DNA from: Fistulifera solaris
Lineage: Eukaryota > Bacillariophyta > Bacillariophyceae > Naviculales > Stauroneidaceae
DNA length: 64,000 nt
Reading direction: 5' to 3'
Assembly: GCA_030295235.1 (NCBI GenBank)
Contig: AP026153.1
Location: 62,001 to 126,000 of the forward strand
Shown: positions 1-64,000 of the stretch, in pieces
How the letters are laid out: each line of letters opens with the position of its first letter
How positions within the stretch are numbered: the first letter of the stretch is position 1
Program-made: the position numbers and the translations under genes
The notes under the pieces: generated by a model
What the model was told of the DNA's origin: nothing
Database searches by the model: none
Seen by the model: only the letters and a program-made list of their open reading frames with translations

Positions 1-3000
1 AAAGTAAGTAACAACACTGTGCTTGTTTCGTTCTCAACTCTATCGGTTTTTATTAACTACTTTTCGATGCAGATATCTCATTTGCGATCAGGTGGAAGCA
101 CGGCTTGGTGGGCAGTTTCGTTTGAAGCACAATAACGTTTGTGGAAATTTCTTCGCTGACAGTCAAGTCGTGGGCAATCCTGCCATCAACTTGGACGCTT
201 CCAGTGCAGCGACGGTCAAAATTTTCGATCTGAGCAACAAGGCGAAGGTGGTGGATATTCAGTACAATAAGGTGGCTCAGGATCTTCTTCTTACCGTCCC
301 TTTGAGTCAATGCTCTCAAGTTCCTCAAGATGGACACGTGTTCGGCATCTTCGATGGCAAGTACTGGCTCCATGACCCGCGTTTCGTTGTCGACGAGAAC
401 TCTCTGGAGAAACCAAACAACGAAATTTGCTCTTCGGCCCCTCCTACGTTTCTCAACGAAGCATCGTGCGTGATATCCCAAACGGCTCCGTGTGTGACCT
501 CATCAGCACCCTTGAGCGTGTCGTCAACAGTTCAATTGACCATTGCCACGCTGCAACAAGCATACAAGGACACGGGCAAGCTGATGTATGCTGTGAATGG
601 TCTGAGAGGCCCATGGGACCCTCCCTGTAAGGCTGGGACTACTTCTCGTTGGGTGGTGGTCAATGTGGATTGTACCGACACCACCATGAAGGATTCGACT
701 CGTACATTCCTCCAGAATTTACTAGTAGAGGCCAAAACCACGCAAAGCAATCCGTACATGCTGGATGTCTTCATGCCTTTTGCTGGTTGTGACGCGACTG
801 ACGCAAATGGGCTCTACTATAGGATTGCTGCCAACGGCAAATGCTATGAGAACGTTCACCCAAATCATTGGCAGGTTTTTGATTTTACTGCTTGGGCCGC
901 CCAGCATCCTGGTGGGGCTCCAGCTATCGAGCAGTTTGCGCTGAGGGGTGAATTCGTTCTTAACTTTCCGGATTGGCACACTACGGATCGATGGACAACT
1001 TACTCGAAACAGTTGACGAGTATCGGACGTTTTGGTGACACTGTTCCTGCTATCGGAGATCCACAACCCGGTCCTATCGAGGGAGGGGTCTCTCTGGTTT
1101 GTGGAAGTCCGTTCGAAGTCGCAAACAATGCATCCTTGGCCGGTTCGTTGCTAGCAGGTGCTTTCGACATTGTCACTTCTGAGAGCAAAACGACACCGGA
1201 ATCAAGATTGATGGAACAGAATCTGATGATCTGGATGGATGTTGCGTTGAATAGTAAGGACCAACTGAGGCAACGAATTGCGTGGGCATTGAGTCAGATT
1301 CTAGTTGTGGCCCCATACGCCCTTGAGTCGTGGTACACCAACGAAGTGTTTCTGACATACTATGACATCTTTGTAAGGCACGCCTTCGGAAACTATCGCG
1401 ACATCCTCAAAGAAGTGTCTTACTCTCCAGCGATGGCCGAGATGCTGAGCTATCTCAATAGCGAAAGGTAAATGCTAGTTGCCAACTCGTTCTTTTCGCA
1501 TTGACTAAGAACTCACAAACCCTTAGCACCGCAATTGTCTTCGACATAAAGAAGCAACTCCAATTTGCTGATGAAAACTTTTCTCGCGAGTTAATGCAGT
1601 TGTTTAGCGTAGGCCTTTATCAGTTGAATCAAGACGGGTCGCTGCTGTTAAATAGAAACAACCTCCCCGTGCTGACTTATACGAACGATGACATCATGGA
1701 GTATGCTAGGATGTGGACCGGTTTCAAGCAACAGCCTCGTCGAAACAATGTCGAAGATTTCCCCTCGCCTTGGACTGGAAGTCTTGTCGACCCTATGATG
1801 ATTCGAGTCGAAGCAAGAGACAGTTTGCCAAAGGTGAGTTGATGGCTTCTTCTGCTTTTCTTAAAATACGCTTGGCGAAAACTTATTATACTACCTCTTT
1901 CTGTTCAGATGGGTCTGAATCGTGCGTACGTCGGAGATGGATACCCCTTGTGCTCCGACTTGCCAAGCCAGCACTTTTTGAAGCGTGGAGCAACCTACCG
2001 ATTATTGGGGCCAAAGCCCAAGCCCCGTCTTCTGAACGACCCTGATAGTTGGACTGAATCTACAACGACAAAACGTTTCTCTTTAGACACGCGCTCTGGT
2101 CTCTACCAAACCCTCTGTAAAGCATCGGGTGGCACGTGTTCTTATCCTGCAAAGTTGTCTTGCAGTCAAACCTTGCCTGCACTGGTATCGAATGCGAAAT
2201 CGACGAGCCCCGCATCGTGAAAGTAAGCGGTATGTACTACGAGTATGCGCGTTTGCCATGTGTTCAGCAAGCGTACTACAGCAATCCGGCAATGATGACG
2301 AACCAGTGGGGATGGGCATACTGCGCCGATCGACGCACGGCGGCTGGATCCGTTGCCTGCTGCCCCGATAGTAGTGGAAAAGCAAACACTGGTGTGGTGA
2401 AATTTGATGGAGAGAAGCTTACATTCGATAGATCTGTTGCACGTTGCAAAGCGAGCGGTATGAACGCATGTGAAGTTCCATGGTGGGATTGTAACGGGTG
2501 TAACGAGCAACTAGGACACTGGACCACACATTCTTGCAACTTGGCAGTGAAAGTCCACCGTGATGGTAAAATCGGAATCGTGCACGAAGTTATTGACAGT
2601 AGACCAAACGTGGGCAAGGATATCCACTACAACGTTCGAAAAGACACGAAAACTTCATTCCGGGTTGACTGGCAGGGGCCACTGAACACGCTACTGAGTT
2701 CTTACGACACACAATGCGGTGCCATGGGATGCAAATTTGATTCCATGCAGAGCGTTTGCCTTTGTCCTGTATCCAGCGTGGTCGATTCTTCGGTCTTTTC
2801 CAGCGCACCGACAAAGAATCAAGTCCTTTCTCAATTACGCATCGGATCATTTTCTCCGGACATTTTGACAGGATACAGTGCTAAAGATCTTGGCAATGGT
2901 GTTGTGATGTATTCCACAGACGGGTTGATTTCGGCGAAATCTGTCTTTCAGGTGAAAGACGCAAACGGAGTGACGCATTTCCGAAAGAATGTCAAATCGA

Positions 3001-5427
3001 TTGTGACAATCGGGTCGGGGGACTTTCATTCCGTAACCCGCCTCACTTTATTTCTCTTGCGTTCCCTGAACTCCGTGATGCCGTATACGAGACTGAAGCT
3101 GGACTTGACCATTGCTTTGTAAGTGAAAGGGTAGCATGTGCGATGGCTATTTGATTGAAAGACCGCCAGAACTTACATTCCCATCTTTCCATCTTTAGCA
3201 CCATCCGAACACGGCGCCTTTTCTGGCTTCGAGAATGCTGCAACGCTTTGGAATATCTAATCCTTCTCCTCGCATGATCTCAACTGTTGCGACTGCCTTC
3301 CGCACGGGAGTCTACGTTGCAGGTGGAGTGACTCTAGGTAGCAGAAAATACGGCGACATGTTCGCCATGATGGCTGCTATTCTTCTTGATCGCGAGTCTC
3401 GAGCCCCTATTCTCGATGCAGATCCTGCTTCCGGGTCTCTTCAAGAGCCCTTCCTTCGATACGTTCGTGCGATGAGGTCGCTCGAGTTCAAACCTTCTTC
3501 GGATGCACCCTACGTGCGCTTCAAGACATACTTCCCGAACGCCCTTGGACAGCAGCCGCATCTGCAAACAAGTGTGTTCTCGTTCTTCAAACCTGAATAC
3601 TCCCCTGCAGGACCCGTCGGAAATGCTGGTCTTTTTTGTCCAGAATGTCAACTTACTGATGGGCCGAAGGCGATCACATTGATGAACGCATTGAACAGTC
3701 TGTTGAAATATGGATTGAGCTCTGATTACGGTGGATTCGGGCACGGAAGAGGACTCGCGCCAAGCAAGGGTGACTACTCGAACTCCTATGGTAGTTTGAC
3801 GTTAAAACTCAGTGACTCGTTGACGGCGACTCAAGTAGTGGACGAGCTTGCACTGCTACTGACGGCCGGTAGATTGGATGCTCAAAAGCGTGTCTTGATG
3901 GTGAACGTCTTTAACTCGCAGGTTTCGAGAGCGCAAGGCATCATCACGGTCGAGCAAATGATGCTCACCACACCCGAGTTTCATACAAATACGTTATCGC
4001 AAAACAACGCCGGCGCAGTCTCTCCGCCCCCGCTGCCGACACCCAACACCAAGCCGTACAAAGCAGTCATCTATGTGATGCTCTCGGGTGGTGTCGACTC
4101 TTCTCAACATGCTTGTTCCGCAAGTGTGCAGTGGAAGGAACAACGCCGGGGTCACCGTCGATCAACAGTACAATGCGGAGCGTGGAAGTTTGGCCCTCCC
4201 ATCTGGAGACCGATCTTTACAGATTGCTGCAACCGGTCAGCCTTGTTCGACATTCGCTATCCACAAAGAGCTGCCGCTGTTCAAGTCGTTGTACGATGCC
4301 GGCGATTTGACATTTATCGCAAACATGGGAGTTCTGAACGATGTCACGGGTATCGACAAGATGAACTACATCGCCAAGACGCGCATTCAACTGTTTGCTC
4401 ACAACTGGATGCAACAAGAGGCAAAGACGATGGACCCGAAATCGGCTAAACTCGGTACTGGTGTCCTTGGTCGACTGAGCTCAGTGTTGAAAGACAAGGG
4501 ATACACACCGGGTTCTGTTTCGTTTGATAGTGAGTCTATTTCCGTTTCTCCAGAGCGTAACAAAACACCCAAACCGATCGTTGTGAGTCCCTACGGAGTG
4601 AGCAAGTTCGACACCAAGCCGACATCTGAGACGTTTGACTTGACATCGTACGCCAAGCAGTTGAATGCAAAGCCAGGCTCGGTGGATTCGTTGTTCGGCC
4701 AGACTTGGGCTGCGAGATTCCTTGATGGCATGAACGAAGCAGAGTTTTTCAGCAGCAAAATTGATCAGGCTCCCTTGGGAAGTCACTGGACGTGGGACAT
4801 GGGCCACATTGGTTACCAGTTTCGTATGCTTTCCAAGCTTGTGAAAAGTCGTACCGTGAGGGGAGTCGATCGCGATGTGTTCTACACTGAGTATGGCGGC
4901 TGGGATCACCATGCAGGGCAAGTCTCTGGCTTATTGAACAACTTTAGGGAGCTGAATAAGTCGCTGCATTTGTTGGTGACGGAACTGAAACTCCAAGGCG
5001 TGTGGAACGACGTAACTATTGTTATCGCCTCCGAATTTGGGCGAACGCTTACGCCAAACTCAGGTGGAGGATCAGACCATGCTTGGGGAGGACATTATGC
5101 GTTGATGGGAGGCGATGTTAAAGGAGGAAAGATTCTTGGCCAATACCCTACTGATTTGACGGAAAAGGGCATTTGAATGTCGGTCGAGGGCGTTTCATTC
5201 CGACGACAAGTTGGGATGCTGTTTGGAACGGAATCTTGCAGTGGATGGGAATTAGCACGGAGGCAGAACTCGATTACTGCTTGCCGAATCGAAAGGCAAC
5301 TTCCGGTGTAAGCGGCTTCACAAGTCTGATGTGGCGAGGCGATCTCTTCCAATCCACTGGTCGTAAAAGGCATTTGCGCGAGCGACCAACGGAGTCTGAC
5401 CAACAGCAAGAAGAAAGCATGATCTGA
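1..5427 (+). CDS. DUF1800-DUF1501 fusion protein, 5'-partial, with four frame breaks
   Basis: Large, probably secreted protein that joins a DUF1800 domain to a DUF1501 (alkaline phosphatase/sulfatase-like) domain; the two are adjacent genes in many bacteria. DUF1800 is marked by ENFSRELMQLFSVGL near 1590. DUF1501 is marked by GGWDHH near 4900 and by EFGRT plus GGGSDHAWGGHY near 5030-5100. A Cys-rich segment lies between them (about 2220-2780). Introns by GT-AG and paralogue alignment: 4-72, 1468-1526, 1834-1908 and 3119-3198. The reading frame breaks by one base near 2150 (A run), 3016-3020 (G run), 4100 and 5170. After each break the paralogue homology continues in another frame and no other stop interrupts it. 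This fits sequencing error or very recent decay. The 5' end lies outside the window. The biological role is unknown. Confidence 0.85.
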
Positions 5428-6008
5428 GTGAAAGATGTGTTTTTAAAGACTAAGATTCGTTATCGATTGCTCTGATATAAAAACATAGATCTCCTAGCTC
5501 CTCGTGAGTCGTCACTCGAACAAACCTTTCTACTCTCTACTAAAAATACTCGGTAAACAGTAAAACCTTAGAAGAATCAGTGGTTCCATGTACGCTAGAG
5601 CGGCGACAAGCGGCGATTTTGATTCTTTATGATTCCTCACGTGCGCAATTAAAAAAGGCTGATCAAGGCCAGAGAGGGCCCGAAAAGGAGATCACTGATC
5701 AGACTGAACCTTCCAGTTCGGGTTCAATTTGTAGTAGAAGTTAACACAGCGCAGTTTTGTGGGAAAGATTCAGCAAGCTTGAAAAAGTTCGCAAATAATG
5801 GACAAATGGATCTCATAATTTTGACATTCATCCACTAGCGAAGGTAAGATCTTTTTGAGGTTGCTCCATACCAAAACCAAATTGTTGTTGAGATATATGA
5901 CATCATCTGGTTGATTGTTTCTCTTCCACTCTCACTGTAAAGCTATTTCGTTTCGCCTTTCTCATTGCCAGGTTTACATCAACAATAAGATATCTCGACT
6001 CAAAAACC
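5428..6008. other. Intergenic, no gene seen
   Basis: Spacer between the fusion gene and the small secreted ORF. I see no ORF of note and no repeat. The last 100 bases contain pyrimidine-rich stretches and probably serve as promoter and 5' UTR of the next gene. Confidence 0.5.
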
Positions 6009-6269
6009 ATGCGTCTCGCTTCTTCCTTTGGCTCCTTGGTTGTCGCCGCGACTCTCTACACGACCGTCTCCGGCTGCTGGACGTGTGAACCTCGAGAGGG
6101 TTGTTTCGAGTGCGTGTCCAAAATCGACAATGGCGATGGATTCTCCACGGTCACGTTGGATTTCTCGGGTTGCAAAACGCATTTCAAAAAGGAAATTATT
6201 GACGGCTCTCTTTCACATTGCACGAGTCTTTTACATATATCTTTAATAAATAGAAATAAATGGTATTGA
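6009..6269 (+). CDS. Small Cys-rich secreted protein (hypothetical)
   Basis: An 86-residue ORF opening with MRLASSFGSLVVAATLYTTV, a clear signal peptide that ends near SG|CW. The mature part has six cysteines within about 50 residues (CWTCEPREGCFECVSK, then GCKTHF and SHCTSL). The last residues run into AT-rich DNA with AATAAA-like motifs (about 6245-6258), so the true C-terminus could differ and the ORF may be a truncated copy. The family is not recognised. The lack of introns and the ATG context at 6009 are plausible. Confidence 0.45.
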   Translation: MRLASSFGSLVVAATLYTTVSGCWTCEPREGCFECVSKIDNGDGFSTVTLDFSGCKTHFKKEIIDGSLSHCTSLLHISLINRNKWY

Positions 6270-7610
6270 TACAGTGAAGTTGTTGAATGTTTGATTGTAG
6301 ATTATTGCGTGTTATTTGCTTGAATCAAAGATGCATTGCAACCAACACCCTATTTTTATGCAACACAATGCGACGATGCCGCGCTCGATCTCCGCGTGAT
6401 GCCGTAGGGTGATGAACACACAAAAATTATGTGCGTGAAACATGTTTGTGACTCAATTAATGCTTCAGTCACGGGTTAGGTTGTCCCCATTTCTTGCTGC
6501 ATTGTTGAAACGGCTAAGCACGAGATCAACCAACATTCGACCAGGAAACTCTTGTGAATGTGTAAGTATAGTCGTTGGGATCGACAATGTTGTTGTTTGC
6601 TTATTTTTTTGTCAAAAAATTTGGCCTTACTGCGTAAACAGAACAAGATGTGACGCACCTTCGCTACAGTTGGATGAAACCAAACGGCCCACGCTCCAGA
6701 GATCTAAGCTATAGGTCAACCAGCCATTACACGGCTTCCATTTTCCAACGCATGCTTTTCGGGAAATTTTTGCTTCTTCAGTCTAGACGGAGACGATCTC
6801 CGAATAAATAAATCGAAGGAAGTAATAATTGCAAAAACGAATATTGTCGTAGCAGTGTTCATGATATTGTTATTGAGTACCGATTTAGCGACTATACAAA
6901 CGACGGTAAAGAGGACGATCCGAAAAGTGAAACGTTCGTTTTGACAATTGGGGGTGTGGGGGTGAGAGTTTCTCGGTCATCATTATTTTTTAGGCTTTTT
7001 ACTTTGGTGAAAAGTATCTTAATGACTTCGCCACGGTGTTTGGGGACTACAACTTGCAAATAGAGTCAATTAGGGTCATTTCACCCAATTTTTACTGCTT
7101 GTATCGAAAAAACCTGCTAGAATTTGGGATTTTGATCTAAACAACAGCCTCTTATAGTAGTATGGAAAGCTAAATTTGTCTACAAGGAAAAAGTGTACTT
7201 TCTTGTTTTTCTTTTCTACTTAATATTTTCGTCAAGATGATAATGAAACGCCTAAAATATTAAAACAAAGTACTATTTTCAAGGCCGTTTTTCATTGATT
7301 GTAAGAATACGTATCGATTTAATCGCCGTGATTTTACGGTTGTAAAATGTCTATTGGTCGCAAAAATTTGTAAATCAAGAACGTACAAAGTGCGTGTATT
7401 CGAGAAAAATCGACATCCGTCGTTCCGTTTGTTCTTGTTCGTGCAAACATTCGAATTCATTCGATGAATGTCTCGTGTAGCGTTGATTGACAAGAGCGCT
7501 GGTACAAGTAAAAGCAATCATGTGAATGGTTTTCCTGCTCTGAATGGTCTACAAGTTAGGAGTGATAATTGTTGTTTCCAAAATAACAATTACGGAAAGG
7601 TTGTTTTGAG
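6270..7610. other. AT-rich intergenic stretch
   Basis: About 1.3 kb without a convincing gene. Open frames are short, lack homology cues and are not supported by introns or signal sequences. The DNA is AT-rich compared with the gene blocks and may be flank or part of the 5' side of the Helitron, whose end I could not place. Confidence 0.4.
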
Positions 7611-7722
7611 CACCGTTTTGAACAACCGTTTATTGCGGCCGGTATTTTGAGAACGCGCTGAGAACGCACCGTTTTGAACAACCGTTTATTGCGGCCGGTA
7701 TTTTGAGAACGCGCTGAGAACG
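7611..7722. repeat. Two tandem copies of a 56-bp unit
   Basis: The unit beginning CACCGTTTTGAACAACCG at 7611 is repeated without change from 7667; each copy ends in GCGCTGAGAACG. The array ends just before the first Helitron-related ORF. It is GC-rich against its surroundings and contains GCGGCCGG. It could be a fragment of Helitron 5' sequence, a promoter duplication or a simple local duplication. Confidence 0.85.
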
Positions 7723-7740
7723 CGCTGTGCGCATGGGATT

Positions 7741-8907
7741 ATGCATTGTGTGAGAAGACGAAATCGAGTTCGAGAGACGATAAAAGCGAAGTTGGCAGAA
7801 TCAGTTTCAATTGAGAGAAATGGTTCCTCTGTGATCGTAAAGAAGAAAGCGTGTTGCGTCTGCGACACGCAACTTGATCATCGAAATGCGAACACAATAT
7901 CATTAAAAGCTCTTTCGACAAGGAATTGGTTTGAGCCTGATGCTTCATTAGAAGTGCCGATTGGCTTTTTCAAAAGCGAGTATTGTGTTCCTTCAGATGT
8001 CATATCAACCTTTTTCTGCGGACGAGCAAGATCTGCTCTCAAAAGTTATTATATCCCCGAGAACATGCTTTGAACGACAAAATCAATCTTTACATTTATC
8101 AATCTGTAACTCCTGCTTAAAATGTCGATCACGATCTCCACCTCAAAAATCTATAGTAAATATGCCAATTGGGACGGAGCCCGATGTTCTGGCTTCTTTA
8201 AATGATACCGAACTTGCTTTGATTAGCATGGGAAGAGTCTCAAAGCATATCTTTACTATTTACGGTGGTGCGCATAAATCGATCAAGACCTGGCACAAGA
8301 TGTATGTCAATGACGTCAAACATACAATAGCTGCGTTGAATTTGCTTGAAGCTGCTATTGTCAGGCCTTCAATTTTCTGTGTTTTGTCGGGGCCGTTTAC
8401 TCCTGAACAAAAAGGATTGCAATCACTAGTATTGCTGTTGATATACCAAAAGTCATACGGGCTCACGAATGGCTTAGACAAAACAACATTTATTATATGA
8501 ATGAGCCGGCTTTGCGACCCGAAGATTTGCCTGTTCCAATCGTGATTGATTCTACCTCGGTAGAGCAGTCGACTGACAACAACATTGAAAAGAGACACGA
8601 GACAACAGTTTTCTTTCCGCAACTAGGGAATATTGACGATACTCGTAGCAATACAGAAATTCTGAAGCAAGCTCTCTCTCCTAATGATTCTGAACCAATA
8701 ACTCTGAACTCACAAGCAACACCGGAAACTTTAAAGATGTGGCAACCTGCTGATTTCATCAAAGCATTTATACGCCAATTCCCTTACGGACATGGAATTC
8801 GACCGGCGAAGATGAAGCTAGAAGTGTACATCAAGCACTTAGTCACGCTTAGTATCAACGTTTCAACGGGCGGATTTTATTTTGGTCGTTGCGGAAGTTT
8901 ATTTTAA
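7741..8907 (+). CDS. Helitron N-terminal region (DUF6570-like)
   Basis: Reading across frames 1, 2 and 1, this starts with a CCVC zinc-ribbon-like Cys pair near 7855 and a second pair, CNSCLKC, near 8110. The conserved block around 8160-8290 (ELALISMGRVSKHIF, then GGAHKSIKTWH) follows; this block is typical of the DUF6570 segment found upstream of Helitron Rep proteins. The stretch near 8460-8520 (AHEWLRQNNIYYMNEPAL) resembles the linker before Helitron_like_N. At least two frame changes occur (near 7960 and 8400-8497). Confidence 0.65.
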
Positions 8908-9142
8908 ACAAGCCATTGTCGGCAAGAGTTCAATGAAGGTCAAACAGAAATTAGGCGCCAAAACGGCTGTCGAACTGCTGAATGATATCGATGTCGAGGG
9001 AGATTGAAAACGTGCTCGAAGATCCATCTTTAATTGAGCATGAACCATGTTCAAACATATCCTATTTTCTTCGTTCGGTGTTTGCTGTATCAAGATGCCT
9101 TCCTTTTTCTGATCAAGTCGCCAAGAGAAGAAAAGGCTTAAA

Positions 9143-10346
9143 GTGTTTTCTATTTGTACACAATACGGCCTACCCACTGGTCTGTTAACAGTCACACCAG
9201 ATGATGCTGACAACTTCAAGATATGTGTCTATAAGAATGAAGTCGTACATCATGTGTCTATGATGCATAATTCGGATTTTGATTCTGTGCGAAACTATCT
9301 TTCCGAGTGTGAAGCGATAAGAGTTGATTATCCCGGTTTTGCTGAATTGGAGTTTGAGAGTGCCATGGACGTCGTGATAACGGACATTTTCGGATGGAAC
9401 CGAGAAACTGGTCATTCGGAATCTGACGGTGGTCTATTTGGAAAATTAAATTCATGGTTTTTCGCTGTTGAAGAACAAGGTCGAAAAAACGTTACACGGT
9501 CATTTCTTAATTTGGGTCGATGGTTGGGACGACATTATTTCCTCTGTACAATCAAGTGAAAGTCAAAACGTTGTAGAGAAGATGACAACATTCATGGAGA
9601 ATAATATCAGCACTTCCTGCTTTGATATAAAAGTTCAGTCCCGTTCCTCTGATCGTCTTTCTCATTCTACAACCATGGCAGAGATTGCCCTGCATCATAA
9701 TTGTACTGATCCAGATCCTGTGTATCAATACTGTACAGATCAACAACTTCACGGAACATGCGTTACCAACATTGCCAGAATTCACCCGAGGATTTACAGC
9801 TCGCTGAAATGTTTGAAATGCAAGCGATTGTTTACGTTGGATACGTTGATCAAAACAGCTATTCGGACCATTTTCTCGAAACAGATGAATCTTGAAGTGA
9901 CCCAGGACAACGAAGACATTTTATTCCGTTATATAACGTCGATATGCCAGAGTGGTTTCCCTGGATTGGAACCACTTATTGACTTATTACCTACGTCCAT
10001 TCGACTCTTTCTTTTACATGCAGCGATCTACATAATCAACGCCATTCGCCCACGGTGCTTCAAGAAAGATTCTTCATGCAGACTAAGGATACCATCAAAA
10101 CCACTTGCTACTGCTCAATGTGACTTTCTTGACAACCAAACAAGCATATGGTATACATGGAATGGCATCCGCCATACACGAAGACCATTTCGATTGACAC
10201 CAAAACGAAGTCAACTTGATGCTTTCACCAACATGTATCATCCTTTTTTAGGCGAGCTGTTTCATTGCAATACCAATTTCCAATGCATAATCGATGGACC
10301 CGCAATCATGTATGTTACGAACTACGCTTGTAAAAGCACGAACTGA
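9143..10346 (+). CDS. Helitron Rep (HUH endonuclease with Y2 motif)
   Basis: The HUH nuclease makes the strand nick in rolling-circle transposition. The upstream part reads FGLPTGLLTVTPDDADNF-like Helitron_like_N sequence near 9165-9215. The HUH motif is LHGHFLIWVDGW near 9495-9525. The Y2 motif is YVTNYACK near 10308-10332, with both tyrosines present. A CLKCKRLF Cys pair lies near 9810. The frame changes inside an A run at about 9485 and again just after the Y2 motif. The catalytic His and Tyr residues all look intact, so the nuclease core is well preserved. Confidence 0.75.
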
Positions 10347-11780
10347 AGACAAACTTGATCAATTAGGAGTATTGCTTTGCTTAAAGAAGGTTCTAGAGAA
10401 AGAGATTCGTGAACTTGAAGACCAATCTGAAACAGCTGACAACCCCATCTCTACCGCCTTAAAAACGCATTCTAGCATCAGCTCTGGCCGAAACATCAAA
10501 CTATATCATCAGCGCACCAATGGCAAAATATCTCATACTAAATGACTCTCGATTCGGATGCTCGCACATATTCTCTTTTCTCCCTATCCATGACTTCATA
10601 AAAAGCCAGACTTCCCTCGCAAAACTGGATGTATCCCTAAGGAACACCACATTCTTGTCGTCACGTCAGCGACACATACTTATTTCGACCGGATCATCTG
10701 AACGGCATCGATCCATATACATTCTATTCAAGTTTTCAAGTACGAACTGTTCGCGGCAACACCTGGAACGACACAGATCTCTTCAAATTTCAAAATGAAG
10801 CACCGATTGGATACAACAATCTGCGATTAGTTGAAGCCGAAACACGAACAATACCAACAATAAATTATCCGCTCTTCTCGTCCGGCACAAGTTTTCGAAC
10901 ACAATATTCTTGATAAAAATATCGAGACGAATGACTTGGTCGAGGATCATTGCAAAACAATTCTGTTGTTGTTTTGTCCTTATCGATCAGAAGAACAGGT
11001 ACTGACTCCCTTTGCATCATACAAACAATCTCTCATCTGCAAAATTGAAAGCCGGCAACTCAATCCGAAGTTCGAAACGTACATGCAGAACATGCAAAAT
11101 TGCAGGAATTCCCTCGACTCGCGTCACATCCCTGACATCTTAGAGGAAGGAACCGTTGAACTACCAGAACCTGAACGAAGTCAAAAGAAGCGAAAGTCAA
11201 AACTCCCTTCTGAGGAAATTCTCACTCACATAGATAACGACTTGTCAGCTGTTGTTCGCGGACTTACACGATACATACCTTCATAACGAACAAACCGACA
11301 CAACTTCATTCAATCTCGCCGCATTAACTGCTCAAGGCTCAAACGATTTACAATACGATCAAGGGCTGCAGCCAAAACCTGTATCGTTAGAAGCCGAAAG
11401 TCTCTTCGAGGGAAGAAGACCGCACAGACGAACAACATGATCATCAGATGACGCAAAACGATATTTATGAAGCAAGACCAGAAGTAACAGCAGCAACATT
11501 GATCAGTGCATATAGAAGCCGAGTTTGTCGACAGACCGCATTATCAGATCCCGACCGTCACAATGTAAGCAATATCAAAGCGACAGGAAGTCGCGAAAGT
11601 ATCCGTGAATGGGCGGAAGCTGCGTTTCGTGACGACGAAGATCAGAAAGCCGCATTCAAAGCTTTGATAGCCGATTTCGTTCTGCAATACACACGAGAAC
11701 CACGAATGATGTCCAGACACGAAAGTACGTATCTAAAAAAAATGGCAAAACGAATTAACCGAACTTCGAGGCTTGAATGA
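10294..11780 (+). other. Helitron Rep-helicase linker region
   Basis: Overlapping short frames (10294-10545, 10520-10798, 10936-11286, 11252-11440, 11448-11780) bridge the Rep and helicase parts. Codon use and orientation match the flanking Helitron frames. The segment near 10990-11090 (FCPYRSEEQVL) resembles the region before the Pif1 domain of Helitron proteins. No separate function can be assigned. The frame changes here are too many to say which are real. Confidence 0.5.
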
Positions 11781-13335
11781 AAACCTGAGCAATCCCGATC
11801 TCGAACGGCCCAGTCATCATGTTTCTTACCCGGACCAGGGCGGATCGGGAAAATCACATGTCATTCAAAACATAATCGAATATGCAAAACAATTCACTAA
11901 AGAGATTGAACAACCATTCACAACCAGAACAATTGCAGTAACCGCGATGACAGGTGTTGCAGCCACATCTATCCTCGGAGAAACGCTTCATTCTGCAGCG
12001 CACCTCGACATGCCAAAAGACGTCACACCGAAACTCACAAATACTACATTACTCAACAAAGTAAAAAAATGAATGGAGGGATACTAAAATGCTAATTGTC
12101 GACGAAATATCATTCGCGAAGCCAAAAGAATCTCCAGTCTCTGGCAAAGAACCTCGACCTCATTAAAGACTATCACAAAACCAATTACTATTATGGTGGA
12201 ATAACAATTTGCTTCGCTGGAGATTTCTCCCAATTAGAACCTATTAACGCCAAGGCCCTCTACCAAAACGGTCCGACCGATCATTGGCATAGATGGGTCA
12301 ACTCATTTGTCGAACTCAAAGGCGGTCATCGATTTCATGACCACGAGTACAAAGACATGTTGACTAGTCTGCGATCAACTGGTATTCTCAACGACCGTCA
12401 TCTAGCCATGCTCAACAGCAGAGTCCAAAAATTGAACGACTTGTCCAACATCCCACCGGGTACCCAGATCGCTTGTGCTGATAATAAAGACCGGTGCGCA
12501 CTGAACAATCTTGCATTCAGATCACATCTTCAAAGAAGCATACAGCACAACTTACGACCCCATTACGAACAAACCACCAGCGCACACCATGATCGTCAAA
12601 ATGTCCAACCTGAAATGGCACTTCAACAAAAAAGGCCTTTCTGAGAGTGCGAAACACACCCTGTTCGAGAAAGTGGGAGACTTCCAAATAAAACGAGCCA
12701 GCGACGACAAATTCTTTGATCCATTCCTAAAACTCTACATCGGTGCACCAGTTATGCTGTCTGAAAACGAGGGCGTCAAAAATGGCATTGCAAATGGAAC
12801 AACAGGAACGATAAAGAAAATAATACTCGCCAAAAATGGAAACGAAAATATCGAGGTCATAACCGTCGATGGCTACAAAGTCAATTCGATTGAAGTGAAA
12901 TTCATTGAGAAAATCATAGTTGACGTACGGCTTCCATCCACCAACACAACAAAAGACATAGCCCTCCACCCAATTAATTCAAAAGCAGACGTAGAAATGC
13001 CATTCGAGTGTATTCCCGGACACATTCAAACATCAACCGTGCCAATCTTATGCACTCAATTCACCTTCGTTCTCAACCACGCAACAACAGTTCATAAGTT
13101 ACAAGGAAGAACACTCGAAGCCCTCTACATTGCCAATTGGTCATACAGAAGGAATTGGGTCTATGTTGCACTATCTCGAATTCGAACACTCAATACATTG
13201 TATCTTCGGAGACCCATCAAACAAAGCGCCAAATCTACGACCATACTCCGAAATGCTCAAGATGCTCCAATATTTCAGAATCAACAAAACGTCTACGCTA
13301 TGACAATGACATATACTTATATTATACTTAACTAA
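11773..13335 (+). CDS. Helitron Pif1-family helicase domain
   Basis: Walker A is GGSGKSHV near 11840. Walker B is LIVDEISFA near 12093-12118. A GDFSQLEP motif lies near 12220, and the C-terminal helicase signature TVHKLQGRTL near 13090 is followed by YVALSRIRTLNTLYL near 13163-13200. These are superfamily 1B (Pif1/RecD-like) motifs that unwind DNA during rolling-circle transposition. The domain is split over three frames (11773-12072, 12096-12644, 12511-13335). All main motifs remain readable. Confidence 0.8.
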
Positions 13336-14014
13336 TAACCAGAACATCCGACTCCATTGTATACCTAGCAAATAAACTTCAGTCTTATTTCAACCCAAAC
13401 TTCACGAGCGCGACCACTCCCAATTTTGAATAAACAGAAATACTGTTACAATGCCATAATAGCAAACCCGTATCTTTCTTTCGACCTTTCTCTCCAACTC
13501 TTTAACCTTCTAATAGTTGCGAACACAGTGCCTATCCGAACTCAATATCCGAACCCAACCAACACAACACTTGCCAAAATCATCCATAAATTCTCAATCC
13601 CATTCGATCAACATGTTCCAACAAAAACAACGCCAAACCGGCTACACCATACGGCAGTCACCATCAAAAAATCCAAAAGATAGGACACAGACGACCTCAT
13701 GAACTCTTCACCTCTCCAATCAGAGGACATCACCTTGAATTCATCTCTTCTGCACATCCCACAAGAGCCCAAACCGATGCCTACTTACCAAACATCTACA
13801 GAAACATAGCCACCGACCAAGAACTACATGACCTTGGAATCTTTAGTTGGGCATTCGTTCGCTAGGATCAGATGGCCAGCCAGAAATGAATGCAGGCACT
13901 AGTTGGCCCCGAAGATTCCTCGTCGTTGAAAATGACCTTGACACACTTTTCAACAGAGCATACAAGATACACTAACTACTCTCGACAGAGTTACCGACGT
14001 TACGCCCAGGTTAC

Positions 14015-14557
14015 ATGCTGTACCCAACGACCAATCGAATAATACACAAAGGTTCTCCAATGAATATGAAGCACGCAGACCTGTCAAATACGCAATCAAT
14101 CCCAGAGACCAGAAACTTGTTTCAGCTGACCACTACATGCTCGATACGGCCATTATCCGGCTTCATGGAAAACAAATACGCTGATGACCTTGACGCCGAT
14201 TTTGTTCGAAACCACTATCCCGTGGCCTGCGGAATGTTCAACCCCTACCGTACAGATCTCCCTGAGCACCTCCGCCAATACGGTTTTCCCATTGGTACCT
14301 GCTTAGCTGCATCAGAATTTGCACCAACCGAAGATGATCCACTTGACGAACAAGATCGCATAGACTATCCACCTCACCATCAAGAACATCACCAACAAGT
14401 TCACCAACATGATTTTCAAGATAATCATCAAGAACATCGTCAACAAAATCATCAAGACACTAATCAAGAAGGACGTCAAGAACGTCGTCAACAAGGTCGC
14501 CAAGAAAATCGTCAAGAAGGTCGTCAACAACGCCGTCAACAACGCCGTCAAGAATAA
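14015..14557 (+). CDS. Gln/Arg/His-rich repeat protein next to Helitron
   Basis: A 180-residue ORF. Residues 1-120 are non-repetitive and include FVRNHYPVACGMFNPYRTD; residues 121-180 are a run of three-residue units of the type x-Q-E or R-Q-Q. Degenerate coding sequence appears to continue upstream to about 13600, so this may be the C-terminal part of a longer second ORF of the element. No homology is recognised. The repeat tract is also open in a second forward frame and on the reverse strand, a consequence of the 9-bp period. Confidence 0.4.
   Translation: MLYPTTNRIIHKGSPMNMKHADLSNTQSIPETRNLFQLTTTCSIRPLSGFMENKYADDLDADFVRNHYPVACGMFNPYRTDLPEHLRQYGFPIGTCLAASEFAPTEDDPLDEQDRIDYPPHHQEHHQQVHQHDFQDNHQEHRQQNHQDTNQEGRQERRQQGRQENRQEGRQQRRQQRRQE
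14375..14554 (+). repeat. 9-bp tandem minisatellite inside coding frame
   Basis: About 20 imperfect copies of a 9-bp unit close to CGTCAAGAA / CATCAACAA. The period is a multiple of three, so every frame keeps its own pattern: His/Gln/Glu/Arg in the main frame, Lys/Val/Asn in another, and Leu/Thr/Phe on the reverse strand. Confidence 0.8.
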
Positions 14558-15242
14558 AACCCAAAACAACCAATATCTTCATCTTCCAGCGTACAAAATC
14601 AAAAGACTACATTAACTCCATTTAAGACACATTGAGACTTTCCATAAAATTTCTCCCAATTCGCTACATTATTTTTTAAAAAAAATTCCCATTTCACAAC
14701 AACAAATTCTACACTTCACTATACAATATGATGTAGCAGCGAACGAGTACCGCAACGACCCAAGAAATCAATTCACTATACATTACCTGGTACCTGCTAG
14801 AGACTCTAGAGCCCTATACCAATCAAATGCGAAACCACGTAATGAACCAGGAAACGTAGACTTCTACGTAGCCCCTTATTTATACGGTCACCATAACCAA
14901 GACTCCCTTGACCATAACCTTACGACAACGCACGAATTGGATGAACCAACATAGCTTATGCATCCGTGACCGAATAGAAGGGATAATATCAAGGTGGAGT
15001 CGGTGTAACCCTAAGGCATAAATGCACGGTGACGTAGCGCTACCGATCCATCCCTGTCCCTAACACATCTGGATTGATTCAACATCACATCACTTTTCCG
15101 CCTCACAAAAAGGCGCAGCCTACAATCAAACAACAACCATGGACGCAAACAAAATTTGTTGCGACGAGAGTCTCTATTATCATCATTGTTTGTCTTCCTG
15201 TTATATTCATTACCTTTATTTTGAAGAAAGCTTTGCCCGAAC
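14558..15242. other. Helitron 3' flank and promoter of the next gene
   Basis: Non-coding. It contains a small palindrome CTAGAGACTCTAG near 14808-14820 and several TACGTAG motifs. A Helitron 3' terminus (hairpin then CTRR) could lie here, but I could not identify one with confidence. The last 100-150 bases should hold the promoter of the CLEC16A-like gene. Confidence 0.35.
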
Positions 15243-18200
15243 ATGAGTCAACAACACGAAAATGTTGTCGAGGAATTCAAGTTTGTATGGAATCGATTGC
15301 GAGCGAATTTATCGACCGAGGATTCGAAAAAAGTCCTGACAATGACACCGCAACGCAAATCACGATGGTTTGGACGTCAACAGGAGACGACTCCTCCTCC
15401 GACGGCACTGTATGTCACCTTGACACAAATGGAAACAATAGTCGAAGATTTACGACGATTGGCCGAGTTGGTGGTGATGGGTGAAAACGCCGTGACCGCC
15501 GGAGAAAAACAAAAGCCAGTTGAGAAGAATCAAGATATTCCAAAGGACGAGGAAGAAGAGTTAGACTTGACGACGATGTTACAATATCATGCACAATTGT
15601 TCGATTTATTCATTGAAGAACACGTCTTGTCGTACATGGTGGATCTGGTGCTCGGTACTCTCTTTTCTTCTTCCGCTACTGCCAAATTACTACCGCCATT
15701 GCCCGTCGCCACACAAGCCATTCAATCCATTTCCATTCTCATACAAAATGTTTCACAAGTGACCAGTTTGTATTTATTATTATCGAGCGATACGATCAAT
15801 CGGTTGAGTCAAGAGTTGCCCCTCGACGATTATCTTGCCGCCGAGCGGTATCTGCAATTGCAACACCTCGACAGCAGTTTGACTTTTGCTTCACCGGCCT
15901 TGACAGATTTTGCGACGCATTTTGTCACTTTACTGAAGTCACTAGCAATGCGAGTGACACCAGAGACGTTGCAATTCTTTGTACAGTATCCAGCGGAAGA
16001 TCGTCCCGCCTTGCAGTTTCCACTCTACGATCGGGCTCTGGAATTTTGTGCCGCGCATCATGATTCGTTTGTGCGGACAACGGCCCTCAACATTTGTTTG
16101 AATGTCTTGCGTCTGACGACCGTCGACGAACCGGCGCACGAGACGAGTGATCCACCGGCCCTGCCGGTGGGGGTGTTACATACCTCGTATTTGCCCTTCT
16201 CGGATCGTTTGTTGATTGCGCAATATGCCTGTCTGCCGCGACGTGTCGAACCACTGATTGCGCCGATATTTACAAAATTGGCGGAACGGTGGAATGCTTT
16301 GGAGGAACATTTGCGGGAGATACCCCCCGAGTCAAGTGACAGCCATGCCAAAGCGTCCCTGGTGAAACATCAAGTGAAGGTCGATCGGTGGTTGTCGCAG
16401 TGGCGCAATCAAGCGGATCAGTTGCACGATGAATTGCTCTTTCTGCAAGATGTCTTTCAAGTGGGCTTGACGTCTTTGAACGAGCAGTTGATTGAAATGA
16501 TGCTGGCGACTTTTGTGTATCCGTTGCAGCTTCAACCGCTACTCTTGTATTGCAAGTGCGTCGAATCCCCCGACAATACGAATGAATGTGACATACCTTC
16601 CGCACTGTGGGCACCCGCACAAGCGGCCTTGTTTACGATAGCGGCGTGTTTTCATTTCTTGGAACACCCGGCGTTATTGAAATTGTTGTGGGTCGCATTT
16701 TTCCATCCATTAAGTCCGGATTCGACGAGTGTGCCGACGATTCGTGCTCAATTGCAAGTGGAGTCCGTCAATGAAGCAGGAAGGCCCTGTTTGCGAATGG
16801 ATTCGCCTCTCACGGTAAACCTGAATAGCCGAGAAACGTATCCGTTTGGAAGTCGCTTCACGAATGCGGAATTACCGGATGTTTTCCGCCGAGGAGGCGT
16901 GCGTCTTTGTGTTGGCGCCCGCCTTGCAACAAGTGTTGGCATTCCGAGGGGATGATTTGGCCTTGCTCGCTAAAACGAAACCGAATCCTTATCGTCAGGC
17001 TTGGCTGACTTGCTTGCAGCCTAGCACATCGCAATTTAGCATGACGCTGAGGCACTTGGCCATTGGCACTTTGAATGCTGCTGTGCAAGCCTTACCAGTG
17101 AGCTTAGTATCTTCTATTCTTCTGGGAACTGATCTTCAACAATTTCATGACGATATGCCGATCGATGAAAGAGATCTAGATTCAACTGCAGCACATATCG
17201 ACGACCGGGGTCTGGGTAGCAGCAATGTTTACCAATCCAGACATGCATTGACCAAAACGAGAGGAGTGGGTACGGATCATATGGGTGTCGTCGTGTCGCG
17301 ACTGGCGACGAGTGTTGTCTATCAGTCACCAGGACAACAGCAAATTTATGATGCAACCGCAGCTCACGCACTGATATACCTTGTCTATACAAACCCGCAA
17401 GCGTTAAAACTAGCTGCACAGAGCATTGATTCTGTGTGGCGGCATGCGGCGCACGCGTCGTGCCGATCCGCTGCGTTGCTGAGAGATTGCCCTACTCTTC
17501 GTGGAGCTCCGAGTATACAAGACCCGAGATATGATGATAAATTGGCGACGGCTCTCATGGACATGGTGGTGTACGGAACTGGCGACTTTCCCCAATTTCA
17601 GCCGGGTTTGGCTGATTTTCTGATGCAATCTACTAGTGAACCGTATCCATCGTGTACTCTCGCCGTTTGGTCGTGCGGCACTTTTCCGGACCTAATTGAG
17701 CAAATCGGGAAACAGTTTAGAAAGGCAGCTTTCAAGAATGATGAACAGAAGCTACTGGAGGAAAAACGTACAAATCTGCTCTACATTTGGCAACTAGATG
17801 CTTTTGCCTCCTTGTTGAGAGATTTGTCAGCCACACAGGGCGTTGCCTTGCGTTCCGTTTCACAGTTGACAAGTCTTGTGCGCTTGGACGATGGGACATT
17901 TGCAAACAAGGATTTTAGTTCGATTCAACGCAAGCGCCAGGCGTTCGCTACTTTGTCTCCCAAAGCCTTAGACACTCTATTTTGTGAAGATGCAGTGACT
18001 GTCCTACCGGAAATCGGTTCCACTATAGACATTGTTGGCGCTTTGGCTGTTCCGTGCGTTTGTGAAGCGCCACCCAAGTCGGCGTTGCCTATTGCGGAAG
18101 GCGTTTCCTGGCTGTCGCTTTACCTTGTACCTCAAGACAGTAGTTTGCTTTTCGTACAACAGGATATGAAACTGCTGATGGCATGTCCTTTAGAACGAGT

Positions 18201-18495
18201 TTGGATTGTTGGAGATCCAGAAAAGCCCGCAGATGATTCTTCAGCTCGCAAACTGCTACTTCAATACACTTGGATCGATACCAGTCCTCCGCCGCTTTTC
18301 TTATTCGATAATGCCGTACCCAAACCGGAAATCGTGGAGCAATACTTTTCTAAAATGCAACTGAATACCAGCACGTGTATTGTGTGGTTCGAAAATCAGA
18401 CCATAGCAGACAGCGCTATGTCTCTGTTGATTCGAGCAATTTTTATGGCACGGTCGACGCGAGGGGAACGCATACAGCGATTCTTCTCGCCCTAA
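15243..18495 (+). CDS. CLEC16A-like protein (FPL domain)
   Basis: About 1,080 residues in a single exon. The N-terminal third carries the FPL domain of the CLEC16A/Ema/GOP-1 family: QYHAQLFDLFIEEHVLSYMV near residue 120, SISILIQNV near 165, TSLYLLLSSDTIN near 180, then FVTLLKSLAMRVTPETLQFF and FVRTTALNICLNVLRL. Known family members act in endosome-lysosome trafficking and autophagy/mitophagy, partly through an E3 ligase complex. The remainder matches the position of the long C-terminal CLEC16A region. The frame shifts by one base near 16880, next to a TTTT run; downstream the sequence continues as FSAEEACVFVLAPALQQ. A consensus error is the likely cause. The ATG at 15243 is the first in frame. 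Confidence 0.8.
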
Positions 18496-18566
18496 GACTG
18501 GAGCCTATGAGAACTTCTTCGTATATTTGCAATTCTGATTTCTAGCTAAAACTACATACATGCGGG

Positions 18567-21500
18567 CTAAAATCCATTCGCCATGTAAATTCCGTTTTTT
18601 TCAAGGTGAAGCACTCCGTCAGCCTCAAAGGCGTGCATCATTTCTTGCTTGGCGATTGTGTCGACTTCTTCTGGGAGGAAGCCTGAGCGGCCTTTAGTTT
18701 TCGAATGAAACATATCTTCTTGCTTCAATAAACGATGAAATCCTCCACCGCTTGCTGAGTGCCGATTGGGAAGAAAGTAATCCAAATCAGAGTCTGACGA
18801 TACCCCCATCCACTCGGCAATGCCATTCCAGATTGAATCCCAGCTCAGAGTTGGGATTAATCTACCTCGGCCGACGTTTAAGGGACTGTCTGCGGTAAGA
18901 TCGTTAGGGAATTGACCGAGAATCTGTCCGCCCTGTATATCTCCTCCCATCATTAAATATTGTCCACCCCAGCCGTGATCTGATCCTTTGCCGTTGTTCG
19001 AAGTTACTGTCCTTCCGAAGTCTGAACAAATGATTATCGCAACGTCATCCCATATTCCTTGGTGTTTTAATTCTGTCACTAACAACGACAAACCTTTGTT
19101 CAAATCTCGGAACATCGGTAGGATCTGTCGTTTCATATCCATATGATGATCCCATCCGGCCCATGTGGTCACAAAAAATTCACGGCGTTTCAAACGTTGT
19201 GCATGGGTAGAGAGAAGCTTGGCAATCATTGAGAATTTCTGACCATAATCCGGAAGGAATGACGGCCAGTGCTTTCCCAACTTTGCTTGGTCCAAGTGGG
19301 ACTTGAGGTCTTCGGCCTCTTCTATGCTCTTCAAAAACTGTTGAGACCAAGTCTGGCCGAATAAGGAAATTTCGTACGAATCAGAGATGGCATTGAATTC
19401 CGCTGCGTAGGGTCTCACGTCAAAAAGTTCAGAAGCCGGTTTGCGGCCAAATGTCGTGACCCCATTTCGACTTACTATCATAGGAGCAGGCTTTTCACCA
19501 ATGTTCGGCTCAACTGCTACAACAGACTCGTCGATTGAAATGGAGCTCGACGACAGCCCTGAACGCTCGAGGATCGCGGCTAGACGTCCCAGTAGCCCGG
19601 TCCCCGGTATGACTTTCTTTGGATCCATGGACTGCGTCTCTTTGATCATTCCATTATGAGCGAATAATTGCATAGTCGTTCGTTCTTCAAAGTTCTTACG
19701 AGTCATGTTGACATTTTCTATCATGCCAGCATTTGCGAAAAACACCAAGTCGCCTTCATCGTACAGCTCTTTCAACAAGCTCAGCTCTGGATGCAAAGCG
19801 AATTTGCTGCAAGGTTGCTGTTCCGCGTCAATGATAAGTGTCCTTTCTTCGTCCGTCAAGGCTAAGTCGCCGCGCTCATCGATGTACTGCTTATCAACCG
19901 AAACGCCAGCACTATTGGTTCCACTGCACGCATGAGGGACCAGCATGTTATACGAATCAAACCCACCATCCAGGAAAAGATAAACGACCGCTTTGTAGTC
20001 GCCAATCCCTCTGGTTACTTTCGATTTTGCGGCGGGAAGCTTGGAATTTATACTCTGTGAGATCGCATTTGCGTGAAACTCCGAGGTGGCCACTATAATT
20101 TGCTGAAGGTTCAACAAAGCGGAGTCCGCTGATTTTCGGGTCAATAACGTATCATATATTTCGATCAATCGAGCGCGCTTTTCTGCTAGAACACGACCTG
20201 CAGTAAGTAGTAGGGCGAGCTCATCAACAACATCTTCGGATTTGGAATGGGAGGAGGGCGAATAAGTTAAGCGTCCTCGTGCCAAAGTCGTGTTCCCCAC
20301 ACGACGCAGATCTTCGTCTTTCGATCGTCCATAACCGAACCCTCCAAAAGCAGAATCAAATCCATATTTGACAAGACTTTGAAGGCCATTAGAAAGCGAG
20401 ATGGATTTCGGACCTGTTAGAACGAGACATTCAGGACAGACGAGCGATGCTTCTCCAGCTGGACCTATCGTGGTTTTACGATGAGACGATTTGAACTGAT
20501 TTAAAAACTAGACGCAATAAACAACTTACCAGAAGGAATGTGCTCGGGCAAAAGAAGGAAAAGACATTGGGCAACTTGTGACACTGTTGTCCAATGGAAT
20601 CTTGCATATCCACTCCCAATCGAATGTATGGATCATCGAAATCGGCTTCAAACTCAAGAGACCTCAGTAGACGAACATACTTCAGAAACGGCTCAAGAAG
20701 TGATCCATGTGCAGGGTCATTATCAAGTACAAGCGACCGGCTCTCCCTGTCAAGTAGAATTGCAGCAGTCATTGCCATCAAATCACCATACAAACCGGCA
20801 CCAAAGGCAATCAATCTTCCAGATTCATCGAGCGTTTTATAAACACCTGTTCGAAATGCTTTGCCCACTTCCAATATCAAGCGAGGAGAAGGATTTGAAA
20901 TACCGAATCTTTGGATAAATTTATGCGCCAGGAAAGGCGCTGTGTTTGGGTGATACTGGATACGCACAGTAAATCAATCATGGGAACGTTTGAGGTTTAA
21001 TCAAAGACAACAGTGCAAGAAGGAAAACAAAAAACTTACAAAGTAATGGTCAATCCCTTCATCCATTTCGTCTGCCCCATCGCGTACTTCTGGATAAGCT
21101 ATGGACATAAAGTGAGGGGGATTTCGGAAAGAAACGACGATGGCTTCTCTCCCCACAATGACTTCAGACCGAATATTCTTTCGAAAACAGATTCTCCCAT
21201 TGTCATCAACTACTTCGAAAATTGTTGACTCGTCCAGCTTTTCCGTCTTGGAAAACATTGTGACACCGTTTCCCAAGTCGTATTTCGAGAGATCATTTCG
21301 ACCGTAAGGAGAAAAAGCGCCAATTTTCAGTTCTTCAAGGATTTGATTTCGCGTTGGAGCAATTGAAAAGGCGCGATAGTCCATTACTGTGACGGGACAC
21401 AGACATAGGTTGTCCGACGAATCCCGCTCGCACCCCATGTTGTCGCACCAGTCATCGTAGAACTCCAATACATTCTCGATAGGACCCGACCATTCTACAC

Positions 21501-24500
21501 GAAAGAATGTTTTGCTGTCTTCTCGTACAGGACTGTCGAATAGATTATCAGCGATATCGTCAGCGCGATGGACAAGAGCTACTCTGCCGCTAGCATCAAA
21601 TTTCACCATAGTGCTACATGAGGCGCTTGTCCAATAGTCCAGACGCTGATTGCAGCCATTGCAGACCCAGCTGGGATCCTGACAAAGAAAATGCCGCTCA
21701 GTTGCACAACGGTTTTTCGCCGTCTCTCTTGACACCATTTCTCCACTAAATTCTTCAAATCTAAGATCGGCTTTGCCATCCTCTGAACTACAGCACGCAG
21801 TGCCACCAATCGGCAGCCGAGGATCCCCGCAGAAAAAACGCGCATTTCTCGTTTTCATTAAACTGCCGTCATTGTAAAAGGCCTGGTGTACACAAGGTGG
21901 ACGGGTGTACTCGTAGTACATGCCGGGCCCAACTTCAATTACACGAGGAAGTTCAATGCTGCATTCCTGGCCATCACATATCAAGTCCTCTTCCAAGACC
22001 ACGAGCGTTGAGTACTCGCAGGACTTCCCATCTAGACTATTGCAAAGCTTTGAAAACAAAGGTGACGACCGCGAAAGTACTAGCCTGTTTATGGAATGGT
22101 CTCTGTGCCACTTTGGCGGCTCCTCTAAAAGTCGCGGCTCCGGGTAATTTCCCAGAAATCGATAGGTGGCTCCTTTGTGCAGAAAGTGCTTCTCTGGAAG
22201 GTCTGCGCACAGCGGGACATGGTCACCTACATACGTTTGGTTCAATCCCATCTGTTGATAACGTGACGGTTAGCTCAGACGAAATTCCATTGAAATGCAA
22301 GGACGGCGCGCCACACTTACCTTCGGGAACGCATCCTTCATTCTAGCCTTTATTCTCATCGGATCGATTTGATTCTTATCGTCGTTATCTTCGATATTCC
22401 CTCGTTTTTCCTGGCGACTCAGTCCTGTCCATAAACGCGCCAGTTCGGAGACATCCTCGTTGCTATAAGTCTTGATTGGATTTCCAGCGGCATCCAGTAC
22501 AAGAGAGCCATCAGGATGCAAGTGCTCCAATCCTAAACAAAACAATTGCATTATCTCTCGAGAAAAGTTCTCATTTGCATATTCTACGCGACGGAGTCTT
22601 CTCCACGAAAATGCCGTGGAATGGCCGTTATGGTATGAAAGCATTTCCGCCATTACAGGACTGAAGGAAACTTCCTTCAAAATATTTCTATAGTTTCCGA
22701 ATGCATGGCGCACGAATATGTCATAATAGTGCTACGAAATGGAAGGACAAAAGGTTGTCAGAGGAGGATCATATAGACACCTTGAGCATTCATCAAGACA
22801 GCCGACAATATTTAGTCAGTCAGGAGGGCAACTTACCACAAAAACTTCGGTCTCGAACCAGATCTCTATAGCCGAAGGAGATACAACCAAAATTTGAGAA
22901 AGAATCCAGGCCACTTTTTGGCGCAACTGGTCCTGTGCATTGAGCGCAATGTCTAACCATATGCTAGTCCTCTGCTGCTCAAGATCAAGGGTGGATGTGG
23001 TACGATTTCCTGGTGTTACCGCGTCAAATGCTCCGCGAAACAAAGCGCCTTGTTTGTCATTGGAAATTTCATTCGGACTACCGCAGATCAACGCCGAACC
23101 AACGTTGTCAGCACCATCGTCGCCAAATAGATCTTCAAATGCATCTTGCAACTCGATGGATTCGTGAACGGCAATGGTATCTCCCAATCTACCTAGTTCG
23201 ATGACACCCCTTTCGATGCTTTCGTACCAAAGCGACATTTTATGAGTTTCAGGAAAGGACAAGGTAAAGTTTCCATCCACCGCAAATTGCCGAATTACAG
23301 CATCACCACCTGCATGACGTCCCACATATTCAGTGAAATCGTACACCTGATAATTTGACCGGTGCGTCTGCTTCCAGCACGCTCCATTTTCCGTGCGAAT
23401 GTACAAAAGATCTGAAGCGTCCTGCTCACATTGAAAAGTCATCACGGGGACAACAATATCCCGAAGAAAGGGATGTGAATCCGTGGAAGACTCTAATAAC
23501 TGCCGTAAATAAGCTTTGGTCTTGCTTTCTTTCGCATTAGTTTCGTCACACTCAAATGAATCGGCGAGGACCCATCGAGAATGAGCACCTGGTGAACAGG
23601 ACGCCTTCTCAGAATCTTCGAGTCGCAACCCTGTCATGGAAAACAACAACCGTTCCTTTCCACTGGCGCGATAGACTTTACCGAATATAGATGCATCCAA
23701 ACGAATGCGCTTGCTCGTGGGACGTTCCGCCGCACAATCGGTACCGCTCGTAGACAAGCGACAATTCGCTTCATTCAGAAAATTCGGCAGTGCCGCAACA
23801 CAGAGTGCCCGGTATTGCAGATCGGTCGCATTTTTCGTCATTTGCACAAGATGACTGCCACCGTCTTCCAATGGATGTTCCACCGTATTCTCTTGCAAAA
23901 GAAATCGTCCGTCATGAATGTAGTATTCTCCCTTATACATGCCCACCACAGTTCGCAACGAGTATAAGTCCACTTGTGATAATTGAATGCAAGCATCGGT
24001 ATGTGTAATATTTTGAACGAGCATGAGTTCCTGTGGAGTATGCGTGATACCGATTGTCGTATTCCACCGCCACACCACCGTCCAACGAAACGACGGGTAA
24101 ATCGGTTTGCATTTGCGCATCAAAATAGACAGGAGGGACACCACGAGCTTCACCATTGACATAGACGTGGAGACAGCGGCGTTCAAACACTATTCGAAAA
24201 TCGGAACCAATGCCATTTGTAATGTGTCGACACAATTGATATCTGAGGAACGAAAAACGCCACATTGTGAGAGCGTTTAGAAAAACACGATGGATCTCCA
24301 CTAGCTGACTTACGATCCATCGGGAATGGGAACATGCTCTTCCGTATCAGGATAAAAGACGGTAAAGTCGGTCACGTTCGGAATCAACGTTCGCTTTTGA
24401 CCATGAATTCGTATTAACTTTTGATTGTCCCCCACACTCGAAATTTCCAAAACAGCTTGCCGATCGGCATCCGTCCAAGCGTATTTCCGATATCGCGTGG

Positions 24501-25107
24501 GTTCTTGACACGGATGAGTCGGTATACCTTGTGTCGTGGAATGCAATAACCGATGATTCCAATGTTTTCGAAAATGCGCACGATGCGATGTGGCCGGTTC
24601 GTGGAATTGCTGTTGCAACCACGTGACCGGATGCGTAAAGTCCCATAAATCGGATCGTGTGACACCGAACGTAGCTTGTTCCAAGAATCGTGCCGCCATG
24701 CGATCGGGATCAATGCCTTTGAGAGCATGTGTCATGAGTGCGTAATGATAGTTGCCGTACTTTTGGGATAATCTGGGTGGTAATGATACGAGGCATGTAT
24801 TGTTGTTGTCGAAACACTCGATGGAAATCCGCAATCGCGACGATTGTTGTTCGACCGTCCCGTACCATTCCCAATCATGACCATCGTAACTGCGGACCAA
24901 TGGCAGTTTGCGTCCTTCGGCAATCAACCACAAGGCACACCAGGTCTGTTGTTGGGTGGTTTTGGACAACAGAAAAGATCACCCGCGTCACGGGTGGCAT
25001 TGAACAATTGAATGGAACGCGACGACGGACATTCGATCGGATCCTCGGATCGACACCAGGAATTTGTGAACAGGAAAACAAAGAATAGGAACAAAGAGCG
25101 AGTACAT
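18567..25107 (-). CDS. DUF1800-DUF1501 fusion protein, secreted, full length
   Basis: Paralogue of the gene at 1-5427, about 2,000 residues. DUF1800 begins at RFLEQATFGVT (near 24690) and includes ENFSREIMQLFCLGL (near 22560). The DUF1501 part has DGGFDSYNMLVPHACSG (near 19950), WAGWDHHMD (near 19150), DFGRT and GSDHGWGGQY (near 18970-19010). Introns: 24243-24313, 22732-22836, 22252-22320, 20956-21039 and 20465-20529. The start at 25107 gives a hydrophobic MYSLFVPILCFP leader; a further intron or two frame breaks must lie between 25060 and 24970. One-base breaks also appear near 24080 and at a T run near 20557. The two genes share the same domain order, which argues for secretion and a common, unknown role at the cell surface. 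Confidence 0.85.
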
Positions 25108-26010
25108 CGGCTGTGAAAGAAGTGAGCGTTTTGAGTACGTCGAAGTAAGCCAGAGTATTAGAAAAGGAACGACAACATTATTTACCTTTTGTTGTTGTGC
25201 GTCATAATGACTCTTTCATAGAATCAACGAAATAATGAATAATCAATACGGAGTAGAAAAGAAGCGACGGCGCAAGAGAAGGGAAAGCAACCGCAGAAAA
25301 TTGTTTGAACACCCTTCTACTTTGACAGTGATTATCTGGTGGAATTGGTTTGTTTTCTGGAATGATTACACGACGAGGCGTCGGGGTCGGGAGTATCGCC
25401 GACAGGTCTTTATGATTATTTCGAACTCGTCGTCGTCCGTGCTCGTTTTCTCCCTTCCGTCAATCAGGTCTTTCCTGTGAAACTATTATTTTACTTTGAT
25501 TCGCTGATGTAACACAGGATAGAGAAAGACATTATTGTTCCTCTTTCTCGCGTGTGCCGATGTCCGTGTCCGCAATTTTGTCGAAGCTTCGAAAAGGCCA
25601 CCAAAAATTTGAATCAGCGCAACGGTACTTGATACATAGAGCGCATTTACTATGAGTTTCAGTGTTGTCCGTATTTGACCACGATTGAATTTCAGTCTCG
25701 AGATCACGTCGTACGTCGTCGTTCTCGCTCTGTTTAGACTTCAAGTCCGTTGAAATCGAGTGACACTGTGCTCATAAGAGCTAGTTGACGTTTTTTACAA
25801 CGTGTAATGGCTACAACGGAACTATTTGAATGCACAATATCAACGACGATACAACATACAACCACACGGATTAACAACAACATCATCATTCCTTCTTCAT
25901 CCCTTAACTTCATCTTTCCCCGAAAGATCAATTCAAATAATTTAAAGTCAGTACAGCAGTCCAGAGAATAGACTGATAACAAACAAGCGAACAAAGAATT
26001 ACCTCGCAAC
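25108..26010. other. Divergent intergenic region
   Basis: About 900 bp between the start of the DUF1800-DUF1501 gene (-) and the next gene (+). Short ORFs on both strands lack any recognisable feature. It probably holds both promoters. Confidence 0.45.
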
Positions 26011-27115
26011 ATGACGAAAGATGCAACAATCCTTTCACCCCTTTCTTTGTATTTCATTCTGGCGAGTGTTTATAGTGCCTACTTGTATCATGGCCTGGAG
26101 TTTCTTTCGTACGAATACTGGTTGCCGTTACCTGCAGTGGGTTATTTGCGATGGGATCTGGCGGTCCTGGGTGCATTGTTGCAAATCGGATTGTGGCATC
26201 GTCTTTGTTTAGTGGTGATGCATAGACCAAAGATCATCTCTCTTTTGATTCTTTTTCTATTGATCATATGCTACTACGTCTTACCAAAACCACCGTACTT
26301 TTATACACGATCACCTGTCTTATTTCATTACACGGATCATCATTTGGAACCATTTCATCAGAACATTACCATTCACCCTACGGGATGGACGCGACAACAA
26401 AGTCACGCCGTGGCGGGAAACGGTGTACAGGGCACGTCGCAACTGGACGCACGTCTCCACAGCGTACGGTTTCGCGCATCATTATTATGGAACGTGTCTT
26501 CAATACGATGAACGACACGACGATGATCGTTTGCCCTTCTATTCCTTCCGACATGGTTTCGGACATTATTCCGAAAAACGAGCGGCGCGGGAAAGCCTTT
26601 ATCGTCATCATTTACCAGAACACGTGGCACAAGTGCAACAGAATTTGAAAGGCGAAATCTTGCCGTTGGTGCGACCTTTGTATGCGCAAGTGGTCCAGGC
26701 CGCTTCGGAACAAGACATTGTGTGGGGCGATGTGGCAGGTTTGGGAGTACCGACAGTGCAAATTCGTATGCCCCATATTCCCATCAATCTTCATCCGCAA
26801 ACCAACACGATCTATCAACGGCGGTTTTATGAACTTGTGTCCAATGAGACTGCGTGTCATACGACGGCCACGGTGCAAACGATCGTGATACCCTTACTAC
26901 TTCCGCATCGTGCCGGTCTACGACACTGGACGCGCGAGGAGGAACATTATTATGCCCAAGATATCTACTTTCAATACGGTAAAGTGTATCAATATCCTGC
27001 TTCAACGGTGCATGCCGTCTTGTCCTCGTCGCGGTTTCACGAAAGAGGCATTTACATGGTACTGGAAGCCATGGCCATACCGTGTGAGGACGGAAGATGG
27101 ATTTTCTTTCATTGA
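26011..27115 (+). CDS. Membrane-anchored protein of unknown function
   Basis: About 367 residues after bridging one frame break near 26410. The N-terminus has three hydrophobic segments (SLYFILASVYSAYLYH; WDLAVLGALLQIGLWHRLC; SLLILFLLIICYYVLP), followed by a soluble domain rich in His and aromatic residues. The C-terminal 100 residues (QTIVIPLLLPHRAGLRHW, then YFQYGKVYQYPASTVHAVL and a later RF.ERG) have the spacing of a double-stranded beta-helix with possible metal ligands, but this is only a guess. Frame 1 gives way to frame 2 at the break, where WRETVYRARRNWTHVS continues sensibly. The family is not recognised. Confidence 0.6.
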
Positions 27116-27669
27116 TTCGTCACAATGAAATAGAATGGAATAGCGGGCCGATTTGTTGGGCAAATAGCAATGATTTCACTCTCTATCTGCTTCTAAAAGA
27201 GCCTCGCCTCACAGTATCATGAAGTTCATCGACTTCCCCGACTCAGATCTATTTCAGTCCCGCAAACTGTCTAGTCCAATTTTATAATGATGGAATAAAT
27301 GCTTTGATCTTGCTGCTAATGTCAGCCAGATGAATAGAGAACAACAGATCCCTTACATTCATCTGGATGTTGCTGATTGCGCTTATCGAGCGTTTGGTCG
27401 CCGTGCATTCACTCCCTAGGATCCCATCCAGGTTTACTATAAAGCAAACTGTATATTACCTTTTCTCCGACTGCTTCGGTTTCAGTCCCGAGACGAATAT
27501 CCGGGCTATTTTGGCTTCGGCGCGAACACGCGACAGAAAATTAATTTTCTCTTCTTGTTGCGTTTTTGTGAGTTTTTTGTTTTGTGAATCAATCTCTTTC
27601 AATTCTTATTAGTCTAGTAGTCTCTTAATCACTCGATAATACGCCTTTTCGTTTATCCCACAATTCATC
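27116..27669. other. Intergenic, no gene seen
   Basis: No convincing ORF. The last 60 bases before 27670 form the 5' UTR of the COA5-like gene. Confidence 0.45.
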
Positions 27670-27973
27670 ATGGTAAGAAGAAGCGACAATGAAACGCGTC
27701 TTTTATGACAAGACGCAATCGTGTAATTTTGTCTCTCATTCTTTACTTGCTGTTCTTAATATAAAGCCCCACTCCTGCAATGAAGCCGCCTTTTCGTTAT
27801 TGCAATGCATGGAAGAAACACCCTGCGTCGTGGAAGAAAAACGCAGCGTCTACGATTGTTTACAAGATCCGTACGAATCCGATCCGTGTCGCGCCTTTCG
27901 GAATGCGTATACCATGTGCAAACATTCGCAATTGAATATGCGGACGCGCATTCGCGGAGTGCGGACGTATTGA
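27670..27973 (+). CDS. COA5: Cytochrome c oxidase assembly factor COA5/PET191
   Basis: A 69-residue protein of the mitochondrial intermembrane space needed to assemble complex IV. The first exon is only the ATG (27670-27672). An intron follows directly (GTAAGA donor at 27673, AAAG acceptor at 27766), and exon 2 starts PHSCNEAAFSLLQCMEE. Cysteines at residues 5/15 and 42/52 form two CX9C pairs, with a further pair at 21/32. The end, MRTRIRGVRTY, matches the basic tail of the family, and length (human 74 aa) agrees. A naive model would start at 27689 and add a spurious 30-residue leader. It converges on the DHYC gene with 136 bp between. Confidence 0.85.
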
Positions 27974-28109
27974 ATAACTACGATGTGATGTAGTAATGAT
28001 AATGATAATAATAATGATAAGAAGAGTCCTACCATGGAAAAATGCCAACGAAACGGAAATATTATGGATTTAAATAATGCCGCTCGACTGCTTATTCCAA
28101 TTATTCGTA

Positions 28110-29201
28110 TCATACAATTTCCAAACTCCCCGACCGGGAAGTCGGTGCTTTTCTTCGATTCCGTGAATGACTTCGTTCACTACTACTGTGCGGTGATGAC
28201 GAAGGTGATCGATGATTGGGTGTCAGTGTTTGCATTTCCACATCGTCGTTTAAGGCAGACGGTCGCTCTAATTCGTTATTGTCGTCGTCTTCCACATAAA
28301 CTTGTTGCATGGCAGGATCCCATTCGTATCCCAACACGACGGGTCGTAATCCAGTGGGAAATTGGAGGGCATGAAAGGGCGACCATCGGTTTGTGTTTCC
28401 TAACACTTCATTGAACGGCACTTCGTGACGATGCCATTCGGTCCCGTGTTGTCCCACTTTCATTTGCATACGGGCAATTTTATTGTAACCCGTTTGTACG
28501 GCTTCCCATTGTTCGTAACCCATGGCCGTGGTGAAAATCAAAAACAAACAACTGATTCCGGCCAAAATCAATAGGAGAGGATGACTGTGCAATGACGACG
28601 ACGTGTTGTCGTGACACGGCGTCGAAGATCGTTCTTCTTCCTCGGAACACAACCATGCGGCTCCATAAAATTGCAAGCCCAATAGTAACAAGACTTGGAT
28701 ACAACAGAGAGCTGTGTAGAGTAAAAACAGCACAAAGAATTTATGATTCCCAATGCCGACGGCATTGTTGATCCAGGGACAATAATGATCCAATTTGACA
28801 ATGCATCGTCCCGTTTGACTGTCGTGATGCGCACGAGATGGTTTGAAATTGTCGTGGCATTTCGGGCATCTTCGGATGGTGCGTTTGGTTGTCGAGTCGA
28901 CGGATCTTACGGTCGTTAGAGGACGCGCTCCCAACGGCACGGCACCTGGATCGGTTGTGGTCGCTTGATACAAGGATACGAGTGCCAGCAGTGTTGTGGG
29001 GCAATAGAGGATCCAAAAACAAGCCATGGCGACGGCCGACTGGGAAATAAGGTAGAAAAAGCTCACTAAAACAGAATAGATATGTATACTGACGGATACT
29101 AAAATTCCCAACAACCCACCGATATTCCAAGAACACCATCGTTGCGCGGTAAAGGACGTTCCGTATCGTTTCCCGCACACGGAAATTTCATGGCGGGGCA
29201 T
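28110..29201 (-). CDS. DHHC-type palmitoyltransferase (DHYC variant)
   Basis: A 363-residue protein S-acyltransferase of endomembranes that attaches palmitate to cysteines. Four transmembrane segments are visible: IGGLLGILVSVSIHIYSVLV, VAMACFWILYCPTTLLALV, FFVLFLLYTALCCIQVLLLL and PLLLILAGISCLFLIF. The Cys-rich domain sits between TM2 and TM3, preceded by a TTDPGAVP motif, and carries CPKCHDNFKPSRAHH and the active-site variant DHYCPWINNAVG in place of DHHC. DHYC occurs in active enzymes such as yeast Akr1. The C-terminal tail is acidic, then Ser/Arg-rich. Single exon, intact frame. Confidence 0.9.
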   Translation of the reverse strand: MPRHEISVCGKRYGTSFTAQRWCSWNIGGLLGILVSVSIHIYSVLVSFFYLISQSAVAMACFWILYCPTTLLALVSLYQATTTDPGAVPLGARPLTTVRSVDSTTKRTIRRCPKCHDNFKPSRAHHDSQTGRCIVKLDHYCPWINNAVGIGNHKFFVLFLLYTALCCIQVLLLLGLQFYGAAWLCSEEEERSSTPCHDNTSSSLHSHPLLLILAGISCLFLIFTTAMGYEQWEAVQTGYNKIARMQMKVGQHGTEWHRHEVPFNEVLGNTNRWSPFHALQFPTGLRPVVLGYEWDPAMQQVYVEDDDNNELERPSALNDDVEMQTLTPNHRSPSSSPHSSSERSHSRNRRKAPTSRSGSLEIV

Positions 29202-29468
29202 TCTTGGTGTGAATCGTAGACTTTAGAGTCAAGGACGGCGATCAATGTGTTATTCTAGTCTATTGCAAAGTCAACAACGAAATTAGAATGGCGTTTTTGC
29301 ATGGGTGCGTGTTGGAACTTCTTCCACGATCCAGTGTGACTGTCATATTTTAGTAGCCTTGAGTGTCCGAGTGTTACTGAGCCGGAACTTACTTCAAAAC
29401 AGAAAGTAGTCGCAACACGACCAGTTAAAACCTGCAACAAACAGCAAAACGCCGCTTCCTATAGTCGA

Positions 29469-29496
29469 TTCCTTCCTTCCTTCCTTCCTTCCTTCC
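29469..29496. repeat. (TTCC)7 microsatellite
   Basis: Seven exact TTCC units 27 bases upstream of the start codon at 29523, so probably in the promoter or 5' UTR of that gene. Confidence 0.95.
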
Positions 29497-29522
29497 ATTT
29501 CATTCTTTACAATATTCGTACA

Positions 29523-30839
29523 ATGAAATCGATCAAATGGGACGAATTGGATCAAGTGGTGGAGTCTTTGGAAGCCGGAGATGCGGAAGCGGTCGAGCGG
29601 GCCGTTGCACGCGTCGTCATTCAGGAAGATCACGACAATTATGATGATGAGGATGATGATGAGATGAAAACAGCAAAAGACGAAACGAAGGATCCTCCAA
29701 CGAATGAGAACACGAAAACGAATACAACAACAAAGAAGAAGAACGAAAAATTAACCAAGAGCCGCAAAACCTTACCCACGGTGTTACAGACATCTCAATA
29801 CGAAAACATCCCCCCTCGGTATGGCGGGGGCACACATGTTGGTGACCTTTGGTGTCTTGCAGCCGTTACCCGAAACCGTAGAAACAGCCTTGCAATTGAC
29901 ACGACACGCTCTGTGGCGGGTCCTCCAACAAGCCGTGCAATTGCATAAACAACGCCAAACCTCCTTTCGTCAAGCCCGTCAAACGATACGTTCCGATATT
30001 TACAAATCGCGACAAATCCCGCATTCGTTGGAGACATATTCGTCCGAATATCAGTATCGCGTCCTCCTCAAACATGATGCGGCGGCCAAGACGACCACGT
30101 GGTTGGATTTGGAAGATTTGCAAGCCTTGTTTCCGGAACAAATTTATGCCTATGTGCAATGGAATCATCGATTGCTCGAATATCAACGCAACAAGGCAGA
30201 CAATGATGATGATGATGATGACGAAGAAGACGAAGAAGAAGCAGAAGACGATGACGAAGAAGACTTAATGTCTCAACCGGTCACGGGAGGACATTTAATG
30301 GAACGCGCGGCACATTTCGATCAACGCACGTGTCACATGAAAGAAGACTGGTACCTGCAATTCGCGCAAGTCATTCGAACGAAAGGATCCTTTTGCCCGC
30401 TCGTGATCCAGGATTTCACAGTACCCGCTTTTGGCATTGGATTCGTGTTCCGGCGATCACAGAGGAAGGGTGGTCGCAAGACGATGCGTTCAAAGAACCG
30501 CATCCAATTGTCTCCAAGGCCATGGCCTTCTTGGCATTTGATTTCTTGGGTCGCATCATTGAACAAGCCATTGTGTACAAAACGAACGATCACAATTGTA
30601 CCGAATTGCCCTCGGATCAAACTTTGACGCCGGACGATTTGTATACGGCCGTACAGCACCATCCGGAATTGCAGGAATTGACCGCGTCCTATTTTCAAAA
30701 TAAGAAGAAAACACCTCAAAAGGCACCGCAATTGTATTTTGGTCCAGGATTTGAAGTACGATTGGAGATGGAATTGGAAGAAATGTTGGCGAATAGTAAA
30801 GAAGAAGAGGAGAAACCACGAAAACGACAGCGACTTTAA
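29523..30839 (+). CDS. Acidic protein with possible C-terminal histone fold, unknown
   Basis: About 438 residues once two one-base breaks are bridged: a G run near 29825-29829 and a T run near 30428-30433. The N-terminus is acidic and Lys/Thr-rich (low complexity to about residue 95). A helical middle follows (MLVTFGVLQPLPETVETAL), then a Glu/Asp tract near 30205-30265. The C-terminal block (SKAMAFLAFDFLGRIIEQAI, then LTPDDLYTAVQHHPEL) has the helix-loop-helix look of a histone-fold or TAF-like domain. It ends in KPRKRQRL, a likely nuclear localisation signal. A nuclear, possibly transcription-related role is inference only. Its stop codon overlaps that of the convergent FHA/RING gene. Confidence 0.65.
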
Positions 30840-32738
30840 TGATTCAAATTCCTTTTTACTTGTAATTCTGTTAATAACTCGGACTGCTCACAAATTCGTC
30901 GCCCTCCAAAACTTCTTCCTCGTGACCTACTTTTTTCGTAACGCGCCAAACTGTTGCTACGACTGACATCCTTCCCTTCCCGTTTGGGATACGCCAAGGC
31001 ATACAGCAGATCCAAATGCTTGGACGATTGTTGCGACAATTGACCAGGTGGAGGCAACGATGCCATGACACTTTCGCGTGTACGACGCTGAATCGTCTTG
31101 GTCACCAGACCAGTGTGACCGTCCGTGACACGAACATCACCGTCGGTACTGCCAATGGAGCGATCGTCGCTGTTGGCATCGTCTGTGGAACTTCCACCGG
31201 CGCGACCGCGGACGGCGCGGAGGAGACGGCGGTTCCATTTGTTGGTCACTTTCATGGAGATCATTGATCGTCCCAAACGGAACTGCACCGGTTGAGATAG
31301 AGAAAGCTCCAAGGGTCGTCTTAAATAAAGATAGGAACCATTGGACGACCCGGCGTCGGTGAAAATAAATTCCCCATTTTTGAATCGAATCGCCGCGTGG
31401 CGGGCCGAGACTGTACGATAGTCCAGGACCATATCCGAGCCACTGGAACGTCCTAGCAAAGAGGACGTGTGGCATTTCTGCCATCCGGCTTCATGAGTGT
31501 GCTGAAGGAAAGCTGAAACCTTGTGTTGAAAAGACGCTGCGCCATTTCGTGTTTCGTAGCCACCAACAAGGAGATGTACGGAGGCTCCAGAGAAGATTTG
31601 AAGAGTTTGACCTGGCGACCATCCTTCAACTTAAAATCCGACTTGAACGAGCTCTTGCAAACCGAGCACGTGGCATCCACGGACGAGAGAAAGCAAATCT
31701 GATTGTCAGCTTCTGCCGTGTGCCATTTGCGAAGACATTCCACGTGCACGTATTTAGTATCACCACTGCACTTGCAGGGAGTGATCATGGGGTTCTCGTC
31801 GGTATCTTCTTCGTCGAAACACATGTAACAAACCGGATTTTCGCCCAAATCTCCCTTGCTGTTGTTATGGGGGAGTTTTCCCTGTGGATTCGTTTCGCCG
31901 TCCGAAGAATCATCCGAGTTTTCTGTAAAGAGAGGAGAATGAGCACAGGCTATACAAAACTATTTCTCCATTTCATTCCACCCAAACAAGACGTACCTCC
32001 ATCCGTTTCGGCCAAATCCAAAAATCCATTCGAATTGGTCGTATCCTTCATAATCTTTTGTATCTTTTCTTCACTCAAGACCTTGTTTTCCACACCATCG
32101 TGCGTTTCAATGACAACCACACCGACGGACCCGACCCGCAAAAAGTCTCCCACTTGCAAAGTATGCGAGGCGGGCGGATGTTTGCGATCCCCCAACAGAC
32201 GGCACGTTCCGGAATGTCGGGAAAAGGCTTCGGGCGCCGGGACGACCCAAAAGGACTTGCCGTGCGTCGTGACGAGCAATTGACACGCACGAGTGTCCGA
32301 CAATTCGTAACGTTGCAATTTGCGGCCGACGTGTTGGGCGTATTCGGCTCCCAAATCGACGCCACTGCGGTGGCGGTTGCTGCCTTGAATAATGACACCT
32401 TCCGGTTTGATGGTGAAGGACGTGAATTTCTTTTTTCCGCCGGCTTGACTGTTGTTGCAGGGATAGACCTTGACTTCGACTTGTGTGTCGAGACGTGAAT
32501 TGATATCGGAGGCCGGATTGATGCAACGTGCGGGTAAGTCGGCTTCGCGTGAGCGGCCGCGGTCCCAGTCTTCCACTACCAAATGCGGTTCTTCGTGTAC
32601 AACCGAAGACGGTGAACGCGGATTCAATTCGATAGGTGACGGAGGAATCGTATCGGGACGGTGATGATGATTGCTTTCGATCGGAGGAGATGCACGAAGT
32701 GCTGAAATATCACGATTGCTGTTGTTGCCTTCTTCCAT
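30836..32738 (-). CDS. FHA and RING-CH domain protein
   Basis: About 600 residues with one intron (31923-31996) and one probable missing base near 31470 (TTT run). Order: a disordered, Pro/Ser-rich N-terminus; an FHA-like region (about residues 90-220, ending LQVGDFLRVGSVGVVVIE); a RING-CH (C4HC3) finger with CYMCFDEE, ITPCKCSGD, VHVECLRKW and CSVCKSSF near 31835-31640; then a canonical FHA domain with LGRSSGSDMVLDYRTVSARH and TDAGSSNGSYLYL near 31460-31330. FHA domains bind phosphothreonine and RING-CH fingers act as E3 ubiquitin ligases, so a phospho-dependent ligase is the natural reading. No transmembrane segment is seen, unlike membrane MARCH proteins. Confidence 0.8.
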
Positions 32739-33861
32739 AATGAATAATGAAGATGGATGGCGATTTTACTATTTTTCTATCCAATTGCAACGACCGTATT
32801 CTCAAATCAAATTCGTTCCGACTGTCGATTGCTACGTTTTTCAGAGTTAACTTTCAATAACTGCTACAACGGAGAAAGAAAGGCACACGTGAGAAACAGA
32901 CTCAACAGTACGAAAGCGCTACACGAACGTTTCTCGTTCCGCCGCGCGAACATCGCATTACACACATCGTTATCAATTAACAACGTACAATGAAGCGATG
33001 AAGAAAAGTCAAAAGGAAGAAGAAGTCAAGAAAGTGTTATTAGAATAATACGAAGGAAGGAGAAAGTCAATAATGCAGCAGCAGCAGCGAATAAACGAGG
33101 CCGTCCCCGCAACAATCACGGCCTGGCTGCTGCTTGCGTCGTCGGCCGCGCCGCCATCGCCGTGACGGAAGTCACAGAAGTCTTTTGCGGGGATGTCTTT
33201 TACTCTTCGAGTCAGAGTCACATTCCATCGTGTGTAGTACTATACGCGTTTCATGTACACCGGGTCCTATTTAAACTCAAAGGGACGTCCAAGTAGGATT
33301 GAATTGACATTTACACTATGCCAGTTTTTGTAAAACGACAGGCGGACTGGTTCGCGATGCATAAATAATTTAACCGTCGTATAACGCTCTTCTAAACCAG
33401 GATTCACACTGCGACTCTATATTATCGATCAAAATGTACTCAAGTCTCAAGTGAACAAGGTCGCTTCTCAACACGGATCAAACCAAAGTAGCGATAAAAT
33501 AGCCTTGTCCTACATCTCTTTCTATAGTCGAAGCACGAATTCGTTTCTCCGAATTCTTCATTCGTGATTGAAAATCCAGCTCGGCGCAACAGGAATCAAA
33601 TACTCCGTCCGTTTGTTCTTTTGTAGTCTAGCTAGGTGTCGAGTCTACGAAATCATAGCTGAGTCAAGAAGTGTCTATATTTATTAATAAAACAGCAGGA
33701 AAATCGTCTATTTCATCCTCAAATATCGAAACCAGAGCTCCATAGGATGATTATTTTGAGAGTTTGATTTCACTGCAGAGAGCAACATAGTTCGAGTTGA
33801 TGAAGTCTTTGTCACAACCAGTCGACCGCTTTTTTCATACTTTTCCCCCAATTTACTACAT
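32739..33861. other. Intergenic, no gene seen
   Basis: About 1.1 kb. A (CAG)n-like stretch near 33072-33092 and short ORFs only. It holds the promoter of the FHA/RING gene; the MYND gene ends at 33862. No repeat or RNA gene was recognised. Confidence 0.4.
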
Positions 33862-34572
33862 TCAATCATCATCTAATTGCAATTCCAGTGCCCCCGCCGT
33901 CACATTTTGATAATATTCTTTGCCCAATTGCAAACACACGGCAAACTCCAACGACAATGGAATGATACCCACCGCCACATGACCACACCGAAATCGCATC
34001 AGGACCACCATTTGTTGTTGCGCATCATAGTCGTTGACTGCTTTTTGTAAACAGGTTCGGACGGCCGTCAATTCGAAATCATCCCGACAGACTTCGGCAT
34101 CGTATTCTCCCAAGGTCAAATAATGCAACAAGACGGAACGATTTCGTCCCGGAAGTGTCAAGGCGGCCAAGGTTTGTGTACTTTGAATGAACAAAAATCC
34201 ACGTCCCAATGCTTGCATTTGATAAACAGCGTAAGGCATGGCGTACAGGCGAATCTGGTGCAACACGTGGTGGCGGGCGTGTGCGGAATCATCGTCGGGC
34301 GTGTTCCAACGCCCCTGAGCGTCGATGCGTTGATAGGCGGCACAATATTTCTTGTGTCTTTGTTTCCAATCCTGTATTTGACATTCTTTACTACAATAGG
34401 TAGCGACGTGACATTGACTGCATTGTTTGGGTGTTGTCAATGGTATATTGCAATGGAAGCATTTGTTGTTGGAAAAGATGGAGTAGCGACACCGGCGTAA
34501 CCCAATTCCAACGTCTGCAGCCATTCGGTAGATAGAGATGATGATTCGGTTGTGGTCGTCATAGGAAAACAA
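33862..34572 (-). CDS. MYND zinc-finger protein
   Basis: 236 residues. The MYND finger is at about residues 38-77: CFHCNIPLTTPKQCSQC, then ATYCSKECQIQDWKQRHKKY and C. This is a protein-interaction zinc finger common in chromatin and signalling proteins. The rest (about 150 residues) is not recognised. A second in-frame ATG at about 34524 (MAADVGIG) could be the real start, since the first 16 residues are poorly structured. Divergent from the arginyl-tRNA synthetase gene. Confidence 0.8.
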   Translation of the reverse strand: MFSYDDHNRIIISIYRMAADVGIGLRRCRYSIFSNNKCFHCNIPLTTPKQCSQCHVATYCSKECQIQDWKQRHKKYCAAYQRIDAQGRWNTPDDDSAHARHHVLHQIRLYAMPYAVYQMQALGRGFLFIQSTQTLAALTLPGRNRSVLLHYLTLGEYDAEVCRDDFELTAVRTCLQKAVNDYDAQQQMVVLMRFRCGHVAVGIIPLSLEFAVCLQLGKEYYQNVTAGALELQLDDD

Positions 34573-34690
34573 AACTACTGAAGAATTTGCAATGATGATG
34601 AAAGGGAGGCCTGTGCTTTTGGAATTTTGAAGAATGAATGGCGTTTACTTTTCAAAAATGCGCGACGGTCTGTCCTTGATCGGGTCATTC

Positions 34691-34698
34691 TGACGTCA
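34691..34698. promoter_or_regulatory. CRE palindrome TGACGTCA
   Basis: Perfect 8-bp bZIP/CRE core between the divergent MYND and arginyl-tRNA synthetase genes, 119 bp from the first and about 325 bp from the second. In diatoms TGACGT-type elements mediate CO2/cAMP responses; function here is inference. Confidence 0.35.
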
Positions 34699-35022
34699 TC
34701 GACGAACACAAACGCCACACGAAAAAAAAGTGAAACACACTATAACATGCATTGACAATTCACATTACAAAGATGATGATCTTCCACGAAGCGAGGAATA
34801 AGAGTTAGCAATTTGTACGCAATTCATTCGTTCCTTCGTTTCGCAATCGGCGTAGCAATCTCTTGTCTGAAGAAGAGAAGCGTGATATTCACCGTTGCTA
34901 CGACTATTCGTCGCCTCCATTTTATTATTCACTGGCCATTTGTTTTCCGACGAACCCATTCTCTTTCCACAACCCAAAGCACAACAAATTCAACAAAAGT
35001 ACAGCATGGCCCCCAAATTCTC

Positions 35023-37098
35023 ATGTTCGGTCTATTCCTTTCGTTGCATGCAACACGCACTGTGGCGTTTACAAGCCGTCGCATAATAATGCGGCCCGTG
35101 ATGTTATTCAGCACCACATCACCAACATCGACGGAATTCAAAGGCATGGAATGGTTACAAGATGCGGTCGTCGAAGTCTTGAACGAATTGTACGATCCCA
35201 AAGAAGTCGCCAAGGGGAACTTATTATTGCAATGGCAAAAGAATCAGAAAAAGAAAAAGAATAAAAAAAGACACCGGTGACGTCGACAGTGGTAGTCTTG
35301 TGATTGACGCCGAACAAACACAATTATTGGAACAAGCTTCCGCACAAGCGCAGCCCTTTTCAAAACATCAAGCGATGGTAACACCGGCGACACGATCGGA
35401 TTTTGGTGATTTTCAAGTCAATGCCGCCATGGGATTGGCGCAAGCGTTGCAACTGAATCCACGCGAATGTGCGCAACAAATTATGACGCGGCTGCGACCG
35501 AAAATTGCGGACGTCATGGAAGAACCGGAAATTGCCGGACCGGGATTTGTCAATTTGCGATTTAAGACCGACTATTTGACGGCCACCGTGGCGGCCATGG
35601 CGAATGACGCGTCGGGGCGTTTGGCGTTGCCAGCGGTCGCCCAAAAACAAAAAGATCGTGGTGGATTTTTCGTCACCCAATATTGCCAAAGAAATGCATG
35701 TGGGACATTTGCGTTCCACGATTATTGGTGATACATTGTGCCGTGTATTGGAATTTGTGGGACATGATGTGGTCCGACTCAATCATGTGGGTGATTGGGG
35801 GACACAGTTTGGCATGTTGGTGGAACATTTACGGGATGAATTTCCGGAAGCGTTGCAACCGTCGCAAAACCCTGTGGATTTGGGTGATTTGGTCGTCTTG
35901 TACAAGGCAGCGAAGAAGCGTTTTGATGAAGATGACGAGTTCAAAGTACGAGCGCGTGAAGGTGTTGTCAAATTGCAAGCCGGACAACCCGAAGAATTGG
36001 CAGCGTGGGAAACACTCTGTGCGGCCAGTCGAGTCGAATTTGAAAAAATATACCGTATGCTCAACATACAAGGATTGCAAGAACGAGGTGAATCGTTCTA
36101 TAATCCGTATCTGAAAGACGTGGTCGACGAACTCAAAGCCAAAGGCATGGCCGTGGAAAGCGATGGCGCCACGGTCATTTACATAGACGGCTACACCAAC
36201 CGGGATGGTTCTCCGTTACCCATGATTGTCCAAAAAATCCGATGGTGGCTTCAATTACGCGACCACCGATTTGGCCGCCATCCGACAACGCACCTTGTTG
36301 TTGTCCGATGAAGGAGGCGAACAGGCCGATCGCGTCTTGTACGTGACGGATGCGGGCCAAAGTCAACATTTTGAAATGGTCTTTCAAGCGGCCAAACAAG
36401 CGGGATTCGCTCCCACCCACGCACGATTGGAACATGTTCCCTTTGGACTGGTCCAAGGAGAAGACGGGAAAAAGTTTGCCACCCGATCGGGTGAGACGGT
36501 CAAATTAAAAGATCTACTCCATGAAGCCGTCAAAAGGGCCGGACACGATTTGCGATCAAGGAATGCTGCCACGGCGAATGTTGCGTATTTGGAACAAATC
36601 GATCGCATCGCCCACATTGTGGGCATCGGTGCCGTCAAATACGCCGATTTGTCCATGAATCGTGAATCCAATTATCGTTTCAGTTACGATCGGATGTTGA
36701 GTTTGAATGGCAATACGGCACCGTACATGTTGTACTCGTACGCTCGTATTTGTGGAATTGTCCGAAAGGGCAGTGGTCAAGCCGACGATGCTGTGCTGGA
36801 GTGGCCTTCTTCAGCCGATATTGTAATATCCCACGAGACGGAACTGGAATTGATGCGCAATTTAGTACGCTTGCCCGACGTGATTGCCGAAGTCGAACGC
36901 GATTTGTATCCGCACAAGATTTGTGATTATTTGTTCGAAACGTCGCAAAAATTCAATCAATTTTACGAACATTGTTCTGTAAATCAAGCCGAAACTCCCG
37001 AATTGAAAGCAAGTCGTTTGACCTTATGTGTCGCCACGGCCGGAACCTTGCGACTCTTGTTGAATTTGTTGGGCATTGAAGTCGTCGAGCGGCTATAA
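35023..37098 (+). CDS. Arginyl-tRNA synthetase
   Basis: Class I synthetase charging tRNA-Arg. Visible are the N-terminal domain ([14 protein letters not shown]), the HIGH-type motif in [20 protein letters not shown] near 35675, [10 protein letters not shown], the KMSKS-equivalent loop region [17 protein letters not shown] near 36470, and a DALR anticodon domain with [10 protein letters not shown] to the end. Three one-base breaks all lie in A runs (near 35266, 35652 and 36230), and homology resumes after each. The leader [15 protein letters not shown] followed by FTSRR looks like a diatom bipartite plastid signal; a Met about 22 codons on could start a mitochondrial or cytosolic form. An ATG at 35006 would extend the leader if the C run at 35010-35014 lacks one base. 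Confidence 0.9.
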
Positions 37099-37188
37099 CA
37101 GAAGGACGATGGACTGATTAAAACGTTACGCTAAGCACAATAATTTTAAAAGTAGTAGTGAACTGGTTCTGCACTGCACACTCGTTGT

Positions 37189-38078
37189 TTACGACTCCAA
37201 CGGTTTCTTCTTTTTCTTTTTCATAATTTGTTCCACGGTATATTCGTCTTTTCCTTGATGCAACACGTGCGCCAACCAATGCAAGGCGGCCGGATCGACA
37301 ACATCATCGAGGAGGGGCGTGGGATTGCACACCAACATGGCACTCCCTTGGAGACCGGTCTTTTGGATGACAATATTGGCATAATAGCGTCCGACTTTGG
37401 CTTTTTCCTGGGCCAATTCCCGCAATCGCGTCGCAAAGGACCATCGGAATTTGTGGCCTTGCACAAAGGGAATCCATACCAAGACGGTCGCGTACGGATT
37501 TCGTTCCAGAATGCGTTGTAATAAGGCTTGGACCGCCGCATATTCGTCGTCGTGCACAAAGCCGGCATCCAACAAGACGACATGGTGTTTGTCACTGTCG
37601 GGGGGCATTAAGAACTCCAATGTCGCTGGATCATAACAATCGAGTGGTTGAAACTGTGCGGCTGAATTAAGGCCTTCCACTTGTTGCATGTAACAATCGG
37701 TACAGCGATGTTCATCCATGCCTTCTCTTAAGAGCGACTGGGTGAGCAAGGGCGATCCAGGATACAGTTCGAAATCCTCCAAGCCATCGGCTCCGACGGT
37801 TTCGAGAACAGTTTGGATGTACGTCCGAATCGGAGCGGGAATTTCGTATTTTTTCGCGGTTTGACAATACCGCTGCAAGACTTTCCCGATGCCGTGTTTC
37901 CATTCGTCTTGATTTTCTAACGCATAAACACCGTATCCCGAATGCGCATCGGCGACCATCAATCCTTCCGGATGGACTTTTGCAATTCTTGGATAACATT
38001 CACCAGCAGTAGGTGCTTAAAGACATCCGCGTGATTGCCGGCGTGGTCTTCGTGTTTATAAAAGGGCGTGTCGGTCAT
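37189..38078 (-). CDS. RlmJ-like rRNA methyltransferase homologue, altered DPPY
   Basis: About 296 residues, like E. coli RlmJ (280), which methylates A2030 of 23S rRNA. The family N-terminus is well kept: YKHEDHAGNHADVFKH (E. coli YRHSFHAGNHADVLKH). Also kept are DAHSGYG in the SAM-binding position of DTHAGAG, and YPGSPLL. The catalytic DPPY motif is replaced by DAGF (LLDAGFVHDDEY near 37575), so N6-adenine methylation by the normal chemistry is doubtful. A one-base break near 37984 (A run) separates the first 35 residues. The start at 38078 (MTDTPFYKHED) follows homology. Poly-Lys tail. Convergent with arginyl-tRNA synthetase, 90 bp apart. Confidence 0.8.
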
Positions 38079-38369
38079 TTTCTTTCTTCGATAATGATGT
38101 CGTTTTTGGAACTTTTTTGTCGTTCTGACTCGATGAATCTTTCGGATCGAACTCTTTCAAGCGTTGATTCTTTGATAGAAGGACTTGTTTTAATAAAAAT
38201 GGAAGGAACGAATCGATTTTATTTATGCAACAACAACAACAACAACAAGACACACAATAAGAACCAAAAGATCGTCGTATCGTTTTGTTGTCGAGGGTCA
38301 TCTTTCGTGTCTTGCTTCGGACGACAGATGGACGATAGAAAGTCATCGTGTCCTACTGGCAATATGCTT

Positions 38370-38389
38370 CGCGCACGCTTTCGTGCGCG
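38370..38389. promoter_or_regulatory. GC hairpin in divergent promoter
   Basis: CGCGCACG, loop CTTT, CGTGCGCG: a perfect 8-bp stem. It lies between the divergent starts of the RlmJ-like gene (38078) and the REEP gene (38620). Also nearby are (CAA)n at 38227-38249 and AGTC repeats at 38597-38612. Confidence 0.6.
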
Positions 38390-38619
38390 GCGCCTCCCGT
38401 CATTGCTGTGTATCATCCAAAAAGTAGAAACGGAATTCCGTGTGGCGAGAGGTGGGAGAAAAAACGAACAACAAAACAAACGAACGAACGAAAAGCCTTC
38501 TCGCTGCTTATATCCTCGTCATTCGTCGTTCTAGCAAGAAACGATTATTATTAGTCTATTCGAACTCTCCTTTTCTTCTTTCTCACTACCAACTACAGTC
38601 AGTCAGTCAGTCAACAAAG

Positions 38620-39493
38620 ATGAACGACAAAATGGTTCCCGTACAAATTGAAAAATACGTCAATGCGATTGGTGATTTCATGGACAAACATCCCACGACG
38701 ACCATGAATGGTACGATGTATGCGTTTGTTGTGTGTTCTGCTTGTGTATGTACATTGTAATTGAAAGTAGAGACGAAGAGAGAAAGAGAGAAATAAAAAG
38801 GAATGCTAGAGAATGCTAGAGAAAAGAATTGTATTTGCTGGCATGGAAAACGAAGGATCGTCATCATCGTCGTCACTTTTCGGAGCCACCGATTTTCTTT
38901 CCGTTTAGAACGACACAACACTGCTTCTTGTGATTCATGGATACAAACCGAGTTTGCTGCTTCGTTGTGTGCTACAAGAGTTGCTCATTCTAAAATTTAT
39001 GAGTTTTCGTCCTTTTTCTCATTCGTTCTTTGTTCTTTTCTCATGCACTCGTTTCTTTTTTCCAGACAAATTGAAAGACTTGGAACACAAGACGGGATAC
39101 CACAAGGTCTACTTTTTTGTCACGGGTGCCGTGTCCGCACTCAGTGCCTTGTGGTTGTTGGGTGGCGTCAAATTGTTGGTGGATTTGTTGGGATTCGTCT
39201 ATCCCGCCTACATGTCCTTCAAAAGCATGGATTCCGGCAGTCACGATGATACCCAGTGGTTGACCTATTGGGTCGTCTTTTCCTTCCTTTCCATTGTCGA
39301 GAATTTGTTGAGCGTCATCGTCACGGCCATTCCCTTTTATTTTTGGATCAAAATGGGAGTCATTGTGTGGATGTACGCTCCGTCGACGCGGGGTGCCGAA
39401 GTATTGTATCAGCAAGGCTTGCGACCGTTGTTGGCTCCCCTATTTGGAGGCGGGCAAGAAGGATTAATGTGTCGGGGAGTCTATCTAGTGTGA
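38620..39493 (+). CDS. REEP/Yop1 (TB2/DP1/HVA22) ER-shaping protein
   Basis: 172 residues from two exons: 38620-38710 and 39066-39493 (intron 38711-39065, 355 nt, longest in the window). Exon 1 ends in ATGAATG and joins to give MNDKLKDLEHKTGYHKVYFF. The family core is clear: two paired hydrophobic hairpins, GFVYPAYMSFKSM, DDTQWLTYWVVFSFLSI, FYFWIKMGVIVWMYAP and GAEVLYQQGLRPLL. These proteins wedge into the ER membrane and stabilise tubules. If the intron were retained, translation would end after a short Cys-rich tail at 38760. Confidence 0.9.
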
Positions 39494-39901
39494 GTCACCT
39501 TTTGCATCATTCCAAAGCGATACCTAAGATCCTTATGAGTGTATCTTTCTACTACTATTTTTCGACTTGCTTATTTGTTTGTATGCTCTTAGTACATTAG
39601 ACCTGCTAGAACTGACTAGCAAAGATATTATAGGGAAATCTCAGATTTTCCTTCCATAGCTAGCGCTAGAATCTAGAGATCTAAGCTTGGAACGAAGAGC
39701 GTATCCTCTCGTTTCTCGAGGCCCGTGGACGACCGACAGACAATGTGACGCGTGCCCCGTGATTCGTCCTTCTCCAGTCACTTCTGTATCCTTCGTTCAC
39801 CATAAAAACGGTTGCGTCACGGACTGAATCATGACTCGTTGACACTACAAAATCGTACTGTGCAAAATGCGAACCATGGTATCAGTCATGAGTCGTCATG
39901 A
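39494..39901. other. Intergenic, no gene seen
   Basis: Downstream of the REEP gene, no ORF. Near 39880-39909 ATGAGTCGTC is repeated, which leads into the target site of the first hAT-like element. Confidence 0.5.
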
Positions 39902-39909
39902 GTCGTCAG

Positions 39910-40651
39910 CAGGCCTCTTTATATCCGTTTTCACCCGAAAACACGGAAATAAGGTATTTTCGGAGACCTGGTAGATTTATTTTCGGTTAAATCCGGATTT
40001 TACGTAGAGCTACGTAGAATATGTACTGACTAACACATTAGCCCTGCTAGACAATCGTTTTGCTAAGTTCACTTCATCCACAACTGTTTACAACAAGCTA
40101 AATAATTATTAGACTAATCAAATTGCTTGCTTTTGTGCCTTAACGTCGCTTACTGCAAGCCACCGAGATGCGTGGCGCTAACTATTGCCAGCTGCAACTT
40201 TATCAATGGAGCACTTGCCATCACGAAAACATTTTGTTTTTGACTTTAATTTAGTTTGTGCGCTTTCATGTCGGAAATTATTTCTTTCGCAGCACCAATG
40301 TCGTCAACTATATTACACAAAGCTTTCGCCGATCATTTATCAACCCCTCAAGAAAGACAACATCTTGATTGTAACAATGATGAGGCTTTTCTAAAATCTC
40401 TATTATCAGTCTGTTCTATGTTTGCATGACCTGGTTGAATATAGTTGCATAGAGCTTCGTATATTGTGTGCTAAAGAACGAACCACCATAGTTTTTACCA
40501 AGATTATGGTACAGGTTCTCATCCGTTACACCCTCTCCCACACTCACTCGCAATACGGAAACACGGAATTAGGTTAAATTCGGGGGTCCTGAAACCTTAA
40601 ATCCGAGTATTTTCGGGATTTTTCGTAAAAACCCGAAAATAAAGTGGCCTG
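39910..40651. mobile_element. hAT-like non-autonomous element 1
   Basis: 742 bp. Left end CAGGCCTCTTTAT, right end (reverse complement) CAGGCCACTTTATTTTCGGG. Flanked on both sides by an exact 8-bp duplication GTCGTCAG (39902-39909 and 40652-40659), as expected for hAT transposons. Subterminal CCCGAAAATA-type motifs recur near both ends. No transposase ORF; one small open frame at 40185-40394 is unsupported. Confidence 0.75.
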
Positions 40652-40666
40652 GTCGTCAGTCGTCAG

Positions 40667-42053
40667 CAGGCCTCTTTATTCTGGTCAAATGACCAAAATA
40701 ATAGCATTTTCGCCAAAATAGTGCTGAAAATATGACCAAAATAAGGTATTTTGGTATTTTGGTCATGCAATTTATTATGATTTCTGCTTAGCAAGTATGT
40801 TGTTTTCTGAGTAGTTGAATTCTATTTACTATGCTTTTTACTGCACCGCGAATGTCTCTGTACGATTGAGTGTTTTGACGCAGTTTTTGCACGCCATACA
40901 TTCGTTTTTTTATTGACCTTTGCCGCCCTTCTTCAATATTCAAAAATAGGAGGGTGATTCACTTGAACACAGCGCAAGTGTTGCTTAAAAGGAACTCCGA
41001 CGGATTGATTTGGAGCAGGGGATTTGAGTGTGGAGGATGTTTGCACGCTTGGGCCTGATTGCTCGGCATTTCCCCGCCTACTGCCATTATGTTTCAATGT
41101 TTGCATTGACATATTGTCTTCCGCCAGGAGGATGGATGTTGGATGTTCCGTAAAAATAAGGAGACAAGGAACGGACGGCTTCTAATGGCTTCATAATACC
41201 GTGGTTGGATGCATATGCCCTCGAAGTTACAACAATGGATGGCGACAAAATCGTCTGGGCGGCATGCAAATTCTGTCTCGAATGTGGACGCGATACGCCG
41301 TCTCCCAAGCCCAAGAACGGATGTCAACAATCTTTTCGCCATCGACGCTTCTTAACATTGGCACAGTAACTAGTTGAAAATTCACGTTGAAAGCCAGAAA
41401 TATACGAGGAGTAAAAGAAAATGACGAAGAAAGAAAAGCGTGCGTTATTTAATGAAAAGATCAAAGCGAAGAAATCTTTTATTGTGAACCGCCGAGCTAG
41501 CAACGTCTGCTTCGAAAGTACACTCCCCTTCAGCTCTTGGAGATTGAAAAGCAGTTTTACGCCTTGCTGACTCGCCGCCGAGAGTCTGCCGCTTTTCCTA
41601 TTCAATGCAGAATGATGCACACGGAGACTTCGCCAGTGACAAGTTCGAGATGTGCTGGCAGAGTGTGGGCCCGGGGTTTGTATTTCTGAAGGATTTTTAT
41701 GGTAGCATTGCAGCGATGATGGCGGGAATTGCATCTGTCGAGTCTGACTTTCCAGAGCAAGCGGATCAGAGGCAGTAATTCCAGTTCGATGACAGACTTT
41801 ACGTTGGAGCCTATGTTGCATTGCAATCCGTATGATGATTTCTTTGAGATGTTTCTGAATTTGGGAGGTTTGCAATGTTCTTTTTAGTGATGTGAATGGG
41901 AAACACCCGTAATATTACGTGATGAGATTTACATGGTACATTTTCTACGTAGTTCTACGTGAAAAGCTAAAATAAACCAAAATAACTTTGAAAATATGAC
42001 CAAAATAACCTATTTTGGTATTTTGGTCACGAAAGCCAAAATAAAGAGGCCTG
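40667..42053. mobile_element. hAT-like non-autonomous element 2
   Basis: 1,387 bp. Left end CAGGCCTCTTTATTCTGG, right end (reverse complement) CAGGCCTCTTTATTTTGG. The same 8-bp target duplication GTCGTCAG flanks it (40659-40666 and 42054-42061). Subterminal motifs are GACCAAAATA, different from element 1. A broken reverse-strand frame at 41324-41875 may be a transposase remnant but shows no motif I can name. Confidence 0.75.
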
Positions 42054-42722
42054 GTCGTCAGGCTTTCCTACGACATAGTACCAAGAGTCAAGAGTACTCC
42101 GGGGTATTAATAATGGTAGGTCCGATCAAATCCGCCATTGTACTAACAATATCAAGCGAATAAGTCCCAATAGCATTCTCCGGGAAATATACTGTACTAC
42201 TAATGTACCGACGAACAAGGAAGAATCCGAAATTACGGAAAATCGCAGAAACTGTCGTCGCGACTCCGCGCCCCCGCAGCTGCTACGAGAATTCTACACG
42301 AATTTCGTACTGGACTTGGCGAGCTCCCCCGAGACCCTGTTTGTACCGGATTCTACGTGCGAGGTACGAGAGGAACTGGCGACGATGATTTTGACGGCAA
42401 ACAACACGAGACGACGGCCACCGCACCGTACAAACTGGGAAAATTTTTATGGAGGAGACCTCGAGCAGCGTTGCATTGCGTTTGCGTCTCCCTTTCTTCT
42501 TCTTGCCGTTTCGTGGTGTTGTTCTCGAGAACTGATTCTCCCGACCAATCAACGAAAATAGAGTCCACGGAGTCATTGAAATTCACTTTCTTGCAAAGTA
42601 TTCAAAATCATTTGTTCATTGGTTTTTACTGGAAAGAAGCAACGAGAGAGAGAGAGCTTGTCTTTGCAGCCAACCAGGATTGTTGTTGTGAAATCCTTTC
42701 ATAACATCTTTCCCATCCTACA
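42054..42722 (+). other. Intergenic, with an orphan open frame
   Basis: A forward frame from about 42202 to 42561 reads without stop and looks protein-like in the middle (QLLREFYTNFVLDLASSPET near 42277-42336), but has no ATG until 42316, no homology cue and no intron signal. It may be a gene fragment or 5' UTR of the next gene. The rest is non-coding. Confidence 0.25.
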
Positions 42723-43625
42723 ATGCCACCCCACGCCGATTTTACTGACAACAAACCCATTAAACACAAACGCCGGTATTGTCGTTCCGAAGGATGTACG
42801 AATATAGTCAAGTCGCAAGGCCTCTGTCAACGACACGGCGCCAAACCCCGCATGTGCAAAGTCGAACAGTGCAGTAAACAGGCACAGGGCAATTTTGATG
42901 GCATGTGCAAATCGCATTTCAAGGCCTTGAAACGCGTCATACCGGTGGAAGCGGCTGCTACAACAACAGCAACGCGACCGACGGGACGATCTTCGGTCTA
43001 TGACACGATACTGCCGGCCAGTATGATGTGGAACCCGGAATCGGGCACACCGATGCCCTTGGTGGAGCATTTGGCGTGTGGGTTTCAAGACCAACCACCG
43101 GCGTGGCATCGCAATGAAGAACGACTCGCCCGCGGTTTACCGCCCGTTCACAACATTGCCACGCAATTGGAAGCGTGGGAAAAAGAACTCGTCTGGACCG
43201 AAATTTTGCTACTGACGGGCAATCCCGAATCGAGTTTTCGGCATTTGGCCCGCGGATGGGGTCGCGACAAAGGATTTCATACCGTCTTGGCACAATCGAT
43301 TTGTGAACGACGGGGGAATGTGGAACGCAAGAAGAAGCGCAAACGGGACGATGATGAAGAACAAGAGAATGAAGATGATGAAGAAGAAGAACCGACGGAA
43401 CCGATTCATATTGATGTGTACGATGAAGCTGTGTATGGGGATTACCATGAAGCCTTGGCGGCCGATTTGTTTTGTTTTTCTACCCAACAAAGTCCTCCTC
43501 ATAACATGTTTTCTTCTACGTTGGACGAATCAACATCGTCTCATTTGGAGCCTTTGACGCTGCATTCTACAACAACTCTCAATCGAGAGAATCATCCTTT
43601 CAAGGAAGAAGAAGAAGAAGTATAA
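42723..43625 (+). CDS. WRKY19-like zinc-finger protein, nuclear
   Basis: 300 residues, one exon. Two tandem Cys/His modules at residues 18-66: YCRSEGCTNIVKSQGLCQRH and MCKVEQCSKQAQGNFDGMCK followed by SHF, the repeat known from WRKY19-like proteins and common in stramenopiles. A middle domain (residues 90-200) has LPASMMWNPESGTPMPLVEH and a helical stretch. A basic patch RKKKRKRDDD follows, a good nuclear localisation signal, and then acidic and Ser/Thr-rich tails. Role: probably nucleic-acid or protein binding in the nucleus. Confidence 0.75.
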   Translation: MPPHADFTDNKPIKHKRRYCRSEGCTNIVKSQGLCQRHGAKPRMCKVEQCSKQAQGNFDGMCKSHFKALKRVIPVEAAATTTATRPTGRSSVYDTILPASMMWNPESGTPMPLVEHLACGFQDQPPAWHRNEERLARGLPPVHNIATQLEAWEKELVWTEILLLTGNPESSFRHLARGWGRDKGFHTVLAQSICERRGNVERKKKRKRDDDEEQENEDDEEEEPTEPIHIDVYDEAVYGDYHEALAADLFCFSTQQSPPHNMFSSTLDESTSSHLEPLTLHSTTTLNRENHPFKEEEEEV

Positions 43626-43795
43626 CTTGCTTTAAAAAAAATTGTAGTTGGATAGTCTCATTTCTGGCTCCGACGTACTCAGCTCAATCTCTTTCGAGGG
43701 CTACCATTCTTTGTCGTTCCCTGAATCATCGCAACTTCCTGCTTCTACAAATACGAATACTACTTTGTCTACTACCACTACTTCTACTCATTATT

Positions 43796-44271
43796 TTAGA
43801 AACCATGCAAGACGATACTTTCGGCATGACAAATTTCTTGGGCCGTCAAAAATTCCTTGACATTCGTGCGTTGATCTCCACTGAGTTGAATGACTTCACC
43901 GGCATCTTCATCTTGTTGGACGGCCCCGTTGCACGAAAACGTTTTTTTGAAGGCTTTGCAGATGCGTTTAATGTCCAAATCGTCCGCGAGGCCCGCCACC
44001 GTCGTGATACATTTCCGTCCGTTGCGTTGTTGGACCCGCACGTGGACCTTTTCTTCCGTCGTGACACCGCCTTTGTCACCGGCGTCTTCGAAGGCGTCTG
44101 TATTCATTTTGTTATTTTGTTGAATGAATGAATAATGTGAGAAGAACGGAACCAAAGTATAGTAACGAATGGGAGCGAGTGTGAGAAACACCCACAAGCT
44201 CTCGCAATCATCCATTTTGACACATTTTGAAACGTACCAAACGCATTGAAATTCATTTGTGCCGTTGTCAT
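43796..44271 (-). CDS. eIF1: Translation initiation factor eIF1 (SUI1)
   Basis: 111 residues from two exons: 44238-44271 and 43796-44097 (intron 44098-44237). Exon 1 reads MTTAQMNFNAF and splices to give FDAFEDAGDKGG, the usual eIF1 start. The SUI1 domain is complete: VHVRVQQRNGRKCITTVAGL, DIKRICKAFKKTFSCNG, VIQLSGDQRTNVKEFL and a final VHGF-like VLHGF. eIF1 binds the 40S subunit and governs start-codon choice. A long frame reading straight through the intron from 44215 is not the true start. Confidence 0.93.
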
Positions 44272-44460
44272 GATGCTAGCTAGCTAGAACTGTAAAGAAA
44301 TGGATTGAATCTAAGGTTGGTGGACGTGGACGAGGACGAGGAATACGAATGCGGTGCTCTGGGTGTTTGGTTACTTTTCAACACAACGCGGCCAGGAGAG
44401 GCCTCCTCATGGTGGGAGCAGTGCAACACGCTTGCGATTGCGGACGGATGGACAGTCCGT

Positions 44461-44925
44461 TTATGCCGATCCTTGCTGTTTCTGGAACTGTTCCTCCTTT
44501 TGTACACTTTCTTTCATATCCAACTTATCCTTTCTTCCATCGAATTCGATGAACGGTCTTCCTTTCGGACGATCTACAGGATGCTGTGTCACTCTGTACA
44601 GTATTCGTCTATGATCCAAGAATGCTCTGAATTTCATTGGTGGAAACAAAGTCGGAGTCGAATGACTGTCTGTTGGAGTGTATTCGCCAAGACAATGGGC
44701 TGACGTGACCGATCTCCAGTCATTCGGCGGAGGTGGTTCGATTTCGAAAAGCGCGCCATGGTGTGCGTAAGCATTATATTTCGACGCGACGTTCCTTTTG
44801 TTTTGCGCCCTTTTCCAGCCAACAAAAAAAAAAAAAAAGGAAAAGAGACCGAGTAACAAACGCCCATAGAAACGACTTGCAAACACAAGCCTTTCGATCG
44901 ATGTTCCTTTCGTATTAGAAAACAA
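44461..44925 (-). CDS. Possible small protein, start unclear
   Basis: A reverse-strand open frame whose C-terminal part looks coding: FEIEPPPPNDWRSV, then MKFRAFLDHRRILYRVTQH and a charged tail ending QKQQGSA. There is no ATG at the 5' end of the frame; it crosses a 16-base T tract (44823-44838), where frame is unreliable. An ATG at 44933 would connect if the tract length is wrong. No family recognised. It is divergent from the gene at 44979. Confidence 0.35.
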   Translation of the reverse strand: MFSNTKGTSIERLVFASRFYGRLLLGLFSFFFFFVGWKRAQNKRNVASKYNAYAHHGALFEIEPPPPNDWRSVTSAHCLGEYTPTDSHSTPTLFPPMKFRAFLDHRRILYRVTQHPVDRPKGRPFIEFDGRKDKLDMKESVQKEEQFQKQQGSA

Positions 44926-44978
44926 CTAAACATTTCTTTCTTTTTTCGTTCAAAATTACCATTCTTTTAGATAAAAGA

Positions 44979-47102
44979 ATGAATGGTAGTTATTTGGCGT
45001 TTCCCGGAGAAGAAGGAACATCTGCTGAAAGTGATCTTTATCATCATGCGACACGCAACAATAATCAGGCGCAACATTCGTTTTTAGGAGAATCATCGCA
45101 ATTGCAAGTGCAGCAACCAACATTATATGCCGCGGCAGCGTATAATCCGCAATACACTACTTTCACACAAGATCATCATTCCCTTTACATGCCGGCTCAT
45201 TTGCCCGACACTTTGAATCATCCTCCTTCGCTTCATAACACTACTACTACGTATTCGTCTCTGCCACACAACAACGCCTTGAAAGACTATCCGGCGTATC
45301 ATTTAGCACAATTTGCTGCCGCCGATTCCTATCACAACAACACTTTACAACCACCCAACAATCTACTGTCGTATCACGAAACCGACGCCCCCGATCCTCT
45401 CTTGTTCATGACCAGTCTTTTGTCTTCTTCGACTACTGCTATAGACAAATCATCCTCCGAGGAATTCGTCATGCCTCCGTGGCTCAACGAACTAACAATT
45501 CCGTGTTCAGCATTGTCGTTGACACCCTTGACAGGAAAGGAAGTCGTCCAACGCGTGCAATGGTGTATGAACGATGTTCTCACGCGCTACATTCCGTGCG
45601 TCGATTTCTTGGTCGAATGTCAACAGTCGTTGCGGAAAGGATTGGCCGTCGCGACGCGTCGGATACGACGACAAGAAGCGTTGACGCCCGTCCAATTTTG
45701 TACGACCTTTGTGGAACCATTGCCGGGACAATTTTATGCCAAATCGTCCACGACGATGGAACAAGGTGCCCTCCAGGAGGCGGTCCGGGAATTGCAGACG
45801 TTGGTGAATGATGCACGGAATTGTATACGACAAGGTTCGGAAGCCGTGAAAAATACGTTCTTGGGAGGAATGAAAGATGGAGAATCGTGGGGATTGCGGA
45901 AATGGTTGTCACGGCACGGGAATGCTTTACGCATCTGTACCGATCTCGAGTGTTTGTTGGCGGCGTGCAAACAATTGGATCGGGCTTGTACGAAAACACA
46001 ACAACTGGCGCGGTTGTTACGACCGATGGCGCAGCGAACGTTGGAACAATTGAAGAGGGAGATTCCGGCGTCGTATCAAGAAGTCAGTGCCGCGCATCCC
46101 TATTTGCCCTTTTTTCATCGTCTCGAAGCGGCGTTGCGGAACATGTCGCAATTTGATCCCGAAGAAGAAGCAGTCATTTGTATTGATGATGATTCGGATG
46201 ATGACGATGAAATTGAAGTCTACAATGCACCACCTCCGCCCCGAAAGCGCAAGCAACAGGAAGTGGTGATGGATGTGAGCAGCCCGAAATTGCCGCCAAT
46301 GAAAGAAGCGAAAATGGATCCACAGACGATTGCGGTGCAAAATAATGACGAGAGCTCTTCGGGAGAATCCGAAGATGATAGTGTCGTGGAAATTGTGGAC
46401 GTCAAGCCATCGACCATGCAACGGCACGTTCCCGTGTCGAGAAGTCCGAGTGATTCAACACATAACTGGCCGGTTCCGATCGATGAACCATACGCCAAAT
46501 CCACTGCCGAGGCCTTGGCCAACAGTATCGAGCAACTGGCGGTGGCCTTGGAAGAAGAAGAGCTGGTGGTTCCGCGGGTGTTGGAACGGGAACCATTTTG
46601 GAATCCGTCCAGGTTTGCCAGTGCTTTGCGTTTGTTTGCTCTCATTTTGCGACAACCCGAGGCCATCCATTTTGTCGACAATGTGAACGAAGATGCTTTG
46701 GTCGATTCGGGGCACCGACTTTTTTCACACGTCGTCAAGCATCCTTTGTGCTTTCGGGACATTCAGGCGGCGCTGATTCAGAATGACAGTCAAAGTGAAT
46801 CATCAGTTCCTCGCACCAACAATGGCAAATTGCTCAGTCCATCGCAGTGGAATATGTGGAAAGGATCGGAGCTGTTGCAAGCCATTGATCTTATTTTCTT
46901 GAATTCATTGGCGTATGGACAAGCGCTGGGAGAAGGGAAATCGCAGCATCGGTCCAAAGTCAATAAATTACGCAAAACGCTGTGGAATGGCATTCACGCC
47001 ATATTGCAAGCGGAATGTGATGCGGCCGCGCGTCGACTGCACACCCCCACACGCCGATCCGAAGACAGCGGCTTTGTCGTGTACAAAATACAGGAGAGAT
47101 GA
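44979..47102 (+). CDS. Large nuclear-like protein with SIM motifs, unknown
   Basis: 707 residues, one exon, intact. Residues 1-165 are Gln/Asn/His/Tyr-rich and disordered. Residues 165-395 form a helical Cys-containing domain (VVQRVQWCMNDVLTRYIPCV; CTDLECLLAACKQLDRAC). Two likely SUMO-interaction motifs with acidic tails follow: AVICIDDDSDDDDEIEV near 46170-46220 and DSVVEIVDV near 46380-46400, with a basic PPRKRKQQ between them. The C-terminal 180 residues are helical (PSRFASALRLFALILRQPEA) and could be a conserved domain. Likely nuclear, perhaps acting with SUMO-modified partners; the family is unknown. Confidence 0.8.
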   Translation: MNGSYLAFPGEEGTSAESDLYHHATRNNNQAQHSFLGESSQLQVQQPTLYAAAAYNPQYTTFTQDHHSLYMPAHLPDTLNHPPSLHNTTTTYSSLPHNNALKDYPAYHLAQFAAADSYHNNTLQPPNNLLSYHETDAPDPLLFMTSLLSSSTTAIDKSSSEEFVMPPWLNELTIPCSALSLTPLTGKEVVQRVQWCMNDVLTRYIPCVDFLVECQQSLRKGLAVATRRIRRQEALTPVQFCTTFVEPLPGQFYAKSSTTMEQGALQEAVRELQTLVNDARNCIRQGSEAVKNTFLGGMKDGESWGLRKWLSRHGNALRICTDLECLLAACKQLDRACTKTQQLARLLRPMAQRTLEQLKREIPASYQEVSAAHPYLPFFHRLEAALRNMSQFDPEEEAVICIDDDSDDDDEIEVYNAPPPPRKRKQQEVVMDVSSPKLPPMKEAKMDPQTIAVQNNDESSSGESEDDSVVEIVDVKPSTMQRHVPVSRSPSDSTHNWPVPIDEPYAKSTAEALANSIEQLAVALEEEELVVPRVLEREPFWNPSRFASALRLFALILRQPEAIHFVDNVNEDALVDSGHRLFSHVVKHPLCFRDIQAALIQNDSQSESSVPRTNNGKLLSPSQWNMWKGSELLQAIDLIFLNSLAYGQALGEGKSQHRSKVNKLRKTLWNGIHAILQAECDAAARRLHTPTRRSEDSGFVVYKIQER

Positions 47103-47171
47103 CATAATAATAAGCATTATAGTGTTATTATGAGTTCCATGCTACAATGAGAATGCGTGTTTTACCAAGTC

Positions 47172-48638
47172 TTATGTTTCACTATTTGTCTCGGACAAGG
47201 GCGGTGCGGGAGGCCATTTGCGCGATTGCCGCGTAAATTCGCGGAATTGACGGTCCTGCACTTGCGTATGAGGCCATAAATCCGGTCGACTGACACTTTG
47301 TCTCCGTATCACCGGTGCCCCCTTGCGCGCCGAGCGATTGTAAAACAAGACGTACGCCGAACTTTGATTCCGTCGAAACGCTCGTTCCTCCAGTTCGTGG
47401 CACCGCGTGTCATTGAATTCGTACCATTGTTCCGAAAATCGATTCAAGGCGTACGCGGTGTAATGTCCCGAGCCGAGGTTTCCCACGTGATTGGAGAGTG
47501 CGTATAAATCAAAGAGGGGATATTCACTGCCTTGACTTAGGACGTGCCGTGACAGATCCCAATTCCGGACGGGATATGCAATGGGAGCTTCATTTTTGGA
47601 TCCCATGCGACCATTTTCTTTGAATTTGAATCGTTTCAAATGAACAATGAGAATTGGCGGCAAAATCCACAAATCGGTCTTTTTGGTGGCATCCCGATGT
47701 TTTTGACATTGCGAACAGTACCACTGATTTTCTCCCGACAAGGTTTCTTTGGCCAAATACAAACGGAGACAATCTTCCAACGACCGACAATGGGCCGATA
47801 TGGGCAATGACAAATACATGAATGGTTCGAAACGAATGTTTTTGTGACGGCATTTTAAACACTGGACCTCACTCCGCAGCTGCCCTTGAAAGATATCGAC
47901 AATCAAGGATTTGTCCCGACATAAATAATTTTTCCAGGCTTCAATGGCATCTTGTTCATCATTCGTTCCATCACAGTCTTTATCTTCGATATAAGGTTTC
48001 TTTTTAATGCGATTCAAATCTTCATGAATCCCATCCAACAGAAACGAAAGTAATTCTTGCGCGTCGTGTTGATGATATCCTTTGAATTGCGGTGCAAATT
48101 GTTCCAATTGAGCTTTGAACGCGACGGGCGATACGGTCGATTGCCGTCCCAACCACAAGTCTTTCATCAAGGCCGCGTACGCCGTCACTAATTTCCCACC
48201 CGTTCCCAAAAAATTGTCGTGATTGATTTCGGACCGATAATCGTAACCCAAAAAATAGTCCGTCAACGGAATTGTCGCACTCAAACATTGGATACTGGAA
48301 TTGAGAAAACAAGTATTTCCCAAATTGGTCAAGCCAATGACACCCAATGGCGTGTTATCACGGGACTTTTGCATAATTTCTTGAAATTGGGAGGCAACGG
48401 CATCGGACACGTGATTGTAATTGCGGGCACGTTGGGTCGGTGAATGGGGAATTCGTGAATTAACGCGCAAGAACGAAGGACGGAATGATCGGCGTCGTTT
48501 GAGTCCGTTGGGTGTTGTAGTATTGTTGGTTGTTGTGTTGATATTGCGACTCTTGGATCGTGTACGAGGACCGTTTGGCTTCGTGTCATCGTCGTCTTTC
48601 ATCTCTTCGGCATTCATTTTTGAACAGGAATCGCCCAT
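47172..48638 (-). CDS. Ubiquitin-specific protease (USP, C19)
   Basis: 488 residues, one exon. The Cys box GLTNLGNTCFLNSSIQCL puts the nucleophile at Cys110; the His box GSGHYTAY gives His392, and Asp410 lies in YEFNDTRC. A zinc ribbon is formed by CLKCRHK and WYCSQCQKH. QHDAQELLSFLLDGIHEDLN and VHLKRFKF are further USP hallmarks. The N-terminal 95 residues are basic and disordered (RSKSRNINTTT, LKRRRSFRP). Layout is closest to the USP4/8/15 or Ubp-type core without extra domains. Convergent with the gene at 44979, 69 bp between stops. Confidence 0.93.
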   Translation of the reverse strand: MGDSCSKMNAEEMKDDDDTKPNGPRTRSKSRNINTTTNNTTTPNGLKRRRSFRPSFLRVNSRIPHSPTQRARNYNHVSDAVASQFQEIMQKSRDNTPLGVIGLTNLGNTCFLNSSIQCLSATIPLTDYFLGYDYRSEINHDNFLGTGGKLVTAYAALMKDLWLGRQSTVSPVAFKAQLEQFAPQFKGYHQHDAQELLSFLLDGIHEDLNRIKKKPYIEDKDCDGTNDEQDAIEAWKNYLCRDKSLIVDIFQGQLRSEVQCLKCRHKNIRFEPFMYLSLPISAHCRSLEDCLRLYLAKETLSGENQWYCSQCQKHRDATKKTDLWILPPILIVHLKRFKFKENGRMGSKNEAPIAYPVRNWDLSRHVLSQGSEYPLFDLYALSNHVGNLGSGHYTAYALNRFSEQWYEFNDTRCHELEERAFRRNQSSAYVLFYNRSARKGAPVIRRQSVSRPDLWPHTQVQDRQFREFTRQSRKWPPAPPLSETNSET

Positions 48639-49314
48639 ACTGATTCCTCAGCAGCAAGGTGACAACGATCCTGTTTCAGAGAGGATTTGGCTTAAAAAAG
48701 AATCACAACCAACCTTCAACTGCACTTTTCTCGTTGTTTTTGTTGTTATTGAAGTCACCCCGAAAGATCGAAATCAACGAAAAATAACGTCGGCTATCGT
48801 AGTTTTCCAGCGAGGTTCGCGGTTCGCTCTTCGTACTTGTTACAAGAGTGTAGAAAATAAAGTATACTGTCGAATGTACAAAGCCTAGTACTATATTACA
48901 CAGTGTAAATGTCCCTCCAGTGACGTCAAACGTGACGTCCAACGATAGGTGGAACAGGCTCCTCGCGATAAAGAGATGCCGGTTAGTCTCGACCATGCGT
49001 CGGCGAGAATAGTGTAAGAGACACTTAAGAAAGAGCAGATACACGCAAGTAGAGACGTGTCACTCTAAAAGAACCAGCTTTGCATGGAACGAGTGATTAC
49101 GGCAAGGATAGGAAAGAAGATTCGCTCTAGATCCTACTTTAGAACCTTCAAACCGTATTGAATCGAATGATAAAATGCATTCTAGCTAGGTGATTAGCTA
49201 CCTTTTCATGTCGTAAATGTAGAAAAGTCTTGCGCGATCAAGTCAAATCAAGGAGGACTACTTTCACACCTGCTTTCTAAATTTTTCTCCTACCTTCTCT
49301 TCCGAGCACTCCTT
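48639..49314. other. Promoter region of USP gene
   Basis: No gene seen. It contains a perfect TGACGTCA at 48921-48928 with a second TGACGT at 48933, about 285 bp upstream of the USP start. Confidence 0.4.
48921..48928. promoter_or_regulatory. CRE palindrome TGACGTCA
   Basis: Perfect bZIP/CRE site, followed five bases later by another TGACGT half site. Upstream of the ubiquitin protease gene. Function is inference. Confidence 0.35.
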
Positions 49315-49656
49315 TCATAACCCCGCAGTTTGACAAAATCGCGTATGATTCATCAGATCCTCATTGAAACATTGTTTGGAACAATAGTAGGCCTTCTTGC
49401 ATTTCCCACATTGCAACAACCGTCCTCCGACGGCACTGTTGTGCGTGTGACACCGCGTGCACTGGTGGGTCGCAAAGCCCCATTTCTGCAAGAGTGCGGT
49501 ATCATCGAAGGGATGTTGCTGTTTCGTGGGAGGAGAAGGAGGCATTATAACAAGTTGGTGCTTTTGATCGTGGTTTTGGAGAGAAGCTTGTATGCAAGAC
49601 GCGTCTTGGATGATGAAGGGTATGTTGGAAGAGCGACGACTCTTGTGCACTTCCAA
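49315..49656 (-). CDS. Small MYND-finger protein
   Basis: 113 residues from the first start, or about 75 from an inner ATG (MPPSPPTKQQ, near 49543), which I think more likely. The C-terminal 45 residues are a full MYND finger: CTRCHTHN, LLQCGKCKKAYYCSKQC, then NHTRFC. The protein is little more than the finger, so it is probably an adaptor. It is the second MYND protein in the window. Confidence 0.7.
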   Translation of the reverse strand: MEVHKSRRSSNIPFIIQDASCIQASLQNHDQKHQLVIMPPSPPTKQQHPFDDTALLQKWGFATHQCTRCHTHNSAVGGRLLQCGKCKKAYYCSKQCFNEDLMNHTRFCQTAGL

Positions 49657-50119
49657 TTTTAAAAGAAAAGCTACGAAAGGAAGAGCGTGTCGAGGTTGTC
49701 AAGACTCTGACGAATGAAAGAGAGATTTTGCTTGTGCAACTGTTGTTTCGTTTGTGTGGGTCAAACAATGTTTTCGTTGATGTTTTGTGATGATCTCTGT
49801 GCACTTTATGACTGGAAATGACCCTCGTTTGTCCCGTGCCCTACAGTTCACGCCAGACTGTGACGTCGAACTGTCCTCGGAGAGTTTTTTAGTCTTGCCG
49901 GGTCTTGGGTCCTGAATCTTGAATGATGGTCTTTGCGTCGCACGTACACTGCATCATCATTACGCGACAAAAGCGACAACCCGCGACAACGACAACATCC
50001 ATTCACACGCAACAAACTAGTCTATTACGATATAGTATTTAATCCATTCTTGCGATTTCATTCTCATAAACCTGTAAACTTCTCTCTCGTTGTCCCCTTA
50101 GACTCTGGCAAACTCTAAA
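49657..50119. other. Divergent intergenic region
   Basis: Between the MYND gene (-) and the PRCC-like gene (+). No gene. A TGACGTCG near 49860 is close to a CRE half site. Confidence 0.4.
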
Positions 50120-51102
50120 ATGGATCTCTTGGATGACTCTTCTTCATCTTCTTCTGTAGAAGACGAAGAGAAAGATGTGACGGTCGGCGTCCGAAAAGCA
50201 CGGAAATTGTTATCGTTAGCGGCCGTCTTGCCGCAATCCATTTTAGAAGAATTGACACAACAACGAGGGAATGATTCATCAGACGAGGATGATGAGCGTC
50301 CCCCATCCAGCAAGAGTCGACCCGTTTCCAAAGACCGGATTTCCAACTTTTTGGCGGAATTACAGGCGGTGCGGCCGACCTCTGTACCAGGAAACCATTC
50401 ACTCTCCCGTAGCAACCGAGTTACGACTACGTCGGATTTGGGAACCGCTTTTTTGCAAACGGCGACAGTCGTACAAAAGGAAATACGATACGGAATATTC
50501 ATCAAGAAGAGTCATCAATTACGAACGACCTTTTAGCAGAACCATCCATTCGTGCGCCGGTGAAACGGCTTTCGACGGTACGACCCGTTGTCCAATCGGC
50601 GCCTGCAATTGCACTGGAAAGGACGGCACGACCCGTTGTTTCTATTGCTCCGACTGTCGCAACGGAAAGCCCGGCCTCTCTTGCTCGTGACACCAGTGCA
50701 GCATCTCTGACGGAACCGCATTACACCGAATCCACACCAACCAACGACGACACGAATCGCAAACGCTCGCGACGAGAAATGGAAAAAGCGTTGCGAAACG
50801 GGGATTTTCAAACACTCCAAGTCACACATTATGTCGAACAAGCCAATCCCGACGCGTACGTTCCGGATCCGGAAACGTACGCGGTCCCCTAACACGGCAT
50901 TAAGGTCGTCCCGACGGCCATGTACGATCCCAAAGCGGGGACGGCGACGAATTTGGCAGCCGGCAAAGGACGTGGTAAAAATCAAATTCATCATTTAATG
51001 GCGTCGGCGGCCAATTTGGAGCTGCAGCGTGCCCGGGGGATGGCGGCGTCATCGAATGCTTCGAGTCATCGGGCCAACGCCAAACAAAAGTACGGTTGGT
51101 AA
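50120..51102 (+). CDS. PRCC-like protein (C-terminal PRCC domain)
   Basis: About 327 residues. The N-terminus is acidic and Ser-rich (DLLDDSSSSSSVEDEEKD). The C-terminus, KNQIHHLMASAANLEL followed by SHRANAKQKYGW, matches the end of the PRCC domain, found in proteins tied to splicing and mitotic control. REMEKALRNGDFQTLQVTHY precedes it. A one-base break lies near 50485 (A run). An in-frame TAA at 50890-50892 (after DPETYAVP) interrupts just before GIKVVPTAMYDPKAG; frame and homology continue beyond it. CAA to TAA is the simplest change. So this is either a consensus error or a true nonsense allele. Confidence 0.65.
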
Positions 51103-51436
51103 ACTGCTTTTCTTTAGTAAACTAGAACGCATATTTATTCATTTTCTACACTGACCTGTTAATAGGTCTAGTCAACGCTTTTACGAGATAAATTCTGAGA
51201 AATTGGCGCTGTTTGCTTAGCACACAATACTAATGAATGAAATAATAGTGAAGTCGGTTGGCAAAGTAATCTAAGAATGTTTAAACTGTAGTGAACTATC
51301 GACGATGAAGAAAAAGTGTCGAACGGCTCGTATAATGGTACATTGGTACGTTGACAGTAGGTGTCAAGCAAAAAGAACAAGAGGAAGTCAAATTGTTCGA
51401 GTGCCCAAAAGGAGGTGCGGTGGCGCTGACATTCCA
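51103..51436. other. Intergenic, no gene seen
   Basis: Convergent spacer between the PRCC-like gene and the first MGC microprotein. Nothing recognisable. Confidence 0.45.
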
Positions 51437-51655
51437 TCACTCTTCGGAAGAATAGTGCGAGCTTTCTACCGAAACGGTGCGAACGGAGGAATCATTGTCG
51501 AGCAACGGATGTGGGTGCGCTTGTCGATAACTTCGGACGGGGCACCCCGTCGCTCGCGCCTCTTTCAGTGCTTGCTTCGTGAGTAAATGAATGCTATCGT
51601 CTAGTTGGTCAAAGTGTGCTACTGCCGCGGAGGATTTGGATGCTTGGCAACCCAT
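51437..51655 (-). CDS. MGC microprotein 1 (predicted myristoylated)
   Basis: 72 residues. It begins MGCQASKS: Gly2, Ser6 and Lys7 form an N-myristoyltransferase signature and Cys3 is an ideal palmitoylation site, so a plasma or endomembrane-bound protein is predicted. Core: LDDSIHLLTKQALKEARATG then VRSYRQAHPHPLL, followed by a Ser-rich acidic tail. It is a clear paralogue of 54544-54780: identical MGC..S start, DDSIH, a helix of similar length, and A.PHPLL at the same spacing. No known family was recognised. Confidence 0.7.
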   Translation of the reverse strand: MGCQASKSSAAVAHFDQLDDSIHLLTKQALKEARATGCPVRSYRQAHPHPLLDNDSSVRTVSVESSHYSSEE

Positions 51656-52632
51656 TTTTAATGTATTATGAAAGGAGTTGCGATGCGTTGATTATCTTCT
51701 TGATTTGAAGAAAATAATAAGAAATGAAAATATCCTGAGAAGAAAAGCTTTTCGTTTCGTCGACAATTTTTGCAACGCTTGTTCGCTCGTCTATGCAGGA
51801 TTTTTTTGGCCCAGGCAACAACGACGCCATAATTCTACGATTAGTACTAACGACGTATTCGCTTTTGTCACGTAATGTCATAGAAATTGAGCGATCCGAA
51901 ATCGATGTCAGGGTGACTCCGAACAAAGTAGTAGCTGACATCAAGCTTCTCTTCCTCACGTTCTCTAAGATACTTATCAAAGTATACACAGAGATGAGCA
52001 TAAATCATAAATCATCTTTCTTTCCGTGTTATAAATTTAATCCAGGCTCAAAAAGAATTGCCCCTCGCAGATGAAAGAAAACTTCAAGACATCACCGAGC
52101 GAGTCTCTGTTTAAAAGTAGCTTTCGTTGAGAACATAAACTACACTTAGACTTTACGTTCAATACAATATACAATTCATTGTGGTTAATTTTTTAATTCC
52201 GGAACTTTAACCCTGACATGTTGAAATGTTGAACATCATAGATTTCTGTTGACTTAGTGTAGCTTTTTCCAGAGACAGAGATTTAACAAGTACTCGTTGG
52301 CGAATGACGAATGACGAACGACGAACGTCCAAATTTCGCTGGCTTCCTCGGTATGAAAAAGTACAAGCTGTGACACGCGAAAACCATACACAGTACACAG
52401 TTCATTCAGAGTGAGTCACGAATGATGAGATTTGGAATTTGGAATCCTGCGCAGCAAAATGTCCGCTAATTTTCGCAAACAGAGCAACGAAGATGGAATG
52501 AAAATGATGTATACCTGGTAAGCCTTACAAGTAAGGGAAGCCAAGCACATCCTGTTCATGTGTTTGCTTTACCAACCAGGTCTCATTAACATTACAAATA
52601 ATCAATACTTTTTTGATTAAAAAGGAAATGCG
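51656..52632. other. Intergenic, no gene seen
   Basis: About 1 kb. Contains near-palindromic GGTAAGCCTTAC near 52518. Short ORFs lack support. The 5' part should hold the promoter of MGC microprotein 1. Confidence 0.4.
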
Positions 52633-53073
52633 ATGGATTGTGGATCAATAATAGCATTTGGCGCTGTTTGCATTCTGCTGATACCAGTTGTTCTCCTTTT
52701 GATCGATTTGACAGCTACATCAGCGGCAGTGAATCACAAGGAGATGTCGATAGAAAATGATTTTATTGACGACAAGAAAGAAGAGACCGCGGAAAAGAAG
52801 AGTCTGTCGAGCCTAGTGAAGAAACAAACGACAGCGCCGTCAATCCTGTGGACACCCAAACTAATGGATGGCGATGCGCATGTGAAGGCGGATTTTGCCA
52901 CCGGGTTTGTTGCAGAATTTTTCGGGAGCCGAAGCCGTGCTGCGAATGAGCGCGGGTCGATGTTACCACAAAAAGAACGTCTGACGGGGCGGTCGCACTG
53001 TTCCTCTACGTTCTTTTGCAGCATTTCAGGCTGGAATGGATTTTTCATTTATCCCTGGGAGTGGGAGAGGTAG
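52633..53073 (+). CDS. Hypothetical small membrane protein
   Basis: 146 residues. Residues 6-28 form a strong transmembrane or signal-anchor helix (IIAFGAVCILLIPVVLLLID), followed by a charged, Lys/Glu-rich stretch. No homology recognised. The C-terminal 50 residues (Cys/Ser/Trp-rich) look random, so the real gene may end sooner or contain an intron. Confidence 0.35.
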   Translation: MDCGSIIAFGAVCILLIPVVLLLIDLTATSAAVNHKEMSIENDFIDDKKEETAEKKSLSSLVKKQTTAPSILWTPKLMDGDAHVKADFATGFVAEFFGSRSRAANERGSMLPQKERLTGRSHCSSTFFCSISGWNGFFIYPWEWER

Positions 53074-53405
53074 AGGCTGCGTTCTGGTGACCTGCGCCGG
53101 AAAAGTTGAATTTGAAGGCATGATTTGGCGTTCTTGGAAGACCTAACATCATCATTGCGTTTGATTGAAAGTCTTCGACGTATAAAAAGAGTACCAGTGC
53201 GTCGTCCGCCATGCAGCGGTGAGACAAAATAAATGAGAACAGGTCGACGGAAAAAACGCGACAAAAATTCAAAATGATGGAACGAAAAAGATTCTTTCAC
53301 ATTATCTTTCTGTCGATCGAGTCACCGTGCGCAAAGATATCGATGATACGTTTACATTCTGCATAGTTTGAAACGACACTTTGCTACAAACACCAAAGAA
53401 CGAAG
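53074..53405. other. Intergenic, no gene seen
   Basis: No support for a gene. Its 3' end should contain the promoter of the next gene. Confidence 0.4.
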
Positions 53406-54251
53406 ATGATTGGAGATAACGGCAACTCCCTGGAGCAATTCGCTCCCGACGCCGCGTCGCTCTTCAACAACATGAAAACACCGGCATCCATTATTGGCGG
53501 TGCATTGGTTTCTTTGGCCATTGCGGGTCCTTTACCGCTGGAGGGTTCCTCGCGTGAAAACCGTTCGCTGAAAATGGCTCGAGCGTTGTACAACGTGATT
53601 GGCGTTCTCAGCTTCAGTTCCGAATTGCTGGTAGTCATTTGGGCGACCGTCGCGTCGAACAAATTGGTCGAGACGCACGTGGAGCCGGCACAGAGTGTGT
53701 GGCATCTGATTGAACGCGATTTTAATCTCGAATGGGCGGCGACGAATGCCCATTTTGTTGCGGGCATGTTGGGATTCTTGGTACTTGTGGCCCTTCGCAT
53801 GTTCTTTCACGCCGATGGCGGCTTGTTGGGAATGGGAATCGCGGGTATTCCGCTCTCCGCACTTTTGTTAATGATTTCCGTGATCAACCGGGGAGTTGCT
53901 CGAGGTTCCGGAGACGGCCATCGTTATGGTGCTAATATTGGGTCGCTGTTTACGACTTATTTGTCGTTGTTGACTCAGCGAGCATGCAACAAGTCTTGCG
54001 TAGGATACTTGGAAATGGGGTCCATTGTTTTGTTGTTGACGAGTATGGCAGCAACTTTCAAGGGCGTTGCCGAACGATATCATCTTGGCGAATCAAAAAG
54101 ACCAATTAAACCGAATACAAATGGTCGAGTATGCGAATACGAGGTCAGCAATTGCCTAGCCTGTTCAACGTGTAAGCCAGTTAGTTATTTACATCAAAAG
54201 ACGCGTTTCTTTCTAGAGTGTAAGACAAGAACCTTAGATTCCTACAATTAG
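53406..54251 (+). CDS. Multi-pass membrane protein, unknown
   Basis: 281 residues with about five hydrophobic segments: SIIGGALVSLAIAGPLPL, YNVIGVLSFSSELLVVIWAT, FVAGMLGFLVLVALRMFF, GMGIAGIPLSALLLMISVI and MGSIVLLLTSMAATF. Charged loops (GSSRENRSLKMAR; RGSGDGHRYG) lie between them. The start MIGDNGNSLEQFAPDAAS has no signal peptide. The last 50 residues are Cys-rich and less convincing, and could be read-through past an unspliced site after residue 230 (LGESKRPIKP). The family is not recognised. Confidence 0.65.
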   Translation: MIGDNGNSLEQFAPDAASLFNNMKTPASIIGGALVSLAIAGPLPLEGSSRENRSLKMARALYNVIGVLSFSSELLVVIWATVASNKLVETHVEPAQSVWHLIERDFNLEWAATNAHFVAGMLGFLVLVALRMFFHADGGLLGMGIAGIPLSALLLMISVINRGVARGSGDGHRYGANIGSLFTTYLSLLTQRACNKSCVGYLEMGSIVLLLTSMAATFKGVAERYHLGESKRPIKPNTNGRVCEYEVSNCLACSTCKPVSYLHQKTRFFLECKTRTLDSYN

Positions 54252-54543
54252 TTGCTCACGACTCACGACTCACCAGCCGAAGGAACAAGAAAGAATCTCC
54301 GAGTACCGCTCCGTTACACTGTGACCCACAGTTAACTTTCCAGCTCAGTACATTTTGCTCGGAGTTGACACCGGCATTCCAGACGCGAAGCTGGTCGTTG
54401 TTTCGTGTCAATCAACGGTTGCTTTCGTCATTAATTATTTGAAAGAACAACTTTGACATTGCAAACAAAAAAAGCTCGACGAACCACTCAATCTGCATTT
54501 CGCTTACGCGCCTCCTTCACCCTTCAACGAATTTCATAACAAA

Positions 54544-54780
54544 ATGGGCTGCAATAGCTCCCGAGCGGCCGAATTTCACGCCGAGTGTGTAGACGACAGC
54601 ATTCATGCCATGCTGGCACGAGAAATACGAAAAGCGCAACAGAAAGGGCATAAAGTATGCGGTTACAAGCCAGCGCAACCGCATCCGCTTCTTCAAAAAC
54701 GACCAGTGACGTGCACGGAGGACGACGACGATGAAGTTCAAACGACTCTTTGTTCCGTCAGTGGCAGCATAACTGCATAA
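54544..54780 (+). CDS. MGC microprotein 2 (predicted myristoylated)
   Basis: 78 residues. The start MGCNSSRA again has Gly2, Ser6, Arg7 and Cys3. The core is VDDSIHAMLAREIRKAQQKG then VCGYKPAQPHPLL, with a Thr/Asp-rich acidic tail (CTEDDDDEVQTT). Paralogue of 51437-51655 on the opposite strand, 2.9 kb away. Five cysteines compared with two in the paralogue. ATG context ACAAAATGG is good. Its stop lies 145 bp from a Harbinger-like element. Confidence 0.7.
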   Translation: MGCNSSRAAEFHAECVDDSIHAMLAREIRKAQQKGHKVCGYKPAQPHPLLQKRPVTCTEDDDDEVQTTLCSVSGSITA

Positions 54781-54925
54781 AGACGTCACGTCGTCTGCTA
54801 GCTATCCAATTCAGTGCATTATTCTTTGTTTCTTTGAACTTGTAAATCGCAAAATAATGATAGAGAAAGTGTTTGACGCTCAAATGTCAACGGTGTCACC
54901 GCCATGGTCGTCGATGTCCATGTAA

Positions 54926-56644
54926 GGGTCGATCTTATCGGACAAAAAAACCCGGCCATCTGGCCATCAGCCACCAAAAATCGTCTGTTCTCAACCGTTC
55001 CAGCCATTTCGGACGAGCCACATGGCCGAGATTTTTGACATGTCCATTTTCTCGGCCACCTCGCATCCACGCGGCCATTTCAAAATTTTTCACCTTTTTC
55101 AACACGACCATTTGTTACAATCGTCACTCAAATGTTCTGATTGATTAATCATTCGCCATTATTTTCATTTACAGCTGATCTATTTGTTGTAGGGAACAGC
55201 CGGGAAAAGACTGCGTCTTCGTACCCACAATATTCCGACAATCAGCCGTTTTTTGATCGCGTATTTCCTGCCGACCGTTATCGTTATTCAACTTTTTTCA
55301 TCGCTTCTTCATGTATTCCCATCAATAAGGCTCAAAGACATACTTTCATAGTGTGATGGAGCTCATGGAGTCACTGGTTCTGCAATAAGCGCTCGAAGGC
55401 GCTCGAGCGGACGATCGAACGAGCGCTTGGTCTCCAGTCGGCTTCTTTCTTCTGCGAATTATGAGATCTTTCTCATACCAGTGATCGAAAAATGACACAG
55501 AAAATCATGCATCAATACAAAAAGATTTATTCCTCTTAAAGAAGGAAGCGGGGGCGGAAGAATGGAGAGCTCAATTGACGACGACGATGGGAATTTTTCG
55601 CGGGCCGACTGTAAATTTAAATGCCGACACACAACCAAGTGTGAGCTTTTCTTTCTATGATGTAGACATCACAACAGAAGATCTCACGTTTTGGTGCCGG
55701 CTACGATGCTCAATTTGATCTGGCCGTCCACGAATCGATGAATGGTGGGGAAACCGAATTTTTCAGAACGTAGTTTTTATTCCCTAATTTTAGACGGAAA
55801 AACGATATAATGCCACCTTCTATCTTCTTGACCTCGTGGATCTTGTGTCAGATGCTCTGTTTTACATGTGCTATCCGTTCCGAAGAGTATTTGGTTCTGA
55901 GATCTTGTCAATATTCTTCTTGCAAAGCTAAATCTATTTGCCAGTCTATATTGTTGATTGAGCATGATACAGCTTGCATTGTTCGCAGACCTCATCTAGG
56001 AAGTGGACACAATCGCAAGTATCTAGTTAGTTACTTTACTGTGGATTGCTAGTGAATAAACTGCAAAGCGTTCAGGACGGAAGCTCTAGTACTTTACTTT
56101 GATCTCCTCACGGAGGATGAAGTGACGCTCACAGCTCTACCCGGCAAATGAAAGTCGAGATTAATGGCATGATAATTGACTCTAAGAGTTTCTTCCTACG
56201 ATTCGCAAAAGTAAAGTTTCCCTTTCGATGCAACAGCATATGAATCGCGAAAAACAAATAGATCTCGTCGATGATCTAGATGCTACTTTTCGACGTTCCC
56301 GATGACGAGTCGCTTTCCGCACCTGCGACAAATCCCCTTCACCATGCATCCATGATTAATTCTTGATTACAATAGAGTAATAATTATTTCTAAGTCCTCA
56401 AAATGAGATTTTTTATCAACAAATGTAGGTCGACGTCTTTCGATGAAAATGTGTCGTGATTTTCAATGCAATTGTAAAGGAAAAAACGAGGATTCTTATT
56501 TAGTCACTGCAATGTCGTATCGAAACTGTCAAAATGGCTGGTGGCCGGCAAAAATTTTCCGATAAAACGTATCGAGCCATGTCGACGGCCATGTAGCGAG
56601 ATGGCTGGCCAGATGGCCAGAAATAATTTCGATAAGATCGACCC
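54926..56644. mobile_element. PIF/Harbinger-like non-autonomous element
   Basis: 1,719 bp with terminal inverted repeats starting GGGTCGATCTTATCG at both ends, followed after about 12 bases by GGCCATCTGGCCA on both sides. TAA flanks each end (54923-54925, 56645-56647), the 3-bp target duplication typical of PIF/Harbinger. Subterminal regions are dense in GGCCAT and GGCCA. No ORF long enough for a transposase or its Myb-like partner. Confidence 0.7.
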
Positions 56645-56680
56645 TAATTTTTAGAGGTCTCTACGTAAACTACTTGAAGC

Positions 56681-56749
56681 GACGTTAAAATTCTGCCTCG
56701 CCGTAGGCTCTACGTAGAAACTTGTACTGAGAGGCAGAATTTTAACGTC
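56681..56749. repeat. Perfect 19-bp inverted repeat with 31-nt loop
   Basis: GACGTTAAAATTCTGCCTC at 56681-56699 is exactly inverted at 56731-56749. It begins 37 bp from the end of the Harbinger-like element. It could be a tiny foldback element or a structured RNA. Confidence 0.85.
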
Positions 56750-57306
56750 ATTTCCTTTTTAATCAATACCAGGTAAGGCTTACTATCTTTACCAGTCTAC
56801 TTTTGGTGTTATTCTCGACGAAAATGCAGGTGCATTTTCGTTCTTGTTTCTGTTTTGTTAAGCCGGTGCGACTTATTAGAAATCGTCTTCGTTAGTCGAT
56901 CGTCTTCGTCGTCCTTTTATCACTCATGTCCTCATGTCTCAACATGCGTCGCGTGACTCTTTGTGTTCGTAGCATAGGATCTCGCGACAGAATTCCAGAT
57001 TCCATCGGAGGGAGTTCCGTTCCGCTTGTCCGCTTGCAACACGCACTTCAACCTTCGCAAAAACACGAATGCGAAGCAGCTGTCCAAAACGAGACAACAA
57101 ACCATCGTTGCTGTTATAACAACGTAAACAATTCCACGTGACACGTTCTTGACAAAGTATCAAAGTCAACGGGCAAGTCACGGCAAATCAGCGCGTTGGG
57201 AAGGCAAACGAAAGAGTCAGGGGAGACACGACACGCAGTCATCCGTCGCAGATTTCTCTTGGCTAAAAACTCAGCAATTCATACTACAAACAATCGGCAA
57301 CTCAGA
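56750..57306. other. Promoter region, no gene seen
   Basis: No supported gene. It contains GGTAAGGCTTAC near 56772, similar to the palindrome near 52518. Confidence 0.4.
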
Positions 57307-57834
57307 ATGGGGACAATGTTTCGATCACTTTTCTTACTTTTCGTCTCGCTGAGCTTTCTGTCGCACGCATCGTCTTACCCTCATCGAGAGTTGAGTGCGA
57401 AAATGGAAAATTGGACGAATAACACGGATACCGGAAGCGAAACGGACACGGTAGCCAACACCAATTCCACTGAAACCAGTCCAAGCAAGAAACCCAAGGC
57501 TACAGTATCGACTGGAGATGACGACGCGACATCGAAAAAGACAATCAGCAACTCAACGGCCGTCATCCCCGGACAACAGGAAACAAACTATGTCAATACC
57601 TCCATTTCGCAGTGGGATATCACCAACAAATCCATGATTTCAATGAACGATACTTTGTCCGAAAACAGTGGCTTTCTTCCCAAAGAACGACCGCAAACAA
57701 CAGAATGGCTGCAATCGTGTTTGGGGATCTTTCTGGGCTTGGCCGTCATTCTGTTTGGTCTCACGGCGTATAAAAAATACCAAAAACGCCGGCATTATGA
57801 GAATGCTCCTGAAATGCAAACATTGGTAGTGTGA
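57307..57834 (+). CDS. Type I single-pass membrane protein, unknown
   Basis: 175 residues from MGTMFRSLFLLFVSLSFLSH, a signal peptide that probably ends near HASS|YPH. The lumenal or extracellular part (about 110 residues) is rich in Asn, Thr and Ser with many N-glycosylation sequons (NWTNNT, NSTETS, NSTAV, NTSIS, NKSM, NDTLS). One transmembrane helix, CLGIFLGLAVILFGLTAY, is followed by a basic stop-transfer KKYQKRRHYE and a short cytosolic tail ending PEMQTLVV. This is a mucin-like surface or secretory-pathway protein. Family unknown. Confidence 0.7.
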   Translation: MGTMFRSLFLLFVSLSFLSHASSYPHRELSAKMENWTNNTDTGSETDTVANTNSTETSPSKKPKATVSTGDDDATSKKTISNSTAVIPGQQETNYVNTSISQWDITNKSMISMNDTLSENSGFLPKERPQTTEWLQSCLGIFLGLAVILFGLTAYKKYQKRRHYENAPEMQTLVV

Positions 57835-58215
57835 TTTTGATCTGTTATGAATACACTACGCGTTTTAGAATCTATTCCGCATGCTACTCGCATAACAGCA
57901 ATACCAGGAAATAATCGATGGTTCTCCTCGCTTCCCCAAACTTCGACAAATTATCTTCTACTCCATTTAGTTAAGTGAATGCTCGTAGTTAGTATACATA
58001 ATGACTTTAAGAGATTCATAGCAATTTTTTCTATTACGGAGTAGCTATTTACAGATGGCTTAACGTTCAAGAAGACTTCGCGATGCTTGTTAACATTGCC
58101 TCAAAGAGAGCCAATAAGGATGAAAAATGTACAGCGCTCCTTCTTGCTAGCATGGAAGTCGTTCACAGCGTCAACTTTGACTCTGTATGGGCGAACATTT
58201 GAGCAGAGTACGCTC
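57835..58215. other. Intergenic, no gene seen
   Basis: Convergent spacer; nothing recognisable. Confidence 0.4.
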
Positions 58216-58455
58216 CTATTGCGATGGCGCGCAGGTATCGCCGTTCGATGACGACACGTCTGCTTGATGGCAATCATCGTCGAACCCGTCTTTGATCAGT
58301 TCCAGCGCCTCGTCAAGGACGCTGATGAGCAGGCGACGACGTTGACTGGTGTCTCGCGTATGCACTCGGGGTGATGTGTTTTCCGCTGAGGAGCGTTGCC
58401 GAGCAACGAAGGAGCTGGGCGTCGCGGACGGAATAGTGATGTTCTTGAGATTCAT
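58216..58455 (-). CDS. Small helical protein A (paralogous pair)
   Basis: 79 residues. The N-terminal 38 residues are Ser/Thr/Arg-rich and disordered; then RRRLLISVLDEALELIKDGF forms an amphipathic helix, followed by an acidic tail with two cysteines. A similar layout and helix (KRVIRVLEEALALVEDCEEL) occur in 59359-59595 on the same strand, so the two are likely paralogues. No known domain. Confidence 0.5.
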   Translation of the reverse strand: MNLKNITIPSATPSSFVARQRSSAENTSPRVHTRDTSQRRRLLISVLDEALELIKDGFDDDCHQADVSSSNGDTCAPSQ

Positions 58456-59358
58456 TGTTTGATAGGCGCTTTTGAAAGAGGGACGGGATGTGAATTAGTA
58501 ATATTATTATTTGTGACAAGCAACTGGTTTCAAAAGAACGACGCGGAAAAGTAGTGGTAGAGGTCTAATGTCTAATGAGCTGGTGGTCTTGAGAAAAGAG
58601 CGGACATTGAACTATAATTCTCCGCACCGTCTCACAGCCGCTTCTTTGATGTCTTCCTTTATGTACAATGAAGGAATTTGGGCTTATTGGGTATTGGGTA
58701 CATTGTACATTTTGTTTTTGTTTCTTGTCTCTTGTCTCTTGTCTTCTAACGATAGTCATCAATGTAGTACAAAAATTGGATACTTTTTAATTTTGAATTT
58801 TGAATCCGCTTAAACAGCCACGCATACGAACAAAAAGAAGTCAATTGAATCATCGTCGGCAAGACTATCGTACCTGGTACTGTATTAGGTATTAGATATT
58901 AGGTCTAAACCCGCAGAGCGCAAAGAATCCAATGAACGATCTAGGTCTACAGCAAACGGAAAATGAAGCGAGTTAGAAGTTAGAAGTTAGTTAGAAGCTT
59001 GGTCCTTGATGCGTGTCATGAAAATAAACGGAATTATCTGACGTTCCTCATTCAACCTTCGACCAATTTGTCACTCTGCATAACGAAACATGATGATTGC
59101 GAAGGAGTGGCCCGCATCAAATTAGTCTTGATTGGAAGGATGGGATGATCTGCTCAAACAGAACTGCTCCTAATCTATGATTTTATAGCAAAAACTCCAA
59201 ACGATCCTCCACCACGAGGCACTCGGCGGCGAGAATATTATACGATAATCAGGCGAAAAAGTGTAGAACGTAGCCAAAGCTGACTATATGTTTTATGTCG
59301 GAACCGCTAGCATTAAATTTCGTGTTTTGGGTCATGTACAAGTAAGTTGCTTCTGTTC
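58456..59358. other. Intergenic, no gene seen
   Basis: About 900 bp. TTAGAAGTTAGAAGTTAG-type short tandem repeats near 58972-58994. No gene supported. Confidence 0.4.
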
Positions 59359-59595
59359 TTATCTAGCGTGCTCCTCTAGTTCGTTCAAACTTCCGTCTTG
59401 CGACGCAAATAATTCTTCACAATCCTCCACCAAAGCAAGGGCTTCCTCGAGAACACGGATAACCCGTTTTGCCGAAAGGTTTGGCGACGACTCGTTCGGA
59501 GATGCCAAACGCCTTGACGAGTCAAACGATAAAGCTCCTGAAGACATGAATAGTCGTCGATTCAGGGGTGTAGCGGGTGGGCTTTGCTTCGTCAT
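59359..59595 (-). CDS. Small helical protein B (paralogous pair)
   Basis: 78 residues. A disordered Ser/Arg/Pro-rich N-terminus (SSRRLASPNESSPNLS) and an amphipathic helix KRVIRVLEEALALVEDCEEL, then an acidic tail. It matches protein A in length, layout and the hhxVLxEALxLhxD helix pattern. No known domain. The repeated SSP and RRLAS motifs could be phosphorylation sites. Confidence 0.5.
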   Translation of the reverse strand: MTKQSPPATPLNRRLFMSSGALSFDSSRRLASPNESSPNLSAKRVIRVLEEALALVEDCEELFASQDGSLNELEEHAR

Positions 59596-60067
59596 GGTTT
59601 CCAGAGATCCTTGAAATTATCCTTGGTCGGTAGATAATTAGAAAATAGCGACGGAATGAAGCGACGATGCCTTGCGATTTTGTGAAGCAATTCGGATGGA
59701 AGTCAATAGAAAGATGATGCATGTCCAATTGCCGACGAAAAATGCATCCGTCATTGCGTCATTTGCCACCTCGGACAAAACAGCTCAGAACGCGGTTTAT
59801 CCACAAGAGTGAAGAACATGTTGAAGATGACTGATCGTCATTTCTTCACTAAGTTTTTGTCGTATTTTCCGTTTCTCCGGGACAAAAGAAGGCCCAGAGC
59901 TTTTACAGACATTCTATTCTGACATCACGCTCCTTGTGACGCCATATACGTGATTCGAAAGGATCCGCGATCCGCCACGAGACATGGTATTTTTGCGGTT
60001 GCAATACGATGATTTTCGCATTGAAACAGCATAATAAGGAATAATAAATGATTCAAAATAAGGTCTA
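59596..60067. other. Intergenic, no gene seen
   Basis: Divergent promoter region between small protein B and the plastid-targeted protein. Nothing recognisable. Confidence 0.4.
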
Positions 60068-62069
60068 ATGATTGTGATCTACCGGCTGCTTTTCACTATT
60101 CAATTATGTGCTCTGCTTGCTGCATCGTTTTTGGGTCGAGAAAATAGCTTTCTTGTTTTGAGATCAACAGCAAAATGCGGTTTAAAAAAGACAGCGGTTC
60201 TCGTTATTTGCATCCCCCGAACCGCGCGTTCGAGGTCTCATGGAAGAGGAAGATTTCCAACAAAAGAACGTGTACAATGAGGCCCTTAATCAATTGCGAC
60301 AGAAATTTCCCTACTTATTGCAAACGCCGCTATCAAATTCTCTACTGGCCCCCGATATCGAGTTGAATGTTGGAGTCTCTCCCAGTATATCATTGGCTTC
60401 CTCTCGAGAGGAACTGCTTCGACTTCAACAAATCATTATATTGACGCTTCGGGCCGGAAATCTGGTGCAATTCCAGCCACCCGTTGTCCAGTGCCAGTTC
60501 GGGTGTCTTCCCAACAATACAAATATTGTAAGAATCCGATGGCGCGTCGACTTGGCGGCTTCTCCACAACAACCCGTTTTGTTTGACGGAGAGTCGGTTG
60601 TCCAGTTGAATGGATCATCCATTGACACGCTGCGTCTAGAAAGTGTTAACTTCAATGGCCAGCCGCAAGACGCCGTCACGATCGGGCGCTTTCTGTCGTC
60701 AAGTCGAAGAGCCGTGCAGCAAGTACAGAGTTCACCGCTGCTGCAGCCGTTTCTGACGTCGCTATCTCCTCTTTTGGATACTCTCTTACTATCTTCGTCT
60801 TCGAATACATCGCTTGAGGATTCATTGTCGGAAGAATCTTCGTCTATCTTCTTGATACGCCCAATCAACTCGACGAACACAGCAAATGCAACAAAAAGCA
60901 GCAACGGAGAAGCTCAATGGGTACCACTGGAGGAATATCCTAGCAACTCATCTGATTTTCCTCTTCCAGGATCCGGGTCCTGGAGCAAGTACGCATTATT
61001 TCACAAACGTGCTGAACAATTCTACAAAGAAGTGTTACCAGCTTTACAAGATGGGACCATCGACGAATCGTGCTTTGCGCGTGAAGCGCGTCTCATCACT
61101 CAGGATGTCGGCGTCAAGAATCCACAACGGTTTTATCAAACACTAGCCATTGGACGACAACAATCGGGTGCGCAGTTTCAGTGTACGGGGATCAAGGCTG
61201 TTTGGAATGACAACGCTGTGGAAGTCTCGTATACGACTACTATTCCATCTTTACCTTCAGCGTTGCGATTTCGAGGCGCGGATGTATTTGCATTCAATGA
61301 CGCTGACCCCGTTCAAATAGCAAATATTCGTCAAGTACAGTTTCAAAATGAGGAGCCTTCGAGTGCCTGGGATGGTACGCTCGTCATGAAAAGTTTAGCG
61401 AAAGCGGTAGAAACAGGACGTCCGGATACGTGGGCGGACTTAATTCTGTTACCCAAGTCGGGACAATCCAGGTCTTTTCCTAGAAAATCGCGATCTGATA
61501 CTGCAGCCACGACAATCTACCGAATCATGGAACGGCTCCATATTGATTTGCGGCAGCTGGCTGGGCAGAATGAGACGGCTGTGGTACCAGCTAGCAATTA
61601 TCTTGACGAGGCGGTGCAGCTTACAGGCTACTTAAATGAAACGCTTGTCAAAGGGTCCGCACTATACTCAAGAAGTATTCTACTTGCCGTGCAATCATTT
61701 AAAGCAGCACTTAATAGCAATCAGATCAAATCCAAACAAGCGCCAGCGGTGCGGATCGAATTGACCGAAAACGGCAATGTGCGATGCGCTTTGACCTTAT
61801 TCTTGCAAGTCGTTGGGGTTCCTGCGTCAGTAAATGTACCCGTGAAGCTGCAAATCGATTTTGAATATGTTGCGGATCCTGACTCGGGTAGAATTATCCA
61901 GCATCGGTTGCTCGAATCACGGATCAATGGTCAGTTGACACCAGGAGACGTCGTCTCGCGTTGGATCCGCCGATTCACAGATCCCTCTTCAAAGCGATCA
62001 GAAGAGGAAGACTGGCTAGGTAGTGCCCTAGACACCATCAAATGGATGAGATCATTACGTCCTGAATGA
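60068..62069 (+). CDS. Plastid-targeted protein with NTF2-like repeats (tentative)
   Basis: About 667 residues. The leader MIVIYRLLFTIQLCALLAAS then FLGRENSF is a signal peptide with Phe at the cleavage point, followed by a basic Ser-rich transit peptide: a diatom plastid presequence. A one-base break in the A run at 60184-60189 separates leader and body; without bridging, translation would start at 60240 (MEEEDFQQKN) and lose the leader. The body shows two to three segments with the helix-then-sheet pattern of NTF2/SnoaL folds (RIRWRVDLAAS near residue 155; YKEVLPALQDGTI; VKLQIDFEYVADPDSG near the end). The fold call is tentative and the function unknown. Confidence 0.65.
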
Positions 62070-62464
62070 AGAATCGACGTTAGTCTGCTGCGGGGCTTGA
62101 AAACCTTGTTCATTACTTCAACGCCGTCGCACCTAGAAAGGTTTGCATCCCTTTTGTTCTTACACAAAATCATAACTGACGTCAAGGATAGTCTATTTTA
62201 TATAATAAGTTTGCTGACAAACTATAAGGACAAAAGAGCCATCGTCAAAACTTCCTTCCGATTGATCAGAACTTGCGGGAAGGGTACACTCTGTACCACA
62301 CTGCTTTATATCGAGAATACGAACAGTTTTCTTGTCGTCTTCTTTGGATCTGACCCTCATTCATTTTGCTCTTCCGCCCATTTCTTTTATCTTTGAAGGA
62401 AGCGCACACGCAATAACACCTATCCACGTTACTTGGTTATTTGCGGACTGAAATTACAAATATA
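62070..62464. other. Promoter of purine permease gene
   Basis: No gene. Contains a CRE palindrome TGACGTCA at 62177-62184, about 280 bp upstream of the start at 62465. Confidence 0.4.
62177..62184. promoter_or_regulatory. CRE palindrome TGACGTCA
   Basis: Perfect site upstream of the permease gene. Function is inference. Confidence 0.35.
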
Positions 62465-64000
62465 ATGGGAGCCTTTATCGATTCGATCGACGAAGCGGTC
62501 AACGAATCACCCATTGGGCGATTCTTTGATCTCAAAGAACGAGGCAGCAAGTTATCGATCGAGTTTCGTGGAGCATTGGCCACTTTCATGAGCATGGCCT
62601 ACATTCTTGCCGTCAATCCGCGCATTATTTCCGATAGTGGCGGCCCCTGTCCCTTTCCGGAAAGTGGTAACTTGTTTGAACCTGAATATTCCGCGTGCAT
62701 TGAGGGCGTCAAAAGGAATTGATTACATCTACAGCTCTCGCTAGTATGTTCGGGTGCTTCGCCATGGGACTCGGTGCAAACTTGCCAGTGGCTTTAGCAC
62801 CGGGTATGGGTATGAATGGTATGTACATTTTTGATTCCTCTTTTCCATCGGCATTTCTATACTCACTGGTAATCGCGATGTATCTTTCAGCTTACTTCAC
62901 GTATAGGTGAGAAGAATTTGCGTGTTCATGTCGTTATAGCTCGCTTTCACTGACAAAGCTGCTTCATTTTCATAATTACAGTGTGGTTGGATTCCGCGGA
63001 ACAGGCAACATTTCGTATGAATCCGCGTGCACCGCTGTCTTGATTGAAGGCTTTATCTTCCTTTTCCTTGCAGTGACTGGTATTCGTTACTGGATCATCA
63101 AATTCATTCCTGAACCGGTTCGTTTGGCTACGCCGGCGGCCATCGGGGCGTTTCTGGCGCATTTGGGATTGCAGACAGCGGAAGGCATCGGATTGGTGGT
63201 CTCGGACATAGCGACGGCTGTGACTTTAGGAGCGTGTCCCCTTTCGAAACGGACCCCGATTGTGGCGCTCACACCGGATTGTGCCGCCAATACCAACTTT
63301 TGTGTGACGAGCGATGCTTACACTTGTGACGACGAAGGAGGGGTCATGACATCAGCCATGACATGGCTTGGGCTTCTGGGTATGGCCATTATGCTCATCT
63401 TGCTTGCATACAGGTAAGAGAAGCAACATGTATCTGAATCTGTCGGACAGTCAAGGTAATAGTCTCACTTTTCGTCACTTCATTCTCTGCAATCACAAGA
63501 TGGCGCTCGGCTTTTATTGTTGGCATCTCGTTTGTCACGTTTATATCGTGGTTCCGTGACACTGCTGTTACATATTTCCCGAATGACGACATCGGCGACG
63601 CACGCTTCGAGTATTTCAAACAGGTTGTCTCGATAGAGCCCTTGGATAAAGTCTTAGCACCCTTCACCAACGAACTGAGCGACGCCGGCGTGGCTCTATT
63701 CACGTTTCTTTACGTTGACTTTCTTGATACCAGTGTAAGGCTTATGTTTGTTTCAATTCGATCTGTATACAAACACTCATCGTGGTTTATTTTTCAGGGA
63801 ACTCTCTTAGGAATTGTGTCAGCAATGGGCTACGTAAACGAGGAAGGAGATTTTCCCAAATCGTATTTTGCTTACAGCGCCGATGCTCTTGCCACCATTT
63901 TTGGCAGTATTTTCGGCCTTAGCCCTGTAACATCGTACATTGAAAGTGGAAGTGGTGTGGAAGCTGGCAGTCGTACAGGTTTGACTGCTGTATTTTGTGG
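62465..64000 (+). CDS. AzgA-type purine permease (NCS2), 3'-partial
   Basis: Membrane transporter for adenine, guanine or hypoxanthine with proton symport. Family marks: STFMSMAYILAVNP-like ATFMSMAYILAVNPRI, ANLPVALAPGMGMNGMY, and SPVTSYIESGSGVEAG near the window end. Introns: 62907-62981, 63414-63499 and 63735-63797. A one-base break at an A run near 62713 interrupts EGVKKELITSTAL; homology continues in the next frame. A Cys-rich insert (CPLSKRTPIVALTPDC, then CVTSDAYTCDDEGG) lies between helices, longer than in bacterial AzgA. At least seven hydrophobic segments are visible before the cut. Confidence 0.88.

Follow-up and report, generated by a model that had tools for sequence, protein, structure and literature searches.

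The protein AKAP7-alpha (AKAP15/18) is an animal PKA anchor of ~80 aa that is myristoylated on Gly and palmitoylated on nearby Cys residues (positions 5-6), and it binds its partner through one short stretch, an amphipathic helix. In kinetoplastids, HASP/SHERP-type proteins are small, hydrophilic and N-terminally acylated. The G-gamma subunits of G proteins (~70 aa) are also lipid-anchored. N-myristoylation follows a simple rule: a Met-Gly start, permitted residues at positions 3-6, and a small residue or Ser at position 6. Cys3 next to a myristoylated Gly2 is a classical palmitoylation site. Genes of this small size class are often dropped from genome annotations.

Two proteins of this kind were proposed from a window of 64,000 nucleotides of the diatom Fistulifera solaris (assembly GCA_030295235.1, contig AP026153.1, positions 62,001 to 126,000 of the forward strand; coordinates below are those of the window unless another contig is named). 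The original prediction held that two related small ORFs on opposite strands share the motifs MGCxxS, DDSIH and PHPLL and a helix of ~20 residues, begin with a dual-acylation signal, may be membrane-bound adaptors or signalling peptides and belong to no described family. Both ORFs were found, together with two neighbours that are the longest plus-strand ORFs between them:

51437..51655, minus strand: type A gene, 72 aa, with an MGCQASK start, LDDSIH and HPHPLL
52633-53073, plus strand: 146-aa ORF between A and B, homoeologue at L053:5938-6297
53406..54251, plus strand: 281-aa ORF between A and B with long hydrophobic stretches (by eye), a neighbour and not a family member
54544..54780, plus strand: type B gene, 78 aa, with an MGCNSSR start, VDDSIH and QPHPLL

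The type A and type B genes lie on opposite strands in a divergent arrangement and find each other when the whole genome is searched: query A matches B at E 4.3e-6 (42% identity), and query B matches A at E 3.9e-6. Without the first six residues, the two proteins align with a score of 94, whereas shuffled sequences average 23 and 0 of 1000 reach 94, so the proposed relatedness exceeds chance even when the MGCxxS start is set aside. The type A frame is intact on both homoeologous contigs, C36 and C37, and the C37 copy (A') is 93% identical to A. The C37 copy of B (B') matches in two pieces of 81% and 89% identity, split by a one-base frame break past ~codon 34.

The 281-aa ORF has no Pfam match at 0.001, and it is identical to its C37 copy at 224 of 232 aligned residues. 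The 146-aa ORF begins MD[CF]GS[IV]IAFGAVCI..IPV.LLL.DLTATS; its hydrophobic stretch is kept between homoeologues in the first part, after which the frames diverge, and by its sequence it is possibly another membrane microprotein. Elsewhere in the window, the two strands differ strongly in composition over positions 10001-16000 (GC skew as low as -0.26, AT skew as high as +0.22), and the end of an ORF at 12589-13335 resembles a PIF1/Helitron-type helicase by eye; this region is perhaps a mobile element.

Searches of the whole F. solaris assembly (51.7 Mb, 61 contigs, with the window at C36:62001-126000; E up to 10) with five type queries place A and B in one family of five types (A-E), each at two homoeologous places, for ten places in total. 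Even with E allowed up to 10, no query matched the genome outside these ten places. Query A recovered 7 of the ten, B and C 8 each, E 7 and D 5; these match counts are lower bounds, and intron-split genes could escape. The types are linked by matches of C to B (E 7e-6), E to A' (E 6e-5) and A (E 1.5e-3), and D to C (E 8e-4 to 1.2e-3). Once the first six residues were removed, eight of the ten type pairs were reached by 0 of 1000 shuffles. The weak direct pairs were A-D (p 0.03) and D-E (p 0.79), and by the latter value types D and E are joined only via other types. In a tree of the seven aligned rows no branch is starred, and those leading to D, E and B are long.

At seven of the ten places the reading frame runs unbroken from the start codon through the core. 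The other three, the copies of B on C37, D on C42 and E on C32, are each interrupted by a one-base frame break, with an additional stop in the E copy. For B and D, an error of assembly and decay are equally likely because A-runs lie beside the break, while for E the stop and the weak constraint make decay the likelier cause. In type C, the first frame after HPL runs on to 107 aa (C42) or 117 aa (C43). In both type C homoeologues, a second frame would give an alternative tail, rich in Asn and Glu and closed by TGA codons at aligned positions, with the first frame open longer.

Selection was assessed between homoeologues by a Nei-Gojobori count of dN/dS:

Type A, on C36 and C37: 71 codons, dS 0.69, dN 0.031, ratio 0.05
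Type B, on C36 and C37: 73 codons, dS 0.63, dN 0.018, ratio 0.03
Type C, on C42 and C43: 52 codons, dS 0.24, dN 0.020, ratio 0.08
Type D, on C43 and C42, ~0.9-1 kb beyond type C: 40 codons after the break, dS 0.43, dN 0.025, ratio 0.06
Type E, on C33 and C32: 53 + 27 codons in two pieces, ratios 0.40 and 0.44, with the stop scored as a single difference

The pooled ratio is 0.09 over 316 codons of the five types. Excluded from these counts are the last codon(s) of A, the tail of C, both ends of D, part of B's acidic run, and two codons at the break in each of B and E. Differences between homoeologues fall mostly on third codon positions (positions 1/2/3: A 3/2/23, B 2/2/20, C 1/1/7, D 1/1/9). 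With dN/dS of 0.03-0.08, types A-D show strong purifying selection, and constraint on type E is weaker (dN/dS ~0.4). Pooled over the five types, homoeologue identity is 0.91 for the 60 bases that follow the ATG, against 0.59 for the 60 bases that lead up to it and 0.68-0.69 for the 180 bases upstream of those. This step in identity at the ATG supports the proposed N-terminus, on which any lipid prediction depends. Given the purifying selection and the conservation step, A and B are real, selectively maintained genes.

In an alignment of seven rows (A twice, B, C twice, D and E), the residues M1, G2 and S6 are invariant, as are D, S, G and P within the core. The motifs MGCxxS, DDSIH and PHPLL hold for A and B as proposed but do not extend to the family as a rule, since one type starts with MGQ and the C-terminal end varies. 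As read from the alignment, the corrected motif is an invariant core MG...S...DS...G...P. Cys3 is present in four of the five types (A, B, C and E). Type D instead has Gln3, a basic run RKRR at positions 7-10, and only a distal CCC. Positions 4-5 vary across the rows, and position 7 holds Lys in types A and C, Arg in B and D, and Cys in E. Types A and B carry DDSIH itself, and types C, D and E have DDSVH, SDSVH and TDSLR at this site; the C-terminal ends of A-E are HPHPLL, QPHPLL, AEHPLC, SPFPS and EPHPLV. In type E, an insertion of ~15 residues separates the start from the core. The helix of the original prediction stays putative: the conserved middle (18 residues) is only weakly amphipathic, and its hydrophobic moment against shuffles gives p 0.07, 0.11, 0.16, 0.42 and 0.04 for A-E, below 0.05 in one of the five types.

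The explanation that best accounts for this anatomy, with a probability of roughly 0.6, is that the family consists of membrane-anchored adaptors or regulators with a docking core, where lipids, membrane site and binding role are all inferred. The members would be intracellular proteins of ~70-120 aa held at a membrane by N-myristate on Gly2. Palmitate on Cys3 would be the second lipid in types A, B, C and E, whereas type D would use myristate plus the basic run RKRR instead of palmitate. Besides a variable tail, all would share a short binding element composed of DS[IVL], ~15 mostly polar or charged residues, G, ~12 residues and a proline-containing, HPLL-like end. This element would most probably dock a single type of protein, its partner, which would thereby be recruited or restrained at the plasma membrane or an endomembrane. 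No enzyme or known domain was recognised in Pfam or the PDB, which would fit a binding peptide more readily than a catalyst. The small size and the charged conserved stretch with its invariant Asp-Ser would also suit short inhibitory peptides that sit on the membrane and regulate a kinase or another enzyme in the manner of a pseudosubstrate; this inferential alternative seems rather unlikely.

The membrane-anchored adaptor reading depends on the lipid anchor. By eye, the N-myristoylation start rule fits all five types; the predicted palmitoylation would concern the four types with Cys3, and as a family rule it is contradicted by the MGQ start of type D. The genome encodes N-myristoyltransferase (NMT; two matches, on C1 and C2, E 7.1e-74 and 8.6e-74) and DHHC domains (36 matched pieces, 32 over the cut-off), and with these enzymes present myristoylation, plus palmitoylation in four of five types, is plausible. 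Conversely, the proteins might be cytosolic and lack a lipid anchor, with the MG start incidental. This is quite unlikely, as all seven rows keep Gly2 and Ser6 but differ at positions 4-5, which is the pattern expected of an NMT substrate. The family proteins are thus predicted from their starts to carry a lipid anchor, with high confidence.

Two further acylation-related features were noted in the window. A DHHC palmitoyltransferase domain lies at 28300-29000 on the minus strand (Pfam E 1.9e-26), ~23 kb from the family genes, and the homoeologous contig C37 has a DHHC match too (67974-68438). A ubiquitin carboxyl-terminal hydrolase (UCH) at 47172-48638 on the minus strand starts with MGDSCSK in both homoeologues, and by this start the deubiquitinase may itself be myristoylated and palmitoylated.

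A relation to G proteins is very improbable. On this view the family would be mimics or parts of these proteins, either an alpha-N-helix freed from G-alpha or the G-gamma that is missing from pennate diatoms, N-acylated instead of C-terminally prenylated. The MGC..S start is common to the family and F. solaris's own G-alpha, and the genome has no G-gamma (PF00631) match over the cut-off, with one weak place at E 0.128 (18.2 bits vs 27.1). G-gamma was found in only one of four diatoms in one study (PMC3727952). Against this, the G-alpha N-terminus compared with A-E past residue 6 gives shuffle p values of 0.24, 0.76, 0.87, 0.31 and 0.03, so homology to the alpha-N helix, an idea that came from the shared start and spacing, is unsupported. 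Two human G-gammas compared with A-E give p 0.017-0.84 in ten uncorrected tests, the two lowest values coming from G-gamma 1 against E and D. Pfam searches of A, B, the C core and D with E up to 10 returned neither a G-alpha nor a G-gamma match, and the PDB search with the family profile returned none either. With no GGL profile match and pairwise scores near those of shuffles, G-gamma homology is likewise unsupported.

The weakest alternative, that these are chance ORFs, unrelated short frames sharing an MGC start and a few residues, draws on the commonness of such starts (2601 ATGGGNTGY sites on both genome strands vs 1610 for the reversed control pattern) and retains next to no probability, as it is contradicted by the cross-matches at E 4e-6 and by three more paralogue types at two places each, and is refuted by the homoeologue comparison (dN/dS 0.05 for A and 0.03 for B).

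The claim that no described family has these motifs agrees with the searches, which gave no significant match in Pfam, the PDB, IMG/VR or the GTDB species genomes. With a Pfam limit of E 10, A and B had one weak match each, far under cut-offs (DUF2604 0.074, Luciferase 0.046), and there was no match at all for the C core or for D; type E had no match at 0.001, G-gamma included. A profile search of the PDB returned nothing at E up to 10. By tblastn at E up to 1e-3, no relative was found in IMG/VR (queries B, A and the C core) or in the GTDB species genomes (query B); both hold viral or prokaryotic contigs by description, so these two nulls are uninformative on diatoms. Titles and abstract beginnings on diatom microproteins, acylation, NMT and lineage-specific small proteins appear to contain no description of the family, and the matches listed for the DDSIH and PHPLL motifs and for the F. 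solaris oil-body proteome appear to contain none either. The excerpted text of a study of F. solaris homoeologue expression has no mention of small proteins (PMC5935921). The five-type family is apparently undescribed so far.

As a more tentative proposal, the proteins could represent dual-acylated microproteins of diatoms, perhaps of stramenopiles at large, in which the DS[IVL]-charged stretch-G-HPLL-like core is a new docking module that anchors a signalling protein; this is possible, though doubtful. One report calls the F. solaris genome allodiploid and presents gene editing in which guides target both homoeologues (PMC13276009). Of 8 distinct gRNA and primer sequences taken from it, all 8 occur in the present assembly, each only on its assigned homoeologue (4 of 4 on one and 5 of 5 on the other, with the shared site included in both figures); that shared 23-base gRNA site has exactly two occurrences, on C38 and C39. 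At the adenine phosphoribosyltransferase genes the assembly is therefore F. solaris or cannot be told apart from it. The present analysis adds a conserved gene family, in an easily dropped size class, to an oil-producing diatom that is amenable to editing of homoeologue pairs. Through their predicted myristoylation (invariant Gly2 and Ser6), the members are ready candidates for mapping the diatom acyl-proteome, and partner capture with them offers a direct route to what they recruit.

Among known systems, G-alpha (PF00503, present in the genome) has the MGC..S start in common with the family, but the family lacks the GTPase domain. G-gamma (PF00631) resembles the family in size and in the family's predicted lipid anchoring, whereas A and B lack a CaaX end. 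The likeness to HASP/SHERP-type proteins lies in small size, hydrophilic character and the predicted acylation of the N-terminus, and does not imply surface export for the diatom family. AKAP7-alpha, with no sequence relation claimed, resembles the family in size, in the family's predicted dual acylation and in its putative short binding stretch, although the Cys residues of AKAP7-alpha stand at 5-6 rather than at 3 and its binding helix is amphipathic. By this analogy, small acylated anchors such as AKAP7-alpha appear to be the best functional analogues, and the best reading is a new family that would be functionally like these anchors and is not a member of any named family.
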